In this document: positions 1 through 64,000 of the stretch, in pieces | Numbering within the stretch: the stretch's first letter is position 1 | Layout: each line of letters starts with the position of its first letter | NCBI GenBank assembly: GCA_004212795.1 | Contig: SHBR01000004.1 | Coordinates: 1-64,000, forward strand | Direction of reading: 5' to 3' | DNA length: 64,000 bases | Source of the DNA: Candidatus Thioglobus sp. | Lineage (GTDB): Bacteria > Pseudomonadota > Gammaproteobacteria > Arenicellales > UBA868 | The notes under the pieces: generated by a model | Database searches by the model: none | Seen by the model: the letters and a program-made list of their open reading frames with translations, nothing else | Told to the model about the DNA's origin: nothing | Made by a program: the position numbers and the translations under genes

Positions 1-1466
1 GGCCAGCTAAAGAAGACGCGGTGACGGTGAACTCGGGGTCGTTTAGTGGCTTACCTTTCAAGGATGCGTTTGAGCGCATTGCTGATTTTATTGAAGAAAA
101 AGGCATTGGAACACGCAAAGTGAACTATCGCCTTCGAGACTGGGGTGTTTCTCGCCAGCGCTATTGGGGATGCCCCGTGCCGGTGATTTACTGTGATGCG
201 TGTGGCGCGGTGCCGGTGCCTGAAAAAGACTTGCCTGTGCTATTGCCCGAGGATGTGACTTTCATGGGGGTTCAATCCCCGATCAAGGCTGACCCTGAAT
301 GGCGCAAGACGACGTGTCCGCAATGTGGCAAGGACGCTGAGCGGGAAACTGACACGTTTGATACTTTTGTGGAATCCAGTTGGTATTACGCACGGTATTG
401 CACACCGGGTGCTGACGGTATGCTCGATGAACGGGCGAACTACTGGCTGCCGGTTGATCACTATATCGGCGGCATCGAGCATGCGGTGTTACACCTCATG
501 TATTTTCGTTTTTGGCACAAACTGATGCGGGATATCGGTCTTGTGAAAAGCGATGAGCCGGCAACCAAATTGCTTTGTCAGGGCATGGTTCTGGCGGAGG
601 CGTACTACCACGATAGTACCGAGCATGGGCGTGTTTGGGTAAAACCTGAAGACGTCGAGACCGAGAAAGATACAAAAGGCAAAACGCTGGGCGCCCGCCG
701 CCTCTCGGATGGCGTTGAATTGAATGCAACAGGCTGGACGACCATGTCCAAGTCCAAGAACAACGGCGTGGACCCTCAAACCTTGGTGGATCGCTACGGG
801 GCCGATACGGTTCGTTTATTTACGATGTTTGCCGCGCCGCCTGACCAGGCGCTGGAATGGAACGATGATGCTGTGGCCGGATCGCAGCGTTTCTTGCGGC
901 GACTGTGGACTTTAGTGCACGCGAATCTGGAACAGGTGTCCGTTGATCGAAGTGTGCCGGCGGCCCTTGATGACGAAACTCAGGCGCTGCGGCGGGTGTT
1001 TTATGGGGCGTTACAGAAAATAAGCCGTGATATGGATCGCGGCCAATTTAATACCGTGGTTGCCGCCTGTATGGAAAGTTTCAACGCGCTTGATCGTTTT
1101 AAGCCCGGCGCTGATGACAAGCGAATCGCGGTGATGCGAGAGGCGCTCGGTATCCTGGTTCGGGTGCTCGCACCCATTACGCCTCATTTATGTCACGCCC
1201 TGTGGCAGGTCCTTGATATGAAGGGAGATCTTCTTGATGCGCCATGGCCCGAGGTGGATGAGCGTGCCCTAGTGTCAGCAACACAGTCTCTGGTAGTGCA
1301 AGTTAATGGAAAGCTCCGCGGGCATGTTGAGATTGGTTCAGAAGCGGATGAGTCCGAGATTCGCGAAGCTGTTCTTTCTGACGAGAAAATCGCCCGGCAT
1401 ATTGGTGATCAGGATGTTCGCAAAGTGATTGTCGTGCCCGGCAAATTAGTGAATGTGGTCATTTAA
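1..1466 (+). CDS. leuS: Leucyl-tRNA synthetase, 3' part (5' end outside window)
   Basis: This cytoplasmic enzyme attaches leucine to tRNA-Leu. The reading frame is open from base 3, so the start and the N-terminal part lie upstream of the window. Visible are the class I catalytic-core stretch SSWYYARY, the KMSKS-type loop TMSKSKNNG near base 740, and the helical anticodon-binding and C-terminal region ending KLVNVVI. A GTG at base 21 is internal and is not a real start. The order leuS, lptE, holA is usual in Gammaproteobacteria, but here an unrelated oxidoreductase gene separates leuS from lptE. Identification is firm. Confidence 0.97.
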   Translation, partial: PAKEDAVTVNSGSFSGLPFKDAFERIADFIEEKGIGTRKVNYRLRDWGVSRQRYWGCPVPVIYCDACGAVPVPEKDLPVLLPEDVTFMGVQSPIKADPEWRKTTCPQCGKDAERETDTFDTFVESSWYYARYCTPGADGMLDERANYWLPVDHYIGGIEHAVLHLMYFRFWHKLMRDIGLVKSDEPATKLLCQGMVLAEAYYHDSTEHGRVWVKPEDVETEKDTKGKTLGARRLSDGVELNATGWTTMSKSKNNGVDPQTLVDRYGADTVRLFTMFAAPPDQALEWNDDAVAGSQRFLRRLWTLVHANLEQVSVDRSVPAALDDETQALRRVFYGALQKISRDMDRGQFNTVVAACMESFNALDRFKPGADDKRIAVMREALGILVRVLAPITPHLCHALWQVLDMKGDLLDAPWPEVDERALVSATQSLVVQVNGKLRGHVEIGSEADESEIREAVLSDEKIARHIGDQDVRKVIVVPGKLVNVVI

Positions 1467-1521
1467 GATCGACAGCCCGGATGAATTGATACGCCAACGG
1501 GTGCCCATGAATGGTTGACGC

Positions 1522-2583
1522 GTGATCCCTGAAACGATGTTCGGCGTTCAGCTGGTCGGTCACGGCGGGCCGGAAAAATTGATCTGGCGAGATGATCTTT
1601 CTACGCCACAACCCGGAGCCGGTGAAGCGCTCGTCCGGGTGTCGGCGGCTGGAGTGAATAACACGGACATTAATACGCGCCTTGGATGGTATGCCAAAAC
1701 CGTCACTGCTCCGACCAATGCGGCGTTCGGGGAGATAACCGCTGATGGCGCATGGGGCGGCGCGCTGGTGTTTCCTCGAATTCAAGGCGGCGATCTTTGT
1801 GGTGAGGTGGTTGCACTGGGTGATGGGGTGAGTTCACCGGAGATTGGAAAACGCGTCACCTGTGCGCTGAACCAGCCGATCGCAAAATCAGGGGCACCTG
1901 TTTATTTTGAGGCACTGGGCTCTGAGCGCGATGGCGCTTTCGCACAGTATTGTTGCGTGTCGGCGGATCAATTATTTGATGTGAGTGAATCTCCGTTGAC
2001 GGACATTGAGATTGGTGCCATGCCATGTGCTTACGGAACCGCGCTGAATCTTCTGACCCGATCACAAGTGAACGACGGTGACCGAGTCCTGGTGACCGGC
2101 GCGTCGGGTGGCGTTGGATTGGCAACAGTCCAACTGGCTCGCCAGAAAGGCGCTCGGGTCACGGCGATTGCATCTGCCCCCAAAGCCGATGCTGTTTTAG
2201 CCGCCGGCGCACAAAGCGTGCTGGACAGAGACGCATCACTTCCTAAAGAGGGCTTTACAGTCGTGATTGATGTCGTGGGAGGCAATCAATTTGGAGAGTT
2301 TCTCGACGCCCTGTGTCCGGGTGGTCGTCTTGCGACCTCCGGCGCGATTGCAGGTCCCATGGCGGAGGTCGATTTGAGGACGCTTTATTTGAAGGATCTG
2401 ACGGTGTTTGGATGCACCTATCAGTCTCGCGAGGTTTTTCGCGCGCTGGTTTCTCTGATTAACACGGGATCTATACGGCCACTGGTTTCCAAGGTGTATC
2501 CGTTAAAGGAGATCGCACAAGCCCAGACCGATTTCATGGCCAAACGCTATCCCGGAAAGTTGGTCCTGCGACCTTTTTTTTAG
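1522..2583 (+). CDS. Medium-chain dehydrogenase/reductase, quinone-oxidoreductase type
   Basis: This is a zinc-independent-looking member of the MDR (alcohol dehydrogenase/quinone oxidoreductase) superfamily. The N-terminal GroES-like domain contains GVNNTDINTR and the Rossmann domain contains the nucleotide-binding loop GASGGVGLATVQLA near residues 192-205. No catalytic zinc-site cluster is obvious, so NADPH-dependent quinone or enone reduction is the likely chemistry; the substrate is unknown. The longest start is GTG; an in-frame ATG at 1537 (MFGVQLVG) is equally good. It is inserted between leuS and lptE, a position usually without an extra gene, and probably belongs to the same transcript. 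Confidence 0.85.
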   Translation: MIPETMFGVQLVGHGGPEKLIWRDDLSTPQPGAGEALVRVSAAGVNNTDINTRLGWYAKTVTAPTNAAFGEITADGAWGGALVFPRIQGGDLCGEVVALGDGVSSPEIGKRVTCALNQPIAKSGAPVYFEALGSERDGAFAQYCCVSADQLFDVSESPLTDIEIGAMPCAYGTALNLLTRSQVNDGDRVLVTGASGGVGLATVQLARQKGARVTAIASAPKADAVLAAGAQSVLDRDASLPKEGFTVVIDVVGGNQFGEFLDALCPGGRLATSGAIAGPMAEVDLRTLYLKDLTVFGCTYQSREVFRALVSLINTGSIRPLVSKVYPLKEIAQAQTDFMAKRYPGKLVLRPFF

Positions 2584-2657
2584 AACCCCCGACGGGCGCC
2601 CTCGCTATAATGTGACACAAGTCCTGATCCGTTGATAATCGTTTTGGAAAGTTGTTG

Positions 2658-3182
2658 ATGCTAAAGAAAAAAATCGTCATTTTTGCGTTAGCCGGTTTGG
2701 TTGCCGGCTGCGGCTTTCAATTGCGTGGCCTTGTCGAACTTGGGCCCACCCTGTCAAAACCTTGGGTAACGGGACAGGATAATCAGCTTGTTGTTGACCT
2801 CCGAATGGCCCTGAAGCAGAGCGGCGTGAATCCGGTAAAGGACGCAGAATCAGCGACTGCAATTATTGATCTCGCGACAGTGCAATACACCCGTAAGGTG
2901 ATTTCTGTCGATAGCAACGGTACGGCGACAGGATACGAGCTTGAGTACAGCGTTTTGTATCGTGTGGTTGATCGTCAGGGCAAGATACTCGTGGGCAATA
3001 CATCACTGAATTTCACCCGTGAGCTTGAATACAGCAGTACGGATCTCCTTCAAAAAAAGCAAGAAGAAGAGGCCTTGAAAAAATCGATGCGTGAGGAGGT
3101 GACCCGCCGAATTATTCGACGGCTCGATGGCATCGCCTTGAAAGCGCCAGAATCTGATCCTCTAACTGCTGTTTATGTTTAG
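2658..3182 (+). CDS. lptE: LPS-assembly outer-membrane lipoprotein LptE
   Basis: LptE is the lipoprotein plug of the LptD outer-membrane LPS translocon. The product begins MLKKKIVIFALAGLVAGCGF, a lipoprotein signal with lipobox LVAGC and lipidated Cys18, followed by the family hallmark GFQLRG. The ATG was chosen over two upstream TTG codons because it gives a normal n-region. Length (174 residues) is usual for the family. The gene sits between leuS and holA as in most Gammaproteobacteria, which supports the call despite low sequence conservation of the family. Other Lpt parts (lptB, lptA, lptC) are at 44.7-47.0 kb. Confidence 0.9.
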   Translation: MLKKKIVIFALAGLVAGCGFQLRGLVELGPTLSKPWVTGQDNQLVVDLRMALKQSGVNPVKDAESATAIIDLATVQYTRKVISVDSNGTATGYELEYSVLYRVVDRQGKILVGNTSLNFTRELEYSSTDLLQKKQEEEALKKSMREEVTRRIIRRLDGIALKAPESDPLTAVYV

Positions 3183-3205
3183 AACGCTTGGCGGGAGGTC
3201 GCACG

Positions 3206-4249
3206 GTGCGAATAGCGTCTAACGCTCTATCCGATCAGCTTGAGAAAGGGCTTTCGAACACCTACCTGATTTTTGGCGCAGAGCCACTCCTTATTGAGGA
3301 AAGCGCCGACATGATTCGTCGTGCTGCGCGACAGCAGGGTATCGACGAGGTGCTGCGTTTTACAGCGGGCGTTGATCTTGATTGGCAGCAAATACGCGAC
3401 ACCGGTCAGTCGCTGTCGTTATTTTCCACTCGCCGGTTGCTCGAGATTCGACTTCCCACTGGGAAGCCCGGGGATGCGGGCGCAAAAGCGCTCATTGAAT
3501 TTATTGAGAAAGCAGACCCCAGCGACCATCTCTCGATTATTCTGGGTCGGGTCGATAAACCGATTCAATCGAGCAAATGGTTCAAGACGGTCGAATCCTC
3601 AGGGACTTCAGTCGAAGCCCGGGCCGTAACGGCCCAGCAACTACCCGCATGGATATCGGATCGGCTTCGAGCCAACGGTGTTAAGGCGACTCGTGGCGCA
3701 ATTGATCGGCTCGCCTATTACTCAGAGGGAAATCTGCTTTTTGCCGCTCAGGAGATCAACAAGCTGCCGCTTCTCCTCGGGGAGCGCGAACTTGATGAGT
3801 CGGGACTCGAAGTTCTGGTGGCCGATCAGGCTAGATTTTCTGTTTTCGCTCTTGTTGACGAGGCATTGGCCGGGAAGGCAATGGCGGCTTTAAGAATGCT
3901 TTATGGACTTCAAAGGGAAGGTAACGAGGCTATTTTGATAAATTGGGCAATTGCGAGAGAGGTCCGAGTCCTTTATGCCATGTCGAAAGAGATGGCAGCT
4001 GGCGCTGATCAGCGAAATGTCTTTCAGCAGTTCCGGGTCTGGCGAAGTCGTGAGCGCTATATCAGTGCGGCTTTAAAGAGACTGAGTTCCGATGCTTTAG
4101 GGCAGCTGCTGAGCCAACTGGCATTCACCGACCGCGTGATTAAAGGGCGCGCCCAGACCGCGGGCGGCGCATGGGCGGAGGTGGAGCGGGCTGTTTTATT
4201 GCTTTGTGGTATAACCATGTTGCAGCGTAATACGGCGTTAAATTATTGA
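3206..4249 (+). CDS. holA: DNA polymerase III delta subunit
   Basis: The delta subunit opens the beta sliding clamp as part of the clamp loader. The N-terminus ([20 protein letters not shown]) matches the family start, with the typical LxGxEPLL motif and a C-terminal AAA+-collar helical region ([14 protein letters not shown]). GTG at 3206 is chosen over TTG at 3188 because a GCGGGAGG ribosome site lies at a good distance before it. Length of about 347 residues is normal. It follows lptE with a short gap and precedes proA by four bases. Confidence 0.95.
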
Positions 4250-4253
4250 AAAC

Positions 4254-5534
4254 ATGAATAAAGTTTTACATTTGTCTGACTCGATTAGAGCCTGGATTGA
4301 TGCGTCAGGGCGAAATGCTCGCCTCGCATCAAAGGAAATTGCACAAGCGAGTACAGGCACCAAGAACGCCGCGCTCGAAGCGATGGCGCAGCGGATTAGC
4401 AGTGACGCCCAAAATATCCTCGCCGCTAATGCGAAAGATCTGGATGCCGCTCATGCGTCGGGCCTGTCATCCGCCCTACTCGATCGACTGGAGTTAACGC
4501 CCGACCGGGTGAATGCGATGGCCGAGGGGTTGACTCAGATAGCGGCTTTGCCGGATCCGGTAGGGCAGATAGATGATATGAATGCCCGCCCTTCTGGCAT
4601 TACCGTCGGCCGGATGCGGGTGCCGTTGGGCGTCATTGGAATCATTTACGAGTCGCGACCCAACGTGACGGCAGACGCTGCGGGCTTATGCCTAAAATCG
4701 GGCAACGCCGCAATTCTGCGGGGTGGCTCAGAAGCATTGAATTCCAATCAAGCAATTTCAGCGTGTCTGTCACTCGGCCTTATCGACGCCGGCTTGTCCG
4801 AGCATGTTATTCAAGTGCTATCAACGACTGATCGCGAGGCCGTTACAGCAATGCTAGGAAGTCCCGAGTACATTGATGTGATTGTGCCGCGCGGTGGGAA
4901 ACGCCTGATTGAAAAAGTCAGCGCGGATGCCCGGGTGCCGGTGATTAAACATCTGGACGGTAACTGCCACGTCTATATTGACTCCGATGCAGATATCGAT
5001 AAGGCGGTAGCGGTTGCGTATAACGCGAAGTGTCGACGCTATGGTGTGTGCGGTGCAATGGAAACGCTGTTGCTGGATTCAACCAACGCTTCGATTGTTC
5101 TTACGCAATTGGTGCCGAAGTATCGAGAGGCGGGTGTCGAAATTCGAGGGTGTGAACGAACCTGCGAGCTGATTCCCGATTGCCAGGCTGCGTCCGAAGA
5201 TGACTGGAGTGCGGAGTATCTGGCGCCTATTCTCGCGATTCGAATAGTGAATGGCGTCGACCAGGCGATCGACCACATTGGACGCTATGGGTCGGGGCAT
5301 ACGGATGCGATTGTGACCAATAATCTTGAGAGAAGTCAGCGATTTGTACGGGAAGTGGACTCGAGCTCGGTGATGGTAAATGCCTCCACCCAATTTGCGG
5401 ATGGTTTTGAGTATGGTTTGGGCGCCGAAATCGGCATTAGTACGGATCGTTTGCACGTGCGCGGCCCCGTGGGACTGGAAGGTCTGACCATTCAGAAATA
5501 TGTTGTTTTCGGGGACGGGACGACTCGCCCTTAA
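4254..5534 (+). CDS. proA: Gamma-glutamyl phosphate reductase
   Basis: ProA reduces gamma-glutamyl phosphate to glutamate semialdehyde with NADPH in proline synthesis. It is an aldehyde-dehydrogenase-fold protein of 426 residues, the usual length. The catalytic cysteine lies in [11 protein letters not shown], and [20 protein letters not shown] is a typical family stretch. It lies between holA and nadD, an arrangement also known in other Gammaproteobacteria such as Pseudomonas. The proB partner is not in the window. Confidence 0.97.
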
Positions 5535-5552
5535 ATATGATGGACCGTTCGG

Positions 5553-6194
5553 TTGTCTGAGTTCGATCGCACCCCCCTCATTGTTTTTGGCGGGACGTTT
5601 GATCCGGTGCATATCGGACATTTACAAGCGGTCACTAGACTCTGCGAGTCACTTAAAGCCACGAATGTGATCTGGTTGCCGGTTGGGGAGCCGCCTCATC
5701 GATCATCACCCATTGCATCAGCCCAACACCGTGTTGCTATGTTGCAGTTAGCCATAGCGGAGCAGCCGCTGTTTACGATTGATGCGCGGGAAATCAATCG
5801 AGTCGGACCGTCTTATTCAATATTGACGCTGAATGAATTAAGGGCCGAGCACCCTCATCAAACATTGTGCTTAGCCTTGGGGCTAGATGCCGCTCTCAAT
5901 TTACCCTCATGGCATCGATGGGAGGAGATATTCGATCTGGCCGGAGTCGCCGTGATGCATCGACCGGGCTGGACTTTTCCGAACCCACTTCCCGATTGGT
6001 GGCGCCAACGCGAGACGGGAGGAAGCGCGATGCCGCCGCCAGGCAGCGTAGGCTGGATCAAGTCCGTGGAAGTGCCCCCGGTTGATGTTTCATCGGCAGA
6101 CATTCGATTCGATTTAGCCGAAAAAAAATCAATCGAAATGAAAGTACCTCTTGCTATCGCTCAATACATAAGCGAGCATCAGTTATATGAATGA
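5553..6194 (+). CDS. nadD: Nicotinate-mononucleotide adenylyltransferase
   Basis: NadD makes nicotinate adenine dinucleotide from NaMN and ATP in NAD synthesis. The nucleotidyltransferase signature GGTFDPVHIGHL is at the N-terminus, and the product is 213 residues, the usual length. The start is TTG at 5553; the frame is closed by a stop just upstream and has no ATG near, so TTG is the only reasonable start. Its end overlaps the start of rsfS by eight bases, indicating translational coupling. Confidence 0.96.
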   Translation: MSEFDRTPLIVFGGTFDPVHIGHLQAVTRLCESLKATNVIWLPVGEPPHRSSPIASAQHRVAMLQLAIAEQPLFTIDAREINRVGPSYSILTLNELRAEHPHQTLCLALGLDAALNLPSWHRWEEIFDLAGVAVMHRPGWTFPNPLPDWWRQRETGGSAMPPPGSVGWIKSVEVPPVDVSSADIRFDLAEKKSIEMKVPLAIAQYISEHQLYE

Positions 6195-6585
6195 TGAGAC
6201 TGAAAATTATCTGGAGGGCATTCGCCAGTGGATTATCGAGGCGCTTGATGATGCCAAAGCGGAAAATATTCTCGAACTGGATATTCGCCCTTTCACCCAG
6301 ATCGCAGACTGGATGGTTGTGGCGAGTGGTACTTCAACCCGGCACGTGATGGCACTTGCGGAAAAGGTTCGCGAGTCGGGGGTTAAACACAGCCTTAAAC
6401 CGATTGGCGTGGAGGGTGAGAGCGAAGGCGAGTGGGTATTACTGGATTTTGGCGATGTAATTGTGCACTTGATGGTGCCTGCGACCCGGGAGTTCTATGA
6501 TCTTGAAGGACTCTGGAACGAGCGTCTGGGCTTGCAACTCAGTCGGGCTCGGGGACAACAGGTCGAAGACTCAACAGAGGCTTAA
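6187..6585 (+). CDS. rsfS: Ribosomal silencing factor RsfS
   Basis: RsfS (YbeB/Iojap family) binds ribosomal protein L14 and blocks subunit joining when nutrients are scarce. Typical family stretches are seen: LDIRPFTQIADWMVVASG, SGTSTRHVMALAEKV and the C-terminal GDVIVHLM. Length of 132 residues is slightly above the E. coli protein because of a C-terminal tail. It overlaps nadD and is followed three bases later by rlmH, the standard gene order. Confidence 0.95.
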   Translation: MNDETENYLEGIRQWIIEALDDAKAENILELDIRPFTQIADWMVVASGTSTRHVMALAEKVRESGVKHSLKPIGVEGESEGEWVLLDFGDVIVHLMVPATREFYDLEGLWNERLGLQLSRARGQQVEDSTEA

Positions 6586-6588
6586 AAA

Positions 6589-7068
6589 GTGCGGATCAAT
6601 CTGGTGGCGGTGGGGCGCCGAATGCCTGACTGGGTCGATCGCGGTTTCTCGGAGTATGCCAAACGCCTCAGCAAAGGTGTGTCGCTTGAACTCATCGAGG
6701 TGGATAGTCCGCGTCGGGGCAATAAGTCGCCGTTAAATCAAGTTGTTCAAGAAGAGGGTGAGCGATTGCTTCAGGCAGTTCCGAAAGGCAGTTATCAGAT
6801 TGCCCTCGACCAAACGGGCCGTTGTTACGACTCAGAGGCATTGGCGGGCGCGTTAAGCGCCTGGATGCGTATGGGGCGTGATATCGCCCTTATCATCGGC
6901 GGCCCAGAGGGATTGTCGGCACAGGTTTTAAGTGCTGTTGATGCAAAATGGTCTTTATCATCACTCACACTTGCCCATCCGCTCGTCAGAGTAATACTTG
7001 CAGAGCAGTTATATCGCAGTTACGCGATATTGGAAGGTCTCCCTTATCACCGAGCCGGTAAAGTTTGA
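6589..7068 (+). CDS. rlmH: 23S rRNA pseudouridine-1915 N3-methyltransferase
   Basis: RlmH methylates pseudouridine 1915 of helix 69 in 23S rRNA using SAM. It is a SPOUT-fold protein; the SAM-binding knot contains IGGPEGL and LTLAHPLVRVILAEQLYR. The start is GTG just after rsfS. Its C-terminus reads LPYHRAGKV, slightly longer than the usual end after the conserved YHR. Its stop overlaps the ATG of maf (TGATG). Confidence 0.95.
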   Translation: MRINLVAVGRRMPDWVDRGFSEYAKRLSKGVSLELIEVDSPRRGNKSPLNQVVQEEGERLLQAVPKGSYQIALDQTGRCYDSEALAGALSAWMRMGRDIALIIGGPEGLSAQVLSAVDAKWSLSSLTLAHPLVRVILAEQLYRSYAILEGLPYHRAGKV

Positions 7069-7673
7069 TGACGCCCCGTTTATGTCTTGCGTCTCAGTCG
7101 CCACGTCGTGCCGAGCTTCTCAGGCAGGCGGGATATGAGTTTGAGATTGTTGAGCCTAAAGTAGATGAAACGATGACGCCGGGAGAGGATCCGCCATTGC
7201 TTACCGAGCGCCTCAGTATGATGAAGGCAGCTGCCGCCAAAAAGATGCTGGGACCTGATTCAAAAATGAAGGTGTTTCTGGGCTCGGATACCACTGTGGT
7301 GGTGGACGGCGAGTCGCTTGGCAAACCACGCAGTGAGTGTCATGCCAAGCAAATGCTCCGGCGCCTGTCGGGCCGGACGCATGAAGTCATCACAGCGGTG
7401 AGTGTGCTCTGGAATAATCAACAGGCATCAGAAGTCGTGACGAGCGAAGTGATGTTTTGCTCGCTTTCCGAAGCATTAATTGATGATTATTGTGCAAGCG
7501 AGGAGCCATTTGATAAGGCGGGCGGATATGCGATCCAAGGTCGGGCGGCGGTTTTCGTCGAGAATCTTCGGGGCAGTTATTATGGCGTGATGGGCCTGCC
7601 GCTTCGTGAGACATTCAGACTACTCAACAACGCCAACGTTTATCCGACTTGGCACCATCGGCGTATTGAATAA
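7068..7673 (+). CDS. maf: Maf-family nucleotide pyrophosphatase
   Basis: Maf-family enzymes hydrolyse dTTP/UTP or modified nucleotides to monophosphates. The N-terminal signature LCLASQSPRRAELLRQAG and the later FLGSDTTVVVDG and DKAGGYAIQG motifs are all present. ATG at 7068 overlaps the rlmH stop and is preferred over the TTG one codon earlier. The stop overlaps the rng start (TAATG). The YhdE type (dTTP/UTP specific) is likely from the link to rng, but substrate preference is inferred. Confidence 0.94.
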   Translation: MTPRLCLASQSPRRAELLRQAGYEFEIVEPKVDETMTPGEDPPLLTERLSMMKAAAAKKMLGPDSKMKVFLGSDTTVVVDGESLGKPRSECHAKQMLRRLSGRTHEVITAVSVLWNNQQASEVVTSEVMFCSLSEALIDDYCASEEPFDKAGGYAIQGRAAVFVENLRGSYYGVMGLPLRETFRLLNNANVYPTWHHRRIE

Positions 7674-9184
7674 TGAGCGAAGAACTATTAGTCAACGTGA
7701 CACCGCAGGAGACACGCGTTGCTGTTGTTGTGAATGGCAGTCTTCAGGAGTTGCACATTGAGCGCAGCCGAAGCCGTGGCATTGTTGCCAATATTTATAA
7801 GGGAAAAGTCGTGCGTGTACTGCCGGGTATGCAGGCGGCTTTTGTTGATATTGGTATTGAGCGCACCGCTTTTTTGCACGCGTCTGATTTTATGTCCCAT
7901 CGTCCTAATGCAACGGGCTTAAGTGATGAAGTAGAGAGGGTTGAAGTCGCTGCATCAGAAGCAAAAGCCCCAAAACCGGATATTGTTGACCTTGTGCATG
8001 AGGGGCAAGAGATCGTGGTTCAAGTTGCGAAAGATCCGATTGGCAGTAAGGGTGCCCGACTGACCACCCAGTTGTCGATTCCGTCTCGCTATCTCGTCTT
8101 ACTTCTAGGGTCTACGCATCGGGGCATCTCTCAGCGCATTCAAGATCTCGATCAACGGGTTCGATTACTGGCCGCGCTCGACGCGGCGATTGACCAACAA
8201 TCCATGGAAGCGGGGTTTATTGTTCGAACGGTCGCCGAATTCCAGGAGGAAATTCAATTTGGGAAAGACATCGAGTTTCTCAATCGCAGTTGGCGGCAAA
8301 TTGAACAGAAGATGGCAGGTGCAAAAGGGACCCAGCTTATTCATGCAGACTTGCCACTTTCGCTTCGGGTCATTCGTGATCTTGCCCGAGACGACGTCGA
8401 GAAAATCCGAGTTGATTCTCATGAAACCTACGCGTTGATGCGTCAGTTTGCCGATGATTTGATGCCCGAAATGTCGAGCCGGATTGAGGTTTACCCGGGT
8501 GAGCGACCGATTTTTGACCTTTACTCGGTTGAAGACGAGATGCAAAAAGCCCTCGATCGAACGGTCAATCTCAAGTCGGGAGGCTCTCTGGTATTTGACC
8601 AGACGGAGGCGATGACCACGGTTGATGTCAACACGGGTCGTTTTGTGGGTAAACGAAATCTTGAGGAGACGCTTTTTAAAACCAATATGGAGGCTGCGCA
8701 AGCAATTGCGCGCCAACTCCGGCTTCGAAATATTGGCGGCATCATCATTATTGACTTTATTGATATGCAAGATGAGGAGCATCGCGACCAGCTTGTTAAC
8801 GCATTTGAACGTGCGCTCTCTCGGGATCGAACACGCTGCCAGATTGCTGATATGTCGGTGCTCGGTTTGGTAGAAGTGACTCGCAAGCGAACACGAGAAA
8901 GTCTGGAGCGCGGGATTTCAGAAATGTGTCCCGTTTGCAGCGGCCGTGGCACCCAGAAAACGGCTCAAACGGTTTGCTACGAAATTTTTCGCGAGATTTT
9001 ACGAGAAGCGCGTGCCTTTGGGGCTAAGGGCTATCTCGTTGTCGCCGCGCAATCGGTAATTGATCTTTTGCTTGATGAGGAGTCGACGGGTCTTGCGGAT
9101 CTTCAGGAGTTTATTGGTAAGCCGATTCATCTTCAGGTTGAGCCTTCCCAGAATCAAGAGCAATATGATGTGGTGTTGATGTAA
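7673..9184 (+). CDS. rng: Ribonuclease G
   Basis: RNase G is an endoribonuclease that matures 16S rRNA 5' ends and turns over some mRNAs. The S1 domain lies near residues 35-130 (IYKGKVVRVLPGMQAAFVDI), followed by the RNase E/G core with metal-binding aspartates in TTVDVNTGRFVG and IIIIDFIDM, and the zinc-link cysteines in CPVCSGRG. At 503 residues it lacks the long C-terminal scaffold of RNase E, which fixes it as RNase G. Start ATG overlaps the maf stop. Confidence 0.95.
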   Translation: MSEELLVNVTPQETRVAVVVNGSLQELHIERSRSRGIVANIYKGKVVRVLPGMQAAFVDIGIERTAFLHASDFMSHRPNATGLSDEVERVEVAASEAKAPKPDIVDLVHEGQEIVVQVAKDPIGSKGARLTTQLSIPSRYLVLLLGSTHRGISQRIQDLDQRVRLLAALDAAIDQQSMEAGFIVRTVAEFQEEIQFGKDIEFLNRSWRQIEQKMAGAKGTQLIHADLPLSLRVIRDLARDDVEKIRVDSHETYALMRQFADDLMPEMSSRIEVYPGERPIFDLYSVEDEMQKALDRTVNLKSGGSLVFDQTEAMTTVDVNTGRFVGKRNLEETLFKTNMEAAQAIARQLRLRNIGGIIIIDFIDMQDEEHRDQLVNAFERALSRDRTRCQIADMSVLGLVEVTRKRTRESLERGISEMCPVCSGRGTQKTAQTVCYEIFREILREARAFGAKGYLVVAAQSVIDLLLDEESTGLADLQEFIGKPIHLQVEPSQNQEQYDVVLM

Positions 9185-9586
9185 ATGTTCTCGATGATCC
9201 GACGTTTCTATCGATGTAAGTTGCTCCAAATATTTTTCTTTGTCGGGTTTGTGAGCACGACAGCGGTATGTACCGCCAACGAAGAAGCGGTTCAGCGGAT
9301 GACGCTCGATCGTTCTGATTGGCCAGCCGTTGTGAGTACATCGATGGTTTTAGCCAACGATACGGTTCGCCAGATACTGAGTTCTGTTCATGATGAGGAA
9401 ATGATCCGGATCAAGATTCGTCATTTTGCAGATTCGAGTGCGGCACAATGGGCGCACGATGTTCGGACATGGCTTGTTTCTTTTGGGATACCGGCTTCGG
9501 TTATCTTGTTACAAACAAACGGAGACGAGCCGCGAAGGCTCGATATTCTGGTTGGCGATCCGGCCGCCACGTGGTTCGATGATTAA
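9185..9586 (+). CDS. Small exported or membrane-anchored protein of unknown function
   Basis: I do not recognise this 133-residue product. It starts directly after the rng stop. A hydrophobic stretch at about residues 13-29 (LLQIFFFVGFVSTTAVC) after arginines and lysine looks like a signal peptide or anchor, with a possible cleavage near Ala31. The remainder (MIRIKIRHFADSSAAQWAHD, then RRLDILVGD) resembles a small alpha/beta periplasmic domain. In many relatives the very large yhdP gene lies downstream of rng; here only this short gene is found before the amidase gene. A second ATG three codons in is possible. Confidence 0.65.
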   Translation: MFSMIRRFYRCKLLQIFFFVGFVSTTAVCTANEEAVQRMTLDRSDWPAVVSTSMVLANDTVRQILSSVHDEEMIRIKIRHFADSSAAQWAHDVRTWLVSFGIPASVILLQTNGDEPRRLDILVGDPAATWFDD

Positions 9587-9592
9587 CGGCTG

Positions 9593-10408
9593 ATGACTGA
9601 CCCCCATTCTTCCCTGGTTTTAGCTGCAGTTCAAATGAACTCCCATGAGATTTTGGATGACAATCTGGAGACGGCTCGCGGTTTGATTATTGAAGCCGCT
9701 GCACGAGGTGCAGATGTGATTGGGCTTCCCGAGAATTTTTCGTTAATGGCGGAAACTAACGAGCAGCGGCAAGACGCCGCGCGTAGGGTCGCAGAGGTAG
9801 AGGCGTTCTTGAGTGAGATGGCAAAAGCCCAGGGCGTCGTGATCATCGGTGGCTCTACCCCCTTTCCCGCAACCGATGGGTTAGTGACCAATTCCTGTTT
9901 AATGTTTGATCGCGCCGGTCGACGTTTATGTCGTTATGACAAGATTCATCTTTTTGATGTTGAGGTCTCCGAAGAGGAAGCTTATCGTGAGTCGAGCTAT
10001 ATTGCCTCGGGAGAGGATTTGGTGACCACCACCGTTGAGGAGATGATGTTTGGGCTGACGATTTGCTACGACATGCGCTTTCCAGAGCTTTATCGCGCGT
10101 TGAGTCAGCGAGGGGCTGAGATATTTTCAATCCCGTCCGCTTTTACAGTGCCCACCGGACGGGCGCATTGGCATACGCTTTTGCGAGCCCGCGCAATAGA
10201 AAATCTGGCCTGGGTTATCGCGCCGGCCCAGGTCGGACGTCACCCACATGGTCGGGAAACCTACGGACACAGCCTGATCGTGGGGCCTTGGGGAGAGTTG
10301 ATCGGCGAGCGTTCTGATTCGCCTGGAGTCGTTCTTGCGACTATTAATCGAGACGCGGCGAAACAAAAAAGAGCGCGATTTCCATCGCTCACCCACCGGC
10401 GATTGTGA
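9593..10408 (+). CDS. Carbon-nitrogen hydrolase, Nit1-like omega-amidase
   Basis: This nitrilase-superfamily protein has the complete Glu-Lys-Cys triad: Glu47 in LPENFSLM, Lys117 in YDKIHLFD, and nucleophile Cys158 in GLTICYDMRFPE. The 271-residue length and the sequence around the triad match the Nit1 branch, whose best-known activity is repair of deaminated glutathione. The gene follows rng and the small exported protein, as Nit1-type genes do in many Proteobacteria (rng-yhdP-nitrilase-tldD). tldD does not follow here. Substrate is inferred, not shown. Confidence 0.9.
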   Translation: MTDPHSSLVLAAVQMNSHEILDDNLETARGLIIEAAARGADVIGLPENFSLMAETNEQRQDAARRVAEVEAFLSEMAKAQGVVIIGGSTPFPATDGLVTNSCLMFDRAGRRLCRYDKIHLFDVEVSEEEAYRESSYIASGEDLVTTTVEEMMFGLTICYDMRFPELYRALSQRGAEIFSIPSAFTVPTGRAHWHTLLRARAIENLAWVIAPAQVGRHPHGRETYGHSLIVGPWGELIGERSDSPGVVLATINRDAAKQKRARFPSLTHRRL

Positions 10409-10493
10409 GCATGAATAGTCGTTTCAGGCTGGATATTTTTCGGCCGCTCCATTCATCGGTGGGTTCACAATTCGAATTCGTTGACCATTATGG

Positions 10494-11087
10494 ATGGGTG
10501 AGGTCATGAGTGGAGAGTTCCGGGAGTTAAAGCCAGGCAGTTTTATTTATCGTTTGTCTGATGCGCTGGATTCTGATTTGTGTGTGGATATTGTGAATCG
10601 TTTTGAGACCTCCCCACATCATCAGCAAGGTCTCATTGGTCCGGGCGCGGCGCTTGATCTATCGATTAAACAGTCAACGGATCTTCGAATCTCGGGGCGA
10701 CCCGAGTGGCGGGACGTTGACGGCGCATTGTTCGAGTCGTTGAAGCTTGGTCTGTCTTTACTAAGTGGATTGCACCCATTTTTTGCGTCGAATAAATTCA
10801 AAGACATGGGATATCAACTGCAGCGTACGGCTAAGGGGGAGTTTTACCAATGGCATGTAGACGCAGGCCCGGGTCCTCTGAGTCAGCGACAGCTTGTCGC
10901 TATTTGGTATCTGAATTCACTTCCCGCTGGAGAGGGTCAAACTGAATTTTTTCATCAGGATGTGAGTGTCAGGCCCGAGACCGGCGCCCTTTTGTTATTT
11001 CCTCCGTTTTGGACACATCTCCATCAGGGGCAGCAAGTTCAAAGTAATGACAAATATATTGCCACCACCTGGATTTGTTTTTCCTGA
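10494..11087 (+). CDS. 2-oxoglutarate/Fe(II)-dependent oxygenase, prolyl-hydroxylase type
   Basis: The jelly-roll iron ligands are visible: His121 and Asp123 in YQWHVDAGPG, and a distal histidine at 175 or 177 in WTHLHQGQQV. These are followed by DKYIATTWI, the likely 2OG-binding lysine region. Length of 197 residues is typical of small PKHD/P4H-like oxygenases that hydroxylate proteins or small molecules. The substrate is unknown. Starts at 10494 or 10506 are both ATG; neither has a strong ribosome site. A factor-independent terminator follows at once. Confidence 0.8.
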   Translation: MGEVMSGEFRELKPGSFIYRLSDALDSDLCVDIVNRFETSPHHQQGLIGPGAALDLSIKQSTDLRISGRPEWRDVDGALFESLKLGLSLLSGLHPFFASNKFKDMGYQLQRTAKGEFYQWHVDAGPGPLSQRQLVAIWYLNSLPAGEGQTEFFHQDVSVRPETGALLLFPPFWTHLHQGQQVQSNDKYIATTWICFS

Positions 11088-11110
11088 CCAGGCTTCGGAT
11101 CGAATCAGCG

Positions 11111-11138
11111 AAAAAGGCGCCTGAAAGGCGCCTTTTTT
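11111..11138. terminator. Bidirectional factor-independent terminator
   Basis: A perfect GGCGCC stem with a five-base loop (TGAAA) is flanked by an A-run and a T-run that extend the stem with A-T pairs. It ends the + strand oxygenase gene and, being symmetric, can also end the convergent tusA-like transcript. Confidence 0.9.
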
Positions 11139-11226
11139 ATGAACCCGGCCAATTTAAATAAATAAGTTGATGTCCGATCCGCCTGCATGGTCTAAGTAGG
11201 TGGCTGCGCTATGGGCTACAGACTTG

Positions 11227-11460
11227 TTAACCGCCTTTCTTCAAGAGAAAATGAAATTCGCCATTTTCTTCAGACGACGACATCAGTTCGTTGCCCGTTT
11301 GGGTTGCGAAGGCCTGAAAGTCCTTAACAGAGCCGGGATCGGTGGCAATGATTTTCAGTAGCGCTCCGGCACCCATGCCATTTAGTGTTTTCTTGGCTCT
11401 AAGGATGGGTAATGGGCAGTTGAGTCCCCGGGCATCTAGCTCTTGATCGTTATCGGACAT
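11227..11460 (-). CDS. tusA: TusA-family sulfur carrier protein
   Basis: TusA proteins carry sulfane sulfur as a cysteine persulfide and, in sulfur oxidisers, can feed DsrEFH and DsrC. The product is 77 residues with the hallmark CPxP motif (GLNCPLPILRAKK, Cys15). A good AGGAG ribosome site lies before the ATG. It stands alone between two convergent or upstream neighbours, not beside rhodanese or dsrE2 as in Allochromatium. Given the sox and dsr genes nearby, a role in dissimilatory sulfur transfer is plausible, but a role in tRNA thiolation cannot be excluded. Confidence 0.88.
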   Translation of the reverse strand: MSDNDQELDARGLNCPLPILRAKKTLNGMGAGALLKIIATDPGSVKDFQAFATQTGNELMSSSEENGEFHFLLKKGG

Positions 11461-11673
11461 AATTTTTTTCTCCTATTAATGAATTAAATTTTTTGACAAC
11501 GTTGACGGGACGTAAAGAGCAAAACATTTCTTCCTTTGGTCTTTTTACTCACCGTTGTTGATGGCTATGATCACCCTAACGGGGGTATCAAAACTTGTAT
11601 TTGTAAATAATATATTAGAAGTTAATCTAATTTTAAAATATAAACAAAAGACAAAAAAATAATCTAACAGCGT
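11461..11673. other. AT-rich intergenic region, probable promoter of the tusA-like gene
   Basis: This stretch separates the aminotransferase and tusA-like genes, both on the minus strand. It is clearly richer in A and T than its surroundings, especially near 11590-11660. It probably holds the tusA promoter, but I could not pick one convincing -35/-10 pair. No gene is seen in it. Confidence 0.4.
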
Positions 11674-12939
11674 TTAATTTAAAGCTTTTCGGATCGCCGC
11701 CAGTTCGACGCAGAGCGTGAAAATCTCCATTGCCTGTCGAATATCGCTCAGCGGCGGGAAACTCGGCGCCAGCCGAATAACCCGATTTTGTGGATCGAGC
11801 CCATAAGCGAAGGGGGCGCCGGCGGGCGTGAGTTTTACACCGGCTTTTTCAGCCATATCAATGATGGTTCGAGCGCAGTCATCAGGCGCGTTGACATTAA
11901 CGAAGTAGCCGCCTTTCGGCTGAGACCATGTCGCAATCCCTTTTCCACCCAGGTTGTGTTCAAGAAGTTCATTGACCAGGTCGAACTTGGGTTTCAGAAT
12001 CTTGCCGATCCGAGCCATGTGGGCTCGAAGACCCTCAATGTTTTTGAAAAAATTGAGATGACGCAGTTGATTCAGTTTATCGGGACCGATCGTTTGGACC
12101 GAAAGATGCCGTCGCGTGTCATCAATATTGTTCGGGCTTGCCGCCATTGCAGACACACCCGCGCCTGCCATTGTTATTTTAGATGTTGATGTGAACATAA
12201 GAACCCGGTCGGGGTGACCGGCGTCACGGCAGGCTTGCAGAATATCGGGAACCGGCTGTTGCTCCTCCGTTAAATGGTGTTCGGCATAAGCGTTATCCCA
12301 AAAGATCCGAAAGTCTGGCGCGGCATTCATTGTTGCCAAACGTCTTGCAACCTCATCGGTATAGGTAATTCCGGTGGGGTTGCTATAGCGAGGGACGCAC
12401 CAGATACCTTTCACGGCGTGATCAGAGGCAAGCACCTCGACACGATCCATATCAGGACCCTCGTCAGTCAATTCGACATTGAGCAACTCGAAGCCCAAAT
12501 GAGACGTAATTTCAAAATGCCGGTCATATCCCGGCGCCGGACACAGAAATCGAACTGTGCCCTGTTGACTCCAGGGTTTTTCGCCACCGGGAACACCGAA
12601 TAGGACTGCGCGAGCCACCGCGTCATACATCATCGTCAAACTGCTGTTGCCGCTGACAATGACATCTTGAGGTTCGCAACCGAGGATATCGGCGAAAAGC
12701 GCTTTCATCTGCGGCAGTCCGTCAATGCCACCATAGTTCCGGCAGTCCACGCCGTCCGAATCTGTAAATACCCCATCTCCGGGTAGCGATAGCATTGGGT
12801 TGGCGAGATCCAACTGCTCGGGCGATGGCTTTCCTCGAGTCATATCAAGTTTAAGTCCCGCCTGACAGGCCGCGTTGAATTGGTTACCCAGTTCATTTTC
12901 TCGACTCGTAAGGTCGTCTTTGCTCATTTCTTGCAACAT
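11674..12939 (-). CDS. PLP-dependent aminotransferase, class Ic aspartate-aminotransferase type
   Basis: This 421-residue fold-type I aminotransferase has PLP-lysine Lys254 in STSKITMAGAG, NPTG at about 187-190, and the N-terminal KLDMTRGKPSPEQLDL stretch typical of the divergent Ic subgroup, also annotated as MocR-like aminotransferases lacking the DNA-binding domain. No helix-turn-helix is present, so it is an enzyme and not a regulator. Aspartate is the best-guess amino donor. The start may be the ATG five codons in (MSKDDL). It is read alone, divergently from the bepA-like gene. Confidence 0.85.
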   Translation of the reverse strand: MLQEMSKDDLTSRENELGNQFNAACQAGLKLDMTRGKPSPEQLDLANPMLSLPGDGVFTDSDGVDCRNYGGIDGLPQMKALFADILGCEPQDVIVSGNSSLTMMYDAVARAVLFGVPGGEKPWSQQGTVRFLCPAPGYDRHFEITSHLGFELLNVELTDEGPDMDRVEVLASDHAVKGIWCVPRYSNPTGITYTDEVARRLATMNAAPDFRIFWDNAYAEHHLTEEQQPVPDILQACRDAGHPDRVLMFTSTSKITMAGAGVSAMAASPNNIDDTRRHLSVQTIGPDKLNQLRHLNFFKNIEGLRAHMARIGKILKPKFDLVNELLEHNLGGKGIATWSQPKGGYFVNVNAPDDCARTIIDMAEKAGVKLTPAGAPFAYGLDPQNRVIRLAPSFPPLSDIRQAMEIFTLCVELAAIRKALN

Positions 12940-13075
12940 TGCTTCTCCGCGGGTGGCACCCTGTTATTGCTGATCATCGTCGAGTGGCGGGATTACAACT
13001 CGCCATATGTAATTTTATCTTCGGCGAACGATGAATCCAATCAGCAATCGCAAAAGTGACTGATAAACTTAGGGG

Positions 13076-14527
13076 GTGGATATTACGAGAGCAGGCAGGC
13101 ACCCTACCCTAAAGGCTTCGATGGCGTGTCTGAGCCTTTTCTTAGCCTTATTTTGCGGGGCCGGCAGTGCTGAGCAAGATTCGCCCTTAGGGAGTCTCGA
13201 ATCCGGCATTGTGACCTCAACAGAAGAGCAGGCTATGGGCCGGGAATTCATAGCGGCCGCGCGTAAGCAGCTTGTTTTCATTGATGATCCGCTCCTCACG
13301 GAATATGTGACCGCGCTGGGCCAGAGGCTGTCGCGTGGTCTTGTGGGCGATACGGATAGTCTTCGTTTTTTCTTGATCGACAGTCCGATGGTGAACGCTT
13401 TCGCTGGTCCGGGCAGCCGAATGGCTGTATTTACAGGCCTTGTGACTGCGACCCAGACTGAGGCGGAGCTGGCGTCGGTGATTGCACACGAATTAGGGCA
13501 TGTGGCCCAGAGGCATCTTCCTCGAATGATGGAACGAGCGCGCCAACGAAAACTTCCGACCACTGCGGCGATGCTGGCTGGGATTTTACTCGGTGGACAA
13601 GTCGGCGCCGCCGCAATGGCCGCAACCAGTGGTGCCGCAGTTGCGGATCAACTGAACTACAACCGAGAGTATGAGCGTGAAGCCGACGTCTTGGGTTTGA
13701 GAATACTTACTGACGCGGGTTATCCGGCGTCTGCAACTATTCAGTTTCTAAAGCGCTTGGATCAGGAAACCCGATTGCAATCATCTGGCGCACCGGAATA
13801 TTTGAGAACCCATCCCCTGACTCAGAACCGCATCGCGCTGGTTGAGTCTCGGATTCGGCAGTATCCAGATTTTGCTGAGCCACCCTCACTCGACTTCTAT
13901 CATGCGCGAGTGCGCATTCAAGCGCTTTATGGTGCGGGGGGCGCTGATAATGTGCTCGCGAATTTTATTCATAATCTTGATTCAACCGTGGCCGTAGACG
14001 CACGAGCAGCCCGTTATGGCCGCGTGCTGACTTTGATCCGATTTGGCAATTATGACGAAGCCATTAAGCTGGCTTCAAATCTGCATCGAGATTTTCCCGA
14101 AGATGTTTCCTATCGCTTGGCGTTGGCAGATGCATTGCTTCAAAGTGGACAGGTAGAGGATTCTGTTAGCCACCTCGAGAGCCTGGCACTTGAGACGCCT
14201 GAATCAACAGTTGTCGCGTATTATCTTTCGGATGCGTTAATGAAAGCGGGTCGTTTCGAGGTGTCACGTAAAGTCCTTCGCCGTGCGATTCGTGCCGCGC
14301 CATCCGCTTTTCTTTACCGGCTGATGGCAAGAGTGGAAGGAGAAGCCGGCAACCTGCCGCAATCTTTTCAGGCACTGGCGGAATATTACTTTCGCCAGGA
14401 TGAGGTCAGCAGAGCCATCGGCGCACTTCAGCACGCCAGTACGCTCGTTTCAGATAATGCCTACTTGGAGGCTAGCATTACATCAAAAATCAGTGAGTTA
14501 GAGGCGCTGCAGCCCTCAAAGCCATAG
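13076..14527 (+). CDS. bepA: BepA-like periplasmic M48 metalloprotease with TPR domain
   Basis: BepA-family proteins assist or degrade outer-membrane proteins such as LptD. A signal peptide is followed by an M48 domain with zinc motif HELGH (His138 to His142) and a downstream glutamate in YEREADVLGL, then C-terminal TPR helices from about residue 310 (AARYGRVLTLIRFGNYDEAI). Start is GTG at 13076 after AGGGG; an ATG at 13121 is an alternative that would shorten the signal n-region and lose its positive charges. Length is normal. It stands directly upstream of the sox operon but is probably a separate unit. Confidence 0.9.
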   Translation: MDITRAGRHPTLKASMACLSLFLALFCGAGSAEQDSPLGSLESGIVTSTEEQAMGREFIAAARKQLVFIDDPLLTEYVTALGQRLSRGLVGDTDSLRFFLIDSPMVNAFAGPGSRMAVFTGLVTATQTEAELASVIAHELGHVAQRHLPRMMERARQRKLPTTAAMLAGILLGGQVGAAAMAATSGAAVADQLNYNREYEREADVLGLRILTDAGYPASATIQFLKRLDQETRLQSSGAPEYLRTHPLTQNRIALVESRIRQYPDFAEPPSLDFYHARVRIQALYGAGGADNVLANFIHNLDSTVAVDARAARYGRVLTLIRFGNYDEAIKLASNLHRDFPEDVSYRLALADALLQSGQVEDSVSHLESLALETPESTVVAYYLSDALMKAGRFEVSRKVLRRAIRAAPSAFLYRLMARVEGEAGNLPQSFQALAEYYFRQDEVSRAIGALQHASTLVSDNAYLEASITSKISELEALQPSKP

Positions 14528-14772
14528 CGTTTATCTCGAAATAGAGAGGCCGGAAGACAGTTTTAATAAGATGATCTATTCGGCTTTTAAAATCCTGTAG
14601 GACTAGTATGGAAATTATTAGGCTTGCGAGATCCATGTCTTTTGGGTAAAAATGTCGATAGATTCTGTCGATGAAATGATCTATGTCAAAGCTTGCTCAC
14701 GCATGCTAACTAGATCGCAACGAACCGCTTGTAGACCGCATCGCTGCGTAGCGGAGTAACTGGAGAAAAAAA
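14528..14772 (+). promoter_or_regulatory. Upstream region of the sox operon with a candidate sigma-70 promoter
   Basis: This 245-base gap precedes soxX. A possible promoter is TTGCGA at 14624-14629 and TAAAAA at 14647-14652, separated by 17 bases. The repeated words GTCGAT and ATGATCTAT between 14570 and 14690 could be operator half-sites. No sigma-54 element was found. The soxX ribosome site GGAG lies at 14762. The promoter call is based only on consensus matching. Confidence 0.35.
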
Positions 14773-15198
14773 ATGCGTAGATTGAAGACAGGCTTGCTTG
14801 CTTTCGCGGCAGCGGTATCAATGATCTTAACTGTTGGCGTTGGCCCAGTCGCTCAGGCGGGAGAATGGCCCACTGATAAAGAGTGTAAAAAGGTGGCAAA
14901 AGATGCAGACAGCATTATCAAGGGGTGGTGCGTTGCGGTTAACCGCCGCGGGGGTAATTGCTTGGCCTGTCATCAGGCTATGGTGAGCCCTTGGCCTGAA
15001 GGCTTTCCACCGGGAGGCAATATTGCGCCTCCGCTCGTGGCAATGAAAGCGCGTTATCCAAATCGTGAAGACCTCAGGGCGCACATTTGGGATCCAACGG
15101 TTAAAAATCCAAATACTTCGATGCCGCCTTTTGGGAAGCACAAGTTGATTAGTGAGCAGGATATCGACAACCTTGTTGATTGGTTGCTATCGATTTAG
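14773..15198 (+). CDS. soxX: SoxX, c-type cytochrome of the thiosulfate-oxidising Sox system
   Basis: SoxX pairs with SoxA to form the c-type cytochrome that couples thiosulfate oxidatively to SoxY. A signal peptide (MRRLKTGLLA to AQAG) leads to one heme motif CLACH (Cys63, Cys66, His67), and the probable distal ligand is Met117 in TSMPPFG. At 141 residues it is a normal short SoxX. It is first in soxXYZA; a GGAG ribosome site precedes the ATG. Confidence 0.95.
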   Translation: MRRLKTGLLAFAAAVSMILTVGVGPVAQAGEWPTDKECKKVAKDADSIIKGWCVAVNRRGGNCLACHQAMVSPWPEGFPPGGNIAPPLVAMKARYPNREDLRAHIWDPTVKNPNTSMPPFGKHKLISEQDIDNLVDWLLSI

Positions 15199-15275
15199 GA
15201 GCGGTTTTACCGGCACGGTTTTTAACCGCGATCCACTATTTGAAACAGTTTAAAAAATTGAGGAAGAGACAAGTT

Positions 15276-15746
15276 ATGAAACGAAGAATATTTCTGAAAG
15301 GATCAGTAGCCGCCAGCACACTTGCAGTGGCTGCAGGCGCGGGCCTCCTAAGCCCAACTCGAGTCTTAGCCGCAGCTTGGCCGGAGAGTGCGTTTGGACC
15401 GCGTCCAGAAGCTGAGGCGCTGGAAGCTTTTTTCGGGTCTTCTGAGGTAGTTGAAAGTGATCAGGTGTCACTAAAAGCACCGCTTCAGGCCGAAAATGGC
15501 GCGGTTGTCCCGATTAAGGTGATGACTTCCCTCGCTGATGTGGAGTCAATCGGCGTGATTGTGGTGAAAAACCCAGCTCCGTTTACGACAGGACTCGAGG
15601 TCATGGGCGCCGGCGCCGGCGCGATGTACAGCGCTCGAATTAAGATGGGACAGACGTCACCGGTAAATTGCTACGTTAAGGCGGGTGGTAAGATTTATAT
15701 GACCTCCCAAGAGATCAAAGTTACGGTCGGCGGTTGCGGCGGCTAA
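15276..15746 (+). CDS. soxY: SoxY, sulfur-carrier subunit of SoxYZ
   Basis: SoxY carries pathway intermediates on a C-terminal cysteine in the periplasm. The product starts MKRRIFLKGS, a twin-arginine signal, and ends VGGCGG, the exact swinging-arm motif, with Cys154 as carrier. The frame extends upstream into the soxX end, but the ATG at 15276 before the Tat signal is clearly correct. It is 156 residues. Export with SoxZ by the Tat system is known for the family; tatABC lies at 60 kb. Confidence 0.96.
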   Translation: MKRRIFLKGSVAASTLAVAAGAGLLSPTRVLAAAWPESAFGPRPEAEALEAFFGSSEVVESDQVSLKAPLQAENGAVVPIKVMTSLADVESIGVIVVKNPAPFTTGLEVMGAGAGAMYSARIKMGQTSPVNCYVKAGGKIYMTSQEIKVTVGGCGG

Positions 15747-15777
15747 TCCCTCACAGTATTCAGTAGGAGAGTAAAAA

Positions 15778-16092
15778 ATGGCATCAACCAAAATGAAAAT
15801 CAAAAAGAGTGCCGAGGGCGGTCACGATGTGATGGTCCTCGCAAAGCATCCCATGGAAACCGGTCTTCGAAAAGATAAAAAAACGGGAGAAAAGATTCCC
15901 CCGCATTTTATTAAAACCATGGAGTTCGCGCTTAATGGAACCGCAGTCGCACAAGCAGATCTCGGGACCGGCGTTTCTAAAAACCCGCTGATTAGCGTCC
16001 ATCTTGCAACTTCCAAATCAGGCGACACGGTAATGGTGAGTTGGGTAGATAACATGGGTGAATCAGACAGCGTGGAAAAAACGGTATCGTAA
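15778..16092 (+). CDS. soxZ: SoxZ, partner of the SoxY sulfur carrier
   Basis: SoxZ forms the SoxYZ heterodimer and presents the carrier arm to SoxXA and SoxB. The 104-residue product has no signal peptide, as expected, since it is exported with SoxY. Recognisable family stretches are HPMETGLRKDKKTGEKIPPH and the C-terminal VSWVDNMGE. An AGGAG ribosome site precedes the ATG. It lies between soxY and soxA. Confidence 0.95.
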   Translation: MASTKMKIKKSAEGGHDVMVLAKHPMETGLRKDKKTGEKIPPHFIKTMEFALNGTAVAQADLGTGVSKNPLISVHLATSKSGDTVMVSWVDNMGESDSVEKTVS

Positions 16093-16156
16093 TTGATTTG
16101 CCTGCGCTTGAGCGGTCAGGCCCTAAGGCATCGACACTAAAAGGAGAGTCGAAGAA

Positions 16157-17011
16157 ATGAAAAGACTATTAATGCTATCCCTAGCAGCGGGAATCGCAAT
16201 GACTGGCGCATCAGCCGTTCAAGCGATTTCTGAGGCGGAAATTGCAAAAGATATCGAGGAGTTTCAGGGGTTTTTTCTGAAACGTTTTCCAGGACTGACC
16301 CTTGAAGATTTCCAAGACGGGGTAAACGCGTTGCCGCAATATGCAGCGCGTCGTGCTAACTGGGAAATCAATCTGGATTTTCCTCAGTATGAGCCCGAGA
16401 TGGACAAAGCGGCTGCTGAGTGGACCGCGCCATTTGCGAACGGAAAGTCGCTCGCAGAGTGCGATATGGCTCCTGGTAACAGCTATCCGGTGTTTGACGC
16501 GGGCAGCGGGGATTTGCGCACCATCGAGGGTGATATCAACGCCTGTCTGAAAGCAAACGGCGAAGAAGTCATTAAGAACGTCAAGCGTGGCAAGATGGCC
16601 AGACTGGTTGCTCATTACAAGTCGCAGTTTAATGGTGAGCGAATGGCGGTTGATTACTCTGATCCCGGCGCCCAGGATTGGTATGCCAAGGGGCGACAGA
16701 TTTATTGGGCAAAACGTGGTCAGTTAAATTTTTCCTGTGCCGACTGTCATGTTCATAACTCGGGCAACAGTGCACGAGGCGACGTCATGAGTGCGGGTCT
16801 TGGCCACGGCGTTGGGTTTCCGGTATGGCGCACGAAGTGGCAGGTTGCGGGTAAACCCTGGGGCACGATCCATCGCCGTTATGGAGGTTGCACCAAGCAG
16901 GTTCGTGCGCAGCCATTTAAGGCACAAGGAGAAGAATATAAAGCGCTGGAGTTTTACGAAGCGGTTATGAATACGGGTGTACCGCTGAAAGTACCGAGCT
17001 TGCGTCAGTAA
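16157..17011 (+). CDS. soxA: SoxA, monoheme-type c cytochrome
   Basis: SoxA is the catalytic partner of SoxX; its active heme has a cysteine ligand modified to persulfide. After a signal peptide (MKRLLMLSLA), only one heme motif is present, CADCH at residues 194-198, with the ligand cysteine Cys245 in RYGGCTKQV. The N-terminal heme of diheme SoxA is missing; Cys102 and Cys130 remain and could form the disulfide known from monoheme SoxA proteins. It ends the soxXYZA unit and is followed by two hairpins. Confidence 0.95.
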   Translation: MKRLLMLSLAAGIAMTGASAVQAISEAEIAKDIEEFQGFFLKRFPGLTLEDFQDGVNALPQYAARRANWEINLDFPQYEPEMDKAAAEWTAPFANGKSLAECDMAPGNSYPVFDAGSGDLRTIEGDINACLKANGEEVIKNVKRGKMARLVAHYKSQFNGERMAVDYSDPGAQDWYAKGRQIYWAKRGQLNFSCADCHVHNSGNSARGDVMSAGLGHGVGFPVWRTKWQVAGKPWGTIHRRYGGCTKQVRAQPFKAQGEEYKALEFYEAVMNTGVPLKVPSLRQ

Positions 17012-17030
17012 ATTCTCTCATTTTGATCAA

Positions 17031-17056
17031 TGCCGAAGCGATTCATCGCTTCGGCA
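17031..17056 (+). repeat. Perfect 10-bp hairpin after soxA
   Basis: TGCCGAAGCG and its exact reverse complement are separated by six bases (ATTCAT). No T-run follows directly, so this is more likely an mRNA 3'-end stabilising hairpin than the terminator itself. A true terminator follows ten bases later. Confidence 0.8.
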
Positions 17057-17065
17057 TCATGGGTT

Positions 17066-17097
17066 AAAAAACCTGGCGAGTGAGCCGGGTTTTTTTG
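17066..17097 (+). terminator. Factor-independent terminator of soxXYZA
   Basis: A stem of ACCTGGC with GCCGGGT (one T-G pair), extended by A-T pairs, is followed by a run of seven or more T. It separates soxXYZA from soxB, so soxB probably has its own promoter in the short gap that follows. Confidence 0.85.
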
Positions 17098-17144
17098 TCT
17101 CTAAAACCCCCCCTTATACTGATAATCTCGAGAGGAAGATTGAT

Positions 17145-18893
17145 ATGAGTTTAAATCGACGAGAGTTCATGCGTTTGCTTGCCATGGCAAGTGCTGCGGG
17201 AATGGCGGTAAATAGCCGAGTATTTGCGGATGCCAGTGTCGACTACGACTTGCCGACATTTGGCAATCTTTCCCTTTTGCATTTCACTGACTGTCATGCC
17301 CAATTAATGCCTGTGTATTTTCGGGAGCCGAATTTTAATATCGGTATCGGCAACGCTCTAGGCAAACCACCTCATGTGGTCGGGGAGCATTTTCTCAATC
17401 ATTTTAAAGTGGCTGCCCATTCTGCAAATGCGCATGCTTTTACTTATTTGGACTTTGAGGCTGCCGCACGTAAATACGGAAAGGTCGGTGGTTTTGCGCA
17501 CCTTGCGACATTGGTGAAGCAGCTCAGAGCCTCACGCCCAAACAGCCTTTTGATGGATGGTGGCGACACCTGGCAAGGCTCTGCCACAGCACTGTGGACG
17601 CATGGTCAGGATATGGTGGAAGCCTGTAAGTTACTGGGTGTTGACATCATGACCGGGCATTGGGAGTTCACCTACGGCATTGATCGTGTCCGTGAGATCG
17701 TAGATACACAGTTGTCGCCTATCGAATTCTTGGCGCAGAACATCATGTTGACGGAAGACGCTTCGTTTGAAGATAAACCGGCTTTTGATCAGGAATCAGG
17801 ACAGGTTTTTAAGCCGTACACCCTTCGGGAAATGAACGGTATTCCAGTCGGCATTATTGGACAGGCGTTCCCGTATACCACATTGGCAAATCCGCGATAT
17901 CTAATTGAGGATTGGAGTTTCGGTATTCGAGAGGAGCAATGTCAACAGATGGTTGATGAGGTTCGCGCCCAAGGCGCACAAGTCGTCGTGCTTCTGTCCC
18001 ACAATGGAATGGACGTTGATTTAAAACTCGCCAGTCGCGTTACGGGAATTGATGTCATTCTGGGCGGACATACGCATGATGGGATGCCAATGCCGAGTGT
18101 GATTCAGAATGCTCGCGGCAAAACATTAGTTGCAAATTCAGGATCGAATAGCAAGTTTCTCTCGGTAATGGATCTTGACGTCCGCGACGGGAAGGTCGCT
18201 GATTTTCGTTATCGCCTGTTGCCTATATTTGCTAATTTGCTGCCCGCTGATCCGGAAATGTCAGCTTATATCGAGGGCGTGCGAGAACCGTTTAAACAGC
18301 AGCTCGAGACTGTTTTGGCAAAAACTGAGACCACCTTGTATCGGCGGGGAAACTTTACCGGTACTTTTGATCAGGTGATTGTGGACGCGCTAATGGAGGT
18401 TCGGGGTGCCGATATCGCGTTTTCGCCCGGTTTTAGATGGGGGACGAGTTTACTTCCAGGAGATGACATAACGGTCGAGCGAGTCATGGACCAGACGGGG
18501 ATTACTTATGCCAAATCGACCCTAAACGAGCTTACGGGTGAGAACATTAAGCTCGTTCTCGAGGATATTGCAGACAATCTTTTCAATACGGATCCCTATT
18601 ACCAGATGGGTGGCGACATGGTTCGGATTGGTGGATTACGCTACGCAATTAATCCTTCCGCACCGATGGGTCAGCGTTTGTCTGATCTTGAGCTTAATGG
18701 AAAGCCAATCGATCCCTCCCGTCTTTACAAGGTGGCTGGATGGGCCAGTGTGAATCCCCAGCCGGATGAGTTGCCTGATATCTGGGATGTCCTGGCTGAG
18801 TATTTGCGTGATCGTAAAGTAATTCAAGACGTTGTGGCAAATGTCCCTAAAGTAAAAGGCATCAAGAACAATCCAGGATATGTTTCGATCTAG
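17145..18893 (+). CDS. soxB: SoxB, thiosulfohydrolase
   Basis: SoxB removes the terminal sulfone as sulfate from SoxYZ-bound thiosulfate using a dimanganese site. It is a periplasmic 5'-nucleotidase-family protein of 582 residues, the usual length. It begins with a twin-arginine signal (NRREFMRLLAMASAAG), and metal-site stretches LLHFTDCHAQL, DGGDTWQGS and LGGHTHDG are all seen. An AGAGGAAG ribosome site precedes the ATG. It follows the soxA terminator and ends four bases inside the convergent dsrS-like gene. No soxCD is in view, which fits a sulfur-forming, branched pathway. Confidence 0.97.
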   Translation: MSLNRREFMRLLAMASAAGMAVNSRVFADASVDYDLPTFGNLSLLHFTDCHAQLMPVYFREPNFNIGIGNALGKPPHVVGEHFLNHFKVAAHSANAHAFTYLDFEAAARKYGKVGGFAHLATLVKQLRASRPNSLLMDGGDTWQGSATALWTHGQDMVEACKLLGVDIMTGHWEFTYGIDRVREIVDTQLSPIEFLAQNIMLTEDASFEDKPAFDQESGQVFKPYTLREMNGIPVGIIGQAFPYTTLANPRYLIEDWSFGIREEQCQQMVDEVRAQGAQVVVLLSHNGMDVDLKLASRVTGIDVILGGHTHDGMPMPSVIQNARGKTLVANSGSNSKFLSVMDLDVRDGKVADFRYRLLPIFANLLPADPEMSAYIEGVREPFKQQLETVLAKTETTLYRRGNFTGTFDQVIVDALMEVRGADIAFSPGFRWGTSLLPGDDITVERVMDQTGITYAKSTLNELTGENIKLVLEDIADNLFNTDPYYQMGGDMVRIGGLRYAINPSAPMGQRLSDLELNGKPIDPSRLYKVAGWASVNPQPDELPDIWDVLAEYLRDRKVIQDVVANVPKVKGIKNNPGYVSI

Positions 18894-20002
18894 TGATTTT
18901 CGGCTATGCCTAACGCTTTGATTGCGGCAAACGCGGGATCGAGTGCGGGTGCCAGTTTTTTTCGCATCAGACTGCCGCTTGCGTCAGTGAGGGCGAATAT
19001 GGGCGCTACGAGGGGTTCACCTACGAGGCTCAGTAAGATTATCGCTTTGATATCGGTTTCAGTATGGCGTTTGAGGATAAGGGAAAATTCCTGATCATCA
19101 ATTTGAGAGGTGACCCGATCAAAACGCTCGCGAGCGGCAATACTAAGCAAATGAGGAGTCCGAGGGAGTTGCTGGGTGTCTGCGATTGGCATGAGAAATC
19201 TATGCAACGCTTCCAACGTTTCGACGACAGAGTCCATGTCGGTTGCGATTCGTAGCGCACGCGTGCAACCCTCAAGATATTGTTTCCCTGTTCGTGAGAG
19301 GGCCCGTTCAATGTGCTGGGCAAAAGTGTTGGACGGTTGGGTCAGATCTTCTGTTTCGCTAGATTTTTGATGATCAGTTTGAACCATATATTCGGGGCCT
19401 GCGCTTAGGAATCCAATAAGGTAGGCGGCATTTTTTTGCCCTCGGGTCCAGAGCTGGGCTTTCGTAGATTTATCAATCAGTTCCGAGACCAGTAGAATTT
19501 TCACGGTCTGAATAATGACCGTGCTTTCAATTTCGAAGGGGAGATGTTCAAGCAGAAACTGCGCCAGTGGGGGACCGGTTTCGCCTTTGATGACTTGAGT
19601 TCGACTCAACATGAGGCGCGCCACTTCTGCAGTAGGGAGACACCACCACGCTTTACCTGCTAACGTGTCAGTAATGTTTGGTGAAGCGGCGACAGCAACA
19701 ATTGCTTCTGTTTCACCCAGACAAAGTAATTTGCTCAGTCGTTCAGCGCCAAGCGCGCCACTTCGGGTCCAGCGTTGAATAAACACCGGGTAGCCACCGG
19801 GCGTTCCGAGCACGACGTTGGAAAGGTGTTCGCGAATTAGACGCAGGTATTGGTCTGCATTGCCCGAAGGTTTGAGATCAATTCTTCGCTCTTTGTTGTC
19901 GGCGAGGCCAAAAATAACCATTTGATTTTCATCGATCCGGATGGCCGCTGAGGTTTTGGCCAAAACGTTGAGTCGTAGGCTGTCTTCTTGCGAGAGATCC
20001 AT
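18890..20002 (-). CDS. DsrS-like cytoplasmic protein of sulfur oxidisers
   Basis: This 370-residue soluble protein has no signal peptide, membrane segment or known catalytic motif that I can see. Size, solubility, helical character and position in a sox/dsr locus fit DsrS, the last gene of the Allochromatium vinosum dsr cluster, whose function is not understood. Here it is not at the end of the dsr operon but about 6 kb upstream of dsrA, on the opposite strand and convergent with soxB (four-base overlap). The identification rests on memory of the family and needs a profile search. Confidence 0.5.
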   Translation of the reverse strand: MDLSQEDSLRLNVLAKTSAAIRIDENQMVIFGLADNKERRIDLKPSGNADQYLRLIREHLSNVVLGTPGGYPVFIQRWTRSGALGAERLSKLLCLGETEAIVAVAASPNITDTLAGKAWWCLPTAEVARLMLSRTQVIKGETGPPLAQFLLEHLPFEIESTVIIQTVKILLVSELIDKSTKAQLWTRGQKNAAYLIGFLSAGPEYMVQTDHQKSSETEDLTQPSNTFAQHIERALSRTGKQYLEGCTRALRIATDMDSVVETLEALHRFLMPIADTQQLPRTPHLLSIAARERFDRVTSQIDDQEFSLILKRHTETDIKAIILLSLVGEPLVAPIFALTDASGSLMRKKLAPALDPAFAAIKALGIAENH

Positions 20003-20157
20003 GGTTACAAATTCAATATTTATAAATTCACGTTAATTAGGGCGCTATTAAGACCATACTGCAAATAGTTCTTTCTCACCCAAGGGGGATATCCCTGTTC
20101 AGCTAGTGTGAAGGTAATATCGATTAAATTTCTTTTTCAAGATTACTGGAGACTAAT
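20003..20157. promoter_or_regulatory. Divergent control region with palindrome and an element shared with the dsrA upstream region
   Basis: This gap lies between the divergent dsrS-like and 65-residue genes. It holds the ten-base word ATTAAGACCA at 20047-20056, found again before dsrA at 25547-25556, and a perfect palindrome GGGATATCCC at 20086-20095. These may be binding sites for a common sulfur regulator. I could not define a convincing promoter for either gene. Confidence 0.4.
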
Positions 20158-20355
20158 ATGGACTCGGTCTACTATGAAACTGTCGATACATTGGAAAAAA
20201 TGGGTGTTGATCCGGACTATATGCAGGGCTGGGTAGGGGGTTATCTGGGGAATCCGGAGCGCGAGGAACAGCGTGTTTCCCCGGCTTACTCGGCGGGTTA
20301 CGAGGACGGGCAGAATCACAATACAGATACCGCATCGGATTTCAAAAAACCGTAA
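20158..20355 (+). CDS. 65-residue protein with RMF-like motif, unknown function
   Basis: A GGAGA ribosome site at a good distance before the ATG supports translation. The product has two glycine-aromatic blocks, GWVGGYLGNPE (residues about 24-34) and AYSAGYEDG (about 43-51). Their order and composition recall the GYQAG and WLGGW blocks of ribosome modulation factor, although the spacing is shorter. It is acidic overall, unlike the basic RMF, so it may bind something else. It is convergent with the next gene (eight-base gap). Function is unknown; the RMF link is a pattern-based guess. Confidence 0.65.
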   Translation: MDSVYYETVDTLEKMGVDPDYMQGWVGGYLGNPEREEQRVSPAYSAGYEDGQNHNTDTASDFKKP

Positions 20356-20363
20356 TTTTTGCG

Positions 20364-20978
20364 TCAGGGTGAAAATCCATCGCGAGGTTCGTCAACTGAG
20401 GAGCCTTTGATCAAGTTGCCAAACGACTTCGAAAGTCTTTTGGCAAGATCAGGGCCGTCGATCTCCATGACTTGATCGATCACCCACCGATTGGTTTGAT
20501 CATCACCCATTATCGCTTTTACTCGATCTCCAAAAACACGCAGAAGACTGTAGCCCGGCAAACCTCTTTGAAACGAGCATTGACCGTAATCAGAACTGCG
20601 ATCGTTAAGTGTGGCAATAAACGCATCTCGATAACCCCCAGAACCCAAGATTTCGCTGGCGTTACGTTGTAGTTGCGCTCCGCAATTGTAGGCGAGCGCA
20701 GACACAAACTCGGGCCGATCGCCTTCGTCGAGAATATCAAAAGCCAGTCGGTCCGCGACGTGTACGAGGAAGATAAGATATTCTCGAATGACCCCAACCC
20801 GTTGTTGGTCATCATCATAGATATAATCCTCCGCGTGTAGATTACGGGCAGATGTTAATGCGAGTTGCCAGCATACGTAAGCCAACGCTTTCGCATTTTC
20901 CTCAAGCGGAACAGGTTGTCCGGCATTTCGCCACCGGTCGCGGATTCTTGTTGCCATAGTGTTGCTTCTCACTGCCAT
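20364..20978 (-). CDS. Conserved-looking helical protein, unknown function
   Basis: I do not recognise this 204-residue product. It is predicted largely helical, soluble and cytoplasmic, with no signal, membrane segment or metal motif; a central part reads YNCGAQLQRNASEILGSGGY. A second ATG at 20957, with GAGAAG before it, may be the true start. Its start faces that of the next gene at a distance of only 19 (or 40) bases, which suggests shared control. It belongs to the accessory set between sox and dsr, so a sulfur-related role is inferred from location only. Confidence 0.7.
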   Translation of the reverse strand: MAVRSNTMATRIRDRWRNAGQPVPLEENAKALAYVCWQLALTSARNLHAEDYIYDDDQQRVGVIREYLIFLVHVADRLAFDILDEGDRPEFVSALAYNCGAQLQRNASEILGSGGYRDAFIATLNDRSSDYGQCSFQRGLPGYSLLRVFGDRVKAIMGDDQTNRWVIDQVMEIDGPDLAKRLSKSFGNLIKGSSVDEPRDGFSP

Positions 20979-20997
20979 TTTATCTTAAGGTTTACAG

Positions 20998-22044
20998 ATG
21001 TCGTCACTCCCTGATTTGTTTATTAATTCAATCAAATACAACTGCGATCTCTCTGATGCAGAGCACGCCGGTGATTATTCGTTGTGCGTTTATCTAATGC
21101 ATATGAGAGAGTATTTTAGGTGGGAACAGAATCTGCCCTACGATGCGAAACTGGATGCCGGGTCGGTTGGAGAGTGGGTATCGGCGCGTGAGCAATATTG
21201 GAACACCTTGGAAGGTCAGTTTTATCGCAAGATTCCGTTGCCAACTGGTGAAGTCGATGCTTTTGATATCGAGCAGATCAACAGCTGGCTTGTGCCGCAA
21301 GGTTACGGCTATAGCGCTGGGATTGGTCGCTTCGATAAACCGGTTTTTTCGCTTGGCCGCCTGACCACATTTGAGCAGGGAGATGGGTATGAGCTTTTTT
21401 ATACTGGAGAAGAGGTTGTTCGTGACCTGATCTCGCCTCCCGCCATGACGCGCGGTACGACGATATGGATTCGACAAGAAGCGCTTCGCCGGGTTTTATG
21501 GGAGATGATTGAGGAATGGCGGTGGAAAAAACCCAAAAATGCGATGGCCCGAACGCTCGCCGGTTATGGATTTGGTCAAGATCCAGAGACTGCGCTTGAT
21601 CGAATGGCTGAGCAATTCAGTGAGTTCGCGATCCTGCATGAACTGGGAGAAAAAATATGCGGAGAGTGTCTAGGAGACGACTGGAATCAGATGGTGATGG
21701 CTGCAAGCAACCGAGCACAAGAGATTATGATTCGCGCGATTCGAGACCTGCTTGCTGACTGCATGATGGTGCTACCGGCCCTATTAAGTCAGGAAGAAAA
21801 GTCCGCCCTACATTTTTATTTTGCCACCATGACCGGCGTTCGACGGCAATTGTTTCCGTCGCTATTTAACGCCTATCAACGCTGGGTTGATCTGGGAGAT
21901 TTTCAACCCCTTAGAAAAATCGTGCGCGAAGGAAGTCGTCACTGGCGTTGCCAGGCCGTCGGACTCTTAGAGCGACATCGGGCAAGTGGCGAGCTGCGGA
22001 ACAGCGTTTTTGACGGATGTTCGATCGAAGCGCTTTCTCTTTAG
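20998..22044 (+). CDS. Conserved hypothetical protein of the sulfur accessory region (Sfum_1244-like, tentative)
   Basis: The 348-residue product begins SSLPDLFINSIKYNCDLSDA and has an N-terminal tryptophan- and tyrosine-rich part (YLMHMREYFRWEQNLPYD) and a helical C-terminal half. From memory this resembles a conserved family named after Sfum_1244, of unknown function, but I could not check it. No signal peptide or transmembrane segment is seen. AAGG lies seven bases before the ATG. It ends eight bases from the convergent 67-residue gene. A role linked to Dsr sulfur metabolism is inferred from neighbours. Confidence 0.72.
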   Translation: MSSLPDLFINSIKYNCDLSDAEHAGDYSLCVYLMHMREYFRWEQNLPYDAKLDAGSVGEWVSAREQYWNTLEGQFYRKIPLPTGEVDAFDIEQINSWLVPQGYGYSAGIGRFDKPVFSLGRLTTFEQGDGYELFYTGEEVVRDLISPPAMTRGTTIWIRQEALRRVLWEMIEEWRWKKPKNAMARTLAGYGFGQDPETALDRMAEQFSEFAILHELGEKICGECLGDDWNQMVMAASNRAQEIMIRAIRDLLADCMMVLPALLSQEEKSALHFYFATMTGVRRQLFPSLFNAYQRWVDLGDFQPLRKIVREGSRHWRCQAVGLLERHRASGELRNSVFDGCSIEALSL

Positions 22045-22052
22045 ATTAAGGC

Positions 22053-22256
22053 TTAGCGCTTAGAGCCCTTTTCTTCGTGGGCTAAGTCCACAACCTGTGT
22101 TGCAAGTTTTTCGTATGATTCTCGATAGCCGTCCAACGCGTGCCCATCTTCTGGCGCGAAATAATCTTTTGGATCAATACCGCTGTTTTGCTCTTGGGCT
22201 ATAAACGCTTTCTGCATCTTGATCATTTTTTCGATCAACTCTTTCTTTCCGCTCAT
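22053..22256 (-). CDS. 67-residue protein, last gene of the dsr-divergent accessory operon
   Basis: The product is a small, charged, mostly helical protein (KKELIEKMIKMQKAFIAQEQ, then a segment with DPKDYFAPEDG). I know no function for it. AGGAG lies before the ATG on the minus strand. It follows the rspA-like gene in the same direction with a 60-base gap, so it is probably co-transcribed. No cysteine is present, so it is not a sulfur carrier. Confidence 0.7.
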   Translation of the reverse strand: MSGKKELIEKMIKMQKAFIAQEQNSGIDPKDYFAPEDGHALDGYRESYEKLATQVVDLAHEEKGSKR

Positions 22257-22316
22257 GAAAACTCTCCTTTAAAAAAATATGAATGGGTATTTTCTGTCGT
22301 CCGCGAGCAGTGGCAG

Positions 22317-22655
22317 TTAATAACCGCCTTTGCGCATGCTCTCGGGTAGGCCGGACAGACGGCCGGCTTGCTTACTGGGATTGCCAGGGAACAAATCAAA
22401 CATTTCTTTATTACTCACTTTCCGCTCCCAAAGAGACCCCATTGTTTTTAATAAAGTTCGATTGTTCGGCTGGTTGCCATTGTTTGAAAAATATTCCTCT
22501 CGTAAATAATGAATAACATCCCAATGCTCTTTTGTCAGGGCGAGATCCTCCTCAGCTGCCATTGCCTCAGCAACTGATTGACTCCAGTCATCTGGGTTTT
22601 CAAGAAACCCGTTTTCATTGGTCGCAACTGATTTTCCGTCGACTTCGATTGGCAT
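22317..22655 (-). CDS. rspA: Cysteine-less DsrC/TusE paralogue (RspA type)
   Basis: This 112-residue protein has the DsrC/TusE fold signature (MPIEVDGKSVATNENGFLEN; EHWDVIHYLREEYF; FDLFPGNPSKQAGRLSGLP). Both C-terminal cysteines of DsrC are gone: glycine replaces the first (position 98) and the tail ends SMRKGGY instead of PTGCV. It cannot carry a trisulfide and fits the group called RspA, proposed to be regulatory. The true DsrC is encoded about 7 kb away in the dsr operon. It lies directly downstream of the Cas6-like gene. Confidence 0.85.
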   Translation of the reverse strand: MPIEVDGKSVATNENGFLENPDDWSQSVAEAMAAEEDLALTKEHWDVIHYLREEYFSNNGNQPNNRTLLKTMGSLWERKVSNKEMFDLFPGNPSKQAGRLSGLPESMRKGGY

Positions 22656-22686
22656 GATGAATTCCTATTTCAACGTATCTATATTG

Positions 22687-23385
22687 TTAATGTTCAGATT
22701 CTGGCTGGTGAACGGCCGATATACTTTTGGAGGGCATAAAAACTCCGCATCCGAATAATCGGTCCGGTCCCAACCCGTGCGTCTGAACGGCGATGGATTC
22801 GTTAGGGTCGAGCTCCGCGATTAAAAGGCTCCGGGTCGAGATAATCGACTCATCCATTTTTAGATGACGCACTCCTCCACAGAGCATTTTTTTGGGCGTA
22901 ATGGCGAGATCTTCTAGCCAGTGCGCTGCAGAAGCTAGAAATGCCGGTTCGCTATTCGTGCTATCCAGTGTTCGAACATGGTGGGAAAAAATGGTCGAAT
23001 TGGTCGAAAGTGGTCGAGGTTTTGCATCAAGTATTTCAATCTTGTGCTCATCAAGATTCAAAGTAAGGCCGATCAATGCTTTTGCGTCTTCAAGTCGAGA
23101 GTGTGGCACTCTAATGATGAGGCGGGTTCGACCCGAAAGCTCAATAATGCCGCTATCGTCGGGTTTGCACCATCCATTAGCGGATTGCGCGCCGTGGATG
23201 AGATGGATACTGACCTCTCGTTCAGTGTAAAGCCATGGGAGTTCAGCTGTGAGCGCTTTTGATAAAGCAAAAGCATGATCAGCTGCTACCTGTCGGCCTC
23301 GAATCTTAAAGACGATATCAACCACAACGGGTTCTATTGGTTTAGCTCTTTCAAGCCCAGATTCAGTCCAGTAGGCAGATGACAT
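22687..23385 (-). CDS. Stand-alone Cas6/Cmx6-like protein
   Basis: The 232-residue product resembles the Cas6/Cmx6 family of CRISPR RNA endoribonucleases (type I-MYXAN variant). Its first half has the pattern VDIVFKIRGRQVAADHAFAL ... LPWLYTE ... SGRTRLIIRVPHSRLEDAKAL ... ILDAKPRPL. Its C-terminus has the glycine-rich RNA-binding loop of RAMP proteins, GLGPDRLFGCGVFMP at 204-218, followed by SKSI. Histidines that could serve catalysis exist (for example in FSHHV), but the active site is unassigned. No other cas gene or CRISPR array is in the window. Its place in an operon with rspA, divergent from dsrAB, suggests a recruited RNA-binding or RNA-cleaving role. Confidence 0.72.
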   Translation of the reverse strand: MSSAYWTESGLERAKPIEPVVVDIVFKIRGRQVAADHAFALSKALTAELPWLYTEREVSIHLIHGAQSANGWCKPDDSGIIELSGRTRLIIRVPHSRLEDAKALIGLTLNLDEHKIEILDAKPRPLSTNSTIFSHHVRTLDSTNSEPAFLASAAHWLEDLAITPKKMLCGGVRHLKMDESIISTRSLLIAELDPNESIAVQTHGLGPDRLFGCGVFMPSKSISAVHQPESEH

Positions 23386-23393
23386 TGTGATTC

Positions 23394-24098
23394 TTACTGT
23401 ATTGGCAACGTGGCCTGGATTGCCTCTCGATCAATCCACCAGTTGTCTTGTACTAATACGTCAACAACATTTCGGAGGCGCGGTAGGAATCGAATGGGGT
23501 CGTTTAATTCGAGTCTAGAGATCCATTGATCAAACGCTTCCTGGTTTTCAATGCTGCTGTGTCGACGTGCCACCGCACCCAACATCTGGTTGGTAAAAAA
23601 AGACAAGGATTCGTGCTCTTTTCCTTCCGCTCGTAAATCAACAATATAGGCAGCAACAGCAGCCGCAACGGCAGCGCCATCAGAGTCATCGGGTGTTTCG
23701 TCGATGATATCTTGTAGGAGTGCTACTGAAAGCTCTGGATCGACTGGAAAAGTCACTGCGAGCCAGACGCCGTGACCGAGTGCAACAAGTGAATCAGAGT
23801 GTCCCGACTGGAACATGATTCGTGCGGCTTCAACAGTGTCTGCCCAAAGCTTTGCGTCACAAAACTGGTCAAAGCAACTTTTGGCGCTCGACCAAGCTTC
23901 ATCGCCTTTTTCGAGCATGACCAAAAGGCGGCCTTCCTGCAATGCGAGCTGGCGCCATTGAGGGGCGTCAATTTGAGCCCGGGCTTCATTTAACCTTTCT
24001 CTTACCGCGCCAAGCTGGGCCTCAAGCGCCTCTACTGAAGTTGAAGCATCCTCATCAGATTCGGCGCCGAGGTCAAATTCGTTGTTAAGATATTTCAT
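23394..24098 (-). CDS. Helical repeat-like protein of unknown function
   Basis: This 234-residue acidic protein starts eight bases upstream of the Cas6-like gene in the same operon. It shows an N-terminal coiled-coil-like helix (ALEAQLGAVRERLNEARAQI) and then helical hairpins resembling TPR-type repeats (QLALQEGRLLVMLEKGDEAW; DTVEAARIMFQSGHSDSLVA). No catalytic motif, signal or membrane segment is evident. A scaffold or partner role for its operon neighbours is possible but is inferred only from the fold impression and gene position. Confidence 0.68.
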   Translation of the reverse strand: MKYLNNEFDLGAESDEDASTSVEALEAQLGAVRERLNEARAQIDAPQWRQLALQEGRLLVMLEKGDEAWSSAKSCFDQFCDAKLWADTVEAARIMFQSGHSDSLVALGHGVWLAVTFPVDPELSVALLQDIIDETPDDSDGAAVAAAVAAYIVDLRAEGKEHESLSFFTNQMLGAVARRHSSIENQEAFDQWISRLELNDPIRFLPRLRNVVDVLVQDNWWIDREAIQATLPIQ

Positions 24099-24124
24099 CT
24101 GGGATTTTGGTGTCCGGTTTCGTT

Positions 24125-24319
24125 CTAGATGGGGCTGGTGAAGGCGCCTTCGAGCCGGAATTCCCAGTTCTCGGGCGTATCAGGATAAGGTGGTTTAATG
24201 TCCATCCGTAAAAACCGATCCCCTGCACGCGCACGTTCGCGAACCAGATCGGTAAGTTCTGCGAAAGTCGAGGGTTGATTTTGCAGAATCAGCTCACTGA
24301 TCCAGAGTACGCTGTCCAT
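24125..24319 (-). CDS. 64-residue protein of unknown function in accessory operon
   Basis: This is a small soluble protein (MDSVLWISELILQNQPSTF ... RMDIKPPYPDTPENWEFRLE). It has no cysteine and no known motif. It is placed between the dioxygenase and the helical protein in the same direction, with six bases to the upstream gene, so co-translation is likely. Codon pattern and the tight spacing support a real gene. Function is unknown. Confidence 0.65.
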   Translation of the reverse strand: MDSVLWISELILQNQPSTFAELTDLVRERARAGDRFLRMDIKPPYPDTPENWEFRLEGAFTSPI

Positions 24320-24325
24320 GGTTTT

Positions 24326-25255
24326 TTAAGCCTCAGTTGAAATGGGTTGCGCATAGCGACCGCGGTATATCAAACGCCCCGCGCGATCGTCTGAGTCAAA
24401 AAAAGGTTCTCTTCGATGCGGAATGTTTGCACTTAACAATCCCTCACCGGCCTGAAGCTGATATCTAAAGCGGATACTGGGGTCTTCAAGATATTCTTCG
24501 AGCGCGTCTTTTGCTTCCGAGATCAAAGAGGTGTTTTTCCAAACGACATTGTGTTTTCGAGCGGTATAGCGCATCTGTAGGCAGTCATTTTCGAAAAAGA
24601 AAACGGGGCCTAAAGAGGCTTCGCGATTGGCACCATGTGCTTGATTCTCAGGAATCCACATGACATCAGGCATCCGAAGGGCTTCGGTGAATCGATGGTC
24701 TTGTTGATGAAGAAGTCCGTAAAGTGCTCGCGCATCTATGGCTTCAAGCGATCCGCCTGTCTCGGCTGGCCGAACACAATGAAGTAGCATTGCCCGGACA
24801 GGATTTTTGTGACTACGATAGTAGCCATCGGTATGCCAGTTGAGCGCGCGATTCGTGTAGGGAATGTATTGGCTTGAGTGTCCATTCGCCTTCACTTCGA
24901 TTTCGCTAAGACCATCGTCGGCTGCAAAGAGATTGTGGGTGGGATTAACCAAGCCGAACTGTTCTGCCAGTTGGGCGACTTGGTTGCGATTTACGGCTTC
25001 CGACGGACTGCATCGGTAAACCACCATATTGGCGCTACTGAGCCGAGCCTGAATCGCCGAGCGTTCCTGAGCCGTCAGATTTGATGGCGTTTCGATATCA
25101 ACGATGAGTGTTTCTAAAGACTCCCGATATTTGCAAAGCCAGTTATCCCAATGACGCTCATTTCCAAAGACATTTGCTTCAGGAGCGCGCGGCGTAATCG
25201 TTGATTGATATGAAGTTAAGTTCAAAGCGGCAAAACATTTAAGATTTTCGATCAA
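24326..25255 (-). CDS. TauD/TfdA-family 2-oxoglutarate-dependent dioxygenase
   Basis: The iron triad is visible: His141 and Asp143 in LNWHTDGYY and distal His280 in SANIPHRREPF, with arginines at 291 and 294 as candidates for 2-oxoglutarate binding. Length of 309 residues fits the family. TauD releases sulfite from taurine, so a sulfonate-type substrate is conceivable near dsr, but nothing in the sequence fixes it. It is the first gene of the six-gene minus-strand operon and is read away from dsrA. An oxygen-requiring enzyme here implies an aerobic or microaerobic lifestyle. Confidence 0.85.
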   Translation of the reverse strand: MIENLKCFAALNLTSYQSTITPRAPEANVFGNERHWDNWLCKYRESLETLIVDIETPSNLTAQERSAIQARLSSANMVVYRCSPSEAVNRNQVAQLAEQFGLVNPTHNLFAADDGLSEIEVKANGHSSQYIPYTNRALNWHTDGYYRSHKNPVRAMLLHCVRPAETGGSLEAIDARALYGLLHQQDHRFTEALRMPDVMWIPENQAHGANREASLGPVFFFENDCLQMRYTARKHNVVWKNTSLISEAKDALEEYLEDPSIRFRYQLQAGEGLLSANIPHRREPFFDSDDRAGRLIYRGRYAQPISTEA

Positions 25256-25695
25256 AAGATTGTAACGAGGCGACAGGATTAGAAAACTCTCCCAAAAGAC
25301 GGATTCAACGGTAATTTTGGATGCAGAGAAGCGGGTATGATCGAGTCGTCGAAAATATGATGGGTTCGAAAGATATTTAAACTATTGTTTTTGAAGGGTA
25401 AATAATAGACCCAGGGCTTTTGGTCCCAAGCAGGATTTCTGCATTGCAAAATAAAACCTATCCCTTAGTGGATAAACCAGAATTTTTAATGGCAACCCCC
25501 CGGGGGAATGGCGTCGACTAGGACCGCGCTTAAAATGGGACTAGAAATTAAGACCAGTGCTTAAGCAAGGCTTTCTCGAGAACGAGGCGTAGCAATTTAT
25601 TTAATTGGAGAGCCGATCCGTTGTGAGTAGTGAGATTGTTGTGCGACTTCCGCACAGTGATTCGGAACCGGAAAGAAAGAGGAATAGTGACAGGT
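25256..25695. promoter_or_regulatory. Divergent control region between the accessory operon and dsrA
   Basis: This 440-base stretch, the longest gap in the window, has no gene. It must hold promoters for both the dioxygenase-led operon and the dsr operon. I see a perfect palindrome CCCCCGGGGG at 25497-25506, an inverted repeat TTAAG-N7-CTTAA at 25548-25564, and the word ATTAAGACCA (25547-25556) that also occurs upstream of the dsrS-like gene. No clear sigma-70 or sigma-54 promoter could be chosen. A leader of over 100 bases before dsrA is likely. Confidence 0.55.
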
Positions 25696-26961
25696 ATGAC
25701 TGATAAAAAGCAACACGAAACCCCGATGCTTGATGAACTTGAAAATGGCCCCTGGCCAAGTTTTATTTCGGGCATCAAACGCCTTCGTGATGAGCATCCA
25801 GAGGCGCGCATTAATGGTGTTGCCAATGATCTGCTGGGGCAGCTTGAGCACTCTTACGAGACCCGCAAAGGCTACTGGAAAGGCGGCACGGTCAGCGTTT
25901 ATGGTTACGGTGGCGGCATTATTCCGCGCTTCTCGGAGGTTGGTCAGCAGTTTCCAGAATCAAAAGAGTTTCATACGCTGCGCGTGCAACCTCCCGCGGG
26001 CAATCACTATAGCACCGACATTCTTCGACAACTTGCTGACAGCTGGGAGAAGTGGGGGTCTGGTCTGGTTACGTTCCATGGCCAGACGGGCAACATCATG
26101 TTTATCGGTTCTTCGACAGATAATACGCAACATTTTTTCGATGAGATCAACGATTATGGGTTTGATCTCGGTGGTGCAGGACCTTGTGTTCGAACCGCGA
26201 TGTCTTGTGTTGGGGCTGCACGATGTGAGCAGTCCTGCGCGAATGAACACAAGATTCATAGAACGCTCGTTAATAATTTTACGGATGATGTGCATCGACC
26301 TGCGCTTCCCTATAAATTTAAATTCAAGGTTTCGGGTTGTCCCAACGACTGCATGAACTCCATCGAGCGAGCAGATATGGCGGTCATTGGCACCTGGCGT
26401 GACGATATGAAAGTGGATCAGGAGGCTTGGAAGGCCTATGTATCTGAAAAAGGGCGCCAGCACACGATTGATAACATCATTACACGCTGCCCAACCCGTT
26501 GCATGAGTCTGAAAGACGATGATTCGCTGGAAGTTGATAACCGGAACTGCGTGCGGTGTATGCACTGCCTGAACGTGGTTCCAAAAGCGTTATCGCCAGG
26601 TGAAGACAAGGGCGTCACTATATTGATGGGTGGAAAGCGCACCTTAAAGATTGGTGATCTGATGGGCACAGTGATTGTTCCCTTTATGAAACTTGAGTCT
26701 GAAGAAGATTACGAAAAGATTACTGAAATAGCTGAAAATACGATTGATTTTTGGGCCGAGAACGGCCTTGAACATGAGCGCTGCGGGGAGATGATTGAGA
26801 GAATTGGTCTGGTCAACTTCTTGGAGGGTATCGAAATTGAGGTGGATCCTCATATGATTTCCGATCCACGACAGTCTTCTTATGTCCGCATGGATGGTTG
26901 GGACGAAGAAGCAGTGAAGTGGTTTGAGCGCCAGGCAGAAAGCCAGTCGGCCACAGGTTAA
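25696..26961 (+). CDS. dsrA: Reverse-type dissimilatory sulfite reductase alpha subunit
   Basis: DsrA with DsrB oxidises sulfur (delivered by DsrC) to sulfite in the cytoplasm. The siroheme/[4Fe-4S] cysteines Cys171, Cys177, Cys215 and Cys219 are seen (SCVGAARCEQSC and GCPNDC), plus a ferredoxin insertion with Cys265, Cys269, Cys285, Cys288 and Cys291. Length of 421 residues is normal. ATG at 25696 was preferred; GTG at 25687 with AGAGGA before it is possible. Presence of dsrEFH and dsrL shows that this is the oxidative type. Confidence 0.97.
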   Translation: MTDKKQHETPMLDELENGPWPSFISGIKRLRDEHPEARINGVANDLLGQLEHSYETRKGYWKGGTVSVYGYGGGIIPRFSEVGQQFPESKEFHTLRVQPPAGNHYSTDILRQLADSWEKWGSGLVTFHGQTGNIMFIGSSTDNTQHFFDEINDYGFDLGGAGPCVRTAMSCVGAARCEQSCANEHKIHRTLVNNFTDDVHRPALPYKFKFKVSGCPNDCMNSIERADMAVIGTWRDDMKVDQEAWKAYVSEKGRQHTIDNIITRCPTRCMSLKDDDSLEVDNRNCVRCMHCLNVVPKALSPGEDKGVTILMGGKRTLKIGDLMGTVIVPFMKLESEEDYEKITEIAENTIDFWAENGLEHERCGEMIERIGLVNFLEGIEIEVDPHMISDPRQSSYVRMDGWDEEAVKWFERQAESQSATG

Positions 26962-27003
26962 TCGGACTTTTGATCGGCTAATACAGAATTTTTGGAGAGA
27001 ATT

Positions 27004-28077
27004 ATGGCTAAAGAAATGCGTAAGCCTATTGAATCAGGTTGCCCAGATGGCTTCCAATACATGCACCCCTCGATGATCAAGAACTTTGGGTCGTGGGATT
27101 GGCATGATCATCCTCGTCCGGGTGTTTTACGCCACGTGTCCAAAAGCGGGGATGAGGTCTGGACCGTAAAAGCGGCGACCCAAAGAATCCTCGATGTGTT
27201 TACGCTTCGGAAGTTGTGTGACATTGGCGACCAATTTGCGGATGGTTTTGTGCGATTTACGATTCGGAGCAATATCGAGTACATGGTGTCCGATCCGTCG
27301 AAGGTGGATCCGCTAATTAGTGCCCTGGAGGATTCAGGTTTTGTTGTTGGCGGCACTGCAAACTCTGTCGCAATGATTGCCCACACCCAGGGATGGTTGC
27401 ACTGTGATATTCCGGGAACGGATGCGTCTGGCGTTGTCAAAGCAATGATGGATGAGTTGATCGACGAGTTCAAAAATTGTGATATGCCGAACCGAGTCCA
27501 CATTACGACCTCATGCTGTCAGATTAACTGCGGCGGACAGGGCGATATCGCGATAAATGTTCAGCACACAAAGCCGCCAAAGATTAATCACGATCTCGTC
27601 GCTAATGTTTGCGAGCGACCGTCAGTTGTGGCCCGTTGTCCGGTAGCCGCCATTCGCCCCGCACAGGTCAATGGAAAACCGACGCTTGAGGTAGATGAGA
27701 AAAAATGTATCTGCTGCGGCGCCTGTTATCCCCCATGCCCGCCCATGCAGATTAATGATCCAGAGAACACAAAGCTCGCGATTTGGGTCGGCGGCAATCA
27801 TTCAAACGCCAGAAGCAAGCCCAGTTTTCAAAAATTGGTGGCCTCGGGAGTTCCTAATAATCCGCCCCGTTGGCCTGAAGCGACAGCTATTGTTAAGCGA
27901 ATATTGCAGGCCTATAAAGAGGATGCGCGGGATTGGGAGCGGATCAATGACTGGATTGATCGTATCGGTTGGCCCCGATTTTTTGAGGCGACGGGGTTAC
28001 CGTTTACCAAGTTCCATATTGATAACTGGCGCGGAGCACGAAAGAGTCTTAATGCGTCTACCCACATTCGTTTCTAG
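27004..28077 (+). CDS. dsrB: Reverse-type dissimilatory sulfite reductase beta subunit
   Basis: DsrB forms the alpha2beta2 enzyme with DsrA. The product (MAKEMRKPIESGCPDGFQYM, 357 residues) has the DsrB cysteine cluster TSCCQINCGGQG near residues 170-180 and a ferredoxin domain with Cys235, Cys238, Cys241 and Cys245 (CICCGACYPPC). The ATG after GGAGA was chosen over an in-frame TTG four codons earlier. It follows dsrA by 42 bases. Confidence 0.97.
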   Translation: MAKEMRKPIESGCPDGFQYMHPSMIKNFGSWDWHDHPRPGVLRHVSKSGDEVWTVKAATQRILDVFTLRKLCDIGDQFADGFVRFTIRSNIEYMVSDPSKVDPLISALEDSGFVVGGTANSVAMIAHTQGWLHCDIPGTDASGVVKAMMDELIDEFKNCDMPNRVHITTSCCQINCGGQGDIAINVQHTKPPKINHDLVANVCERPSVVARCPVAAIRPAQVNGKPTLEVDEKKCICCGACYPPCPPMQINDPENTKLAIWVGGNHSNARSKPSFQKLVASGVPNNPPRWPEATAIVKRILQAYKEDARDWERINDWIDRIGWPRFFEATGLPFTKFHIDNWRGARKSLNASTHIRF

Positions 28078-28086
28078 GGACGCCAG

Positions 28087-28479
28087 ATGAAGTTTTCGGT
28101 GATGGTCAATGAGGGACCGTATACGCATCAGGCGGCTGATACGGCGTATCACTTTATTGACGCGGCCTTGCGAGCGGGGCATGAGGTCTTTCGCGTGTTT
28201 TTCTATCACGATGGCGTCAATAACGGCACCCGCATGACGACACCGCCTCAGGATGACCGGAATATCGTCAATCGCTGGAGCGCATTGGCGGTCGAGTATG
28301 ATCTTGATCTCGTGCTCTGTGTGGCCGCCGCGCAGCGTAGAGGTATTTTGGATGCCGATGAGGCTAAGCGAAACGGTAAAGATGGCGACAACATTGCGCC
28401 TGGTTTTCGGATTTCGGGATTGGGTCAGCTGATCGAGGCGGGCATTCAGTCAGACCGCGTTGTCGTGTTTGGCGGTTAG
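28087..28479 (+). CDS. dsrE: DsrE, sulfur-relay subunit of DsrEFH
   Basis: DsrE binds sulfane sulfur on a cysteine and passes it toward DsrC. The 130-residue product has the active cysteine at position 78 (LVLCVAAAQRRG), the same number as in Allochromatium vinosum DsrE. It follows dsrB by nine bases; the ribosome site is weak, which suggests coupling. DsrEFH is a marker of sulfur-oxidising rather than sulfate-reducing Dsr pathways. Confidence 0.96.
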   Translation: MKFSVMVNEGPYTHQAADTAYHFIDAALRAGHEVFRVFFYHDGVNNGTRMTTPPQDDRNIVNRWSALAVEYDLDLVLCVAAAQRRGILDADEAKRNGKDGDNIAPGFRISGLGQLIEAGIQSDRVVVFGG

Positions 28480-28490
28480 CGGATTTGACG

Positions 28491-28898
28491 ATGAGCGAAA
28501 CAAAAAAATTTATGTACGTCAATCGCCATGCGCCTTATGGAACGGTTTATGCGCTTGAGGGCCTTGAGGTGGTGCTCATTGGTGCCGCATTTGAGCAGGA
28601 TGTGAGTATGGCTTTCATCGGCGACGGCGTTTTTCAGCTTAAGCAGGGTCAAGACACAGCCGATTCTGATATGAAAAATTTCTCGCCGGCTTATCGAGCG
28701 CTGGGAGATTATGAAGTTAATTGCCTTTATGTTGAGCGTGAATCTTTGGAAGAGCGCGGACTCAACGAAGATGATTTGATGCCATTGACTTGGGAAGATG
28801 AGGACGACGACTGGGCTGAAAAAAAATCTATTCATATTGTGAGTCGGGCCCAACTCTCGGATTTGCTCGAAGAGCAAGATGTGATTTTGAATTTTTGA
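28491..28898 (+). CDS. dsrF: DsrF, subunit of the DsrEFH sulfur relay
   Basis: DsrF is a structural DsrE-fold subunit of the hexameric DsrEFH complex. The product (MSETKKFMYVNRHAPYGTVY, 135 residues) contains the family stretch GLEVVLIGAAFEQDVSMAFIGDG. The ATG at 28491 is used in preference to a TTG two codons upstream. It lies between dsrE and dsrH as in Allochromatium and TusBCD-like clusters. Confidence 0.95.
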   Translation: MSETKKFMYVNRHAPYGTVYALEGLEVVLIGAAFEQDVSMAFIGDGVFQLKQGQDTADSDMKNFSPAYRALGDYEVNCLYVERESLEERGLNEDDLMPLTWEDEDDDWAEKKSIHIVSRAQLSDLLEEQDVILNF

Positions 28899-28914
28899 TG
28901 TGAGGATTTAATTG

Positions 28915-29217
28915 ATGCTACACACTGTGAACAAGTCTCCGCATGATTCTTCAAGTCTCAGGACCTGCCTTTCGTTGGCAAAGCCCGGGAGCGATTTATT
29001 GTTGATTGAAGATGGCGTTTATGGTGCTTTATCGGGAAGCATTCACTCTGACACGATCGCGGAAAGGTTAAATAGCGTGACAATCTACGCGCTGGGTCCA
29101 GATCTTAAGGCTCGCGGTATTTCAGAAGATCGTCTGATCTCCGGCATTAAAGTAACCGGTTACGATGGATTTGTTGAGCTAGCAAGTGGGAACGATAAGG
29201 TTCAGAGCTGGCTTTAG
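28915..29217 (+). CDS. dsrH: DsrH, subunit of the DsrEFH sulfur relay
   Basis: DsrH is the TusB-like subunit. The 100-residue product starts MLHTVNKSPH, typical for the family, and its conserved cysteine is Cys18 (SLRTCLSLAKPGSDLLLIEDG). The ATG follows a GAGGA ribosome site and is preferred to a TTG one codon before. dsrC follows after 32 bases. Confidence 0.94.
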   Translation: MLHTVNKSPHDSSSLRTCLSLAKPGSDLLLIEDGVYGALSGSIHSDTIAERLNSVTIYALGPDLKARGISEDRLISGIKVTGYDGFVELASGNDKVQSWL

Positions 29218-29249
29218 TTTTTACTTAGTATCAAAAGAGGATTTCGAAA

Positions 29250-29582
29250 ATGGCATTTGAATTAGACGGCAGAACGTATGAAGTCGATGAAGAGGGTTAT
29301 CTTGCGGACTTGAGCGAGTGGAATGCTGAGGTTGCGGCTTATATGGCGAAAGAGGACGATTGTGATCTGGATGAAAATCATTGGGAAGTCATCAACTTTT
29401 TGCGTGAGTATTATGACGAGTATCAGATTGCGCCGGCGGTTCGGGTTTTGACCAAAGCGATTGGCAAAAAACTCGGTAAAGATAAAGGAAACAGTAAGTA
29501 CTTATATGAATTGTTTCCTTATGGACCAGCAAAGCAAGCCTGTAAGTATGCAGGTCTTCCAAAGCCAACGGGCTGCGTCTGA
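29250..29582 (+). CDS. dsrC: DsrC, sulfur carrier and DsrAB/DsrMK substrate protein
   Basis: DsrC carries sulfur as a trisulfide between its two C-terminal cysteines and links DsrEFH, DsrAB and DsrMKJOP. Both cysteines are present: Cys98 in AKQACKYAGLP and Cys109 in the tail PTGCV, so this is the fully active form. It is 110 residues. An AGAGGA ribosome site precedes the ATG. It contrasts with the cysteine-less paralogue about 7 kb upstream. Confidence 0.98.
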   Translation: MAFELDGRTYEVDEEGYLADLSEWNAEVAAYMAKEDDCDLDENHWEVINFLREYYDEYQIAPAVRVLTKAIGKKLGKDKGNSKYLYELFPYGPAKQACKYAGLPKPTGCV

Positions 29583-29678
29583 TCTAGTTTTTAAGTAATC
29601 GGGTTTGTATCCTGAGTTTTAGAGTATTGCGTTAATTCAGCATCGCTCTCAATTGCTTAAACTGTCAAAGCTACGCTC

Positions 29679-30422
29679 GTGCTTCTAGGATCGATTTTCG
29701 CAATTCTTTTCTACCTGGCAACGATAATTTTTCTTGTCGGTCTGGGGGAGAGAATTGTGCGTTACACGCGTACGCCAGCACCGCTGGTGATTCCCACGAC
29801 CCCTGCCCCGACTACGAGAACCGGAGTTTGCGCTCGGATGTTTCGAGAGGTGGTTTTCTTTGAAAGCCTCTTTAAAGGGAGCAAATGGAGTTGGCTGTTT
29901 GGATGGTTATTTCATTTTGGAATGCTTGTCGCGCTCATGCGCCACTTACGCTACTTTACAGAGCCGGTATGGTCGTGGGTAATTCTGATTCAGTGGGTCG
30001 GCGTTTATGCTGGAATAGCAATGTTTGTCGGCCTTGTTGGACTTTGGCTACGTCGGCTCATGGTGGACCGAATCCGGTACATCAGCGCACCGTCTGATCA
30101 TCTGATGTTGGCGCTATTGCTGGCGATTGCGGGGTCCGGTCTTGCGATGAAGTATGGTCAACATACTGATATCGTGTCGGTCAAAGCGTTTGCACTGGGT
30201 CTTGTCCGATTTGATTGGCAGCCGTTGCCGTCTGATGGACTTTTAATACTGCATTTATCTTTTGTTTTGATTTTGATGCTGATTTTTCCATTCAGCAAAC
30301 TGTTGCATGCGCCTGGGGTCTTTTTTAGTCCGACCCGGAATATGCGTGACACGCCTCGAGAGCATCGTCATGTCGCGCCATGGGCAAATAATTTGCCGCG
30401 ATCAGGTAACCAGCAGCGTTAA
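29679..30422 (+). CDS. dsrM: DsrM, heme b membrane subunit of DsrMKJOP
   Basis: DsrM is a NarI-like membrane cytochrome b exchanging electrons between DsrK and the quinone pool. Several membrane helices are evident (residues about 3-22, 65-85, 95-125, 140-160 and 190-212), with histidines that can bind heme. The start is GTG with no good ribosome site; a 96-base gap separates it from dsrC, so a processing site or extra promoter there is possible. Length of 247 residues is typical. Confidence 0.93.
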   Translation: MLLGSIFAILFYLATIIFLVGLGERIVRYTRTPAPLVIPTTPAPTTRTGVCARMFREVVFFESLFKGSKWSWLFGWLFHFGMLVALMRHLRYFTEPVWSWVILIQWVGVYAGIAMFVGLVGLWLRRLMVDRIRYISAPSDHLMLALLLAIAGSGLAMKYGQHTDIVSVKAFALGLVRFDWQPLPSDGLLILHLSFVLILMLIFPFSKLLHAPGVFFSPTRNMRDTPREHRHVAPWANNLPRSGNQQR

Positions 30423-30435
30423 GGGCGATCTCATT

Positions 30436-31932
30436 ATGGCAAAAATTGAATTTGAAACCCCTACGATCAAAGATTGGTTGAGTACGCCAAAAGTCCAGCC
30501 GGATGCGATGGCGCATAGCAAGCCTTTCGTCGCAAAGCCTGTGCATCAGGAGCCACTTGGATTCCCTGGCGAATTAGTCGACAACTGGCAGGATGTTGCA
30601 CTCGAAAAAATGGGTGATTTGCTGGGTCGCTACCGGTCGTTACAGGTTTTTATGGATTCCTGTGTCAAGTGTGGGGCATGTACTGATAAGTGTCATTACT
30701 ATTTGGGCACGGGTGATCCGAAGAATATGCCAGTTGCCCGACAGGATCTGATGCGAAAAGTTTACCGCCGTTATTTTACGCTTGCCGGCAAATGGTTCCC
30801 CAAACTGGTCGGTGCGGTAGAACTCTCTGAGGAGGTTATCAACGATTGGTATAGCTACTATCATCAGTGTTCAGAGTGTCGACGTTGCTCAGTGTACTGT
30901 CCCTATGGTATCGATACAGCTGAGATCACGATGGCGGGACGTGAGATTCTTGCCACTATCGGTGTGGGTCAGAAATACTCCAACGAGATCATTAGCAAGG
31001 TTCATAAGATTGGAAACAATCTGGGCCTTCCGGAGCCTGCTCTGGCGGATACGCTTGAGGGTCTTGAAGAAGAAGTTGAAGAAGATATTAACGTCCCGGT
31101 CAAGTTCCCGCTTGACCAGAAAGGCGCCGATGTCTTGCTTGTCACGCCGTCTGCGGATTTTTTTGCTGAACCCCATGTGGATGGATTGATTGGCTATGCA
31201 AAAGTTTTTCATCAGGCAGGGATAAGTTGGACGCTGAGTTCCTATGCTTCTGAAGCCGCTAATTTCGGGATTTTCATCGGCAATTACGAAAACATGCAAA
31301 AAGTTGCCGAGCGGATTCGACAGGCGGCGCTCGATCTTGGTGTCAAACGAATTGTGGTCGGGGAGTGTGGACACGCCTGGCGGGTTGCTTATAGTTTTTG
31401 GAATACGCTCATTGGGCCTTTCGATTTTCTGGATCCTGCCTATCCTGTTCCCCAACACATTTGTGAATTCACTAATGACCTTCTTGCAAGCGGGGGTTTA
31501 AAGGTCGATCCTGAGGCCAACGACGATAAAGTTGTTACTTTTCATGACTCTTGTAATGTGTCTAGGGGCTCTCGTCTTGGCTCAACGCCCGGGGGCCAGT
31601 TTTCGATTCCCCGGACTCTGATCCGATCAGCATGTAATCATTTTGTCGACATGGCGCCCGATACGATTCATGAACATACATTCTGTTGCGGCGGTGGCGG
31701 GGGTTTATTAACGGATGATTTGATTGAGCTTCGCGTTAAGGGTGCTTTACCGCGAGCGCAATCGCTCCAACAGGTGATTGAGTCTCATGGCGTCACACAT
31801 ATGGCGGCGATTTGCGCCATATGTAAAAGCCAGTTCTCGAAAGTCTTGCCCCATTACGGAATGGGAATGGACATGATTATTAGTGTTCATCAGTTAATTG
31901 GTGATGCACTCGTATTTGATAGCAACCATTAA
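30436..31932 (+). CDS. dsrK: DsrK, catalytic iron-sulfur subunit of DsrMKJOP
   Basis: DsrK is the HdrD-like subunit thought to reduce or oxidise the DsrC disulfide or trisulfide. It has two [4Fe-4S] motifs (Cys76, Cys79, Cys82, Cys86 and CSECRRCSVYCPYG) and CCG-type cysteines for a noncubane cluster (HDSCNVSRG, HTFCCGGGGG, ICAICKSQ). The frame runs upstream into dsrM, but MAKIEFETPT at 30436 is the natural start, giving 498 residues. Confidence 0.96.
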   Translation: MAKIEFETPTIKDWLSTPKVQPDAMAHSKPFVAKPVHQEPLGFPGELVDNWQDVALEKMGDLLGRYRSLQVFMDSCVKCGACTDKCHYYLGTGDPKNMPVARQDLMRKVYRRYFTLAGKWFPKLVGAVELSEEVINDWYSYYHQCSECRRCSVYCPYGIDTAEITMAGREILATIGVGQKYSNEIISKVHKIGNNLGLPEPALADTLEGLEEEVEEDINVPVKFPLDQKGADVLLVTPSADFFAEPHVDGLIGYAKVFHQAGISWTLSSYASEAANFGIFIGNYENMQKVAERIRQAALDLGVKRIVVGECGHAWRVAYSFWNTLIGPFDFLDPAYPVPQHICEFTNDLLASGGLKVDPEANDDKVVTFHDSCNVSRGSRLGSTPGGQFSIPRTLIRSACNHFVDMAPDTIHEHTFCCGGGGGLLTDDLIELRVKGALPRAQSLQQVIESHGVTHMAAICAICKSQFSKVLPHYGMGMDMIISVHQLIGDALVFDSNH

Positions 31933-31970
31933 GCAAGCCGCGACAAACGGCTGATATAAAAAGGAGAGGA

Positions 31971-33929
31971 ATGGCGATGGCAGCCTCCGAAGAACAAGCG
32001 CAGAAACTGACCTTCCGAAAATACGAAGAGGGAGACAGTCAGTGGCAGGACTTTAAAAAACAAATATTTAACGAGGACAACTCACATAAGTGTCCGACTT
32101 ATGTTCACAGAACCCCTCCATGCCAGGGCAGTTGCCCCTCGGGAGAAGATATTCGCGGCTGGTTACAAATTGTCCGTGGCATGGAGCATCCACCTGAGGG
32201 AATGACATGGCAGGAGTATGCTTTTCGGCGAGCGACTGACGCAAATCCTTTCCCGGCGATGATGGGCCGAGTCTGTCCTGCGCCCTGCGAGAGCGGCTGT
32301 AACCGCAATAACGTTGATGACTTTGTGGGCATCAACTCGGTCGAGCAATTTATCGGTGATACCGCGTTCGATGAGGGGTTTCAGTTTGAGACAGCACCCG
32401 ACGTTTGTGATAAACGCGTGGCAATCGTTGGAGGGGGGCCGGCTGGACTTGCTGGCGCTTATCAACTTCGGCGGTTGGGTTACGCATCAACCATTCTTGA
32501 ATCGCAGGAAAAACTGGGCGGTATGTTTCGCTATGGTATTCCCGGTTATCGAACGCCACGAGAGCGATTGGATCGCGAGATTGATCGAATTTTAGAGCTA
32601 GGTGATATCGAGGTCCGTTTCGGAGTACGGGTAGGCACGGATGTGTCTATTGCTGAACTCGAGTCTGAATTTGATGCGATTCTCTGGGCTGTTGGGTGCC
32701 AGAGCGGCCGTGATTTACCGATTGAGGGTTGGGAAGATACCCCAAACTGTGTCTCGGGCGTTTCGTTCCTTGACGCGTTCAATAAAGGCTCGATGAAAGT
32801 GACCGCGGAGCGCGTTGTTTGTATTGGCGGCGGTGATACTTCTATCGATGTGGTGTCAGTTGCGCGTCGGTTAGGAAAGATTGAAAAAATTAGCGATAAA
32901 GACAGACCGGAAGAAGTGATTGGTGGCTACGCTGCGCACGACTCTGCCATGGTTGCTGCTCGACAGGGTGCACAGGTCACGCTTACCGCGCTATTTGAGC
33001 GTCCGGAGATGACAGCAACCGACGAAGAAGTTGATGATGCACTGACCGAGGGGGTGACCATTATTAATGGTGTCCTGCCGATTGGCCTTGTTCGCAACGA
33101 GAGTGGTAGAGCGACAGCGCTTCGTCTCGCGAAGTGTCAATTTAACGATAAAGGCGTACCGACGCCGGTGGAGGGCACCGAGTTTGAGGTGGAAGCGGAT
33201 TTAATTGTTTCAGCAATTGGGCAGGCAGGAGACCTTTCAGGCATTGAGGAGATGGGCAACGAGCGCCAGTTGATTGATGCGGATCATTTTTTCCAGGTCC
33301 CTGACCGAGAGGGTCATTTTGTGGCCGGAGATATTGTTCGACCTCATCTTCTGACGACGGCAATCGGACAGGCAGCGATTGCGGCTAAGAGTGTCGACCA
33401 CTATTTAAAAGACGAAGAGCCGGGTCGACGACCTAAAGTCGATGTTCATCATTTTGATTTGCTGGCCAAACTTAATGAGCAGTCGCTTGCGCCGGTAGAG
33501 TATGATCATAGCGAAACTTGGGGCACCGCAGAGGCGGATTTTGCAGTCCATAACTACGAAGACCGTTCTGCTCATGAGATTATCCCGTCTGATGGTTTAT
33601 TCCTCGGGCATTTTGAAGAGACGCCGCGTAATATGCGGGCAACGACTGTACCGAGCTCAGAAGAAGTGCTGGGTCACTTTGAGGAGCGACATCACGGCTT
33701 AAATGATGATGCAGCTAAATCCGAGGCTGAACGCTGTATGAGTTGCGGCCTTTGCTTTGAGTGCGACAATTGCATTATTTTCTGCCCTCAGGATGCCGTT
33801 TTCAAGGTCTCAAAAGATCAATATACGACCGGTCGATATGTTGATACCGACTACTCTAAATGTATCGGATGCCATATTTGTGCCGACGTTTGCCCGTCCG
33901 GTTATATTGACATGGGTATGGGTGAATAG
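31971..33929 (+). CDS. dsrL: DsrL, NAD(P)H:acceptor oxidoreductase of reverse Dsr
   Basis: DsrL is an iron-sulfur flavoprotein that interacts with DsrAB and couples sulfur oxidation to NAD+ reduction. It has the GltD-like N-terminal cysteine region (PCQGSCPSGEDIRGW; CPAPCESGCNR), an FAD loop VAIVGGGPAGLAGAYQL, an NAD(P) loop VVCIGGGDTSIDVVS, and a C-terminal two-cluster ferredoxin (CMSCGLCFECDNC and CIGCHICADVCPSG). At 652 residues it matches the phototroph protein. AGGAGAGG precedes the ATG. Confidence 0.96.
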   Translation: MAMAASEEQAQKLTFRKYEEGDSQWQDFKKQIFNEDNSHKCPTYVHRTPPCQGSCPSGEDIRGWLQIVRGMEHPPEGMTWQEYAFRRATDANPFPAMMGRVCPAPCESGCNRNNVDDFVGINSVEQFIGDTAFDEGFQFETAPDVCDKRVAIVGGGPAGLAGAYQLRRLGYASTILESQEKLGGMFRYGIPGYRTPRERLDREIDRILELGDIEVRFGVRVGTDVSIAELESEFDAILWAVGCQSGRDLPIEGWEDTPNCVSGVSFLDAFNKGSMKVTAERVVCIGGGDTSIDVVSVARRLGKIEKISDKDRPEEVIGGYAAHDSAMVAARQGAQVTLTALFERPEMTATDEEVDDALTEGVTIINGVLPIGLVRNESGRATALRLAKCQFNDKGVPTPVEGTEFEVEADLIVSAIGQAGDLSGIEEMGNERQLIDADHFFQVPDREGHFVAGDIVRPHLLTTAIGQAAIAAKSVDHYLKDEEPGRRPKVDVHHFDLLAKLNEQSLAPVEYDHSETWGTAEADFAVHNYEDRSAHEIIPSDGLFLGHFEETPRNMRATTVPSSEEVLGHFEERHHGLNDDAAKSEAERCMSCGLCFECDNCIIFCPQDAVFKVSKDQYTTGRYVDTDYSKCIGCHICADVCPSGYIDMGMGE

Positions 33930-33943
33930 GTCTAGAGCAATTG

Positions 33944-34333
33944 ATGCGCGTGAAAGTGATTAATCTTGACCGTACTTCAATTGCGAGTTTAATTACGCTC
34001 TCTTTGATTTTTTTGTTGATTACCGGCGCCGCAGTTGCAGATGTTGTAACGCCAGAAGTACCGATGGGGCGTGGTGCGCAGTGTGTTGAACCGATAGAGA
34101 TTATGCGGCGGGATCATTTTGAATTTATCAAACATCAGCGTGACCAGACGGTTTATCATGGGATTCGCGGGTCTAAGCATAGTCTGGCGGGATGTATTGA
34201 CTGCCATGCGTCGAAAGGCACTGAAGGAGAATTTTTACCGATTAATGCTGAGGGGCAGTTTTGTCAAACCTGTCATACCTATGCTGCGGTGAAAATTGAC
34301 TGTTTTACCTGTCATGCCACGGTCCCGGATTAG
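33944..34333 (+). CDS. dsrJ: DsrJ, triheme cytochrome c of DsrMKJOP
   Basis: DsrJ is a periplasmic triheme cytochrome anchored by its uncleaved signal helix (residues about 12-32). Three heme motifs are present: CIDCH (84-88), CQTCH (107-111) and CFTCH (120-124). Cys47 in GAQCVEP matches the unusual cysteine heme ligand described for the Allochromatium protein. The ATG is preferred to a TTG one codon before. Length of 129 residues is typical. Confidence 0.95.
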   Translation: MRVKVINLDRTSIASLITLSLIFLLITGAAVADVVTPEVPMGRGAQCVEPIEIMRRDHFEFIKHQRDQTVYHGIRGSKHSLAGCIDCHASKGTEGEFLPINAEGQFCQTCHTYAAVKIDCFTCHATVPD

Positions 34334-34353
34334 AAAGTAGGTCAATCGCCATC

Positions 34354-35121
34354 ATGTCGTGTAAACCGATGAAAAAAGACGAAAGCGTCTCACTCGCCCA
34401 ACACCGTCGAACTTTTTTTACCCAGGCCGCGGCCGGAGTTTCTCTGATGGCACTTGCCCCGGGCGTGCGTCTGGTTGAGCTCGCAATGGCGAACAGTGAG
34501 GACAGTCTGCCGAGCAATGATAAGCGTTGGGGTCTTTTGGTCGATACGGCCAAGTGTGAAAGTGGATGTGACGAGTGTGTATCAGCTTGCAACAGTGAGC
34601 ATGGCCTTTCAGGGCATGGTCGTCCCGAGACTGATGCGCAGTGGATTCGAAAGGTTGATCTCAAAGATGAGCAGACGGGTCATGAATTGTCTATCCCAAT
34701 TCTTTGCCAACATTGCGAGGATCCGCCTTGTGTCGATGTCTGCCCGACGGGCGCTTCCTTCCGTCGAGCAGACGGGATTGTCTTAGTTGATAAACATACC
34801 TGTATTGGTTGTCGCTACTGCATGATGGCATGTCCTTTTCAGGCCCGATCATTTATCCATGAAGATTTGACGGGCCAAAAGACGCATTCACCGCGCGGTA
34901 AAGGCACAGTCGAGAGTTGTACGCTGTGTGTGCACCGGATTGACGAGGATCAAGAGCCGGCTTGCGTTGAGGCCTGTCGTGAGGCGGGTCATGATGCCCT
35001 CGTATTTGGTGATCTCGAAGATGCGGCAGGACCTCTGGCTTCGCTGAGCAGTAAAACAGCGACTCGCGAGTTGCGTCCTGATCTAAAACTTAATACGGGC
35101 GTGCGTTACACGAGCTTTTGA
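34354..35121 (+). CDS. dsrO: DsrO, periplasmic ferredoxin-like subunit of DsrMKJOP
   Basis: DsrO has a twin-arginine signal (QHRRTFFTQAAAGVSLMAL) and four ferredoxin-type cysteine groups (CESGCDECVSACN, CQHCEDPPCVDVC, CIGCRYCMMACPFQA, CTLCVHRIDED), as in periplasmic electron-transfer subunits such as NrfC. It passes electrons between DsrJ and DsrP outside the membrane. 255 residues. It is exported by Tat, for which tatABC lies at 60 kb. Confidence 0.95.
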   Translation: MSCKPMKKDESVSLAQHRRTFFTQAAAGVSLMALAPGVRLVELAMANSEDSLPSNDKRWGLLVDTAKCESGCDECVSACNSEHGLSGHGRPETDAQWIRKVDLKDEQTGHELSIPILCQHCEDPPCVDVCPTGASFRRADGIVLVDKHTCIGCRYCMMACPFQARSFIHEDLTGQKTHSPRGKGTVESCTLCVHRIDEDQEPACVEACREAGHDALVFGDLEDAAGPLASLSSKTATRELRPDLKLNTGVRYTSF

Positions 35122-35131
35122 CCGCAATCTT

Positions 35132-36322
35132 ATGAGGGCGCCTACTTTTCAACATATGCCATCCTCGACCCTATTTTGGGGGGTCGTGGCGATTGTTACT
35201 GCGTTTGTAGTGGTGGGTTTTGCTTCTGCTCATCACATGGAGAGCGCGGGTCACTGGGTGACCGGGATGAATAATCGCGTGGTGTGGGGAGTGCCTCATG
35301 TTTTTGCGGTTTTCTTAATTGTGTCGGCATCTGGGGCGTTAAACGCGGCGTCACTCGCGTCTGTCTTCGGCAGGGAAACCTATAAACCTTTGTCACGCCT
35401 GTCTGCTCTAATGGCCATTACTCTATTGGTAGGCGGCCTCACAGTGCTGGTGCTTGATCTGGGTCGGCCTGATCGGCTGATTGTGGCGATGACGCACTAC
35501 AACTTCAGGTCTATTTTTGCCTGGAATATTTTTCTCTATACCGGATTTATCGTGGTGGTGGTTGTGTATCTTTGGATGATGTTTGAGCCTCGGATGAACC
35601 GTTTTGTTGGCAGGTTAGGGACTACTGCATTTGCCTGGCGTTTGATTCTCACAACAGGTACAGGTTCTATTTTTGCTTTTTTAGCGGCACGCGAAGCTTT
35701 CGATAGCGCAGTACTTGCGCCTATGTTTATTGCAATGTCTCTTTCGTTTGGAACGGCCCTGACCTTAATTTTAAGTGCCCTGATTTTTAGCATTAGAGGA
35801 GACGGGCTTCCGACTGCATTGATGTTAAATTTGCGCCAATTACTTGGGTATTTTGTTATCGCCGTTGCTTTTTTTGTGATTGTTGATCATCTGACACGTC
35901 TGTACGGGGCGGAACATCATTCCCTGGAGCGCTTTATCCTCCTCGACGGAGGGATCTACCCAATGTTGTTCTGGATAGGTCAAATTCTTCTCGGTACCAT
36001 ATTGCCAGCCGTCATCCTCATGCAGCGACGATACAAAACTTTGGCAACTACCATTGCGGCAGCTCTGCTGGTACTTGTGGGCGCTTTTTGCCAATTATAT
36101 GTTTTGATCATTGGCGGACAGGCATTTCCAATTGATATCGTGCCCGGATTTTCAGAAACAAGCGGTTTTTTTGATGGCGTTATTGCTGAATATCATCCTT
36201 CTTTGGCTGAGTTTGGCTTAGGGATGGGTGGCGTGGGGTTAGCGTTACTGACGTATCTGATTGCAACGCGGGTCCTGGCATTTTTGCCGACTAGTGGCTT
36301 TGATAGTGGCCCATCCTCCTAA
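35132..36322 (+). CDS. dsrP: DsrP, NrfD-like membrane subunit of DsrMKJOP
   Basis: DsrP is an integral membrane protein of the NrfD/PsrC family that exchanges electrons with quinone. About ten hydrophobic segments span the 396 residues, and the family stretch LDLGRPDR follows a membrane helix near residue 110. It starts ten bases after dsrO. It completes DsrMKJOP, though dsrMK and dsrJOP are separated by dsrL, as in Allochromatium. Confidence 0.95.
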   Translation: MRAPTFQHMPSSTLFWGVVAIVTAFVVVGFASAHHMESAGHWVTGMNNRVVWGVPHVFAVFLIVSASGALNAASLASVFGRETYKPLSRLSALMAITLLVGGLTVLVLDLGRPDRLIVAMTHYNFRSIFAWNIFLYTGFIVVVVVYLWMMFEPRMNRFVGRLGTTAFAWRLILTTGTGSIFAFLAAREAFDSAVLAPMFIAMSLSFGTALTLILSALIFSIRGDGLPTALMLNLRQLLGYFVIAVAFFVIVDHLTRLYGAEHHSLERFILLDGGIYPMLFWIGQILLGTILPAVILMQRRYKTLATTIAAALLVLVGAFCQLYVLIIGGQAFPIDIVPGFSETSGFFDGVIAEYHPSLAEFGLGMGGVGLALLTYLIATRVLAFLPTSGFDSGPSS

Positions 36323-36373
36323 GCGATCTGGCTAATCGTTGGACCTTGATACTGGTTCGCGGCGCTTTTTATA

Positions 36374-37771
36374 GTGAAACAATTTTATATCTCAGCCGCT
36401 CATAAGTCCTCGGGAAAGACGGTTGTGAGTATCGGGATTTCCCGGGCACTAAGGCGGCGCGGCATGCGAGTTGCCACTTTCAAAAAAGGCCCCGATTATA
36501 TTGATCCCAAATGGCTGCATCATGCGAGTAACCGCGAGTGCTGGAATCTTGATTTTTTTACAATGGGCCATGAAGAAATCAAGACGTGTTTTGATTTGCA
36601 CCGCCGCAATGCTGATGTCACGATTATTGAAGGGAATAAAGGTCTTTATGACGGCCTGGATGTTGAAGGTTCAGATAGCAATGCCGCGTTAGTTTCAGAA
36701 TTAAATGTACCGGTGGTTTTGGTAATTGATGTCGTGGGTATAACGCGAGGGATCGCGCCTTTGCTAAAGGGCTATGTTAGTTTTGATCCGGATGTGAAGA
36801 TTGTAGGGGTAATTTTGAATCGTGTTGCCAGTCCTCGCCAGGAAGGTAAGCTCAGAGCTGCAATTGAGAGATACACAAGCTTGCCGGTGATTGGTGCAAT
36901 TGGTCGTGATCCGGCTTTAAGTATTGATGAGCGACATCTGGGCCTCGTTCCAGAAAATGAGGAATCTGAGGCAACCGATAAGGTAGAGCGAATCAGCGAT
37001 GTGATCGAGAAGTCGGTCGACCTTGATCAGTTGCTTGAATTGACATCAGCTGAGATCCACCCAGACTTTAATCCTGTCTTGAAAAGCAATAGTGACGACC
37101 GGACTTTAGGACGGTTAACTGCTGGTCCGCTAAAAATTGGTATCGCACGCGATCGGGCGTTTGGTTTTTACTACCCTGATGACATAGCTGCGTTTGAAAG
37201 TGCGGGGGTAGAGCTCGTCCCGTTCGATACACTGTCCGGTCAGTGCTTGCCGGAAGTTGACGGACTTTTTATTGGTGGTGGATTTCCTGAGTGTTTCATT
37301 GGAGACTTAGCGGCGAATAAGACAATGCGCTCTGAGATAAAGATGTTTATTGAGTCCGGGGGTCCTGCATACGCCGAGTGCGGCGGGCTTATGTACTTGA
37401 GTTGCTCGATTAGTTGGCGTGATCAGAGCGGGCCTATGGTTGGCGTGATTCCTGCTCATACAAAGGTGCTTGACCGTCCCGTCGGTCGAGGATATGTGCA
37501 GCTTCGCGTACGATCGGACCATCCGTGGACTGCTGTCCGAGAAAATGCAGGATCTCTGATTCCTGCCCATGAATTTCATCATTCATCACTAGAGCCGGTT
37601 GATGCTGATTGGCCTACTGCTTTCACTGTTGAACGGGGCCACGGACTTGATGGTGGGCGCGATGGCATTCATATCTATAATTTATTGGCGGGTTATGCGC
37701 ATCAGCGCCATGTACAAGCCAATCCGTGGGTTGACGCTTTCGTGGATTTTGTTCACGAGCATCGCAAGTAA
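36374..37771 (+). CDS. dsrN: DsrN, siroheme amide synthase (cobyrinate diamide synthase-like)
   Basis: DsrN amidates siroheme with glutamine to make the cofactor of DsrAB. The ATP-binding part contains SAAHKSSGKTVVSIG (residues 7-21) and a C-terminal class I-like glutamine amidotransferase has nucleophile Cys336 in YAECGGLMYLS. It is CbiA/CobB-like with 465 residues. The start is GTG. Position in dsr rather than among cobalamin genes fixes the role. Confidence 0.94.
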   Translation: MKQFYISAAHKSSGKTVVSIGISRALRRRGMRVATFKKGPDYIDPKWLHHASNRECWNLDFFTMGHEEIKTCFDLHRRNADVTIIEGNKGLYDGLDVEGSDSNAALVSELNVPVVLVIDVVGITRGIAPLLKGYVSFDPDVKIVGVILNRVASPRQEGKLRAAIERYTSLPVIGAIGRDPALSIDERHLGLVPENEESEATDKVERISDVIEKSVDLDQLLELTSAEIHPDFNPVLKSNSDDRTLGRLTAGPLKIGIARDRAFGFYYPDDIAAFESAGVELVPFDTLSGQCLPEVDGLFIGGGFPECFIGDLAANKTMRSEIKMFIESGGPAYAECGGLMYLSCSISWRDQSGPMVGVIPAHTKVLDRPVGRGYVQLRVRSDHPWTAVRENAGSLIPAHEFHHSSLEPVDADWPTAFTVERGHGLDGGRDGIHIYNLLAGYAHQRHVQANPWVDAFVDFVHEHRK

Positions 37772-37777
37772 TTAACT

Positions 37778-37798
37778 ATCAGCGCTATGAGCGCTGAT
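37778..37798 (+). repeat. Perfect 8-bp hairpin between dsrN and dsrR
   Basis: ATCAGCGC and its exact complement GCGCTGAT flank a five-base loop TATGA, just before the dsrR ribosome site AGGAGA at 37802. Only TTT follows, so it is a weak terminator at best; mRNA stabilisation, processing, or lowering of dsrR expression are likelier. An alternative dsrR ATG (37787) lies inside the loop. Confidence 0.75.
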
Positions 37799-37813
37799 TT
37801 CAGGAGAAGTGAT

Positions 37814-38143
37814 ATGTTGCTGCGCATAACAGAACAGGCTGCAGAGCAGATAAAAATTTCGATTGACTCGCTAGATGCCGAAGTCGCTACCGCACTTCGA
37901 ATCGCCGCGAAGAGAGGGCCAGATGGGTCTATTGAATATGCGATGGGTTTTGATGATGCGGCTGACAGTGACACCGTTTCAAACCAACATGGTATTCAAG
38001 TCGCAATTGCGCCGACAAGCTTGGATCTTTTAAATGGGGCGATTCTCGATTTTGATACCCCAGAAGGAGAGCAAGCATCACAGTTTATTTTCTTAAATCC
38101 AAATGACCCTCATTTTTCGCCACCTGAAACGGCCGAATCCTAG
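37814..38143 (+). CDS. dsrR: DsrR, A-type scaffold-like protein without cysteines
   Basis: DsrR has the IscA/ErpA fold but lacks all three cluster-binding cysteines; indeed no cysteine occurs in this 109-residue product. In Allochromatium it acts post-transcriptionally to support Dsr protein formation. ATG at 37814 is chosen because AGGAGA lies six bases before it; the ATG at 37787 sits within a hairpin. It closes the dsr operon here. Confidence 0.92.
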   Translation: MLLRITEQAAEQIKISIDSLDAEVATALRIAAKRGPDGSIEYAMGFDDAADSDTVSNQHGIQVAIAPTSLDLLNGAILDFDTPEGEQASQFIFLNPNDPHFSPPETAES

Positions 38144-38157
38144 ACCTTGTGTCGAGT

Positions 38158-38186
38158 TTGTTTGAAGCGCTGGTGAAACCTATACT
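38158..38186 (+). promoter_or_regulatory. Candidate sigma-70 promoter for the two-component genes
   Basis: TTGTTT and TATACT are separated by exactly 17 bases (38164-38180). The -10 box matches consensus in five of six positions, the -35 box in three. It lies just after dsrR and about 100 bases before the kinase start, so the regulators may be expressed independently of dsr. Confidence 0.5.
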
Positions 38187-38284
38187 CTTTTTATGTTGAA
38201 AAAAACTCATCGCAGGCCATCACTTGAGCCCCACATCACTCCTGAAAAGTGGCGATGGTAGAGTAATATTCAAAGCATCTTACG

Positions 38285-39352
38285 ATGATTCCAAAACGAT
38301 ATCGTGCTGGCGGATACCCAATTCGCAGAAACATCGGTCTTGAATATGGACTGCGGGACGGGTTGTTGTGGTGGTTTATCCTAATTGCGGTCCTCGCCGT
38401 CTTTTCATTGGTCTTGAGCGCTCTCCTGATTTTTGACTCTGCGAACTATGCGTTTATCCCGGAAATGCTAACCGCTGCATTGTTCGTTCTTGTCGCTAGC
38501 GTGTTTGGACTGGCTCTAAAAATATCTAAATGGTCTTTAACGCCCTTGGTGGAGATTCAGCGTTGGGCCTCACAAATCCGGCAGGGTGATTTTTCAGCGC
38601 GATTACCTAACCCAGAAATTCATCAGCTGGAAAATCTGGTTAGCGATATTAATCGATTGTCGGAATGGCTTGATACGCTTGCACAAGAGCGGGACCTCGA
38701 GCTTAGATCACAGCAAGAACGAGTCACGCAGCGTGCAGATTTTGCAAATGAACTCCATGACTCATTGGCGCAGACGCTTGCGAGTTTAAAATTTCAGGTC
38801 CGGGTGTTAGATGACACGCTGAGACAGGATAGCGAGCAAGCGATATGGCAGGAGATGGAGCGAATCCAGGTTAGTATTGATGAGGCAAATGTTGAGTTAC
38901 GAGAACTCATTACACATTTTCGAGCACCGCTGAATGGCCGCGGACTTGTGCCGGGTATCAGGCGTTTAATGTCGCGATTTCGAAAAGAAACGGGGATGGA
39001 GATTGTGCTTCAAACTCAGTCAAAAGAGCCAAAGTTCTCGTCCGAGGAGGAGACCCAGATTTTGCGTATCGTTCAGGAGTCTCTTACTAATGTTCGTAAG
39101 CACAGTCGCGCTAATATGGTTCGATTGTTGCTCAATGAGCCCGCTAAGAATCAATTCCGCATTATTATTGAGGATGATGGAGAGGGGATGCTTAATGATG
39201 ATTCGACAGATGATAATCACTTTGGATTATCGATTATGAAAGAGCGGGCAAATTCGATTGGCGCTAGTCTTGCAGTCGAAAGTGAAGTCGGTGAAGGTAC
39301 ACGAGTACTATTCGAACTTGACTTGAAGAACGCTAGCGATAGCTCACTCTAG
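38285..39352 (+). CDS. NarX-type sensor histidine kinase without periplasmic sensor domain
   Basis: Two membrane helices (about 27-50 and 60-80) are joined by only ten residues, so there is no periplasmic sensing domain. A HAMP-like linker (SLTPLVEIQRWASQIRQGDF), a HisKA_3 box with His158 in ANELHDSLAQTLA, and an ATPase domain (VQESLTNVRKHS; IIEDDGEGM) follow, the architecture of the NarX/DegS group. 355 residues. It lies directly after dsrR and before its partner regulator. Redox or quinone sensing through the membrane part is a guess. Confidence 0.9.
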   Translation: MIPKRYRAGGYPIRRNIGLEYGLRDGLLWWFILIAVLAVFSLVLSALLIFDSANYAFIPEMLTAALFVLVASVFGLALKISKWSLTPLVEIQRWASQIRQGDFSARLPNPEIHQLENLVSDINRLSEWLDTLAQERDLELRSQQERVTQRADFANELHDSLAQTLASLKFQVRVLDDTLRQDSEQAIWQEMERIQVSIDEANVELRELITHFRAPLNGRGLVPGIRRLMSRFRKETGMEIVLQTQSKEPKFSSEEETQILRIVQESLTNVRKHSRANMVRLLLNEPAKNQFRIIIEDDGEGMLNDDSTDDNHFGLSIMKERANSIGASLAVESEVGEGTRVLFELDLKNASDSSL

Positions 39353-39362
39353 GAGAACACGG

Positions 39363-40028
39363 TTGCGAATTCTTATTGTTGATGATCACGCATTATTTCG
39401 TTCGGGCTTGCAAGGATTATTAGAGCGTAGAGGCATAACGGTTGTGGGTTCCGCTGCAGATGGACAGGAGGGCCTAAAGCTTGCCTATGCGCATCAGCCC
39501 GACGTGGTGCTGCTTGACCTACGGATGCCGGACTTAAGCGGGCTTGGGGTGTTGCGCCAGATGCTTGACGAGGGTCTCGAGATACCGGTTGTGATGCTGA
39601 CGACAAGTGCTGATGAGGGTGATCTTGCGGAGTCACTTCGAAATGGTGCCCGAGGTTACCTTTTGAAAGATATGGAGCCGGATGAATTGATAGTGGCGCT
39701 CCAGGAAATAGTCGGCGGGAAAATTGTTGTTGCCCCAGCTCTAACTAGTGTGCTCGCTGACCTCGTTCGATATGGCGAGCGCCGAGAGCGCAAAGATGAG
39801 TTTGCCCCTTTTAGTAGTTTGACGCCAAGAGAGCATGAAATCCTTTGCCACCTTTCTGAAGGGCAAAGCAATAAGGTTATCGCCCGAAATCTTAATATCT
39901 CAGATGGAACTGTGAAACTTCATGTTAAGGCAATCCTTAGAAAATTAGGCGTGCATTCGAGGGTAGAGGCCGCCGTAATGGCAGTTGAGAAGGGCGTTTG
40001 CAAGCGGGAGGTGCGTGAAAAGACTTAA
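39363..40028 (+). CDS. NarL/FixJ-family response regulator
   Basis: The receiver domain has acidic pair Asp7-Asp8 and phosphoacceptor Asp52 (LLDLRMPDLSG), with Lys101 region YLLKDMEPDEL. The C-terminal LuxR-type helix-turn-helix reads LTPREHEILCHLSEGQSNKV and then ISDGTVKLHVKAILRKLGV. Start is TTG; AGGAGAAC lies before it. It pairs with the kinase ten bases upstream and is a good candidate to control dsr and sox, but no target site is proven. Confidence 0.92.
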   Translation: MRILIVDDHALFRSGLQGLLERRGITVVGSAADGQEGLKLAYAHQPDVVLLDLRMPDLSGLGVLRQMLDEGLEIPVVMLTTSADEGDLAESLRNGARGYLLKDMEPDELIVALQEIVGGKIVVAPALTSVLADLVRYGERRERKDEFAPFSSLTPREHEILCHLSEGQSNKVIARNLNISDGTVKLHVKAILRKLGVHSRVEAAVMAVEKGVCKREVREKT

Positions 40029-40047
40029 ATCTAGTCTTCCCCCGGAC

Positions 40048-40356
40048 TTAAAGATAAGATTTTCGCTCGCTCCGTTTTCGACCCGAACGCTGGGTGACCA
40101 CACCACGAATTAAGTTCGCGCTTCCAATCCGTATACGGGGGAACCCTTCCTGTAGCGCTTGAAGCGACCACTCATTATTTTCAATAACCAGTTGTCTTAA
40201 GATTACGCCATCCCCATGTTCGGCAACGACAAAGGCGCCGTGACGAATGGGCGCGCCTGGATCGACGATAACGACACATCCTTCAAAGAATTCTGGCGCC
40301 ATGCTTTCGCCTAGCACTTGAAGGGCAAAAGGTTCTGCAGAAGCGCAGCCGCTCAT
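40048..40356 (-). CDS. LexA C-terminal-like (S24 fold) protein coupled to ptsI
   Basis: The 102-residue product is an isolated S24 peptidase-like domain with nucleophile-type Ser18 (LQVLGESMAPEFFEG), as in LexA and UmuD. The catalytic lysine position appears replaced by Arg54 (GVILRQLV), so peptidase activity is doubtful. No DNA-binding domain is present. Its ATG overlaps the ptsI stop (ATGA), so it is translationally coupled to the phosphotransferase. It is convergent with the response regulator gene. Function is unknown. Confidence 0.78.
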   Translation of the reverse strand: MSGCASAEPFALQVLGESMAPEFFEGCVVIVDPGAPIRHGAFVVAEHGDGVILRQLVIENNEWSLQALQEGFPRIRIGSANLIRGVVTQRSGRKRSERKSYL

Positions 40357-42104
40357 ACTCCTGAACCTGCGTTAAGTGTATCTAAGAGTCGATGCGACGT
40401 ATGACTATCAGAAGAGTTCAGAATCTGACCGGCTAATTCAATAAGATCAGCCGTGTAGCTGGTCAGCACCTGCTGTCGAATCTCGAGGAGTTGAGAAGGC
40501 TCCATGCTGAATTCTCGAAGACCGAGTCCCAACAGCAGTCGGGTGAAGTTTGGATCGCCAGCCATCTCGCCACACATAGCGACCGGAATTTGGGCATCCT
40601 CACCCGCGCGAATTATATTTTGAATGAGGCGAAGGACTGAGGGATGCAACGGATCATACAGATAATTTACGGTGTCATCGACGCGATCAATGGCTAAGGT
40701 ATATTGAATTAAATCGTTTGTGCCGATGGATAGGAAGTCCAGCTTGCTTGCGAACAGATCAGCTGAAATGGCGGCAGCAGGCACTTCAATCATGCCTCCG
40801 ATAGGCAAATTGGCATTGAAAGTTAAACCGTCTCGATCAAGCTCACCGCAGACTTCGCGGATGATCGCAAGTGCTTGTTCGAGCTCCTGGAGGCTCGACA
40901 ACATTGGAATCATGATACGCGCCTGCCCGAACTGAGCCGCTCGAAAAATAGCTCTCAGTTGGGGCTTAAACAGCGAGGGCTCACTAAGGCACAGTCGTAT
41001 TGCGCGTAGTCCCAACGCTGGCGTCATGCCCACTTTAGGTTCTTTACGCCCTCCATCGACTTGCTTATCCGCGCCAAGATCCAATGTGCGGATCGTTACA
41101 GGATCATCAACAGACTGAAGGACATGACAATAAGCGTTGTACTGCTCCTCCTCGCTTGGGAGATTTTCACGATTCATGAAAAGAAATTCTGTTCGGTATA
41201 AACCGACCCCCGATGCGCCACTATCTTTTAAAGTGTCTAGATCCTCGGGCAATTCAATATTGGCAAGCAGTTTGATAGGTCGACCATCTGCAGTAACGGG
41301 CTGAACTGTTCGGAGTTTAGACAGTTCATTTTGCCTTAATCGCTGACTTTCCCGGGCCGACTTGAAAAATTCGAGTGTGGCATCGTCAGGCGCGACAACA
41401 AGTACGCCAGATGCCGCGTCTACGATTAGATAATCGTTGTTACGGATTGAACGGGTCACATCATGCAGCCCTACGATAGCCGGTATCGCGAGACTTCGGG
41501 CAAGAATAGCGGTATGTGAGATCGGTCCGCCTAAACTTGTAACGAATGCTGATAAATGACGTTGTCGTAACATGATGGCATCCGCAGGACTGATATCTCG
41601 GGCAACAATGATTTGATCACTAAGCACCTGATCAATGCCACCGGTTAGCTTGTGAGCATCAGAATCGGAGCGGATCAGAATGTCCATGATGCGATCAACG
41701 ACTTGGGCGACATCCTCTCTTTTGGTTCGAAGATAGGGATCCGAAATATTGTCGAAGAAAGATATTAGGGTGTCTGAATGATTCTGTAGCGACCATTCTG
41801 CATTAATTTGATGTTCTGCAATGGAGGCGATGGGTTGTTCGGACAGAACTGGATCATCTAACATCATAAGATGCACATCAATAAATGCTGCTGTTTCCGG
41901 AGGCGCTGAATCAGGTAAATTATCCTGGACATGTTTGAGTTCACTGCGTACAAGTGAAATTGCGTGACTGAAACGGCTGATCTCTTGGTTTATCTCGTTT
42001 TTCTGTAGGCGGTAGTTAGGAATTGCACTGCGGGATCGATCCCATATGAGGGCCCGGCCGATTGCAATTCCCCGACCGATGCCGGTACCCGTCAGTGCAA
42101 ACAT
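40353..42104 (-). CDS. ptsI: Phosphoenolpyruvate-protein phosphotransferase (enzyme I)
   Basis: Enzyme I takes phosphate from PEP and passes it to HPr. The phosphorylated histidine is His197 in LGGPISHTAILARSLAIP, and the PEP-binding barrel contains YRTEFLFMNR and MCGEMAGDP. At 583 residues it lacks the N-terminal GAF domain of PtsP. With ptsH and ptsN but no sugar permease nearby, it probably serves a regulatory PTS. Its start overlaps the ptsH stop by one base (TAATG). Confidence 0.95.
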   Translation of the reverse strand: MFALTGTGIGRGIAIGRALIWDRSRSAIPNYRLQKNEINQEISRFSHAISLVRSELKHVQDNLPDSAPPETAAFIDVHLMMLDDPVLSEQPIASIAEHQINAEWSLQNHSDTLISFFDNISDPYLRTKREDVAQVVDRIMDILIRSDSDAHKLTGGIDQVLSDQIIVARDISPADAIMLRQRHLSAFVTSLGGPISHTAILARSLAIPAIVGLHDVTRSIRNNDYLIVDAASGVLVVAPDDATLEFFKSARESQRLRQNELSKLRTVQPVTADGRPIKLLANIELPEDLDTLKDSGASGVGLYRTEFLFMNRENLPSEEEQYNAYCHVLQSVDDPVTIRTLDLGADKQVDGGRKEPKVGMTPALGLRAIRLCLSEPSLFKPQLRAIFRAAQFGQARIMIPMLSSLQELEQALAIIREVCGELDRDGLTFNANLPIGGMIEVPAAAISADLFASKLDFLSIGTNDLIQYTLAIDRVDDTVNYLYDPLHPSVLRLIQNIIRAGEDAQIPVAMCGEMAGDPNFTRLLLGLGLREFSMEPSQLLEIRQQVLTSYTADLIELAGQILNSSDSHTSHRLLDTLNAGSGV

Positions 42105-42376
42105 TACTCTTCCTCTCCAAAGCGATCGCGGATAAGCTCGTGAACGCCAGCGATCGCCTGCTCTGCATCGACACCTTCTGCGATTAGCGTTAACCGGGCG
42201 CCTTGAGATGCTGCAAGCATCATCAGGCCCATAATGCTTTTAGCATCAGCACGAGCACCCTCTTTGATAATCCAGATTTCACTGGAATACAGCCCCGCTG
42301 TTTTTACAAGTTTGGCGCAAGCTCGCGCGTGAAGACCGAGTCGATTGATAATTTCAATTTCGAGTTGTTGACGCAT
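42104..42376 (-). CDS. ptsH: HPr-family phosphocarrier (NPr/HPr)
   Basis: HPr relays phosphate from enzyme I to EIIA proteins. The 90-residue protein has His16 in NRLGLHARACAKL and a regulatory-type serine at 47 (DAKSIMGLMML). It is coupled to ptsI downstream. Genomic position near rpoN and ptsN suggests an NPr role, but with one carrier in view it may serve all EIIAs. No rapZ lies between it and ptsN. Confidence 0.94.
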   Translation of the reverse strand: MRQQLEIEIINRLGLHARACAKLVKTAGLYSSEIWIIKEGARADAKSIMGLMMLAASQGARLTLIAEGVDAEQAIAGVHELIRDRFGEEE

Positions 42377-42412
42377 TTTTTAAGCAGGATAAAAGTACGG
42401 ATCGAGATTGAG

Positions 42413-42431
42413 CGGTTTTAGTTAAAAACCG
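42413..42431. repeat. 7-bp inverted repeat upstream of ptsH
   Basis: CGGTTTT and AAAACCG flank the five-base loop AGTTA. It lies about 40 bases upstream of the ptsH start and downstream of ptsN (both minus strand). No T-run follows, so it may be an operator or a weak 3' hairpin of the ptsN transcript. Confidence 0.45.
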
Positions 42432-42582
42432 ATGGCAATATTTTTTAACATTGACGAGCGGAATAAATGAACACAGGTTCGCTAAACCGACAACACTAAA
42501 TCTATCCTAAGTCTTCCGAAAAGTGGTGCTTTTGCGTTTCAGAACGGGGCCGCTCAACTTGTGGGAAAAATACCTGAGGTTG

Positions 42583-43065
42583 CTAGATTAACAGATTGAA
42601 AAGTGCATCTGGACTAGAGGCTTCGAAAACAGTTTTGCGAAAATCCGTGTTGGAAAATGCACCTGCAAGCTCGCTGAGGACTTTCAGATGCTGGTCTGTT
42701 GCTTCTGCAGGAACGAGAAGGCCAATTACAATTGTGATCGGTTTGTCATCAATTGCATCGAAATCGAGCGGTTGATGAAGTTTCATTGCCGCTGCAATTG
42801 GATTTGAGATGCCATTAAGTCTGCCGTGCGGCAGCGCAATACCGTCTCCAATGCCGGTACTGCCTAGACGTTCGCGCTCATTAAGTACTGAAAAAACGGT
42901 TTGCTGATCCATGCCTGGCAGTTGTCGAGACAATAGTTCTGCCATTTCCTCAAGCATACGCTTTTTGCTCGAGATCTTTACGTCGACGGCAACACGATCT
43001 CTGCTCAGAAGTGTCCCTAATGGGCCGGAATCGACTTCTGGCCCAGATTGGATGGTCTCGTTCAT
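42583..43065 (-). CDS. ptsN: Nitrogen-regulatory EIIA (PtsN)
   Basis: PtsN is a regulatory phosphoacceptor of the nitrogen PTS that affects potassium transport and other targets. The EIIA active histidine is His80 in GIGDGIALPHGRL. 160 residues, standard length. It lies downstream of rpoN as usual, but the hpf gene commonly found between them is missing. Confidence 0.93.
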   Translation of the reverse strand: MNETIQSGPEVDSGPLGTLLSRDRVAVDVKISSKKRMLEEMAELLSRQLPGMDQQTVFSVLNERERLGSTGIGDGIALPHGRLNGISNPIAAAMKLHQPLDFDAIDDKPITIVIGLLVPAEATDQHLKVLSELAGAFSNTDFRKTVFEASSPDALFNLLI

Positions 43066-43213
43066 AACGAACCCCGGTGATTTTTGATTGAGTTTCGATT
43101 TATTGAGTAGTTTAAAAAATTTGCGACACGGTTTTTGACGATGACTTTAGTTAGCAAATGTTCTGCGCAACATGCAGCGATTCAAGGATTCATCGAGACC
43201 TCGAAAGGGTAGT

Positions 43214-44671
43214 CTAGGTGATACTCCGACGCTGAGCGGCTGGGAGAATTTTCATTTGTTCACGATATTTAGCGACAGTCCGCCGAGCGATTGTGATGCC
43301 ATCTTCGTTTAGCATTGCAACGAGTTGGTTATCACTCACAGGCTGCTGTGCGGATTCGGATTCTATCACTTTACGGATTTTGGCTTGCGCCGCTCTCGCA
43401 GAGGTTTGGGAGCCGTTCGATCCGCCTAGACTTGCGGAGAAAAAATGCTTGAGCGCAAATAAACCGTGTGGGGTCAGGATATTCTTTTGGTCAATGGCCC
43501 GCGAGACAGTAGATTCATGAATATCGAGTTGATTCGCAATATCGCGCAGTGTCATGGGAACCACACCCATATCGCCTGACGTCATAAAGTCGAGCTGCAT
43601 CGACACAATAGTTTGGGTGACCTTGAGAATTGTCTGATCACGCTGCTCAAGACTTCGAATAAACCACTGCGCATCCTGAAGGTGATTCTTGATGTATTCG
43701 CTGGTTTTTTTATCAGAACTATTCTGGTAATGTCGATAATCTTGACTGATTCGAATGACAGACCCATCTGGTCGAACAAGGCGCACCACCCATTCTTGGT
43801 CAACTTTCTTGACGACCACGTCGGGAGAGATCGCCTGATCAACAGATGGGGTTAGCTCTTCCCCTGGCTTTGGGTTCAATGACTGAATCAGGTTGATCAC
43901 TTTGGCGAGACGACTCTGGTCGATTTCAAGTTCTTGCCCGAGCGCGGTGTACTGATGTTTTCCAAGGCGATCAAGATGATTGCTGACAATTTTTTTTGCG
44001 TCTTCGATGTAGGCGGTTTGTTTATCTAGACCGTGAAGTTGCAGCATTAGGCATTCTCTTAGGTCTCGTGCTGCGATGCCGGGTAAATATAGGCTTTGAA
44101 CAAGATGTAGTACTGAGTCTATTTCTTTATCAGAAGGGCTATCCGTCGGATCGAGAATACTGCGCAATTCATCGTAGTTAATCGGGAGATAGCCTCGATC
44201 ATCGAGGGAGCCAATGAGGGCATGGGCAATGAGTTCGTCAGGTCTACTCAGTCTATGCAGCGCAAGTTCTTCGAGAAGTCGGGTTCTTAAATCTTGGCCG
44301 GAGTCATGCCACATCGGTTGGTCGGTTTCCGCACGAAATTCATGGCTAGATTCCGAGTGAGGTCGATAAGGTCGATCATCCCAATGCAGACTGTCATAGT
44401 CGGTCAAAATCATTTCTGATTCGGTGATTGGCGACTCCTGATTGGGTTCCGGCTCAGTCTGAGTCAGGGGTTCAATTTCTCCTTCAGAAGGCGTTGGGTC
44501 ATCTGAATAATTGAGACTATCAACACCTTCCAGCAATGGATTTGTCTCAAGTTTATTTTGAATTTCAAGATCCAAGTCCACTCGCCCCAGTTGTAAGAGT
44601 CGAAGCGATTGGGTAAGTTGAGCATTAAGCTGAAGGCGGCGACTTTGCCGAATTTGCAAAGAATGCTTCAT
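43214..44671 (-). CDS. rpoN: RNA polymerase sigma-54 factor
   Basis: Sigma-54 directs polymerase to -24/-12 promoters with the help of AAA+ activators. The glutamine-rich activator-interacting N-terminus (RRLQLNAQLTQSLRLLQLGR) and the C-terminal RpoN box ARRTVAKYRE (462-471) are intact. 485 residues, a normal size. It lies between lptB and ptsN, the conserved order. I saw no clear sigma-54 promoter in this window. Confidence 0.97.
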   Translation of the reverse strand: MKHSLQIRQSRRLQLNAQLTQSLRLLQLGRVDLDLEIQNKLETNPLLEGVDSLNYSDDPTPSEGEIEPLTQTEPEPNQESPITESEMILTDYDSLHWDDRPYRPHSESSHEFRAETDQPMWHDSGQDLRTRLLEELALHRLSRPDELIAHALIGSLDDRGYLPINYDELRSILDPTDSPSDKEIDSVLHLVQSLYLPGIAARDLRECLMLQLHGLDKQTAYIEDAKKIVSNHLDRLGKHQYTALGQELEIDQSRLAKVINLIQSLNPKPGEELTPSVDQAISPDVVVKKVDQEWVVRLVRPDGSVIRISQDYRHYQNSSDKKTSEYIKNHLQDAQWFIRSLEQRDQTILKVTQTIVSMQLDFMTSGDMGVVPMTLRDIANQLDIHESTVSRAIDQKNILTPHGLFALKHFFSASLGGSNGSQTSARAAQAKIRKVIESESAQQPVSDNQLVAMLNEDGITIARRTVAKYREQMKILPAAQRRSIT

Positions 44672-44692
44672 TAGTGAGCTAACTTTAGATGG

Positions 44693-45418
44693 TTACAGTC
44701 GAAACTCTGATCCAAGGTATACCGACCGGACCTCTTCGTGGGCAAGAATATGGTCTGATGTGCCCTCGGTGAGTACTCGACCTTGCGTCAGAATATAGGC
44801 TCTGTCACAGATACCCAAAGTCTCTCTCACGTTATGATCAGTAATAAGCATACCAATACCCATTTTTTTTAAGTCGCTTATCAACTTCTGGATATCAATG
44901 ATTGAAATGGGATCGATACCTGCGAAGGGTTCATCAAGCAACATAAAGGAAGGTTTCAGGGAAACCGCTCGCGCAATCTCAACCCGCCGCCGCTCGCCTC
45001 CAGAAAGACTATAGCCATAATCTTTCGATTTGTGAGCAATGCCGAAAGTCTCCATCATTTCCATGGCTCGGGCCTGCCGGCCATTTTGATCGAGCCCTGG
45101 CAAAGCCTCGAGGACGGCTAAGATATTTTCTTTCACAGTGAGACGTTTGAAAATGGAAGCTTCTTGCGGCAGATAGCCAATGCCCCGACGTGCTCGCTCA
45201 TGCATGGGTAGATCGCTGATGTCATTACCATCAAGAACAATGTGTCCATTATCCCGTCGTATCAGACCGCAGATCATGTAAAAGCAGGTTGTCTTGCCCG
45301 CACCGTTGGGCCCCAGCAGACCCACGATTTCACCACCGCTGACGGCGACATCCACATTATCCACTACTGTGGTTCGACCAAAGCGCTTAACAAGGCCTTT
45401 TGTGGCAAGTGAGCTCAT
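44693..45418 (-). CDS. lptB: LPS export ABC transporter ATPase LptB
   Basis: LptB powers extraction of LPS from the inner membrane with LptFG. Walker A is GPNGAGKT (36-43), the signature LSGGERRRVEIARA and Walker B FMLLDEPFAGID are all present. 241 residues, the usual size. It sits between lptA and rpoN, the standard order. lptF and lptG are not in the window. Confidence 0.97.
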   Translation of the reverse strand: MSSLATKGLVKRFGRTTVVDNVDVAVSGGEIVGLLGPNGAGKTTCFYMICGLIRRDNGHIVLDGNDISDLPMHERARRGIGYLPQEASIFKRLTVKENILAVLEALPGLDQNGRQARAMEMMETFGIAHKSKDYGYSLSGGERRRVEIARAVSLKPSFMLLDEPFAGIDPISIIDIQKLISDLKKMGIGMLITDHNVRETLGICDRAYILTQGRVLTEGTSDHILAHEEVRSVYLGSEFRL

Positions 45419-45457
45419 GACCGTTTTATAGAAGAAGTAGGTGCATTATCTGCACGA

Positions 45458-46507
45458 CTAGTTAGAAGACGATTGAGTCTGCGCTTGCCAATCTTTTTTC
45501 CAGCGCTCCATATCATTTGATAATTCAAGTCGGCTGGCGGGAGTCCAGACTTTAATCGATTCGGGCGCTTCGATTTTTTTCCAACTTCCTTTAGTTGCCA
45601 GTACCCGTACCTGCTGCCCCGTGTTCAACTCTCCAAGAATGACCGATTCCTCGCCCGTTGAAGGCATGGATCGAATTCTGACGTTGGATCCAGTAGCAAC
45701 GCCAATGCCTGAGCTGGTTGAGACAAATTTTCCATAAACCCATACCCGAACCGCTCTGGACGAATTAATTTCTGCCCAGCCGTCAGTTGACCTCAATACG
45801 CGGGCCGCAGTCCCTTTTGGGAGCGTGCCAAGCGATGTACTGGTCATACTGCGTTTGGAAAAAACTGGGGCGCCGTTATTTCCAATGAAAGCGATCTGGG
45901 TATTCTTGCTGGTGGCAACATCGGGCGAGTCAGTACGGGTCGCAATATTCCGGGACTGGGATGATTCAGGCTGAAGAACCATTCGTGGGCGTTCATTATC
46001 TTTTGCTTTAAGGACGGTCGTGGCATCCTCTCCCGCGCGGGTGGTGCGGGTCGGCGCCTCGTCTCCACTTCTGACGATCATTCGGTCTCGCCCCATGTCG
46101 TAGACGATTTTTTCGCCCTCAATTGCATCTCGATCCTGTCGAAGCTGGGCTCTTGTAATGAAGGTGACGATGTTATTGACTTCATCGAGCTTGATTGTCT
46201 GGCCTGTGCCCACGACATCATGTTCTTTTCCATCCGGCCGTTGGCGGAACACTGCAGGATTTCCAGTCGCGACGGCGTGATCGAGCTGTTCTCCATCGTA
46301 AAAAAGTTCAATTTGATCTGCAATAATCCGAATGGTGCCTTGGCGGACTGAAACATTGCCGGTATAGATGCGCTTACCGTTGGTAAAGTCAATCTCTACC
46401 TCGTCAGCCTCTACCAAAACACTTTGATTCCGGTCAGACTCAAGCGCCCACGCGTTCAGGGTGGAGAGCAGCAAAATGATAAAACTTAGAAAGAATGTGT
46501 AGGCCAT
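45458..46507 (-). CDS. lptA: LptA-type LPS transport protein fused to two SH3b domains
   Basis: LptA forms the periplasmic bridge that carries LPS to the outer membrane. After a signal peptide, residues 22-150 form the OstA/LptA jelly-roll (SVLVEADEVEIDFTNGKRIY). A linker follows and then two bacterial SH3-like repeats at about 203-263 and 268-329 (NVRIRSMPSTGEESVILGEL). At 349 residues it is almost twice the usual 180-200. The SH3b part may bind peptidoglycan or a partner. Frame is continuous, so the fusion is real and not a frameshift. Confidence 0.9.
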   Translation of the reverse strand: MAYTFFLSFIILLLSTLNAWALESDRNQSVLVEADEVEIDFTNGKRIYTGNVSVRQGTIRIIADQIELFYDGEQLDHAVATGNPAVFRQRPDGKEHDVVGTGQTIKLDEVNNIVTFITRAQLRQDRDAIEGEKIVYDMGRDRMIVRSGDEAPTRTTRAGEDATTVLKAKDNERPRMVLQPESSQSRNIATRTDSPDVATSKNTQIAFIGNNGAPVFSKRSMTSTSLGTLPKGTAARVLRSTDGWAEINSSRAVRVWVYGKFVSTSSGIGVATGSNVRIRSMPSTGEESVILGELNTGQQVRVLATKGSWKKIEAPESIKVWTPASRLELSNDMERWKKDWQAQTQSSSN

Positions 46508-46544
46508 GTCTAAATTTTAACAAAAATCAACCTTGGTTGATGCG

Positions 46545-46985
46545 CTAACTGTCTCGATCCAAATGAACTAAAAGTCGCTGGGTGCGTGTTATGTTGCCAG
46601 GGTCGTCGTTACTGCGGAATTGCTCTACTTCTACATCGCCCGTTAGCAAGATCTCATTACCGTCTCCTGACATCCAGCCAGATTCACTCGTTGTACGCCG
46701 AGAGGGCTGACCTTTTTCATATTGAATCAGTTTAGGTTTATCTAGCAACGATGTATTGTCGTCGGGAAAGTGAACCAGTCTCTCTGCTTTGAGGACATAA
46801 ATAACACCCACCTCGTCCCGCCCGGTGGCGGTGAAATTTTGGATGTAATAGTCAGGTTCGCGTCCTGGTCCAGATACGGTTTCTGTTGTGACGGGCTCCA
46901 GAAGACTAATCTGCATCCAGATTCCGAGTGCTGCCATGACGCAGAGTACGGCAACTAGAATCGCCCGATCGAGGTACTGCTTCAT
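46545..46985 (-). CDS. lptC: LPS export protein LptC, short form
   Basis: LptC is the bitopic inner-membrane anchor that takes LPS from LptBFG to LptA. A membrane helix lies at residues 9-27, followed by the periplasmic beta domain (YYIQNFTATGRDEVG; GDVEVEQF). At 146 residues it is shorter than the E. coli protein (191), lacking part of the C-terminal beta strands where LptA docks. Gene order kdsD-lptC-lptA-lptB supports the call. Confidence 0.85.
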   Translation of the reverse strand: MKQYLDRAILVAVLCVMAALGIWMQISLLEPVTTETVSGPGREPDYYIQNFTATGRDEVGVIYVLKAERLVHFPDDNTSLLDKPKLIQYEKGQPSRRTTSESGWMSGDGNEILLTGDVEVEQFRSNDDPGNITRTQRLLVHLDRDS

Positions 46986-46992
46986 CTTAGTC

Positions 46993-47964
46993 TCAGAGGA
47001 TGCGCGCTCGAATTAGATCGAGAGCATTTAAAGCGCCAATAGGATGCCCATTACGATCTACCACGAAAAGACCATTAATCGAGTGAAGTTGCATTATTTC
47101 GAGCGCCTCAACGGCGAGAATGCTCCTTGATATTTTATGAGGGGAGGAAGTCATGACGGCTTCGATATAGCTTTCATGTACGTTTATGTTTTGAGATAGC
47201 GTGCGCCTGAGATCGCCATCGGTGAACATTCCAACGAGCAACCCTTCCGCATTAATGACGCCAACCATTCCGAGCCGCTTTAGAGACATCTCTGCGATAG
47301 CGTCAACGAGGGTCGCCTCTAGTGAGACGATCGGGAGGTCGTCATCGGTGTGCATGATATCTTCGACATAGATCAGAAGACGTTTGCCCAATGTTCCGCC
47401 TGGGTGTGAGCGCGCAAAATCTTCTTTCTTAAAGTTTCGTGCTTTTAAAACCGAAACAGCGAGTGCGTCGCCCAATGCCAGTGTGGCCGTCGTGCTTGCA
47501 GTGGGCGCTAGATTATGAGGACAGGCTTCACGATCGACACCAATGTTCAAGGTAAACGTAGATGCGCGTGCAAGCGTTGAGTTTAAACTTCCAGTCATTG
47601 CGATTAGCGTCACTTCCATTCGCTTAATGATGGGTACAATGGCCTGAATCTCTGGTGTTTCGCCCGAGTTCGAAATTGCGATAACGATATCATCTGGCGT
47701 GATCATGCCAAGATCACCGTGACTGGCTTCTCCCGAATGCATAAAAAAGGAGGGCGTGCCTGTGCTTGCAAGAGTTGAAGCGATTTTGCTTCCGATTTGA
47801 CCCGATTTTCCTGTGCCGGTGACGACGATTCGACCCGCGCAGGAGATAATAGCTTCACAGGCCCGTGAGAAATCCGAATCGAGGCGGCGGCTTATTGTGT
47901 CAAGGGCCTCGCGTTCACATTCGATTACGCGCCGAGCATCAGAAAGGAAAGAGCTCTCTGTCAT
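46993..47964 (-). CDS. kdsD: D-arabinose 5-phosphate isomerase
   Basis: KdsD converts ribulose 5-phosphate to arabinose 5-phosphate, the first step of Kdo synthesis. An N-terminal SIS domain (VVTGTGKSGQIGSKIASTLAS; SNSGETPEI) and two CBS domains (from about residue 205) give 323 residues, the usual design. The Kdo-8-phosphate phosphatase gene kdsC, normally between kdsD and lptC, is missing; only seven bases separate them. It is divergent from the DUF72 gene. Confidence 0.95.
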   Translation of the reverse strand: MTESSFLSDARRVIECEREALDTISRRLDSDFSRACEAIISCAGRIVVTGTGKSGQIGSKIASTLASTGTPSFFMHSGEASHGDLGMITPDDIVIAISNSGETPEIQAIVPIIKRMEVTLIAMTGSLNSTLARASTFTLNIGVDREACPHNLAPTASTTATLALGDALAVSVLKARNFKKEDFARSHPGGTLGKRLLIYVEDIMHTDDDLPIVSLEATLVDAIAEMSLKRLGMVGVINAEGLLVGMFTDGDLRRTLSQNINVHESYIEAVMTSSPHKISRSILAVEALEIMQLHSINGLFVVDRNGHPIGALNALDLIRARIL

Positions 47965-48080
47965 TTTTTAGTATTGAGATAACGCAATTAAACGCTTACA
48001 AAATTTAAACGGTTTCCGGTTATTCTAAAGGAAAGCGCGCTGACATAAAGGTTAATTCCCGTTTTTCATACCCGTTGCCA

Positions 48081-48731
48081 ATGACAATTCAAATAGGAAC
48101 TTATGGTTGGCAGAATCCGAGATGGAATGGGAGCTTTTACGATCCGGATCTTCCCGAAGAATGGAAGCTTTCCTGGTACGCCAATCATTTTCGGACCGTA
48201 GTGGTGCCGTCAGAAGAGGTGCTAAAACTCAGCGTGGATACGATCGACCAGTGGGTCGAAGATACCGATTCTGATTTTCGATTTATTTTGGAAATTGACC
48301 CTAAGTTTTTTCTCCAAAATCGATCAAACGAGCTGAGCTGCAAGTTTCAGATGTTTGAGAATCACTTTCAAGGACAGTTAGAAGCTGTGATTTGTAAGAG
48401 CACTAGAGCTAAACTGATAAAACATGATGAGTATGAAACTGTTCAAGCCGGTCTCTCCCGTGCGATTGTCTGCGTCGATACATCTGGGTGTGATCATGTG
48501 CCCGATAAATACGGTCGAAGTGGTATTGATGATCAACTACCAGAAATGAAGCCAAATCTCTTTGCGATCGTGTACTCTTCGCGGGGACAATTGCTTCTAA
48601 TCCGCGAGAATCTTGAAAAGATGAAACGTCTTAACTGCGAGAAGTGCACGTTGATTTTCAATCATCAAGAGTCCGCTTATCATCACGCGGCTCAAGCTCG
48701 AATCCTGGCCGATCTTATGGGTGACGCATGA
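48081..48731 (+). CDS. DUF72-like (YecE-type) protein
   Basis: The N-terminus (IQIGTYGWQNPRWNGSFYDP) matches the start of the DUF72 TIM-barrel family, and the later RFILEIDPKFF fits the second conserved block. At 216 residues it is shorter than usual. The function of DUF72 is unknown; a metal or nucleic-acid-linked hydrolase role has been suggested by fold only. ATG at 48081 is preferred over TTG at 48075. The stop overlaps the next start (ATGA), so it is coupled to the exporter. Confidence 0.75.
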   Translation: MTIQIGTYGWQNPRWNGSFYDPDLPEEWKLSWYANHFRTVVVPSEEVLKLSVDTIDQWVEDTDSDFRFILEIDPKFFLQNRSNELSCKFQMFENHFQGQLEAVICKSTRAKLIKHDEYETVQAGLSRAIVCVDTSGCDHVPDKYGRSGIDDQLPEMKPNLFAIVYSSRGQLLLIRENLEKMKRLNCEKCTLIFNHQESAYHHAAQARILADLMGDA

Positions 48732-51223
48732 ACGTTTTTATTGAACAATATAAAAAGTGGGTACTCTTAAATCCGTGGCCGCTGCTTATTGTATTGCTCG
48801 TGATTTTGGGTTGCTTTACGTGGCACGCCCAAGATTTTAGATTGGACGCCTCAGCTGATTCGCTTCTGCTGGATGATGATCAGGACCTCAAGGCCTATCG
48901 AGAGCTTTCTGATCGATATGGATCAAAAAACTTTTTGGTCGTCGCCATTGTGCCCGATGCGCCTTTATTTAATCGCGTCACTTTAGACCAGATGGAGTTG
49001 CTCGCATCAGAGTTAACTGAAATTCCAGGCGTTGAATCGGTTAATTCGATTTTGGATGTCCCTCTGCTTTCGCAGAGTGGGGGTTCTTTGACGGAACTCG
49101 CCGGCAACTTTAGGACATTGCGTGATCCTGACATTGATTTTGATCGTGCCCGGATGGAACTTATTAATAGTCCGGTATTTTCAGAGCTTGTCGTGAGCGT
49201 TGACGGAATGACGACAGCACTTCAACTTAATTTGGTCAACAACTCCGATTTCGAGCGAGTAAAAAATTTAAAGCGCAGGCTTTCTCTCAAAATGAGTCAA
49301 GGCAGCATTAGTGAAGAACAAAAGCTGCGCTTGGATGACGTGTCTGTGGAATATCAGCGTCTTAAAGATGAAGTAAATCAGTTGAATCATGAAACGATTG
49401 CATCAATCCGTCAGGTACTCGACAAATATCGACCGATGGGTCATCTCATGTTGGGCGGTGTTTCAATGATCGCGGATGACATGATTTCGTTTATTCGAAA
49501 TGACCTCATTAAATTTGGTGCCGGCGTCATGATTTTTTTGATCGTGATGCTTGCTGTGATTTTTCGCTCGGCAAGATGGGTTGTTTTGCCATTAGCAAGC
49601 TGCGCATACGCAGGAATGATAATGATTGGCCTGCTCGGGATGGCGGGCTGGCAAGTGACCGTTATCTCCTCGAATTTTATTTCTCTGATGTTGATTCTTA
49701 CGATGTCGATGAATGTCCATCTCGTCGTTCGTTATCGACAGCTCGCAGCTGAAAATTCATCCTGGTCATATCAGGAGACATTGTGGGTCACGATGCGAAA
49801 GATGGTTTGGCCTTGTTTCTACACAGCATTAACCACTGTTTTAGCCTTCGGCTCCCTAGTGTTAAGCAGCATTAAGCCTGTTATTGATTTTGGCTGGATG
49901 ATGTCGATTGGATTATTAGTGACATTTCTCGTTTCGTTTCTATTTTTTCCGACGGCAGCTGCCGTATTGCAAAAGCCTGCTATCACGAACGACCGGCAGT
50001 CACCGGGCACACGGATCACCGGATGGCTTTCCCACCTCTCGGCGAAACATGGCCGGTGGGTGATTTCTGTCTCTCTCTTGCTTGGAATATTCGGCGCAGT
50101 TGGAATTTCGAAATTACAGGTTGAGAATAGTTTCATAAATTATTTTGGCAAGGGGACGGAGATCTATCAGGGTCTCAAACTCATCGATCGCGAGTTAGGC
50201 GGAACCACTCCACTCGAGGTCTTGATTCGGTTTGATCCTGAGCCGTCTATTAATGAGGCACAGGATGAGCAAGATGACGAGCTGGACTTGCTGCTGGGGA
50301 GCGTGTCGCAGGGAGACCCGGTCGATTATTGGTTCACGCCGCAGAAAATAGAGACGGTGTCGGCGGTTCACGATTTTCTCCAGCGTCAATATGGAGTGGG
50401 TCAGGTGCTTTCATTGGCATCGTTGATCCGAGTGGGTGAATCAATTAGCCAGCAGACTTTTGATGCGTTTGAGTTGGCCGTTCTGTACAAACGGATGCCT
50501 GCTGATCTAAAAGCGGCTTTGCTAACGCCTTATGTGTCAATCGAGAGAAATGAAGTCAGGCTATCGGCCCGAGTGAAAGATTCATTGCCAAACCTGAGAC
50601 GCAATGATCTACTGAAAGAAATCCAGGTTGGGTTAGAAAAAGAGCTTGATCTTAAGTCTCAGAATTTTCAGATCTCAGGACTTGTTGTTCTATACAACAA
50701 TATGCTTCAGAGCCTTTTTGAGTCTCAAATCAAAAGTTTGGGCGTGGTGATGCTGGGAATCGCAGTCATGTTGCTTGTGTTGTTTCGATCAATCAAATTA
50801 GCCTTGATTGGCGTGGTTCCCAACATATTGGCTGCATCAATCATTCTGGGGTTGATGGGGTGGTTAAGGATCCCGATGGATATGATGACGATTACGATCG
50901 CCTCAATTACGCTTGGAATCGCGGTGGATAACAGTATTCACTATCTGTATCGATTCAGAACCGAGCTGCCACGTCTCGGCGACTACGTGGCGACGCTCCA
51001 CTACTGCCACGCCAACATCGGCCGGGCCATTTTTTACACAGCTACCACGATAATAGTAGGGTTTTCAATTTTGGTGCTATCTAATTTTCTACCGACAATC
51101 TTTTTTGGCCTTTTAACCGCGCTCGGAATGGCCATTGCACTTTTTGCTTCTCTTACCTTATTACCGCAGCTTATCTTGCTGATTCGTCCTTTTGCCATAA
51201 AGACAGAAAATCACCATTTGTGA
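48728..51223 (+). CDS. MMPL/RND-superfamily exporter
   Basis: This 831-residue inner-membrane protein has the RND duplicated layout: an N-terminal helix, a large periplasmic loop (about 40-260), a block of helices (about 265-420), a second loop and a second block (about 670-820). It resembles the COG1033-type exporters of lipids or hydrophobic compounds. It is coupled to the DUF72 gene upstream and to mlaC downstream (GTGA overlap). This mirrors hopanoid transporters, where an MMPL protein (HpnN) and a MlaC-like protein (HpnM) pair, but the substrate is unknown. Confidence 0.88.
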   Translation: MNVFIEQYKKWVLLNPWPLLIVLLVILGCFTWHAQDFRLDASADSLLLDDDQDLKAYRELSDRYGSKNFLVVAIVPDAPLFNRVTLDQMELLASELTEIPGVESVNSILDVPLLSQSGGSLTELAGNFRTLRDPDIDFDRARMELINSPVFSELVVSVDGMTTALQLNLVNNSDFERVKNLKRRLSLKMSQGSISEEQKLRLDDVSVEYQRLKDEVNQLNHETIASIRQVLDKYRPMGHLMLGGVSMIADDMISFIRNDLIKFGAGVMIFLIVMLAVIFRSARWVVLPLASCAYAGMIMIGLLGMAGWQVTVISSNFISLMLILTMSMNVHLVVRYRQLAAENSSWSYQETLWVTMRKMVWPCFYTALTTVLAFGSLVLSSIKPVIDFGWMMSIGLLVTFLVSFLFFPTAAAVLQKPAITNDRQSPGTRITGWLSHLSAKHGRWVISVSLLLGIFGAVGISKLQVENSFINYFGKGTEIYQGLKLIDRELGGTTPLEVLIRFDPEPSINEAQDEQDDELDLLLGSVSQGDPVDYWFTPQKIETVSAVHDFLQRQYGVGQVLSLASLIRVGESISQQTFDAFELAVLYKRMPADLKAALLTPYVSIERNEVRLSARVKDSLPNLRRNDLLKEIQVGLEKELDLKSQNFQISGLVVLYNNMLQSLFESQIKSLGVVMLGIAVMLLVLFRSIKLALIGVVPNILAASIILGLMGWLRIPMDMMTITIASITLGIAVDNSIHYLYRFRTELPRLGDYVATLHYCHANIGRAIFYTATTIIVGFSILVLSNFLPTIFFGLLTALGMAIALFASLTLLPQLILLIRPFAIKTENHHL

Positions 51224-51279
51224 TTAGCGGGTTAATTCTGGAGAATACAGTTCTGGATATTCCGGAAAACCCCAATTAC

Positions 51280-51921
51280 ATGTCGCGCTCCAAAACCTTT
51301 CATCGTCGTTACAGGATCACCAACATAATGTTGGCCATAGGGCTTTTGAGTGGGTGGATCAATCTCGCGTGGGCCGAGAAAAGTGCCGATGAGATGATTC
51401 GCAGTACCGTCAATGAGGTTGTTGCCGAGCTTGAAAGCCGTCGGGCAGAGTTAGAGGCAGACCGTCTCGCGCTTTATGAACTCGTGGACAGAATTGTGGT
51501 ACCGAGAATCGCGCTCGATAGAGTTTCGCGACTGATTTTGGGCGATTATGCCAAGGCAGCCAGTGAGACACAGCGCCAGCGTTTTTCTGAAAGCTTTAAA
51601 GACCTTATTATGCGGAGTTACGCGAGTGCAATGTTTGAGTATACTGGCGAGCAGGAAATGCGCTTTGGAGAGGTCAGTGTGCGTGGCGGTGGGCGGATTT
51701 CGGTCGTGCCTTCGGAATTAGTACTTTCTGGACAACAATCAGTTCAGGTTGATTATTATTGCTTGAGAGATGCAGATGCGGGTTGGCAGATCTACGATAT
51801 CCAGATCGATGGCATCAGTTTAATTATTAGTTACCGAAATCAATACGGTGAATTTATTGCGAATAATGGATTGGATGCACTGATAGAGTCTCTGGAACAG
51901 AAAACTGCGGAAGTTAACTGA
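51280..51921 (+). CDS. mlaC: MlaC/Ttg2D-family periplasmic phospholipid-binding protein
   Basis: MlaC shuttles phospholipids between outer and inner membranes. The signal peptide starts at ATG 51280 (MSRSKTFHRRYRITNIM to AWA), and the mature part has the family stretches LVDRIVVPRIALDRVSRLIL and SFKDLIMRSYASAM. A GTG at 51220, overlapping the exporter stop, would add 20 residues before the signal and is less likely to be the start. The usual mlaFED upstream and mlaB downstream are absent; instead an MMPL exporter precedes it. Confidence 0.88.
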   Translation: MSRSKTFHRRYRITNIMLAIGLLSGWINLAWAEKSADEMIRSTVNEVVAELESRRAELEADRLALYELVDRIVVPRIALDRVSRLILGDYAKAASETQRQRFSESFKDLIMRSYASAMFEYTGEQEMRFGEVSVRGGGRISVVPSELVLSGQQSVQVDYYCLRDADAGWQIYDIQIDGISLIISYRNQYGEFIANNGLDALIESLEQKTAEVN

Positions 51922-51962
51922 GCATTGGGATTTAACGCCAGACGTGAAAAAAGGATGACGCT

Positions 51963-52199
51963 ATGGTGACACCAGAAGACATAAAGGGCTGGATTGAGGA
52001 AAATCTGGAAGGCTCAAGGGTTGAAATCACGGGTGATGGACACCATTTTGATGCAGAGATAATTTGTGATGGGTTCGAAGGAAAAAATCGAATCCAGCAG
52101 CATCAAATGGTGTACGGCGCCTTAGGCGATCGCATGAAAGCGCAGATTCACGCGCTATCGATGCGTACGCTTACGTCCAAAGAGAAAAACGCGCAATAG
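51963..52199 (+). CDS. ibaG: BolA-family protein IbaG
   Basis: BolA/IbaG proteins work with monothiol glutaredoxins in iron-sulfur trafficking. The 78-residue product has the conserved histidines in GDGHHFDAEIICDGF and the loop QHQMVYGALGDRMK. It stands before grxD and murA; the ibaG-murA link is standard. Adjacent grxD makes a natural [2Fe-2S]-bridged pair. Confidence 0.94.
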   Translation: MVTPEDIKGWIEENLEGSRVEITGDGHHFDAEIICDGFEGKNRIQQHQMVYGALGDRMKAQIHALSMRTLTSKEKNAQ

Positions 52200-52249
52200 G
52201 GTGTTTTCGTGGATTTATTAAAACAAGGAATAACGATCAGGTAAATAAT

Positions 52250-52567
52250 ATGGATACTAACCAGCGAATCAAAGACAAAGTGGAAGCGAATCGGGTGGTG
52301 CTTTTTATGAAAGGTAATCGAGACTTTCCACAGTGTGGATTTTCAGGCCGAGCGATTCAAATCCTTCAGGCACTGGGCACCGAATTCGATACAGCCGATG
52401 TCCTGACTGACGATGAGATTCGTCAAGGGATCAAAGACTATTCCAATTGGCCTACCATTCCGCAGCTGTATATTGATGGGGAATTTGTTGGCGGTAGCGA
52501 TATCATGATGGAGATGTATCAAAATGGAGAACTCAAGACCAAATTGGATACGAAAACCGGGTCTTGA
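52250..52567 (+). CDS. grxD: Monothiol glutaredoxin Grx4
   Basis: Grx4 carries [2Fe-2S] clusters with glutathione and pairs with BolA-type proteins. The CGFS active site (Cys29, FPQCGFSGRAIQ) and the glutathione-binding WPTIPQLYIDGEFVGGSDI are present. 105 residues. It is followed by a strong terminator. Given the many iron-sulfur proteins in dsr, a supply role is plausible. Confidence 0.96.
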   Translation: MDTNQRIKDKVEANRVVLFMKGNRDFPQCGFSGRAIQILQALGTEFDTADVLTDDEIRQGIKDYSNWPTIPQLYIDGEFVGGSDIMMEMYQNGELKTKLDTKTGS

Positions 52568-52586
52568 TGACGCATTCAAGAGAAAG

Positions 52587-52614
52587 AAAAAGGCGCCGTT
52601 TGGGCGCCTTTTTC
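52587..52614 (+). terminator. Factor-independent terminator after grxD
   Basis: AAAAAGGCGCC and GGCGCCTTTTT flank a five-base loop (GTTTG), followed by more T. It nearly repeats the stem of the terminator at 11111, differing mainly in the loop. Confidence 0.9.
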
Positions 52615-52650
52615 TTTTAGTCGGGTAAACTTAAGCGCTTGCCGCCTTGA

Positions 52651-53982
<1,332 letters not shown>

Positions 53983-54036
53983 CTGACTTTATTCGTTTTT
54001 TAAAACGCCACAGTTAACGGACAACTCATTAATTCA

Positions 54037-55362
54037 ATGTCAACTGAAATAAAGCAACTTACGATCAGGGATAAAAATTTTGATAGCACTCTATCGAATC
54101 TTCTCGATCGTCAGACTGAAACAAGCGCAGAGGTTGACGAAACAGTCCGGGGAATCATTGATCAAGTGCGTCTCGGAGGGGATCAAGCGTTACTCGAGTT
54201 CACGCGTCAGTTTGATCAATTTTCAGCATCCATTGGCGAAGATCTTGAGATTCCAAAATCTCGCTGGGCGGTGGCACGTCAAAGTATCGATCCAGATCTT
54301 GAAACGGCCCTTCTAGAAGCCGCGGATCGAATTCGGGAGTTTCATGAAGAACAAAAAGAAAGCTCATGGCAACGCGAGCGACCGGATGGAAGCCGGTATG
54401 GTCAACAGGTAAATTCTTTGGATCGGGTAGGGGTCTATGTACCCGGGGGGAAGGCTTCTTATCCGTCATCCGTGTTGATGAATGTGATTCCTGCGAAAGT
54501 AGCCGGGGTTGAAGAGGTTGTCATGGTGGTTCCAACGCCAAATGGTCGAATTAATGAAACGGTTCTCGCGAGTGCAGATATTGTGGGAGTCGATCGTATT
54601 TTTCGAATTGGCGGTGCGCAGGCGGTAGCAGCGCTTACCCACGGAACGGAAACGGTGCCTAAAGTGGATAAGATTGTGGGTCCGGGCAATCAATACGTTG
54701 CCACTGCAAAAAAACAGGTCTTTGGGTTGGTCGGGATTGATATGATCGCAGGCCCTTCAGAGGTGCTTGTGATTTGTGATGCAGGCGCAGATCCAGACTG
54801 GGTAGCGATGGATCTTTTTGCTCAAGCTGAACACGATGAGCAGGCGCAATCCATCGCGATTTGTGTCGGGCGTGAAATTAGGATCCAGGTGAGCCAGGCC
54901 ATCAATCGCTTACTGCCGACAATGGAGCGCAGGTCAATCATCGAGCAGGCGCTATCTGATTATGGCGCACTGATCGAAGTCGACTCTCTCGATGAAGCAA
55001 TTTCAGTAGCGAATAAAATTGCGCCAGAACATCTGGAATTGATGATAAAAGCGCCTCGAGACTGGATTCCAAAAATACGGCATGCGGGCGCAATTTTTTG
55101 TGGCTACTACAGCGCAGAGTCCCTTGGGGATTACTGTGCGGGCCCCAATCACGTGCTTCCAACTTCGGGAACTGCGCGTTTTAGCTCTCCTTTGGGTGTT
55201 TATGATTTTCAAAAGCGATCGAGTGTTGTTGATTGCTCGCGAGCAGGCGCCGCGACGCTCTCTGGTATTGCCAGTTTGATTGCGCGAGCTGAAGGTTTAA
55301 CGGCACATGCGCGATCAGCGGAGTTTCGCGGAGATCCACAGAAGGTAAATCCAGATGACTAG
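54037..55362 (+). CDS. hisD: Histidinol dehydrogenase
   Basis: HisD performs the last two oxidations to histidine with NAD+. The family stretches [24 protein letters not shown] and [15 protein letters not shown], and the zinc/catalytic region [11 protein letters not shown], are present. 441 residues. It overlaps hisC by eight bases. The preceding hisG gene of the usual hisGDC order is missing. Confidence 0.96.
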
Positions 55363-56437
55363 TGGCTCGGTGATCAAGCGTTGGGCGCATTCACGGATTC
55401 AGAATTTAACTGCCTATGCGGTTGCGCCAGCAGAAGGATTGATCAAGCTTGATGCAATGGAGAATCCATATGTTTGGGATCGTGAACTCAAAGATGCTTG
55501 GCTTGAAGAGTTACGCCATGTCTCGCTGAATCGCTACCCTGACGGGCAAGCACTGGGGCTGGCAAAGACTCTCCGTCAGGTTTTTGAGGTGCCAAGGAAA
55601 CTCGACATATTACTCGGCAATGGGTCGGATGAACTGATCCAGATGGTGTCGATGACAGTTGGGGGTCCGGGGCGAACGATGTTGGCACCTGAGCCCAGCT
55701 TTTCAATGTATCGGGTGATTGCAGCGATTACCGGTTCAGACTATGTTGCGACACCTCGAAAGGATGATTTTTCGATTGACACGGAAGCCCTGCTTGATGC
55801 GATTGAAAAACATGATCCTTGCTGCGTTTTTCTTGCTAATCCAAACAATCCAACCGGGAACGTCTGCACGCACGAGGCTATCGATCAGATTGCAAGAAGG
55901 TGCTCGGGAATGGTAGTTGTTGATGAGGCTTATCATGCGTTTAGTGGCCAAAGTTTCTTGGATCAAGCGCCTGCCTATGACAATGTGGTGGTCATGCGAA
56001 CACTCTCTAAATTGGGACTCGCTGGCCTGCGTTTAGGGTTTTTGTCAGGCCACCCTGATGTCATTGAAACGTTAAATAAAGTTCGATTACCTTACAACAT
56101 CAATTCAATGACGCAGATGAGCGTCGAATTCGCGCTCCGGCAGATGGACTGGTTTGATGACAAATCGAGATTGATTTGCGACGCAAGAGCCACGCTTTTT
56201 GAATCACTGAAAAAGATATCTGGGATAACAGCGTACCCAAGTGCGGCAAACTTCATTTTGTTTCGAGTCCCTGCGGGCACCGGTGATTCGGTGCACGCTG
56301 ATCTTCAGCGTCAGGGTGTTTTAGTTAAAAACCTGAACGGCGCCCACCCATTACTGACTGATAGCCTGCGCGTTACCGTAAGCACGCCTCTTGAGAATGC
56401 CGCTTTTGTCGATGCGCTGAACGACTCGTTAGGGTGA
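55355..56437 (+). CDS. hisC: Histidinol-phosphate aminotransferase
   Basis: HisC transaminates imidazole-acetol phosphate. It is a fold-type I PLP enzyme with Lys219 in [23 protein letters not shown] at 162-168, and DEAYHAF. 360 residues. The ATG lies inside the end of hisD, indicating coupling. A 116-base gap to hisB follows and may contain a second promoter. Confidence 0.95.
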
Positions 56438-56553
56438 TTCTCCAGTAATCGCCATTAAATAAAGGCCCGATTCAATCTAGAGCCGCTTGTTTGTTACAAT
56501 TCGCGGCCAGTCTATTAGTTAGAATTTAGCTTCATTCTTTTGGAAGGTATCTT

Positions 56554-57153
56554 ATGCTGAGTCGCACATCAGAAATAACGCGCACGACCCGCGAGACCGA
56601 TATCCATGTCGCTCTTGATGTCGACGGCAGCGGTTCGGCTAAGCTTGATACTGGCCTACCTTTTTTTGATCATATGCTCGAGCAGATCGCTCGCCATAGC
56701 CTGATTGATCTAGAAATCAAAGCAAAAGGTGATCTTGCTGTCGATGCACATCACACCGTTGAAGATGTCGGCATCTCATTAGGTCAGGCAATTACACAAG
56801 CCGTTGGCGAGCCGCGCGGCATCAGTCGTTATGGGCACGCTTATGTGCCACTGGACGAGGCATTGAGTCGGGTTGTGATTGATTTCTCGGGGCGCCCGGG
56901 TCTTGAATTTGCCGTCAGTTGGCCGCGCGCAAGAGTCGGAGATTTTGATGTCGATTTGTTCCATGAGTTTTTTCAAGGTTTTTGTAATCATGCGCACGTC
57001 ACCCTTCATATCGATTCCCTGAGGGGTCAAAACACGCACCATGTGGCTGAAACGATATTCAAAGCATTTGGGCGGGCTTTGAGAATGGCGTTAACGTTAG
57101 ATTCAAGGCTGGGTGGATCAGTCCCCTCCACAAAAGGGTCTTTGCAGGGGTAG
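56554..57153 (+). CDS. hisB: Imidazoleglycerol-phosphate dehydratase
   Basis: This is the single-function dehydratase (199 residues), without the phosphatase domain of enteric HisB. The manganese-binding motifs [26 protein letters not shown] and [10 protein letters not shown] are present. GGAAGG precedes the ATG. hisH starts directly after its stop. A separate histidinol-phosphatase must be encoded elsewhere. Confidence 0.96.
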
Positions 57154-57792
57154 ATGCACCGCATTGTGGTTGTTGATCTGGGCACCGGTAATTTGCATTC
57201 GGTTGCCAAAGCGTTTGAAAAAGTAGCGCCTTGTGCCGAGGTCGAGGTGACCTCAGATTTATTGCGTCTCGAAAAAGCGGATCGGGTTGTCCTTCCAGGG
57301 CAAGGCGCAATCGGCTCCTGGTTCAAGGCGCTCGATGAACGTCAGCTTCGTAACCCCGTGTTGAGCGTCCTCTCGTCAAAGCCTGTGTTGGGTATTTGCG
57401 TCGGTATGCAGGCTTTATTTAATCGCAGTGAAGAAGACGGTGGATGTGAGGGATTGGGTCTTTTTGATGGCGAGGTTCACCGTTTTTGCCGATCTGTGGA
57501 TCGCAGGCCGCAGTTAAAGGTGCCTCATATGGGCTGGAACAATGTTCGGCAAAGCAGTGATCATCCGGTCTGGAGAGGCATTCCGCAGGATTCCCGATTT
57601 TATTTTGTTCATAGCTATTACGCGCTCGCAACCGAGTCATCGTCTGTTGCAGCAACAAGTGATTACGGAGGTGAATTCGTGAGTGCGATTGCCCGAGCGA
57701 ATATTTTTGCAGTCCAGTTCCACCCGGAGAAGAGTCATGAGCAAGGTTTGAAATTGCTCGAAAATTTTGTTTGTTGGGACGGCGATGCTTGA
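57154..57792 (+). CDS. hisH: Imidazole glycerol phosphate synthase, glutaminase subunit
   Basis: HisH supplies ammonia from glutamine to HisF. The class I glutamine amidotransferase nucleophile is in LGICVGMQALF and the His-Glu pair in QFHPEKS. 212 residues. Its ATG follows the hisB stop without a gap. The oxyanion-strand PGQGAIG is typical. Confidence 0.95.
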   Translation: MHRIVVVDLGTGNLHSVAKAFEKVAPCAEVEVTSDLLRLEKADRVVLPGQGAIGSWFKALDERQLRNPVLSVLSSKPVLGICVGMQALFNRSEEDGGCEGLGLFDGEVHRFCRSVDRRPQLKVPHMGWNNVRQSSDHPVWRGIPQDSRFYFVHSYYALATESSSVAATSDYGGEFVSAIARANIFAVQFHPEKSHEQGLKLLENFVCWDGDA

Positions 57793-57880
57793 ATGCAATC
57801 TAGGTAAAAGTCAGCTCACAGCGGTCATTCTGATCGTGCAGTATTAATCCCTACATTAAAAATTCAAAGGCTTCATTTTC

Positions 57881-58627
57881 ATGCTTCTCATTCCAGCTAT
57901 AGATATCAAAGAGGGTCGCTGTGTACGATTGCGACGAGGCGACTTGTCGGATGAGACGCTTTACGATAGTGATCCAATGCAGGCAGCGGCTCGATGGGTC
58001 TCCCAAGGCGCAAAGCGTCTTCATCTTGTGGATCTTGATGGTGCTGTAGCGGGTCGACCGGTGAACGCGTCCATTATTCAAAAGATTGCGAACACATATC
58101 CAGACGTGCCGCTGCAGGTTGGCGGCGGTATTCGAAATACAGAAACGGTAAAGGCTTATCTCGACGCGGGCGTTCGATACGTGATCATTGGAACGCAAGC
58201 GGTAAACGATCCCGCGTTTGTCAGTGATCTATGTCAGCAGTTTCCTGGCCATATTATTGTTGGGCTTGACGCTAAGAATGGCGCGATCGCAACAGATGGT
58301 TGGCTAAAAACATCTGACCATAAGGTGATTGATATGGCGAAACATTTTGAAGCCGATGGTGTGGTTGCGATTGTGTATACCGATATTGATCGTGATGGAA
58401 TGCTCAGCGGGGTAAATGTAGAAGCAACGTCAGAGCTGGCAAAAGCGATTCAAATTCCTGTGATTGCATCCGGCGGTATTTCTGATTTAGAGGATATAAG
58501 AAGGCTGGTCACGGTTGAAGAGTCGGGTATCGAAGGCGTTATCACCGGAAGAGCGATTTATGAAGGCACCCTCGATTTCTGCGAGGGACAAGTGGCCGCA
58601 ATGGGCCAAAGCATAGATAGGATTTGA
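57881..58627 (+). CDS. hisA: Phosphoribosylformimino-AICAR ribotide isomerase
   Basis: HisA is a (beta/alpha)8 isomerase with the half-barrel phosphate sites QVGGGIRN and [11 protein letters not shown] and catalytic Asp in [13 protein letters not shown]. 248 residues, standard. An 88-base gap separates it from hisH. Its stop overlaps or directly precedes the hisF start. Confidence 0.95.
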
Positions 58628-58629
58628 TT

Positions 58630-59388
58630 GTGGGCTTGGCAACTCGAATTATCCCGTGCCTTGATGTTGATGAGGGTCGTGTGGTTAAAGGTGTCAAGTT
58701 TGTGGATATAAGGGATGCGGGAGACCCGGTTGCTGTCGCAAAACGATATGACCAACAAATGGCGGATGAAATTACGTTTTTGGACATTACGGCAAGTTCA
58801 TCCGCCCGAGACACCATGATCGATGTCGTGCGTGAAGTTGCAGCTGAAGTTTTCATTCCATTGACCGTCGGTGGCGGCATTCGGGAGATTGATGATATTC
58901 ATCGGCTGTTGCTCGCGGGGGCTGATAAGGTTTCCATAAACACAGCTGCGATTGTTCGCCCTGATCTGGTCACGGAGGCGAGCCAGTATTTTGGTGCGCA
59001 ATGTATTGTCGTTGCCATCGATGCGAAGCGCTGTGGTAACCATTGGGAAGTGTTTACCCATGGTGGCCGAAAAACAACCGGGATTGACGCGCGTGAATGG
59101 TCGGTGGAGATGGCTCGCCGCGGGGCAGGAGAGATCCTCCTGACCAGCATGGATCGCGATGGGACCAAGGATGGATTTGATCTCGAACTGACTCGGACGA
59201 TAAGTGATGCAGTGCCGATTCCCGTAATTGCCTCAGGCGGTGTGGGCACGCTTGAGCATCTTGCTCAGGGGGTGCTCACGGGGGGTGCGGATGCGGTACT
59301 TGCAGCGAGCATTTTTCATTTTGGCGAGTATACAATTCGGGAAGCAAAGACTCATATGAGCGAGCGTGGGATTGAGGTGAATCTTTAA
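58630..59388 (+). CDS. hisF: Imidazole glycerol phosphate synthase, cyclase subunit
   Basis: HisF closes the imidazole ring with ammonia from HisH. The start GTG ([21 protein letters not shown]) fits the family best; a TTG two codons earlier is possible. Catalytic aspartates in PCLDVDEG and TSMDRDGT, and phosphate sites TVGGGIRE and [10 protein letters not shown], are seen. About 252 residues, normal. Confidence 0.95.
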
Positions 59389-59407
59389 TGTTAATTGAGG
59401 AATTGAT

Positions 59408-59788
59408 ATGGACTGGCTAGAGCAAATCAGGTGGACAGACGATGGGCTCGTGCCTGCCATCGCCCAAGAAGCAAAGAGCGGTCGTGTGTTGATGGTCGCT
59501 TGGATGAATCGAGAGGCTTTGCTAGAAACGGCTCGAACCGGTCGAGGGGTTTATTGGTCTCGCTCCAGGGCAAAACTGTGGCGAAAGGGAGAGGAGTCTG
59601 GCAATGTGCAAAAAATCAGCGAAATTCGATTGGACTGTGACAGCGATGTGATTCTGATGCAAATTGACCAAGAAGGCGGAATCGCCTGCCACACAGGCCG
59701 GCATAGTTGTTTTTATAAGCGGCTCAAAGACGATCAATGGGAAGATGTCGATCCAGTGCTTAAAGATCCAAAAGAAATGTATCGCTGA
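59408..59788 (+). CDS. hisI: Phosphoribosyl-AMP cyclohydrolase
   Basis: HisI opens the adenine ring of PR-AMP; it is a zinc and magnesium enzyme. The metal ligands lie in [11 protein letters not shown] and [11 protein letters not shown]. 126 residues without the pyrophosphatase domain of HisIE, so a separate HisE is expected. No hisE follows; the next 199 bases hold no gene. Confidence 0.95.
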
Positions 59789-59904
59789 GAAGGGATAATG
59801 TTGTGGAGTGTAAATTTGCACCCGCATCCTAGGTTAACTGCTCAGATTTCTTTTAAAAATCAGAGTATTCCCAGACTTTTTAAAAGCGGTTATTATGAGA
59901 GGGT

Positions 59905-59965
59905 ATCGGCGTTGCCGATCTGGAAATGAAATTCGTCCTTCAGGTGAATGAATAAACATTCACCT
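59905..59965. repeat. Two inverted repeats upstream of tatA
   Basis: ATCGGC-GTT-GCCGAT (59905-59919) and AGGTGAATG-AATAAA-CATTCACCT (59942-59965, perfect nine-base arms) lie in tandem before tatA. Neither is followed by a T-run, so they are not classical terminators. They may shape the 5' leader of tatABC or bind a regulator. Confidence 0.6.
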
Positions 59966-59987
59966 CGTCGGCAGATAGGAGAAAGTA

Positions 59988-60236
59988 ATGGGATTAGGTG
60001 GTATAAGTATTTGGCAGTTGCTGATTGTGTTGGTTATCGTACTTCTGTTGTTTGGGACCAAGAAATTAAGAAATCTTGGATCTGACCTTGGAGGTGCGGT
60101 CAAAGGATTTCGCAGTACGATGAAGGATGGCGCCAATAGCGATGAACCCTCTGAGGGCGATGCAGCCTCATCAACAGAGAGTCTTGCTGAGTCGTCCGAA
60201 GAGTCAGATTCGGAAAAAAACGACGCGAAAGTCTAA
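59988..60236 (+). CDS. tatA: Sec-independent translocase TatA
   Basis: TatA polymerises to form the Tat export path for folded proteins. One membrane helix ([20 protein letters not shown]) is followed by an amphipathic helix ([19 protein letters not shown]) and an acidic tail. 82 residues. AGGAGAAAG precedes the ATG. Likely cargo in this window: SoxY/SoxZ, SoxB and DsrO. Confidence 0.96.
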
Positions 60237-60255
60237 TCGATTCTGAAGAAGCGTT

Positions 60256-60600
60256 ATGTTTGATATAGGCTTTCTTGAGATCGTTATTATTGCTGCTATA
60301 GCACTAATTGTGCTGGGTCCAGAGCGTTTGCCGCGCGCCGCAAGAACCGCGGGTATGTGGGTGGGCCGTGCGCGCAGCATGGTGTCGGCAGTCAAGACCG
60401 ATATCGATCGGGAAATAAGAGAAAGTGAATTAGCCGACATGCGAAAACTCGGTGAGGAAGTAACCAGCATCAAGAGTGATCTTACAAAGACGGCGGAGTC
60501 GATAGCGAAAGATGATGCGATGGGTGATGTCGTCGACTCCATTAAAGAATCTGCCAACGCGATGAATCAAGACATCGCCGATAAATCCGGCACGAATTAA
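60256..60600 (+). CDS. tatB: Sec-independent translocase TatB
   Basis: TatB forms the cargo receptor with TatC. The N-terminal helix MFDIGFLEIVIIAAIALIVL and the following GPERLPRAART are family hallmarks. 114 residues, with a charged coiled-coil-like tail. It lies 19 bases after tatA. Confidence 0.95.
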   Translation: MFDIGFLEIVIIAAIALIVLGPERLPRAARTAGMWVGRARSMVSAVKTDIDREIRESELADMRKLGEEVTSIKSDLTKTAESIAKDDAMGDVVDSIKESANAMNQDIADKSGTN

Positions 60601-60611
60601 AGTAGCAGTCG

Positions 60612-61463
60612 GTGAACGAATCTACGAATCGTCCAGATGCGCCGGGCGCGACATTTATGTCGCATCTTTTGGAGCTTCGGGATCGCCTTATGCGGGGCGG
60701 CGGGGCAGTATTGGTCTTGTTTATCGCCGCAGCACCATTTGCGAACACACTCTACGAATATCTCGCACAACCCCTGATGGCGGCTCTGCCAGCGGGTAAC
60801 TCGATGATTTCTACCGAGCCCCACGGCCCCTTCTTTGTGCCATTTAAGTTTGCATTTGCCTTCGCAACCGCTGTGGCAATGCCCTACCTTCTGTACCAAC
60901 TATGGGCGTTTGTTGCGCCAGGTCTATACGATCATGAAAAACGCTTAACGGTTCCTTTATTAATTTCAAGCAGTGTTCTTTTTTATCTTGGAATCTTGTT
61001 TGCATATTTCGTTGTGTTTCCGGTGATTTTCGCTTTTTTCACCAGCACCGCACCCGAGGGTGTTTTGGTGATGACAGATATCAGTTCATATTTGAGCTTT
61101 GTTCTTAAGCTCTTTTTTGCATTCGGTTTAGCGTTCGAGGTGCCTGTTGCTACCGTGTTACTCGTTCGTATGGGGATGACAACGCCCGAGAGCCTTGCCG
61201 CGAAGCGGCCCTATATTATTGTTGGAGCCTTTGTCGTCGGCATGTTGATGACACCGCCTGATATTTTCTCTCAACTGATGCTGGCGATTCCAGTTTGGGT
61301 TCTTTTTGAACTTGGACTTTATGTCTCTAAATCAATTAAGCCTCAAACTCGAGCACAGGCTGATGCAGCAAGCGTTGAAGACGAGGCGCTTGATCGCGAG
61401 ATGGAAGCCGGTATCGCCGAATTTGACCGCCTTGATGACGATGATCCCTCATCGCGCCCTTAG
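60612..61463 (+). CDS. tatC: Sec-independent translocase TatC
   Basis: TatC recognises twin-arginine signals. Six membrane helices are visible, with SHLLELRDRLMRG at the N-terminus and FGLAFEVPVATVLL with the conserved glutamate in the fourth helix region. 283 residues with an acidic C-terminal tail. The start is GTG. Confidence 0.96.
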   Translation: MNESTNRPDAPGATFMSHLLELRDRLMRGGGAVLVLFIAAAPFANTLYEYLAQPLMAALPAGNSMISTEPHGPFFVPFKFAFAFATAVAMPYLLYQLWAFVAPGLYDHEKRLTVPLLISSSVLFYLGILFAYFVVFPVIFAFFTSTAPEGVLVMTDISSYLSFVLKLFFAFGLAFEVPVATVLLVRMGMTTPESLAAKRPYIIVGAFVVGMLMTPPDIFSQLMLAIPVWVLFELGLYVSKSIKPQTRAQADAASVEDEALDREMEAGIAEFDRLDDDDPSSRP

Positions 61464-61493
61464 CTGCGCCGCCGTTTTTTTATTTCCTTCTTG

Positions 61494-61922
61494 ATGTTTT
61501 CAACTCGATTGGCGGACTGGCGCACTGATGAGCAGGACCTCTGCCGAATTCGATACGAGGTGTTTGTCAACGAGCAGGGGGTTCCCCCTGAGTTAGAGGT
61601 CGATGGCGAAGATGAGACCGCCATTCACGTGGCTGCTTTTATCGATGATGCTCAAGTTGTGGGGACGGGTCGAATGTTAACTTGTGGAAAAATCGGGCGC
61701 ATGGCGGTGTTAAGGGCATATCGACAGAAGGGGATCGGAAGAGCGCTGCTGGACGAGCTTGTTAAAGAGGGTCGAAAACATAATTTGACGAGAGTTTATC
61801 TGGGAGCGCAGTTACCTGCTATTCCGTTCTACAAACGCGCTGGTTTTTCGGTTTATGGCGATGTGTTTCTGGATGCCGGGATCGATCATCAGATGATGGA
61901 ATTATTTCTGGCTCATGATTGA
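61494..61922 (+). CDS. GNAT-family N-acetyltransferase
   Basis: The acetyl-CoA loop is RAYRQKGIGRALLDELV, and the start FSTRLADWRTDEQDLCRIR with VFVNEQGVPPELE resembles the small ElaA/YjcF-type GNAT subgroup. 142 residues. Acceptor unknown. The ATG is preferred over a TTG one codon earlier. It is close to tatC and ahead of the kinase gene, likely one transcript. Confidence 0.88.
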   Translation: MFSTRLADWRTDEQDLCRIRYEVFVNEQGVPPELEVDGEDETAIHVAAFIDDAQVVGTGRMLTCGKIGRMAVLRAYRQKGIGRALLDELVKEGRKHNLTRVYLGAQLPAIPFYKRAGFSVYGDVFLDAGIDHQMMELFLAHD

Positions 61923-61931
61923 TTTGACCGC

Positions 61932-62663
61932 ATGAAAAAACCCTCTCCCCGCATCACTAGTTTTGATCTTCATTCTGGCAGTCAACTGGGGGGCAAGTAT
62001 GAAGTGGTCTCTCGTCTGGGCGCGGGGTGGGAAGGCGAAGTTTATCTGGTCAGAGAAAAAGGGACTCGAATCGAGCGCACCGTAAAAATCTTTTTCCCTC
62101 ATCGTAACCCGGGTAATCGGGCCTTACGGTTTTATGCCCGAAAACTTCATAAGCTTCGGCATTGCCCAGTGGTTATTCAGTACCACACCCGCGACAGTTT
62201 TCAGTTTAACGACACCACGGTTTCTTTTTTAGTGTCGGAATATGTGGAGGGGGAGTTGCTATCGGATTTCTTGAAACGGCAGCCCGGCCGATGTCTCGGT
62301 GCATTTCAAGGCCTTCATCTCTTGCATGCGGTCGCACTGGGTATAGAGGCGATCCATAATGTTGGGGAGTACCATGGCGATCTACATAGTGATAATGTCA
62401 TTGTGCTTCGTCACGGGCTTGGATTCGATCTTAAACTGTTGGATATGTTTAGTTGGGGAGCCCCGAATGCTGAACATATACAACACGACGTGTTTGATCT
62501 TATCCGGATTTTTTATGATGCGATTGGAGGGGCCCGTCGGTATCGCCGTCATCCACAGGAAGTTAAGGATATCTGTAAGGGCTTGAAGCGATCCCTCATC
62601 GCAAAAGAATTCAAAAGTGCGGGCCAACTGTGCCGGCACTTAGAGTTTATGGAGTGGCAATAG
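61932..62663 (+). CDS. Atypical serine/threonine protein kinase
   Basis: The glycine loop (SRLGAGWEGEVYLV, 27-40), ATP lysine Lys52 (RTVKIFF), and catalytic loop YHGDLHSDNV (Asp150, Asn155) are present. The HRD is HGD and the DFG is DMF (171-173), so the metal-binding aspartate is kept but the motif is altered. 243 residues, no membrane or sensor domain, C-lobe shortened. It is followed by a PP2C phosphatase gene, so reversible phosphorylation of a shared target is likely. Confidence 0.85.
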   Translation: MKKPSPRITSFDLHSGSQLGGKYEVVSRLGAGWEGEVYLVREKGTRIERTVKIFFPHRNPGNRALRFYARKLHKLRHCPVVIQYHTRDSFQFNDTTVSFLVSEYVEGELLSDFLKRQPGRCLGAFQGLHLLHAVALGIEAIHNVGEYHGDLHSDNVIVLRHGLGFDLKLLDMFSWGAPNAEHIQHDVFDLIRIFYDAIGGARRYRRHPQEVKDICKGLKRSLIAKEFKSAGQLCRHLEFMEWQ

Positions 62664-62675
62664 GTCGCGCAAACA

Positions 62676-63530
62676 ATGATCGAGTCTAAGATTTTGCAGA
62701 CACCATTGTCCCTGAGCGGTGAACGCCTGGATGCGCCGCATCTCGTCGTTCTGGAATCTGGACAAGCGGTTGTCTTTACTCAACCCTGCCCAGGGCAACC
62801 CGGAGTGAATGAGGATGCAATGGGCATTTTTGAGATGGATACCGGTGAGGTGTGCCTTGCGGTTGCAGATGGCGTGGGTGGACTACCCAAAGGGCGTGAA
62901 GCCTCTGAATTTGTTATCGAAAAGATTGGCAGGTGGATCCAACGCAAGAATAGGCCTTGTCTTGAAGATTTAATAAAAGATGTAAATAAAGAATTACTGA
63001 AAGAAATTCCGAGGGCGGCTACGACGCTTTCAATAACCCTAGTAAAGCCAGAGGGTTCAGTGTTGAGCATTCATGCGGGAGACTCACTCATGTTGGTGGT
63101 GGGTCAAAGAGGGCGAGTGAAGCTCCGTGTGGATAGTCACTCACCGGTAGGTGTCAGCGAAACGCTTGGTCTTATCGATGAAAGAGAGGCGTTACATCAT
63201 CCAAAGCGTCATTATCTAAATAATATGTTGGGCGATCCGGCTTTTTGGCTTGAAAAGCATGAGGCCAAACTCGCTGCTCGAGATACGGTTCTGATTGCGT
63301 CCGATGGGCTTTGGGATAATCTTTATGTCTCCGAGATTATCGAGATTATTCAGTCAGGAGAGCTAGAAGAGTCCGCTCAGATGCTAGCCGACACTGCGAT
63401 CAGCCGTATGACCAACGCGCAAGAAGGACTACCCTCTAAACCTGACGATCTCACGTTCGTATTGTTCAGGTTAAACGCAACGGGTCTCTTCGAAGATGCA
63501 GAGCATCATGTCGATTCAGGAGGTCGCTAG
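62676..63530 (+). CDS. PP2C-family serine/threonine phosphatase
   Basis: The metal-binding motifs of PP2C are all seen: NEDAMG (Asp47), VADGVGGLPKG (Asp65), HAGDS, SDGLWDNL and PDDLTFVLF. 284 residues, single domain, cytoplasmic. It starts 12 bases after the kinase stop, forming a kinase-phosphatase pair. It ends inside the convergent TPR gene by 15 bases. Confidence 0.9.
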   Translation: MIESKILQTPLSLSGERLDAPHLVVLESGQAVVFTQPCPGQPGVNEDAMGIFEMDTGEVCLAVADGVGGLPKGREASEFVIEKIGRWIQRKNRPCLEDLIKDVNKELLKEIPRAATTLSITLVKPEGSVLSIHAGDSLMLVVGQRGRVKLRVDSHSPVGVSETLGLIDEREALHHPKRHYLNNMLGDPAFWLEKHEAKLAARDTVLIASDGLWDNLYVSEIIEIIQSGELEESAQMLADTAISRMTNAQEGLPSKPDDLTFVLFRLNATGLFEDAEHHVDSGGR

Positions 63531-64000
63531 GCTATCGAGCAAGGTTCGGGTTTTTGCTATTTGCTCTGTGGCGAACTGATAATACCTCGCGTGACTCGCG
63601 CTTCGAAAAACCTCAGCGACAGCCTCAAAGCTTGATAAAGCGAGGCCTGCGGTGCCGGCGTCACCTAAACGTTCTGCCAGACTTTTTTGAGCAATTGCCA
63701 AATTAGCGGCCGTCATCGCCCAAGTCATGGGACTTTTCTCTTGCGTCCATTCAAGAAGCGCACTCTGGTAAGCGTTGATCGCTTCATTGAAGAATTTGAT
63801 ATCTTCAGTGCGCTCACCCAGTTTTTGCAAAGCGGTGCCGAGATCATTTTGGGTCATCGCCCACTGCTGAGGCACACGCTCACGAGTGCGCTCCGCAAGT
63901 GCATTTCGATAGGCCGCGACGGCTTGCTCGAGTGTTCGGGGACCTTTTCGTTTCTCGCCAAGTGCCCGAAGTGCAGTGCCAAGATTATTGAATGTGGTTG
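63516..64000 (-). CDS. TPR-repeat protein, C-terminal part (5' end outside window)
   Basis: The frame stays open to the window edge, so the start lies beyond it. Two full repeats and a degenerate third are visible with an exact period of 47 residues (141 bases): NNLGTALRALGE, then NDLGTALQKLGE, then ANLAIAQKSLAE, each followed by AxxAYxxAL-type helices and a WAMT link. Such long-period TPR arrays mediate protein binding. No enzyme domain is visible in this part. Convergence with the phosphatase suggests, but does not prove, a common pathway. Confidence 0.88.
   Translation of the reverse strand, partial: TTFNNLGTALRALGEKRKGPRTLEQAVAAYRNALAERTRERVPQQWAMTQNDLGTALQKLGERTEDIKFFNEAINAYQSALLEWTQEKSPMTWAMTAANLAIAQKSLAERLGDAGTAGLALSSFEAVAEVFRSASHARYYQFATEQIAKTRTLLDSLATS

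Follow-up and report, generated by a model that had tools for sequence, protein, structure and literature searches.

A CRISPR-free Cas6 at the reverse-Dsr locus of Gammaproteobacteria, a probable exaptation to sulfur oxidation

The window analyzed here, a stretch of 64,000 nucleotides from Candidatus Thioglobus sp. (contig SHBR01000004.1), carries a gene for a Cas6 protein back to back with an oxidative-type dsr operon, and the same pairing of cas6 with dsrA recurs across the Gammaproteobacteria. Cas6 proteins are CRISPR RNA processors; both family and fold identify the window gene as a Cas6, and it is not a CRISPR component. We think it probable that this Cas6, free of any CRISPR system, has been exapted to bind or process RNA as part of gammaproteobacterial reverse-Dsr sulfur oxidation, and for the exaptation to sulfur oxidation as such we see very little room for doubt. 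The initial annotation of this DNA had proposed that a Cas6 fold was recruited to an RNA role at dsr. The recruitment stands, and is strongly supported as something far more general than a stray event, as it holds across the class; the RNA target fared less well, as searches for it gave nothing specific. The features discussed are collected in Table 1.

Table 1. Features of the window around cas6 and the start of the dsr operon
Feature	Position	Strand	Basis or remark
dsr-associated Cas6, 232 aa	22687..23385	minus	Profiles, predicted fold, alignment
RspA-like DsrC paralogue, 112 aa	22317..22655	minus	DsrC family match, no redox cysteines
p234, uncharacterized all-helical TPR-like solenoid protein (predicted)	23394..24098	minus	Directly upstream of cas6, same presumed operon
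TauD/TfdA-family dioxygenase	24326..25255	minus	First gene of presumed operon
p204, uncharacterized conserved protein	20364..20978	minus	Same strand, at most 5 kb from cas6 in 36/73 loci
Sfum_1244-family protein (DUF6866)	20998-22044		Family match
dsrA, start corrected to 25696	25696..26961	plus	First gene of oxidative dsrAB-EFH-C-MKL operon
Palindrome TATCCCttagTGGATA, consensus TATCCC-N4-GGGATA	25459..25474	plus	Upstream of dsrA

The cas6 reading frame begins with ATG. The initial annotation had described a Cas6/Cmx6-like protein with a C-terminal glycine-rich loop and had suggested profile searches and structure prediction as the check; profiles, sequence, and predicted fold all agree with that description. 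The protein belongs to PF09559 in a Pfam profile search (E 1.5e-53), scores 111.7 bits against the cut-off of 98.9 with the NCBIfam model TIGR02807 (cas6_cmx6), and is also called Cas6 by PADLOC, while Pfam PF10040 (CRISPR_Cas6) found no match in its own genome. An AF2 model (mean pLDDT of 83.6) predicts two tandem RRM/ferredoxin-like domains. The nearest solved relative by sequence is the Cas6 of a type I-B CAST (8fcj; E 6e-11 for the single sequence and 5e-25 as a profile), and fold comparison of the model gave Z 24.4 to 8fcu/8fcj (rmsd 2.0 over 195 residues, 24% identity), with many further Cas6 structures next. The CAST protein shares the two-domain fold and the glycine-rich loop, but it acts in Cascade and the transposon together with CRISPR arrays, partners that the window Cas6 lacks, and by alignment it has Asn where the window protein has His37. 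Cas6 of Pyrococcus furiosus (3pkm, 3qjj) has the same fold at Z 15-16, and its catalytic His also lies close to helix 1 (PMC3652601), but it is a CRISPR processing enzyme and only ~10% identical.

Among relatives of the host, 43 of 61 have a Cas6 homologue, a single gene each and once split over two contigs, and nearly all of their 20-kb neighborhoods place cas6 beside TauD and divergent from dsrA. We then compared PF09559 with strong dsrA matches in a class-wide sample of 274 gammaproteobacterial genomes. Cas6 was present in 91 and dsrA in 94, with both in 87 genomes and neither in 176 (odds ratio 547, Fisher p 2e-57, phylogeny being ignored). The co-occurrence survey that the initial annotation had called for shows Cas6 tracking dsrA, with little if any association with Cas1 and none with DevR/Cas7. 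The two genes share a contig in 66 genomes and are 0.6-4.5 kb apart in 65 of these. Nearly all exceptions are contig ends. All four Cas6-only genomes have a contig end beside TauD, which would place dsrA on sequence absent from the assembly, and in five of the six inspected dsrA-only genomes the contig breaks right upstream of dsrA. The sixth (G270 in our numbering; 86% complete) has an intact upstream region with no cas6 in it, and in G147, a member of the same family, cas6 is carried by a different contig; the seventh dsrA-only genome, G297, offers fragments only. Genomes of ~1 Mb still carry cas6 next to dsrA.

Outside the class the picture is different. In a second sample of 398 genomes, the five Cas6 carriers were exactly the five gammaproteobacterial dsrA carriers, and PF09559 occurred in none of the 48 dsrA genomes of other classes. 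Twelve reverse-Dsr loci of other classes were read, none of which has cas6, RspA, p234, p204, or the operator described below; five have the full oxidative operon, and in four of those five a TauD-like gene is divergent from dsrA. Reverse-Dsr loci of other proteobacterial classes thus do without Cas6, which is not intrinsically needed by the enzyme, and the preservation of the TauD-dsrA divergence beyond the Gammaproteobacteria (loci L239-L241 and L243) suggests an old role of TauD in oxidative sulfur metabolism. Cas6-RspA seems to be an innovation of the Gammaproteobacteria, added behind a TauD-dsrA arrangement that is older.

It is also important to ask whether the gene could after all be an ordinary CRISPR Cas6, working on arrays located elsewhere in the genome, with its place beside dsrA an accident. 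It does pass the cas6_cmx6 cut-off, and Cas1 is found somewhere in 42 of the 91 carriers (62 of 183 noncarriers; p 0.06). However, the other 49 carriers have no Cas1, single-contig genomes among them (G079, G094, G104, G140, G142, and G192), and DevR/Cas7, the effector partner of Cmx6-type Cas6, was found in 0 of the 274 gammaproteobacterial genomes. Presence of the gene follows dsrA, as described above, and in a tree of 58 sulfur-locus and 7 CRISPR Cas6 proteins the two sets split with support of 100/98, on long branches and with the root not fixed. We therefore regard an accidental CRISPR Cas6 as highly improbable. The immediate surroundings agree. As the initial annotation had reported, there is no other cas gene and no repeat array in the window, and no CRISPR-like array occurs further along the contig, up to its end at 74,864. 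The host's own genome (78% complete) yielded neither Cas1 nor DevR/Cas7. Two outcomes had been named as ones that would overturn the idea: no Cas6 profile match together with a fold lacking ferredoxin-like domains, or a CRISPR-Cas locus just beyond the window, with this gene grouping with it. Neither is what we find; profiles and predicted fold are those of Cas6, the contig has no array, and the gene is on a branch apart from CRISPR Cas6. A present-day phage or mobile origin was rejected as well, as viral contigs and phage records yielded no relative.

Of the relatives found in CRISPR systems, the nearest are Cas6/Cmx6 proteins of cyanobacterial plasmids, of type I-MYXAN. These belong to the same Pfam and NCBIfam families, are 25-28% identical to the window protein, have the DH motif (His37) in 7/7, and conserve the loop. 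They differ in that six of the seven adjoin cas3 with further cas genes, in forming a clade apart, in having no NGW insertion, and at the positions of E146, R86, and K166. On the Gloeobacter morelensis plasmid pGMOR1 (L201, 4974-8237) we noted a Cas6/Cmx6 without annotated cas neighbors, after which come a PAPS-reductase-family protein and a cupin.

On the minus strand of the window, TauD, p234, cas6, and rspA presumably form one operon. The dsr operon, dsrABEFHC-MKL, is of the oxidative type and is transcribed away from cas6, and soxX, soxY, soxA, and a soxB-like gene lie at 14.8-18.9 kb. This bears out the placement of cas6 in the initial annotation, beside rspA and divergent from dsrAB. The rspA product is a DsrC-family protein with a conserved C terminus (RKGGY), which we take to be RspA; it lacks both DsrC redox cysteines and so cannot itself carry sulfur. 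The arrangement, a cysteine-less DsrC-family protein adjoining cas6 in an operon divergent from dsrA, invites comparison with regulation of the dsr locus by DsrC/RspA. We know of no described RNA-binding partner of RspA. Full-text searches of open-access literature, with subscription journals mostly outside their scope, likewise revealed no link between Cas6 and dsr and no such partner, only unrelated CRISPR passages.

Partner genes were counted in 73 nonredundant cas6 loci with 3.5 kb on each side. In 63 of these dsrA lies within 5 kb of cas6, divergent in every case (63/63). TauD is near cas6 in 60, RspA in 55, and p234, adjacent, in 33. RspA is the commonest direct neighbor, being immediately next to cas6 in 53 of the 73, which makes it the strongest candidate among these proteins for direct partnership with Cas6. 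Family searches with p204 and p234 gave no informative match, and the fold predicted for p234 is all-helical and TPR-like. The DUF6866 protein is near 27 of the 73 cas6 genes, on the opposite strand in 26 of those 27.

In some genomes cas6 has moved away from dsrA without being lost; in G117 it is accompanied by RspA, and in G239 by TauD. It is outside the dsr locus in L186 and L211 (genomes G169 and G285, 1.4-1.6 Mb), divergent from rnc, the gene for RNase III, in the former and from a gene of similar size and position in the latter. Relocated copies are found beside RapZ in a Marithrix genome and beside a SpoU methylase in another, and the RNA-gene neighbors, RNase III included, may be a coincidence. 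In L045 and L046 (G053 and G048) cas6 is accompanied by p204, in L045 also by TauD, with no dsrA within the fetched DNA.

The glycine-rich loop is the RNA-binding signature of Cas6. In the window protein it spans C-terminal residues 204-218, GLGPDRLFGCGVFMP, and G204, G206, G212, G214, and F216 are each kept in at least 98% of 143 sequences, G214 in all 143 and G212 in 142. His37 sits just N-terminal of helix 1 (residues 38-48) in the model and is retained in 136 of the 143 sequences and in 7/7 CRISPR relatives. Together with His61 and His64 it is present in 120 of the 143, and at least one of the three histidines is found in 142. Active-site histidines of other Cas6 enzymes are in or near helix 1 (PMC3652601), and by its position His37 may be catalytic. 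Four relatives from one genus have F37 and Y61, two of the three conserved histidines being lost, so the function that is conserved may be something other than cleavage, which that genus may be able to do without. It should be kept in mind that Cas6 enzymes without a histidine can still be active and that RNA chaperoning may matter as much as cleavage for Cas6 (PMC3652601). Between close species, dN/dS for cas6 is 0.16-0.20, indicating purifying selection. The purifying selection, the conserved loop, and the histidines that have been kept speak for a protein that still works in RNA binding; we judge RNA binding likely on these grounds, and give RNA cleavage an even chance.

Alternatively, Cas6 might have lost its RNA activity and serve a structural or a protein-binding role in a regulatory complex that also comprises RspA, p234, and perhaps p204. 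The stability of the operon partners, the loss of His37 and His61 in one genus, and the predicted TPR-like, protein-binding fold of p234 would all fit such a role, but the loop glycines are among the most conserved residues of the protein (G214 and G212 above all) and a single sequence of the 143 lacks all three histidines, which makes a purely structural part rather unlikely in our estimate.

If Cas6 is instead the RNA-binding protein that we favor, the following mechanism may be envisaged. Cas6 has very probably left CRISPR and become a permanent part of the gammaproteobacterial reverse-Dsr locus, where it would bind a specific RNA, probably to make a single cut or to hold it, like Cas6 enzymes. 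It would thereby process or stabilize a transcript needed while the dsr operon is in use, the simplest target being the long dsr mRNA or a coexpressed small RNA. RspA, a DsrC look-alike unable to carry sulfur, may be its partner or the sensor subunit. That the target is a transcript of the dsr locus is a tentative suggestion, to which we give about one chance in three. We give somewhat less than an even chance to the idea that Cas6 and RspA form a module for RNA-level control of sulfur oxidation, a CRISPR-derived, CRISPR-free endoribonuclease or RNA chaperone acting on dsr-linked transcripts that was acquired once in the Gammaproteobacteria and kept in essentially all reverse-Dsr genomes.

It is also conceivable that Cas6 and RspA act on tRNA or another sulfur-relay RNA and so link sulfur status to tRNA thiolation or translation. 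RspA is of the DsrC/TusE family and is the most frequent direct neighbor, and DsrEFH and DsrC are similar to the Tus proteins that relay sulfur for 2-thiouridine in tRNA. The cas6 gene also lies beside rnc in one lineage and beside RapZ or a SpoU methylase in others, where chance may be responsible. Set against this are the missing cysteines of RspA and the lack of any direct evidence for tRNA, and we consider a tRNA role improbable, at about the level of the structural one.

With an exapted RNA-binding Cas6, a whole clade would be tied to energy metabolism, clearly exemplifying how a Cas protein can be domesticated for housekeeping gene expression, in hosts that belong to the bacteria driving much of marine sulfur oxidation. 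Such a Cas6 would point to a step of sulfur metabolism that involves RNA binding and is as yet undescribed, and the question of how dsr expression is controlled would become a search for the RNA bound by Cas6. For annotation, profile-based methods label such proteins as CRISPR components although they are not.

Several candidate RNA targets were considered. An Rfam search around the locus returned one sub-threshold match, at 11 kb, and no family. Synonymous-site conservation in twelve genes across 119 nonredundant loci revealed no convincing embedded RNA element, the strongest signal (3.7 SD) being inside cas6 itself, and no shared RNA element was seen in the dsrA leader. A strong hairpin (z over 2), usually with a G-rich 5' arm, closely follows dsrC in the dsrC-dsrM gap of 41 of 67 loci (for example, L187, L197, L094, and L099). 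As it is missing from the window and found in two of five Cas6-free reverse-Dsr loci, it was rejected as a Cas6-specific target; this stem-loop may be a 3' stabilizer or an attenuator for dsrC.

The last candidate is the palindrome TATCCC-N4-GGGATA. Of 70 nonredundant regions upstream of dsrA, 41 contain it, against an expectation of 0.7, always with a spacer of four. Were it an RNA hairpin recognized by Cas6, its loop of exactly four bases and its absence from the cas6-free reverse-Dsr loci of other classes that were read would be in keeping with that role. However, the natural variants GAGATA and TGGATA against TATCCC break pairing on either strand, as would be expected of a DNA operator, and the palindrome sits upstream of a conserved -10-like box of dsrA. 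A hairpin target is accordingly very unlikely and was rejected, and the element is best read as a DNA operator. Of 59 such sites in 1.76 Mb of fetched loci, 53 are at dsrA, and the palindrome is probably the class-wide operator of a putative dsr transcription factor.

Follow-up and report, generated by a model that had tools for sequence, protein, structure and literature searches.

An LptA protein in which the periplasmic lipopolysaccharide (LPS) bridge domain is continued in frame by two SH3b domains is encoded in the window, meaning the whole stretch of 64,000 nucleotides that was analysed. It is a real, conserved and recurrent form of LptA, for which tethering to peptidoglycan is the most likely, if unproven, role. 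LptA is joined to modules of the wall-binding type in at least three lineages. The component families are known, and no description of the fusion was found in the literature searched, which covered few subscription papers and included PMC8159010, PMC10119676 and PMC7481262. Within that literature, the architecture, its fixation across a family and its repeated origin appear to be undescribed.

The protein is read from a continuous frame of 349 residues, as the preliminary description had it, and its composition of LptA plus two SH3b domains is borne out by profiles, by models and by many separate genomes. The gene and the parts of its product are as follows.

45458 to 46507, minus strand: lptA-SH3-SH3 gene, ATG start, 349 amino acids plus stop
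46445 to 46507, minus strand: residues 1-21, probable signal peptide, by eye (hydrophobic, ends before LES; helix 2-26 in the AlphaFold2 model)
46067 to 46444, minus strand: residues 22-147, LptA beta-jellyroll domain (LptD_N at 32-139; VIA alignment to 4uu4; family identity 73.5%)
45902 to 46066, minus strand: residues 148-202, tail with the conserved motif RPRMVLQP, then a variable linker (predicted disordered)
45722 to 45901, minus strand: residues 203-262, first SH3b domain (best SH3_3 stretch 212-263; SH3-pair model)
45518 to 45715, minus strand: residues 265-330, second SH3b domain (two SH3_3 stretches; invariant columns; SH3-pair model)
45461 to 45517, minus strand: residues 331-349, C-terminal helix with conserved W336 and W340, counted into the SH3 module

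The frame matches Pfam LptD_N (PF03968) over residues 32-139 at 3.7e-25 (88.8 bits against a cut-off of 20.4) and scores 118.3 bits on the NCBIfam LptA model TIGR03002 (cut-off 71.7). Its C-terminal half matches Pfam SH3_3 (PF08239) in two stretches (7.7e-12, 45.6 bits against a cut-off of 27), and a weaker SH3_4 match at residues 274-313 lies under that model's own cut-off. SH3_3 was matched by 21 of the 25 members of alignment A2, and the remaining four fit, by count, a cut sequence (L052) and three non-fused outliers (L054-L056). No Pfam match to an NlpC/P60 catalytic domain was found in the protein. The LptA core is followed at 45968-45991 by a motif resembling R-[PS]-R-[IVLM]-[VI]-[IL]-x-P, which is conserved in most of the LptAs read from the order, fused or non-fused.

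In the full-length AlphaFold2 model, the LptA strands occupy residues ~30-146, residues 147-202 have pLDDT below 50, and the SH3 pair (204-330, block means 77-91) is followed by a helix at 333-345. The SH3 pair modelled alone gave a pLDDT of 91.3 and a pTM of 0.84. The LptA domain aligns with the solved structure 4uu4, which we take to be P. aeruginosa LptH, at VIA Z 22.5 and rmsd 1.5 over 136 residues. The best VIA neighbours of the SH3 module are SH3b domains of peptidoglycan hydrolases, with each alignment spanning only about one SH3 domain's residues at once: 3npf (Z 10.6, rmsd 2.8, 74 aligned), YrvJ (9a7d; Z 10.6, rmsd 1.6, 68 aligned), 3pvq (Z 10.2, rmsd 3.0, 76 aligned) and 4r0k (Z 10.2, rmsd 3.0, 79 aligned), with lower scores for Trichomonas NlpC2 (6biq, Z 8.9), a phage endolysin (4krt; Z 8.8, rmsd 1.6, 63 aligned) and LytB (4q2w, Z 8.3). 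The rows that name SH3b of wall proteins among the best range from Z 10.6 to 8.2. The single-domain extent of these alignments counts against wall tethering, and so do the nearly equal score of a eukaryotic SH3 domain, that of Ephexin4 (7cso, Z 8.0), and the weakness of the Foldseek hits to the SH3 pair, whose best E-value is 1.9e-3. A fold in common with the SH3b of wall hydrolases is no demonstration of function. The preliminary description would have fallen had the SH3b domains found no profile or structural backing; the SH3_3 match is above its cut-off and an SH3b fold is predicted, so both halves of the protein are upheld by domain search and structure prediction alike. The size of ~185 residues that it gave as normal for LptA is about that of many LptAs without the fusion in the order, the rest being longer through a low-complexity tail.

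The fused gene sits in a standard lpt operon, in which kdsD, lptC, lptA-SH3, lptB and rpoN all run in one direction.

46993 to 47964, minus strand: kdsD, arabinose-5-phosphate isomerase, directly upstream of lptC
46545 to 46985, minus strand: lptC, 146 amino acids, with profile matches
44693 to 45418, minus strand: lptB, 241 amino acids, with a profile match, adjoining lptA-SH3
43214 to 44671, minus strand: rpoN, downstream of lptB

A single LptA match per genome was obtained in all 29 family genomes that have one. The rest of the Lpt machine is also found: genome G000 carries LptD (882 amino acids) and two LptF/LptG genes, and in a wider sample LptD was detected in 20 of 25 genomes and LptF/G in 23 of 25. 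The five genomes that lack LptD are all incomplete metagenome-assembled genomes (75-95% complete) from the window's family. No additional domain was seen in LptD when read by eye. The 146 residues of LptC had been described as shorter than usual and as a hint that the bridge co-evolved. The length holds, and the hint does not: within the order, the median is 146 amino acids (139-173) across 33 loci with the fusion and 151 (124-207) across 67 loci without it, in a comparison that counts some genomes twice. Because the medians are similar, short LptC is a feature of the whole order rather than of the fusion, and the argument from LptC for co-evolution of the bridge is rejected.

Several further features of the neighbourhood were seen. 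In most fusion-family loci (L031-L053), kdsD directly abuts lptC, as at 46985-46993 of the window, and in L054-L056 the two are separated by ~590-760 bases, a gap that could hold kdsC, which no longer seems to belong to the operon in the fusion family. Divergent from the lpt operon, at 48728-51223 on the plus strand, lies a gene for an MMPL/RND-family transporter of 831 amino acids, which adjoins a protein with a weak DUF72 match. No RNA element reached the gathering score at 40000-52000.

The survey of relatives that had been proposed was carried out on 109 genomes of the order Arenicellales, 33 of them from the window's family, and it found the fusion to be a property of the family. LptA was found in 29 of the 33 family genomes and is followed by in-frame SH3 sequence in 28 of those 29; the sole exception (G006) is cut short where its contig stops. 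Among the 28 fused proteins three are partial, G015 being without its N-terminus and G018 and G020 stopping at a contig end. A profile of the SH3 module, applied at 1e-3, picked up 34 of the 35 rows from the family and none of the 79 from outside it, where the rows include some genomes twice and the 35th family row is a named copy of the cut G006 contig. The fusion was not found in the LptAs read from the order's other families (70 of 71 LptA-bearing genomes, a 92-residue fragment in G085 being left out). The closest of these families, f7, is the sister group of the window's family (support 100/96). There were no viral copies among 87 pattern matches.

The SH3 part is under purifying selection. 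Nei-Gojobori dN/dS is 0.03-0.17 for the SH3 part in 9 of 9 pairs, 0.01-0.05 for the LptA core and 0.22-0.85 for tail plus linker (3 pairs). Mean pairwise identity within the family is 73.5% for the LptA core, 53.5% for the tail, 16.4% for the linker, 47.6% for the first SH3 domain and 49.4% for the second. The SH3 part thus evolves faster than the LptA core, which was counted against wall tethering. Its invariant residues include W244, W256, R277, R279, PST at 282-284, W309 and W321, with R277 and R279 belonging to an invariant VRxR..PST in the second SH3b domain.

A fusion that is carried along neutrally, or that arose as an artefact of assembly, is very improbable. The data are from metagenome-assembled genomes of an uncultured marine family, and the lower conservation of the SH3 part relative to the core would suit a passenger, but the frame is intact in 28 of the 29 LptA-bearing family genomes, purifying selection acts on it, and equivalent fusions occur in Nitrosococcus. 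Recurrence of the same frame in many separate genomes and named records speaks against both chance and misassembly, and an assembly artefact is ruled out by the family genomes.

A likely source of the module was found within the order. Most family genomes, as well as other families of the order, encode Sel1-repeat proteins in which an SH3-SH3-WxxxW-helix module occurs once or twice, and the window module matches it from end to end, at best with 34-36% identity over 119-138 amino acids. The C-terminal helix (H133-148 in the SH3-pair model, with W336 and W340 invariant in alignment A3) occupies the same place in the Sel1-SH3 proteins. Because the match runs end to end, the LptA tail looks like one complete SH3-SH3-helix module captured by LptA. 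The Sel1-repeat/SH3 proteins (L137-L148) differ from LptA-SH3 in carrying the module behind Sel1 repeats, often in two copies, and in having no LptA domain. We know of no ligand for these proteins, the closest sequence relatives of the SH3 part, and this was counted against wall tethering. In L137, L138 and L148, the Sel1-SH3 gene adjoins a gene for a probable membrane protein, judged by eye. A SPOR domain was suspected by eye in L140 and L142 and was discarded, L142 having no Pfam SPOR match.

Fusions of LptA to SH3 domains also occur in the order of G250, which we take to be GTDB Nitrosococcales, with its family f14 presumably Methylophagaceae. LptA was matched in 59 of 63 genomes, and the match continues through an SH3 domain in 57 of the 59; the exceptions are G477, a 1.1-Mb genome whose LptA is without SH3, and a fragment in G518. 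Representatives have SH3_3 above its cut-off. The LptA of G477 (L206) has 178 amino acids and is a probable case of SH3 loss through genome reduction; since this LptA lacks SH3, the tail is dispensable there, which was counted against wall tethering. The second order includes the named species Nitrosococcus oceani and N. halophilus: a small contig of G531 is identical to a plasmid of N. oceani ATCC 19707, and one of G530 to a plasmid of N. halophilus Nc 4 (6000 bases compared in each case). The AMO family is present in 6 of 6 genomes of family f178. Like the window protein, those of the second order (L153, L169-L198, L199-L205) consist of LptA, a linker and SH3_3 domain(s), but they usually have one SH3 domain where the window protein has two. 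Read by eye, the G529 protein has two SH3-like repeats, of which one exceeds the Pfam cut-off, and the G534 protein has three.

The two groups of SH3 fusions did not arise from one event. The Nitrosococcus-order SH3 domains match those of the window at ~19-22 bits and are not detectably closer kin. In a tree built on the LptA core together with LptB (71 rows), the two groups form separate clades, and forcing them into one costs 189 log-likelihood units (p-AU 6.7e-51), so a single shared origin is rejected. A third fusion, seen in one genome (G032; L077 / L029), likewise joins the LptA core to a wall-binding-type module, with LysM (9.3e-11) in place of SH3, located between the core and the terminal RARLVIQP motif.

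In a survey of the class, LptA was found in 332 of 370 genomes, and 40 long-frame loci were read, giving two SH3 fusions (L153 and L154, both from the second order) and one LptC-LptA fusion, the remaining loci mostly reflecting upstream extension of the frame. Frames of ~230-260 amino acids were read in part, a 401-residue frame in G126 and 16 weak-scoring genomes were left out, and the survey may miss single-SH3 fusions elsewhere. When 397 genomes sampled across the phylum were searched with the fusion profile, only the window spanned both LptA and SH3 among the matches listed; no second-order genome is among those matches, and therefore the sample is a poor measure of rarity. The LptC-LptA fusion (L211; G269:C1 near 117114-117512, minus strand), with LptC (3.9e-20) and LptA (6.4e-20) in one frame, is a natural one from a 1.7-Mb gammaproteobacterial genome. 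The G126 frame (C467:45980-47059, minus strand) has two LptA-family matches in its 401 residues and is a possible tandem LptA.

We consider it somewhat more probable than all the other readings taken together that the fusion is a working LptA tethered to the wall, whose linker-borne SH3b module binds peptidoglycan or, less likely, a wall-synthesis protein. As the only LptA detected in the lineage, the fused protein would still do LptA's job, its jellyroll domain forming the periplasmic bridge for LPS between LptC and LptD. A flexible linker of ~55 residues would bear the tandem SH3b module, which most likely binds stem peptides or glycan of peptidoglycan, a wall-synthesis protein being the less likely ligand. 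The module would then hold LptA at the wall, keeping Lpt bridges at particular sites in the cell wall or favouring their formation there. That peptidoglycan is the ligand, and that LPS export is coupled in space to the wall, is what we infer from the domain type, from the repeated recruitment of different modules and from two precedents. The periplasmic SH3 domain of H. pylori Csd5 binds peptidoglycan (PMC9507126). TagV, an SH3b lipoprotein of the trans-envelope type VI machine, is a proposed peptidoglycan binder, and a conserved tryptophan of its SH3b domain occupies a pocket of positive charge close to the RT loop (PMC7614798). The repeated fusion of LptA to wall-binding-type modules supports the earlier idea of a peptidoglycan-tethered LptA.

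Comparison with known proteins sets out what is new in the arrangement. LptA of E. coli (2r1a) and LptH (4uu4) have in common with the window protein the jellyroll domain, the lpt operon and the status of sole LptA found in the genome, and the window protein is longer by ~165 residues (linker, two SH3b domains and C-terminal helix). NlpC/P60 hydrolases with SH3b, Csd5, TagV and ElsS likewise place SH3b in periplasmic or wall proteins, but they have no LPS-transport domain, and LptA-SH3 has no hydrolase domain.

The main rival to wall tethering, which we hold to be unlikely, is that the SH3 pair binds a protein such as a wall synthase, a hydrolase or another envelope protein, and so brings that partner to the Lpt bridge, or the bridge to the partner. 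Acinetobacter baumannii depends on ElsS ('SH3_and_anchor') for its rod shape, and ElsS gave signals with PBP2 in two-hybrid tests (PMC7481262); the SH3 part of the window protein matches SH3_and_anchor (TIGR04211) at 2.8e-8, below the threshold for membership (33.6 of 65 bits). Against a protein ligand, the best structural neighbours of the module are SH3b domains of wall-degrading enzymes and the third fusion uses LysM, classically a glycan binder. It is less plausible, and indeed rather improbable, that the tail has no ligand in the wall and has its effect within the Lpt bridge, by contacting LptC, LptD, LPS or the edge strands of LptA, or as a spacer or stabiliser. The tail does come after the C-terminal end of the jellyroll, which in known bridges faces the LptD side, and the LptA of G477 is intact despite the absence of SH3. 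A long linker of predicted disorder between LptA and the SH3 domains argues against such contacts, and because unrelated modules were recruited in different lineages, a shared ligand in the wall fits better than a specific Lpt contact.

If right, wall tethering bears on how LPS transport is coupled to the growth of the wall, a question that PMC11898776 treats as open. We propose, tentatively and with the odds against it, that LptA with an SH3 or LysM tail is a repeatedly evolved coupler of LPS export to the wall, in which the tail reads the local peptidoglycan and bridges form where wall is being built. If this is true, a wall-reading LptA would provide, naturally and within one protein, the link that is sought between LPS transport and wall growth. 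Bridge proteins that bear a module of the wall-binding type have arisen at least three times and give a direct handle on the question raised by Dubois et al., and two of the carriers, Nitrosococcus oceani and N. halophilus, are named species. Given similar fusions in separate lineages, there may be a physical tie between LPS export and the wall.
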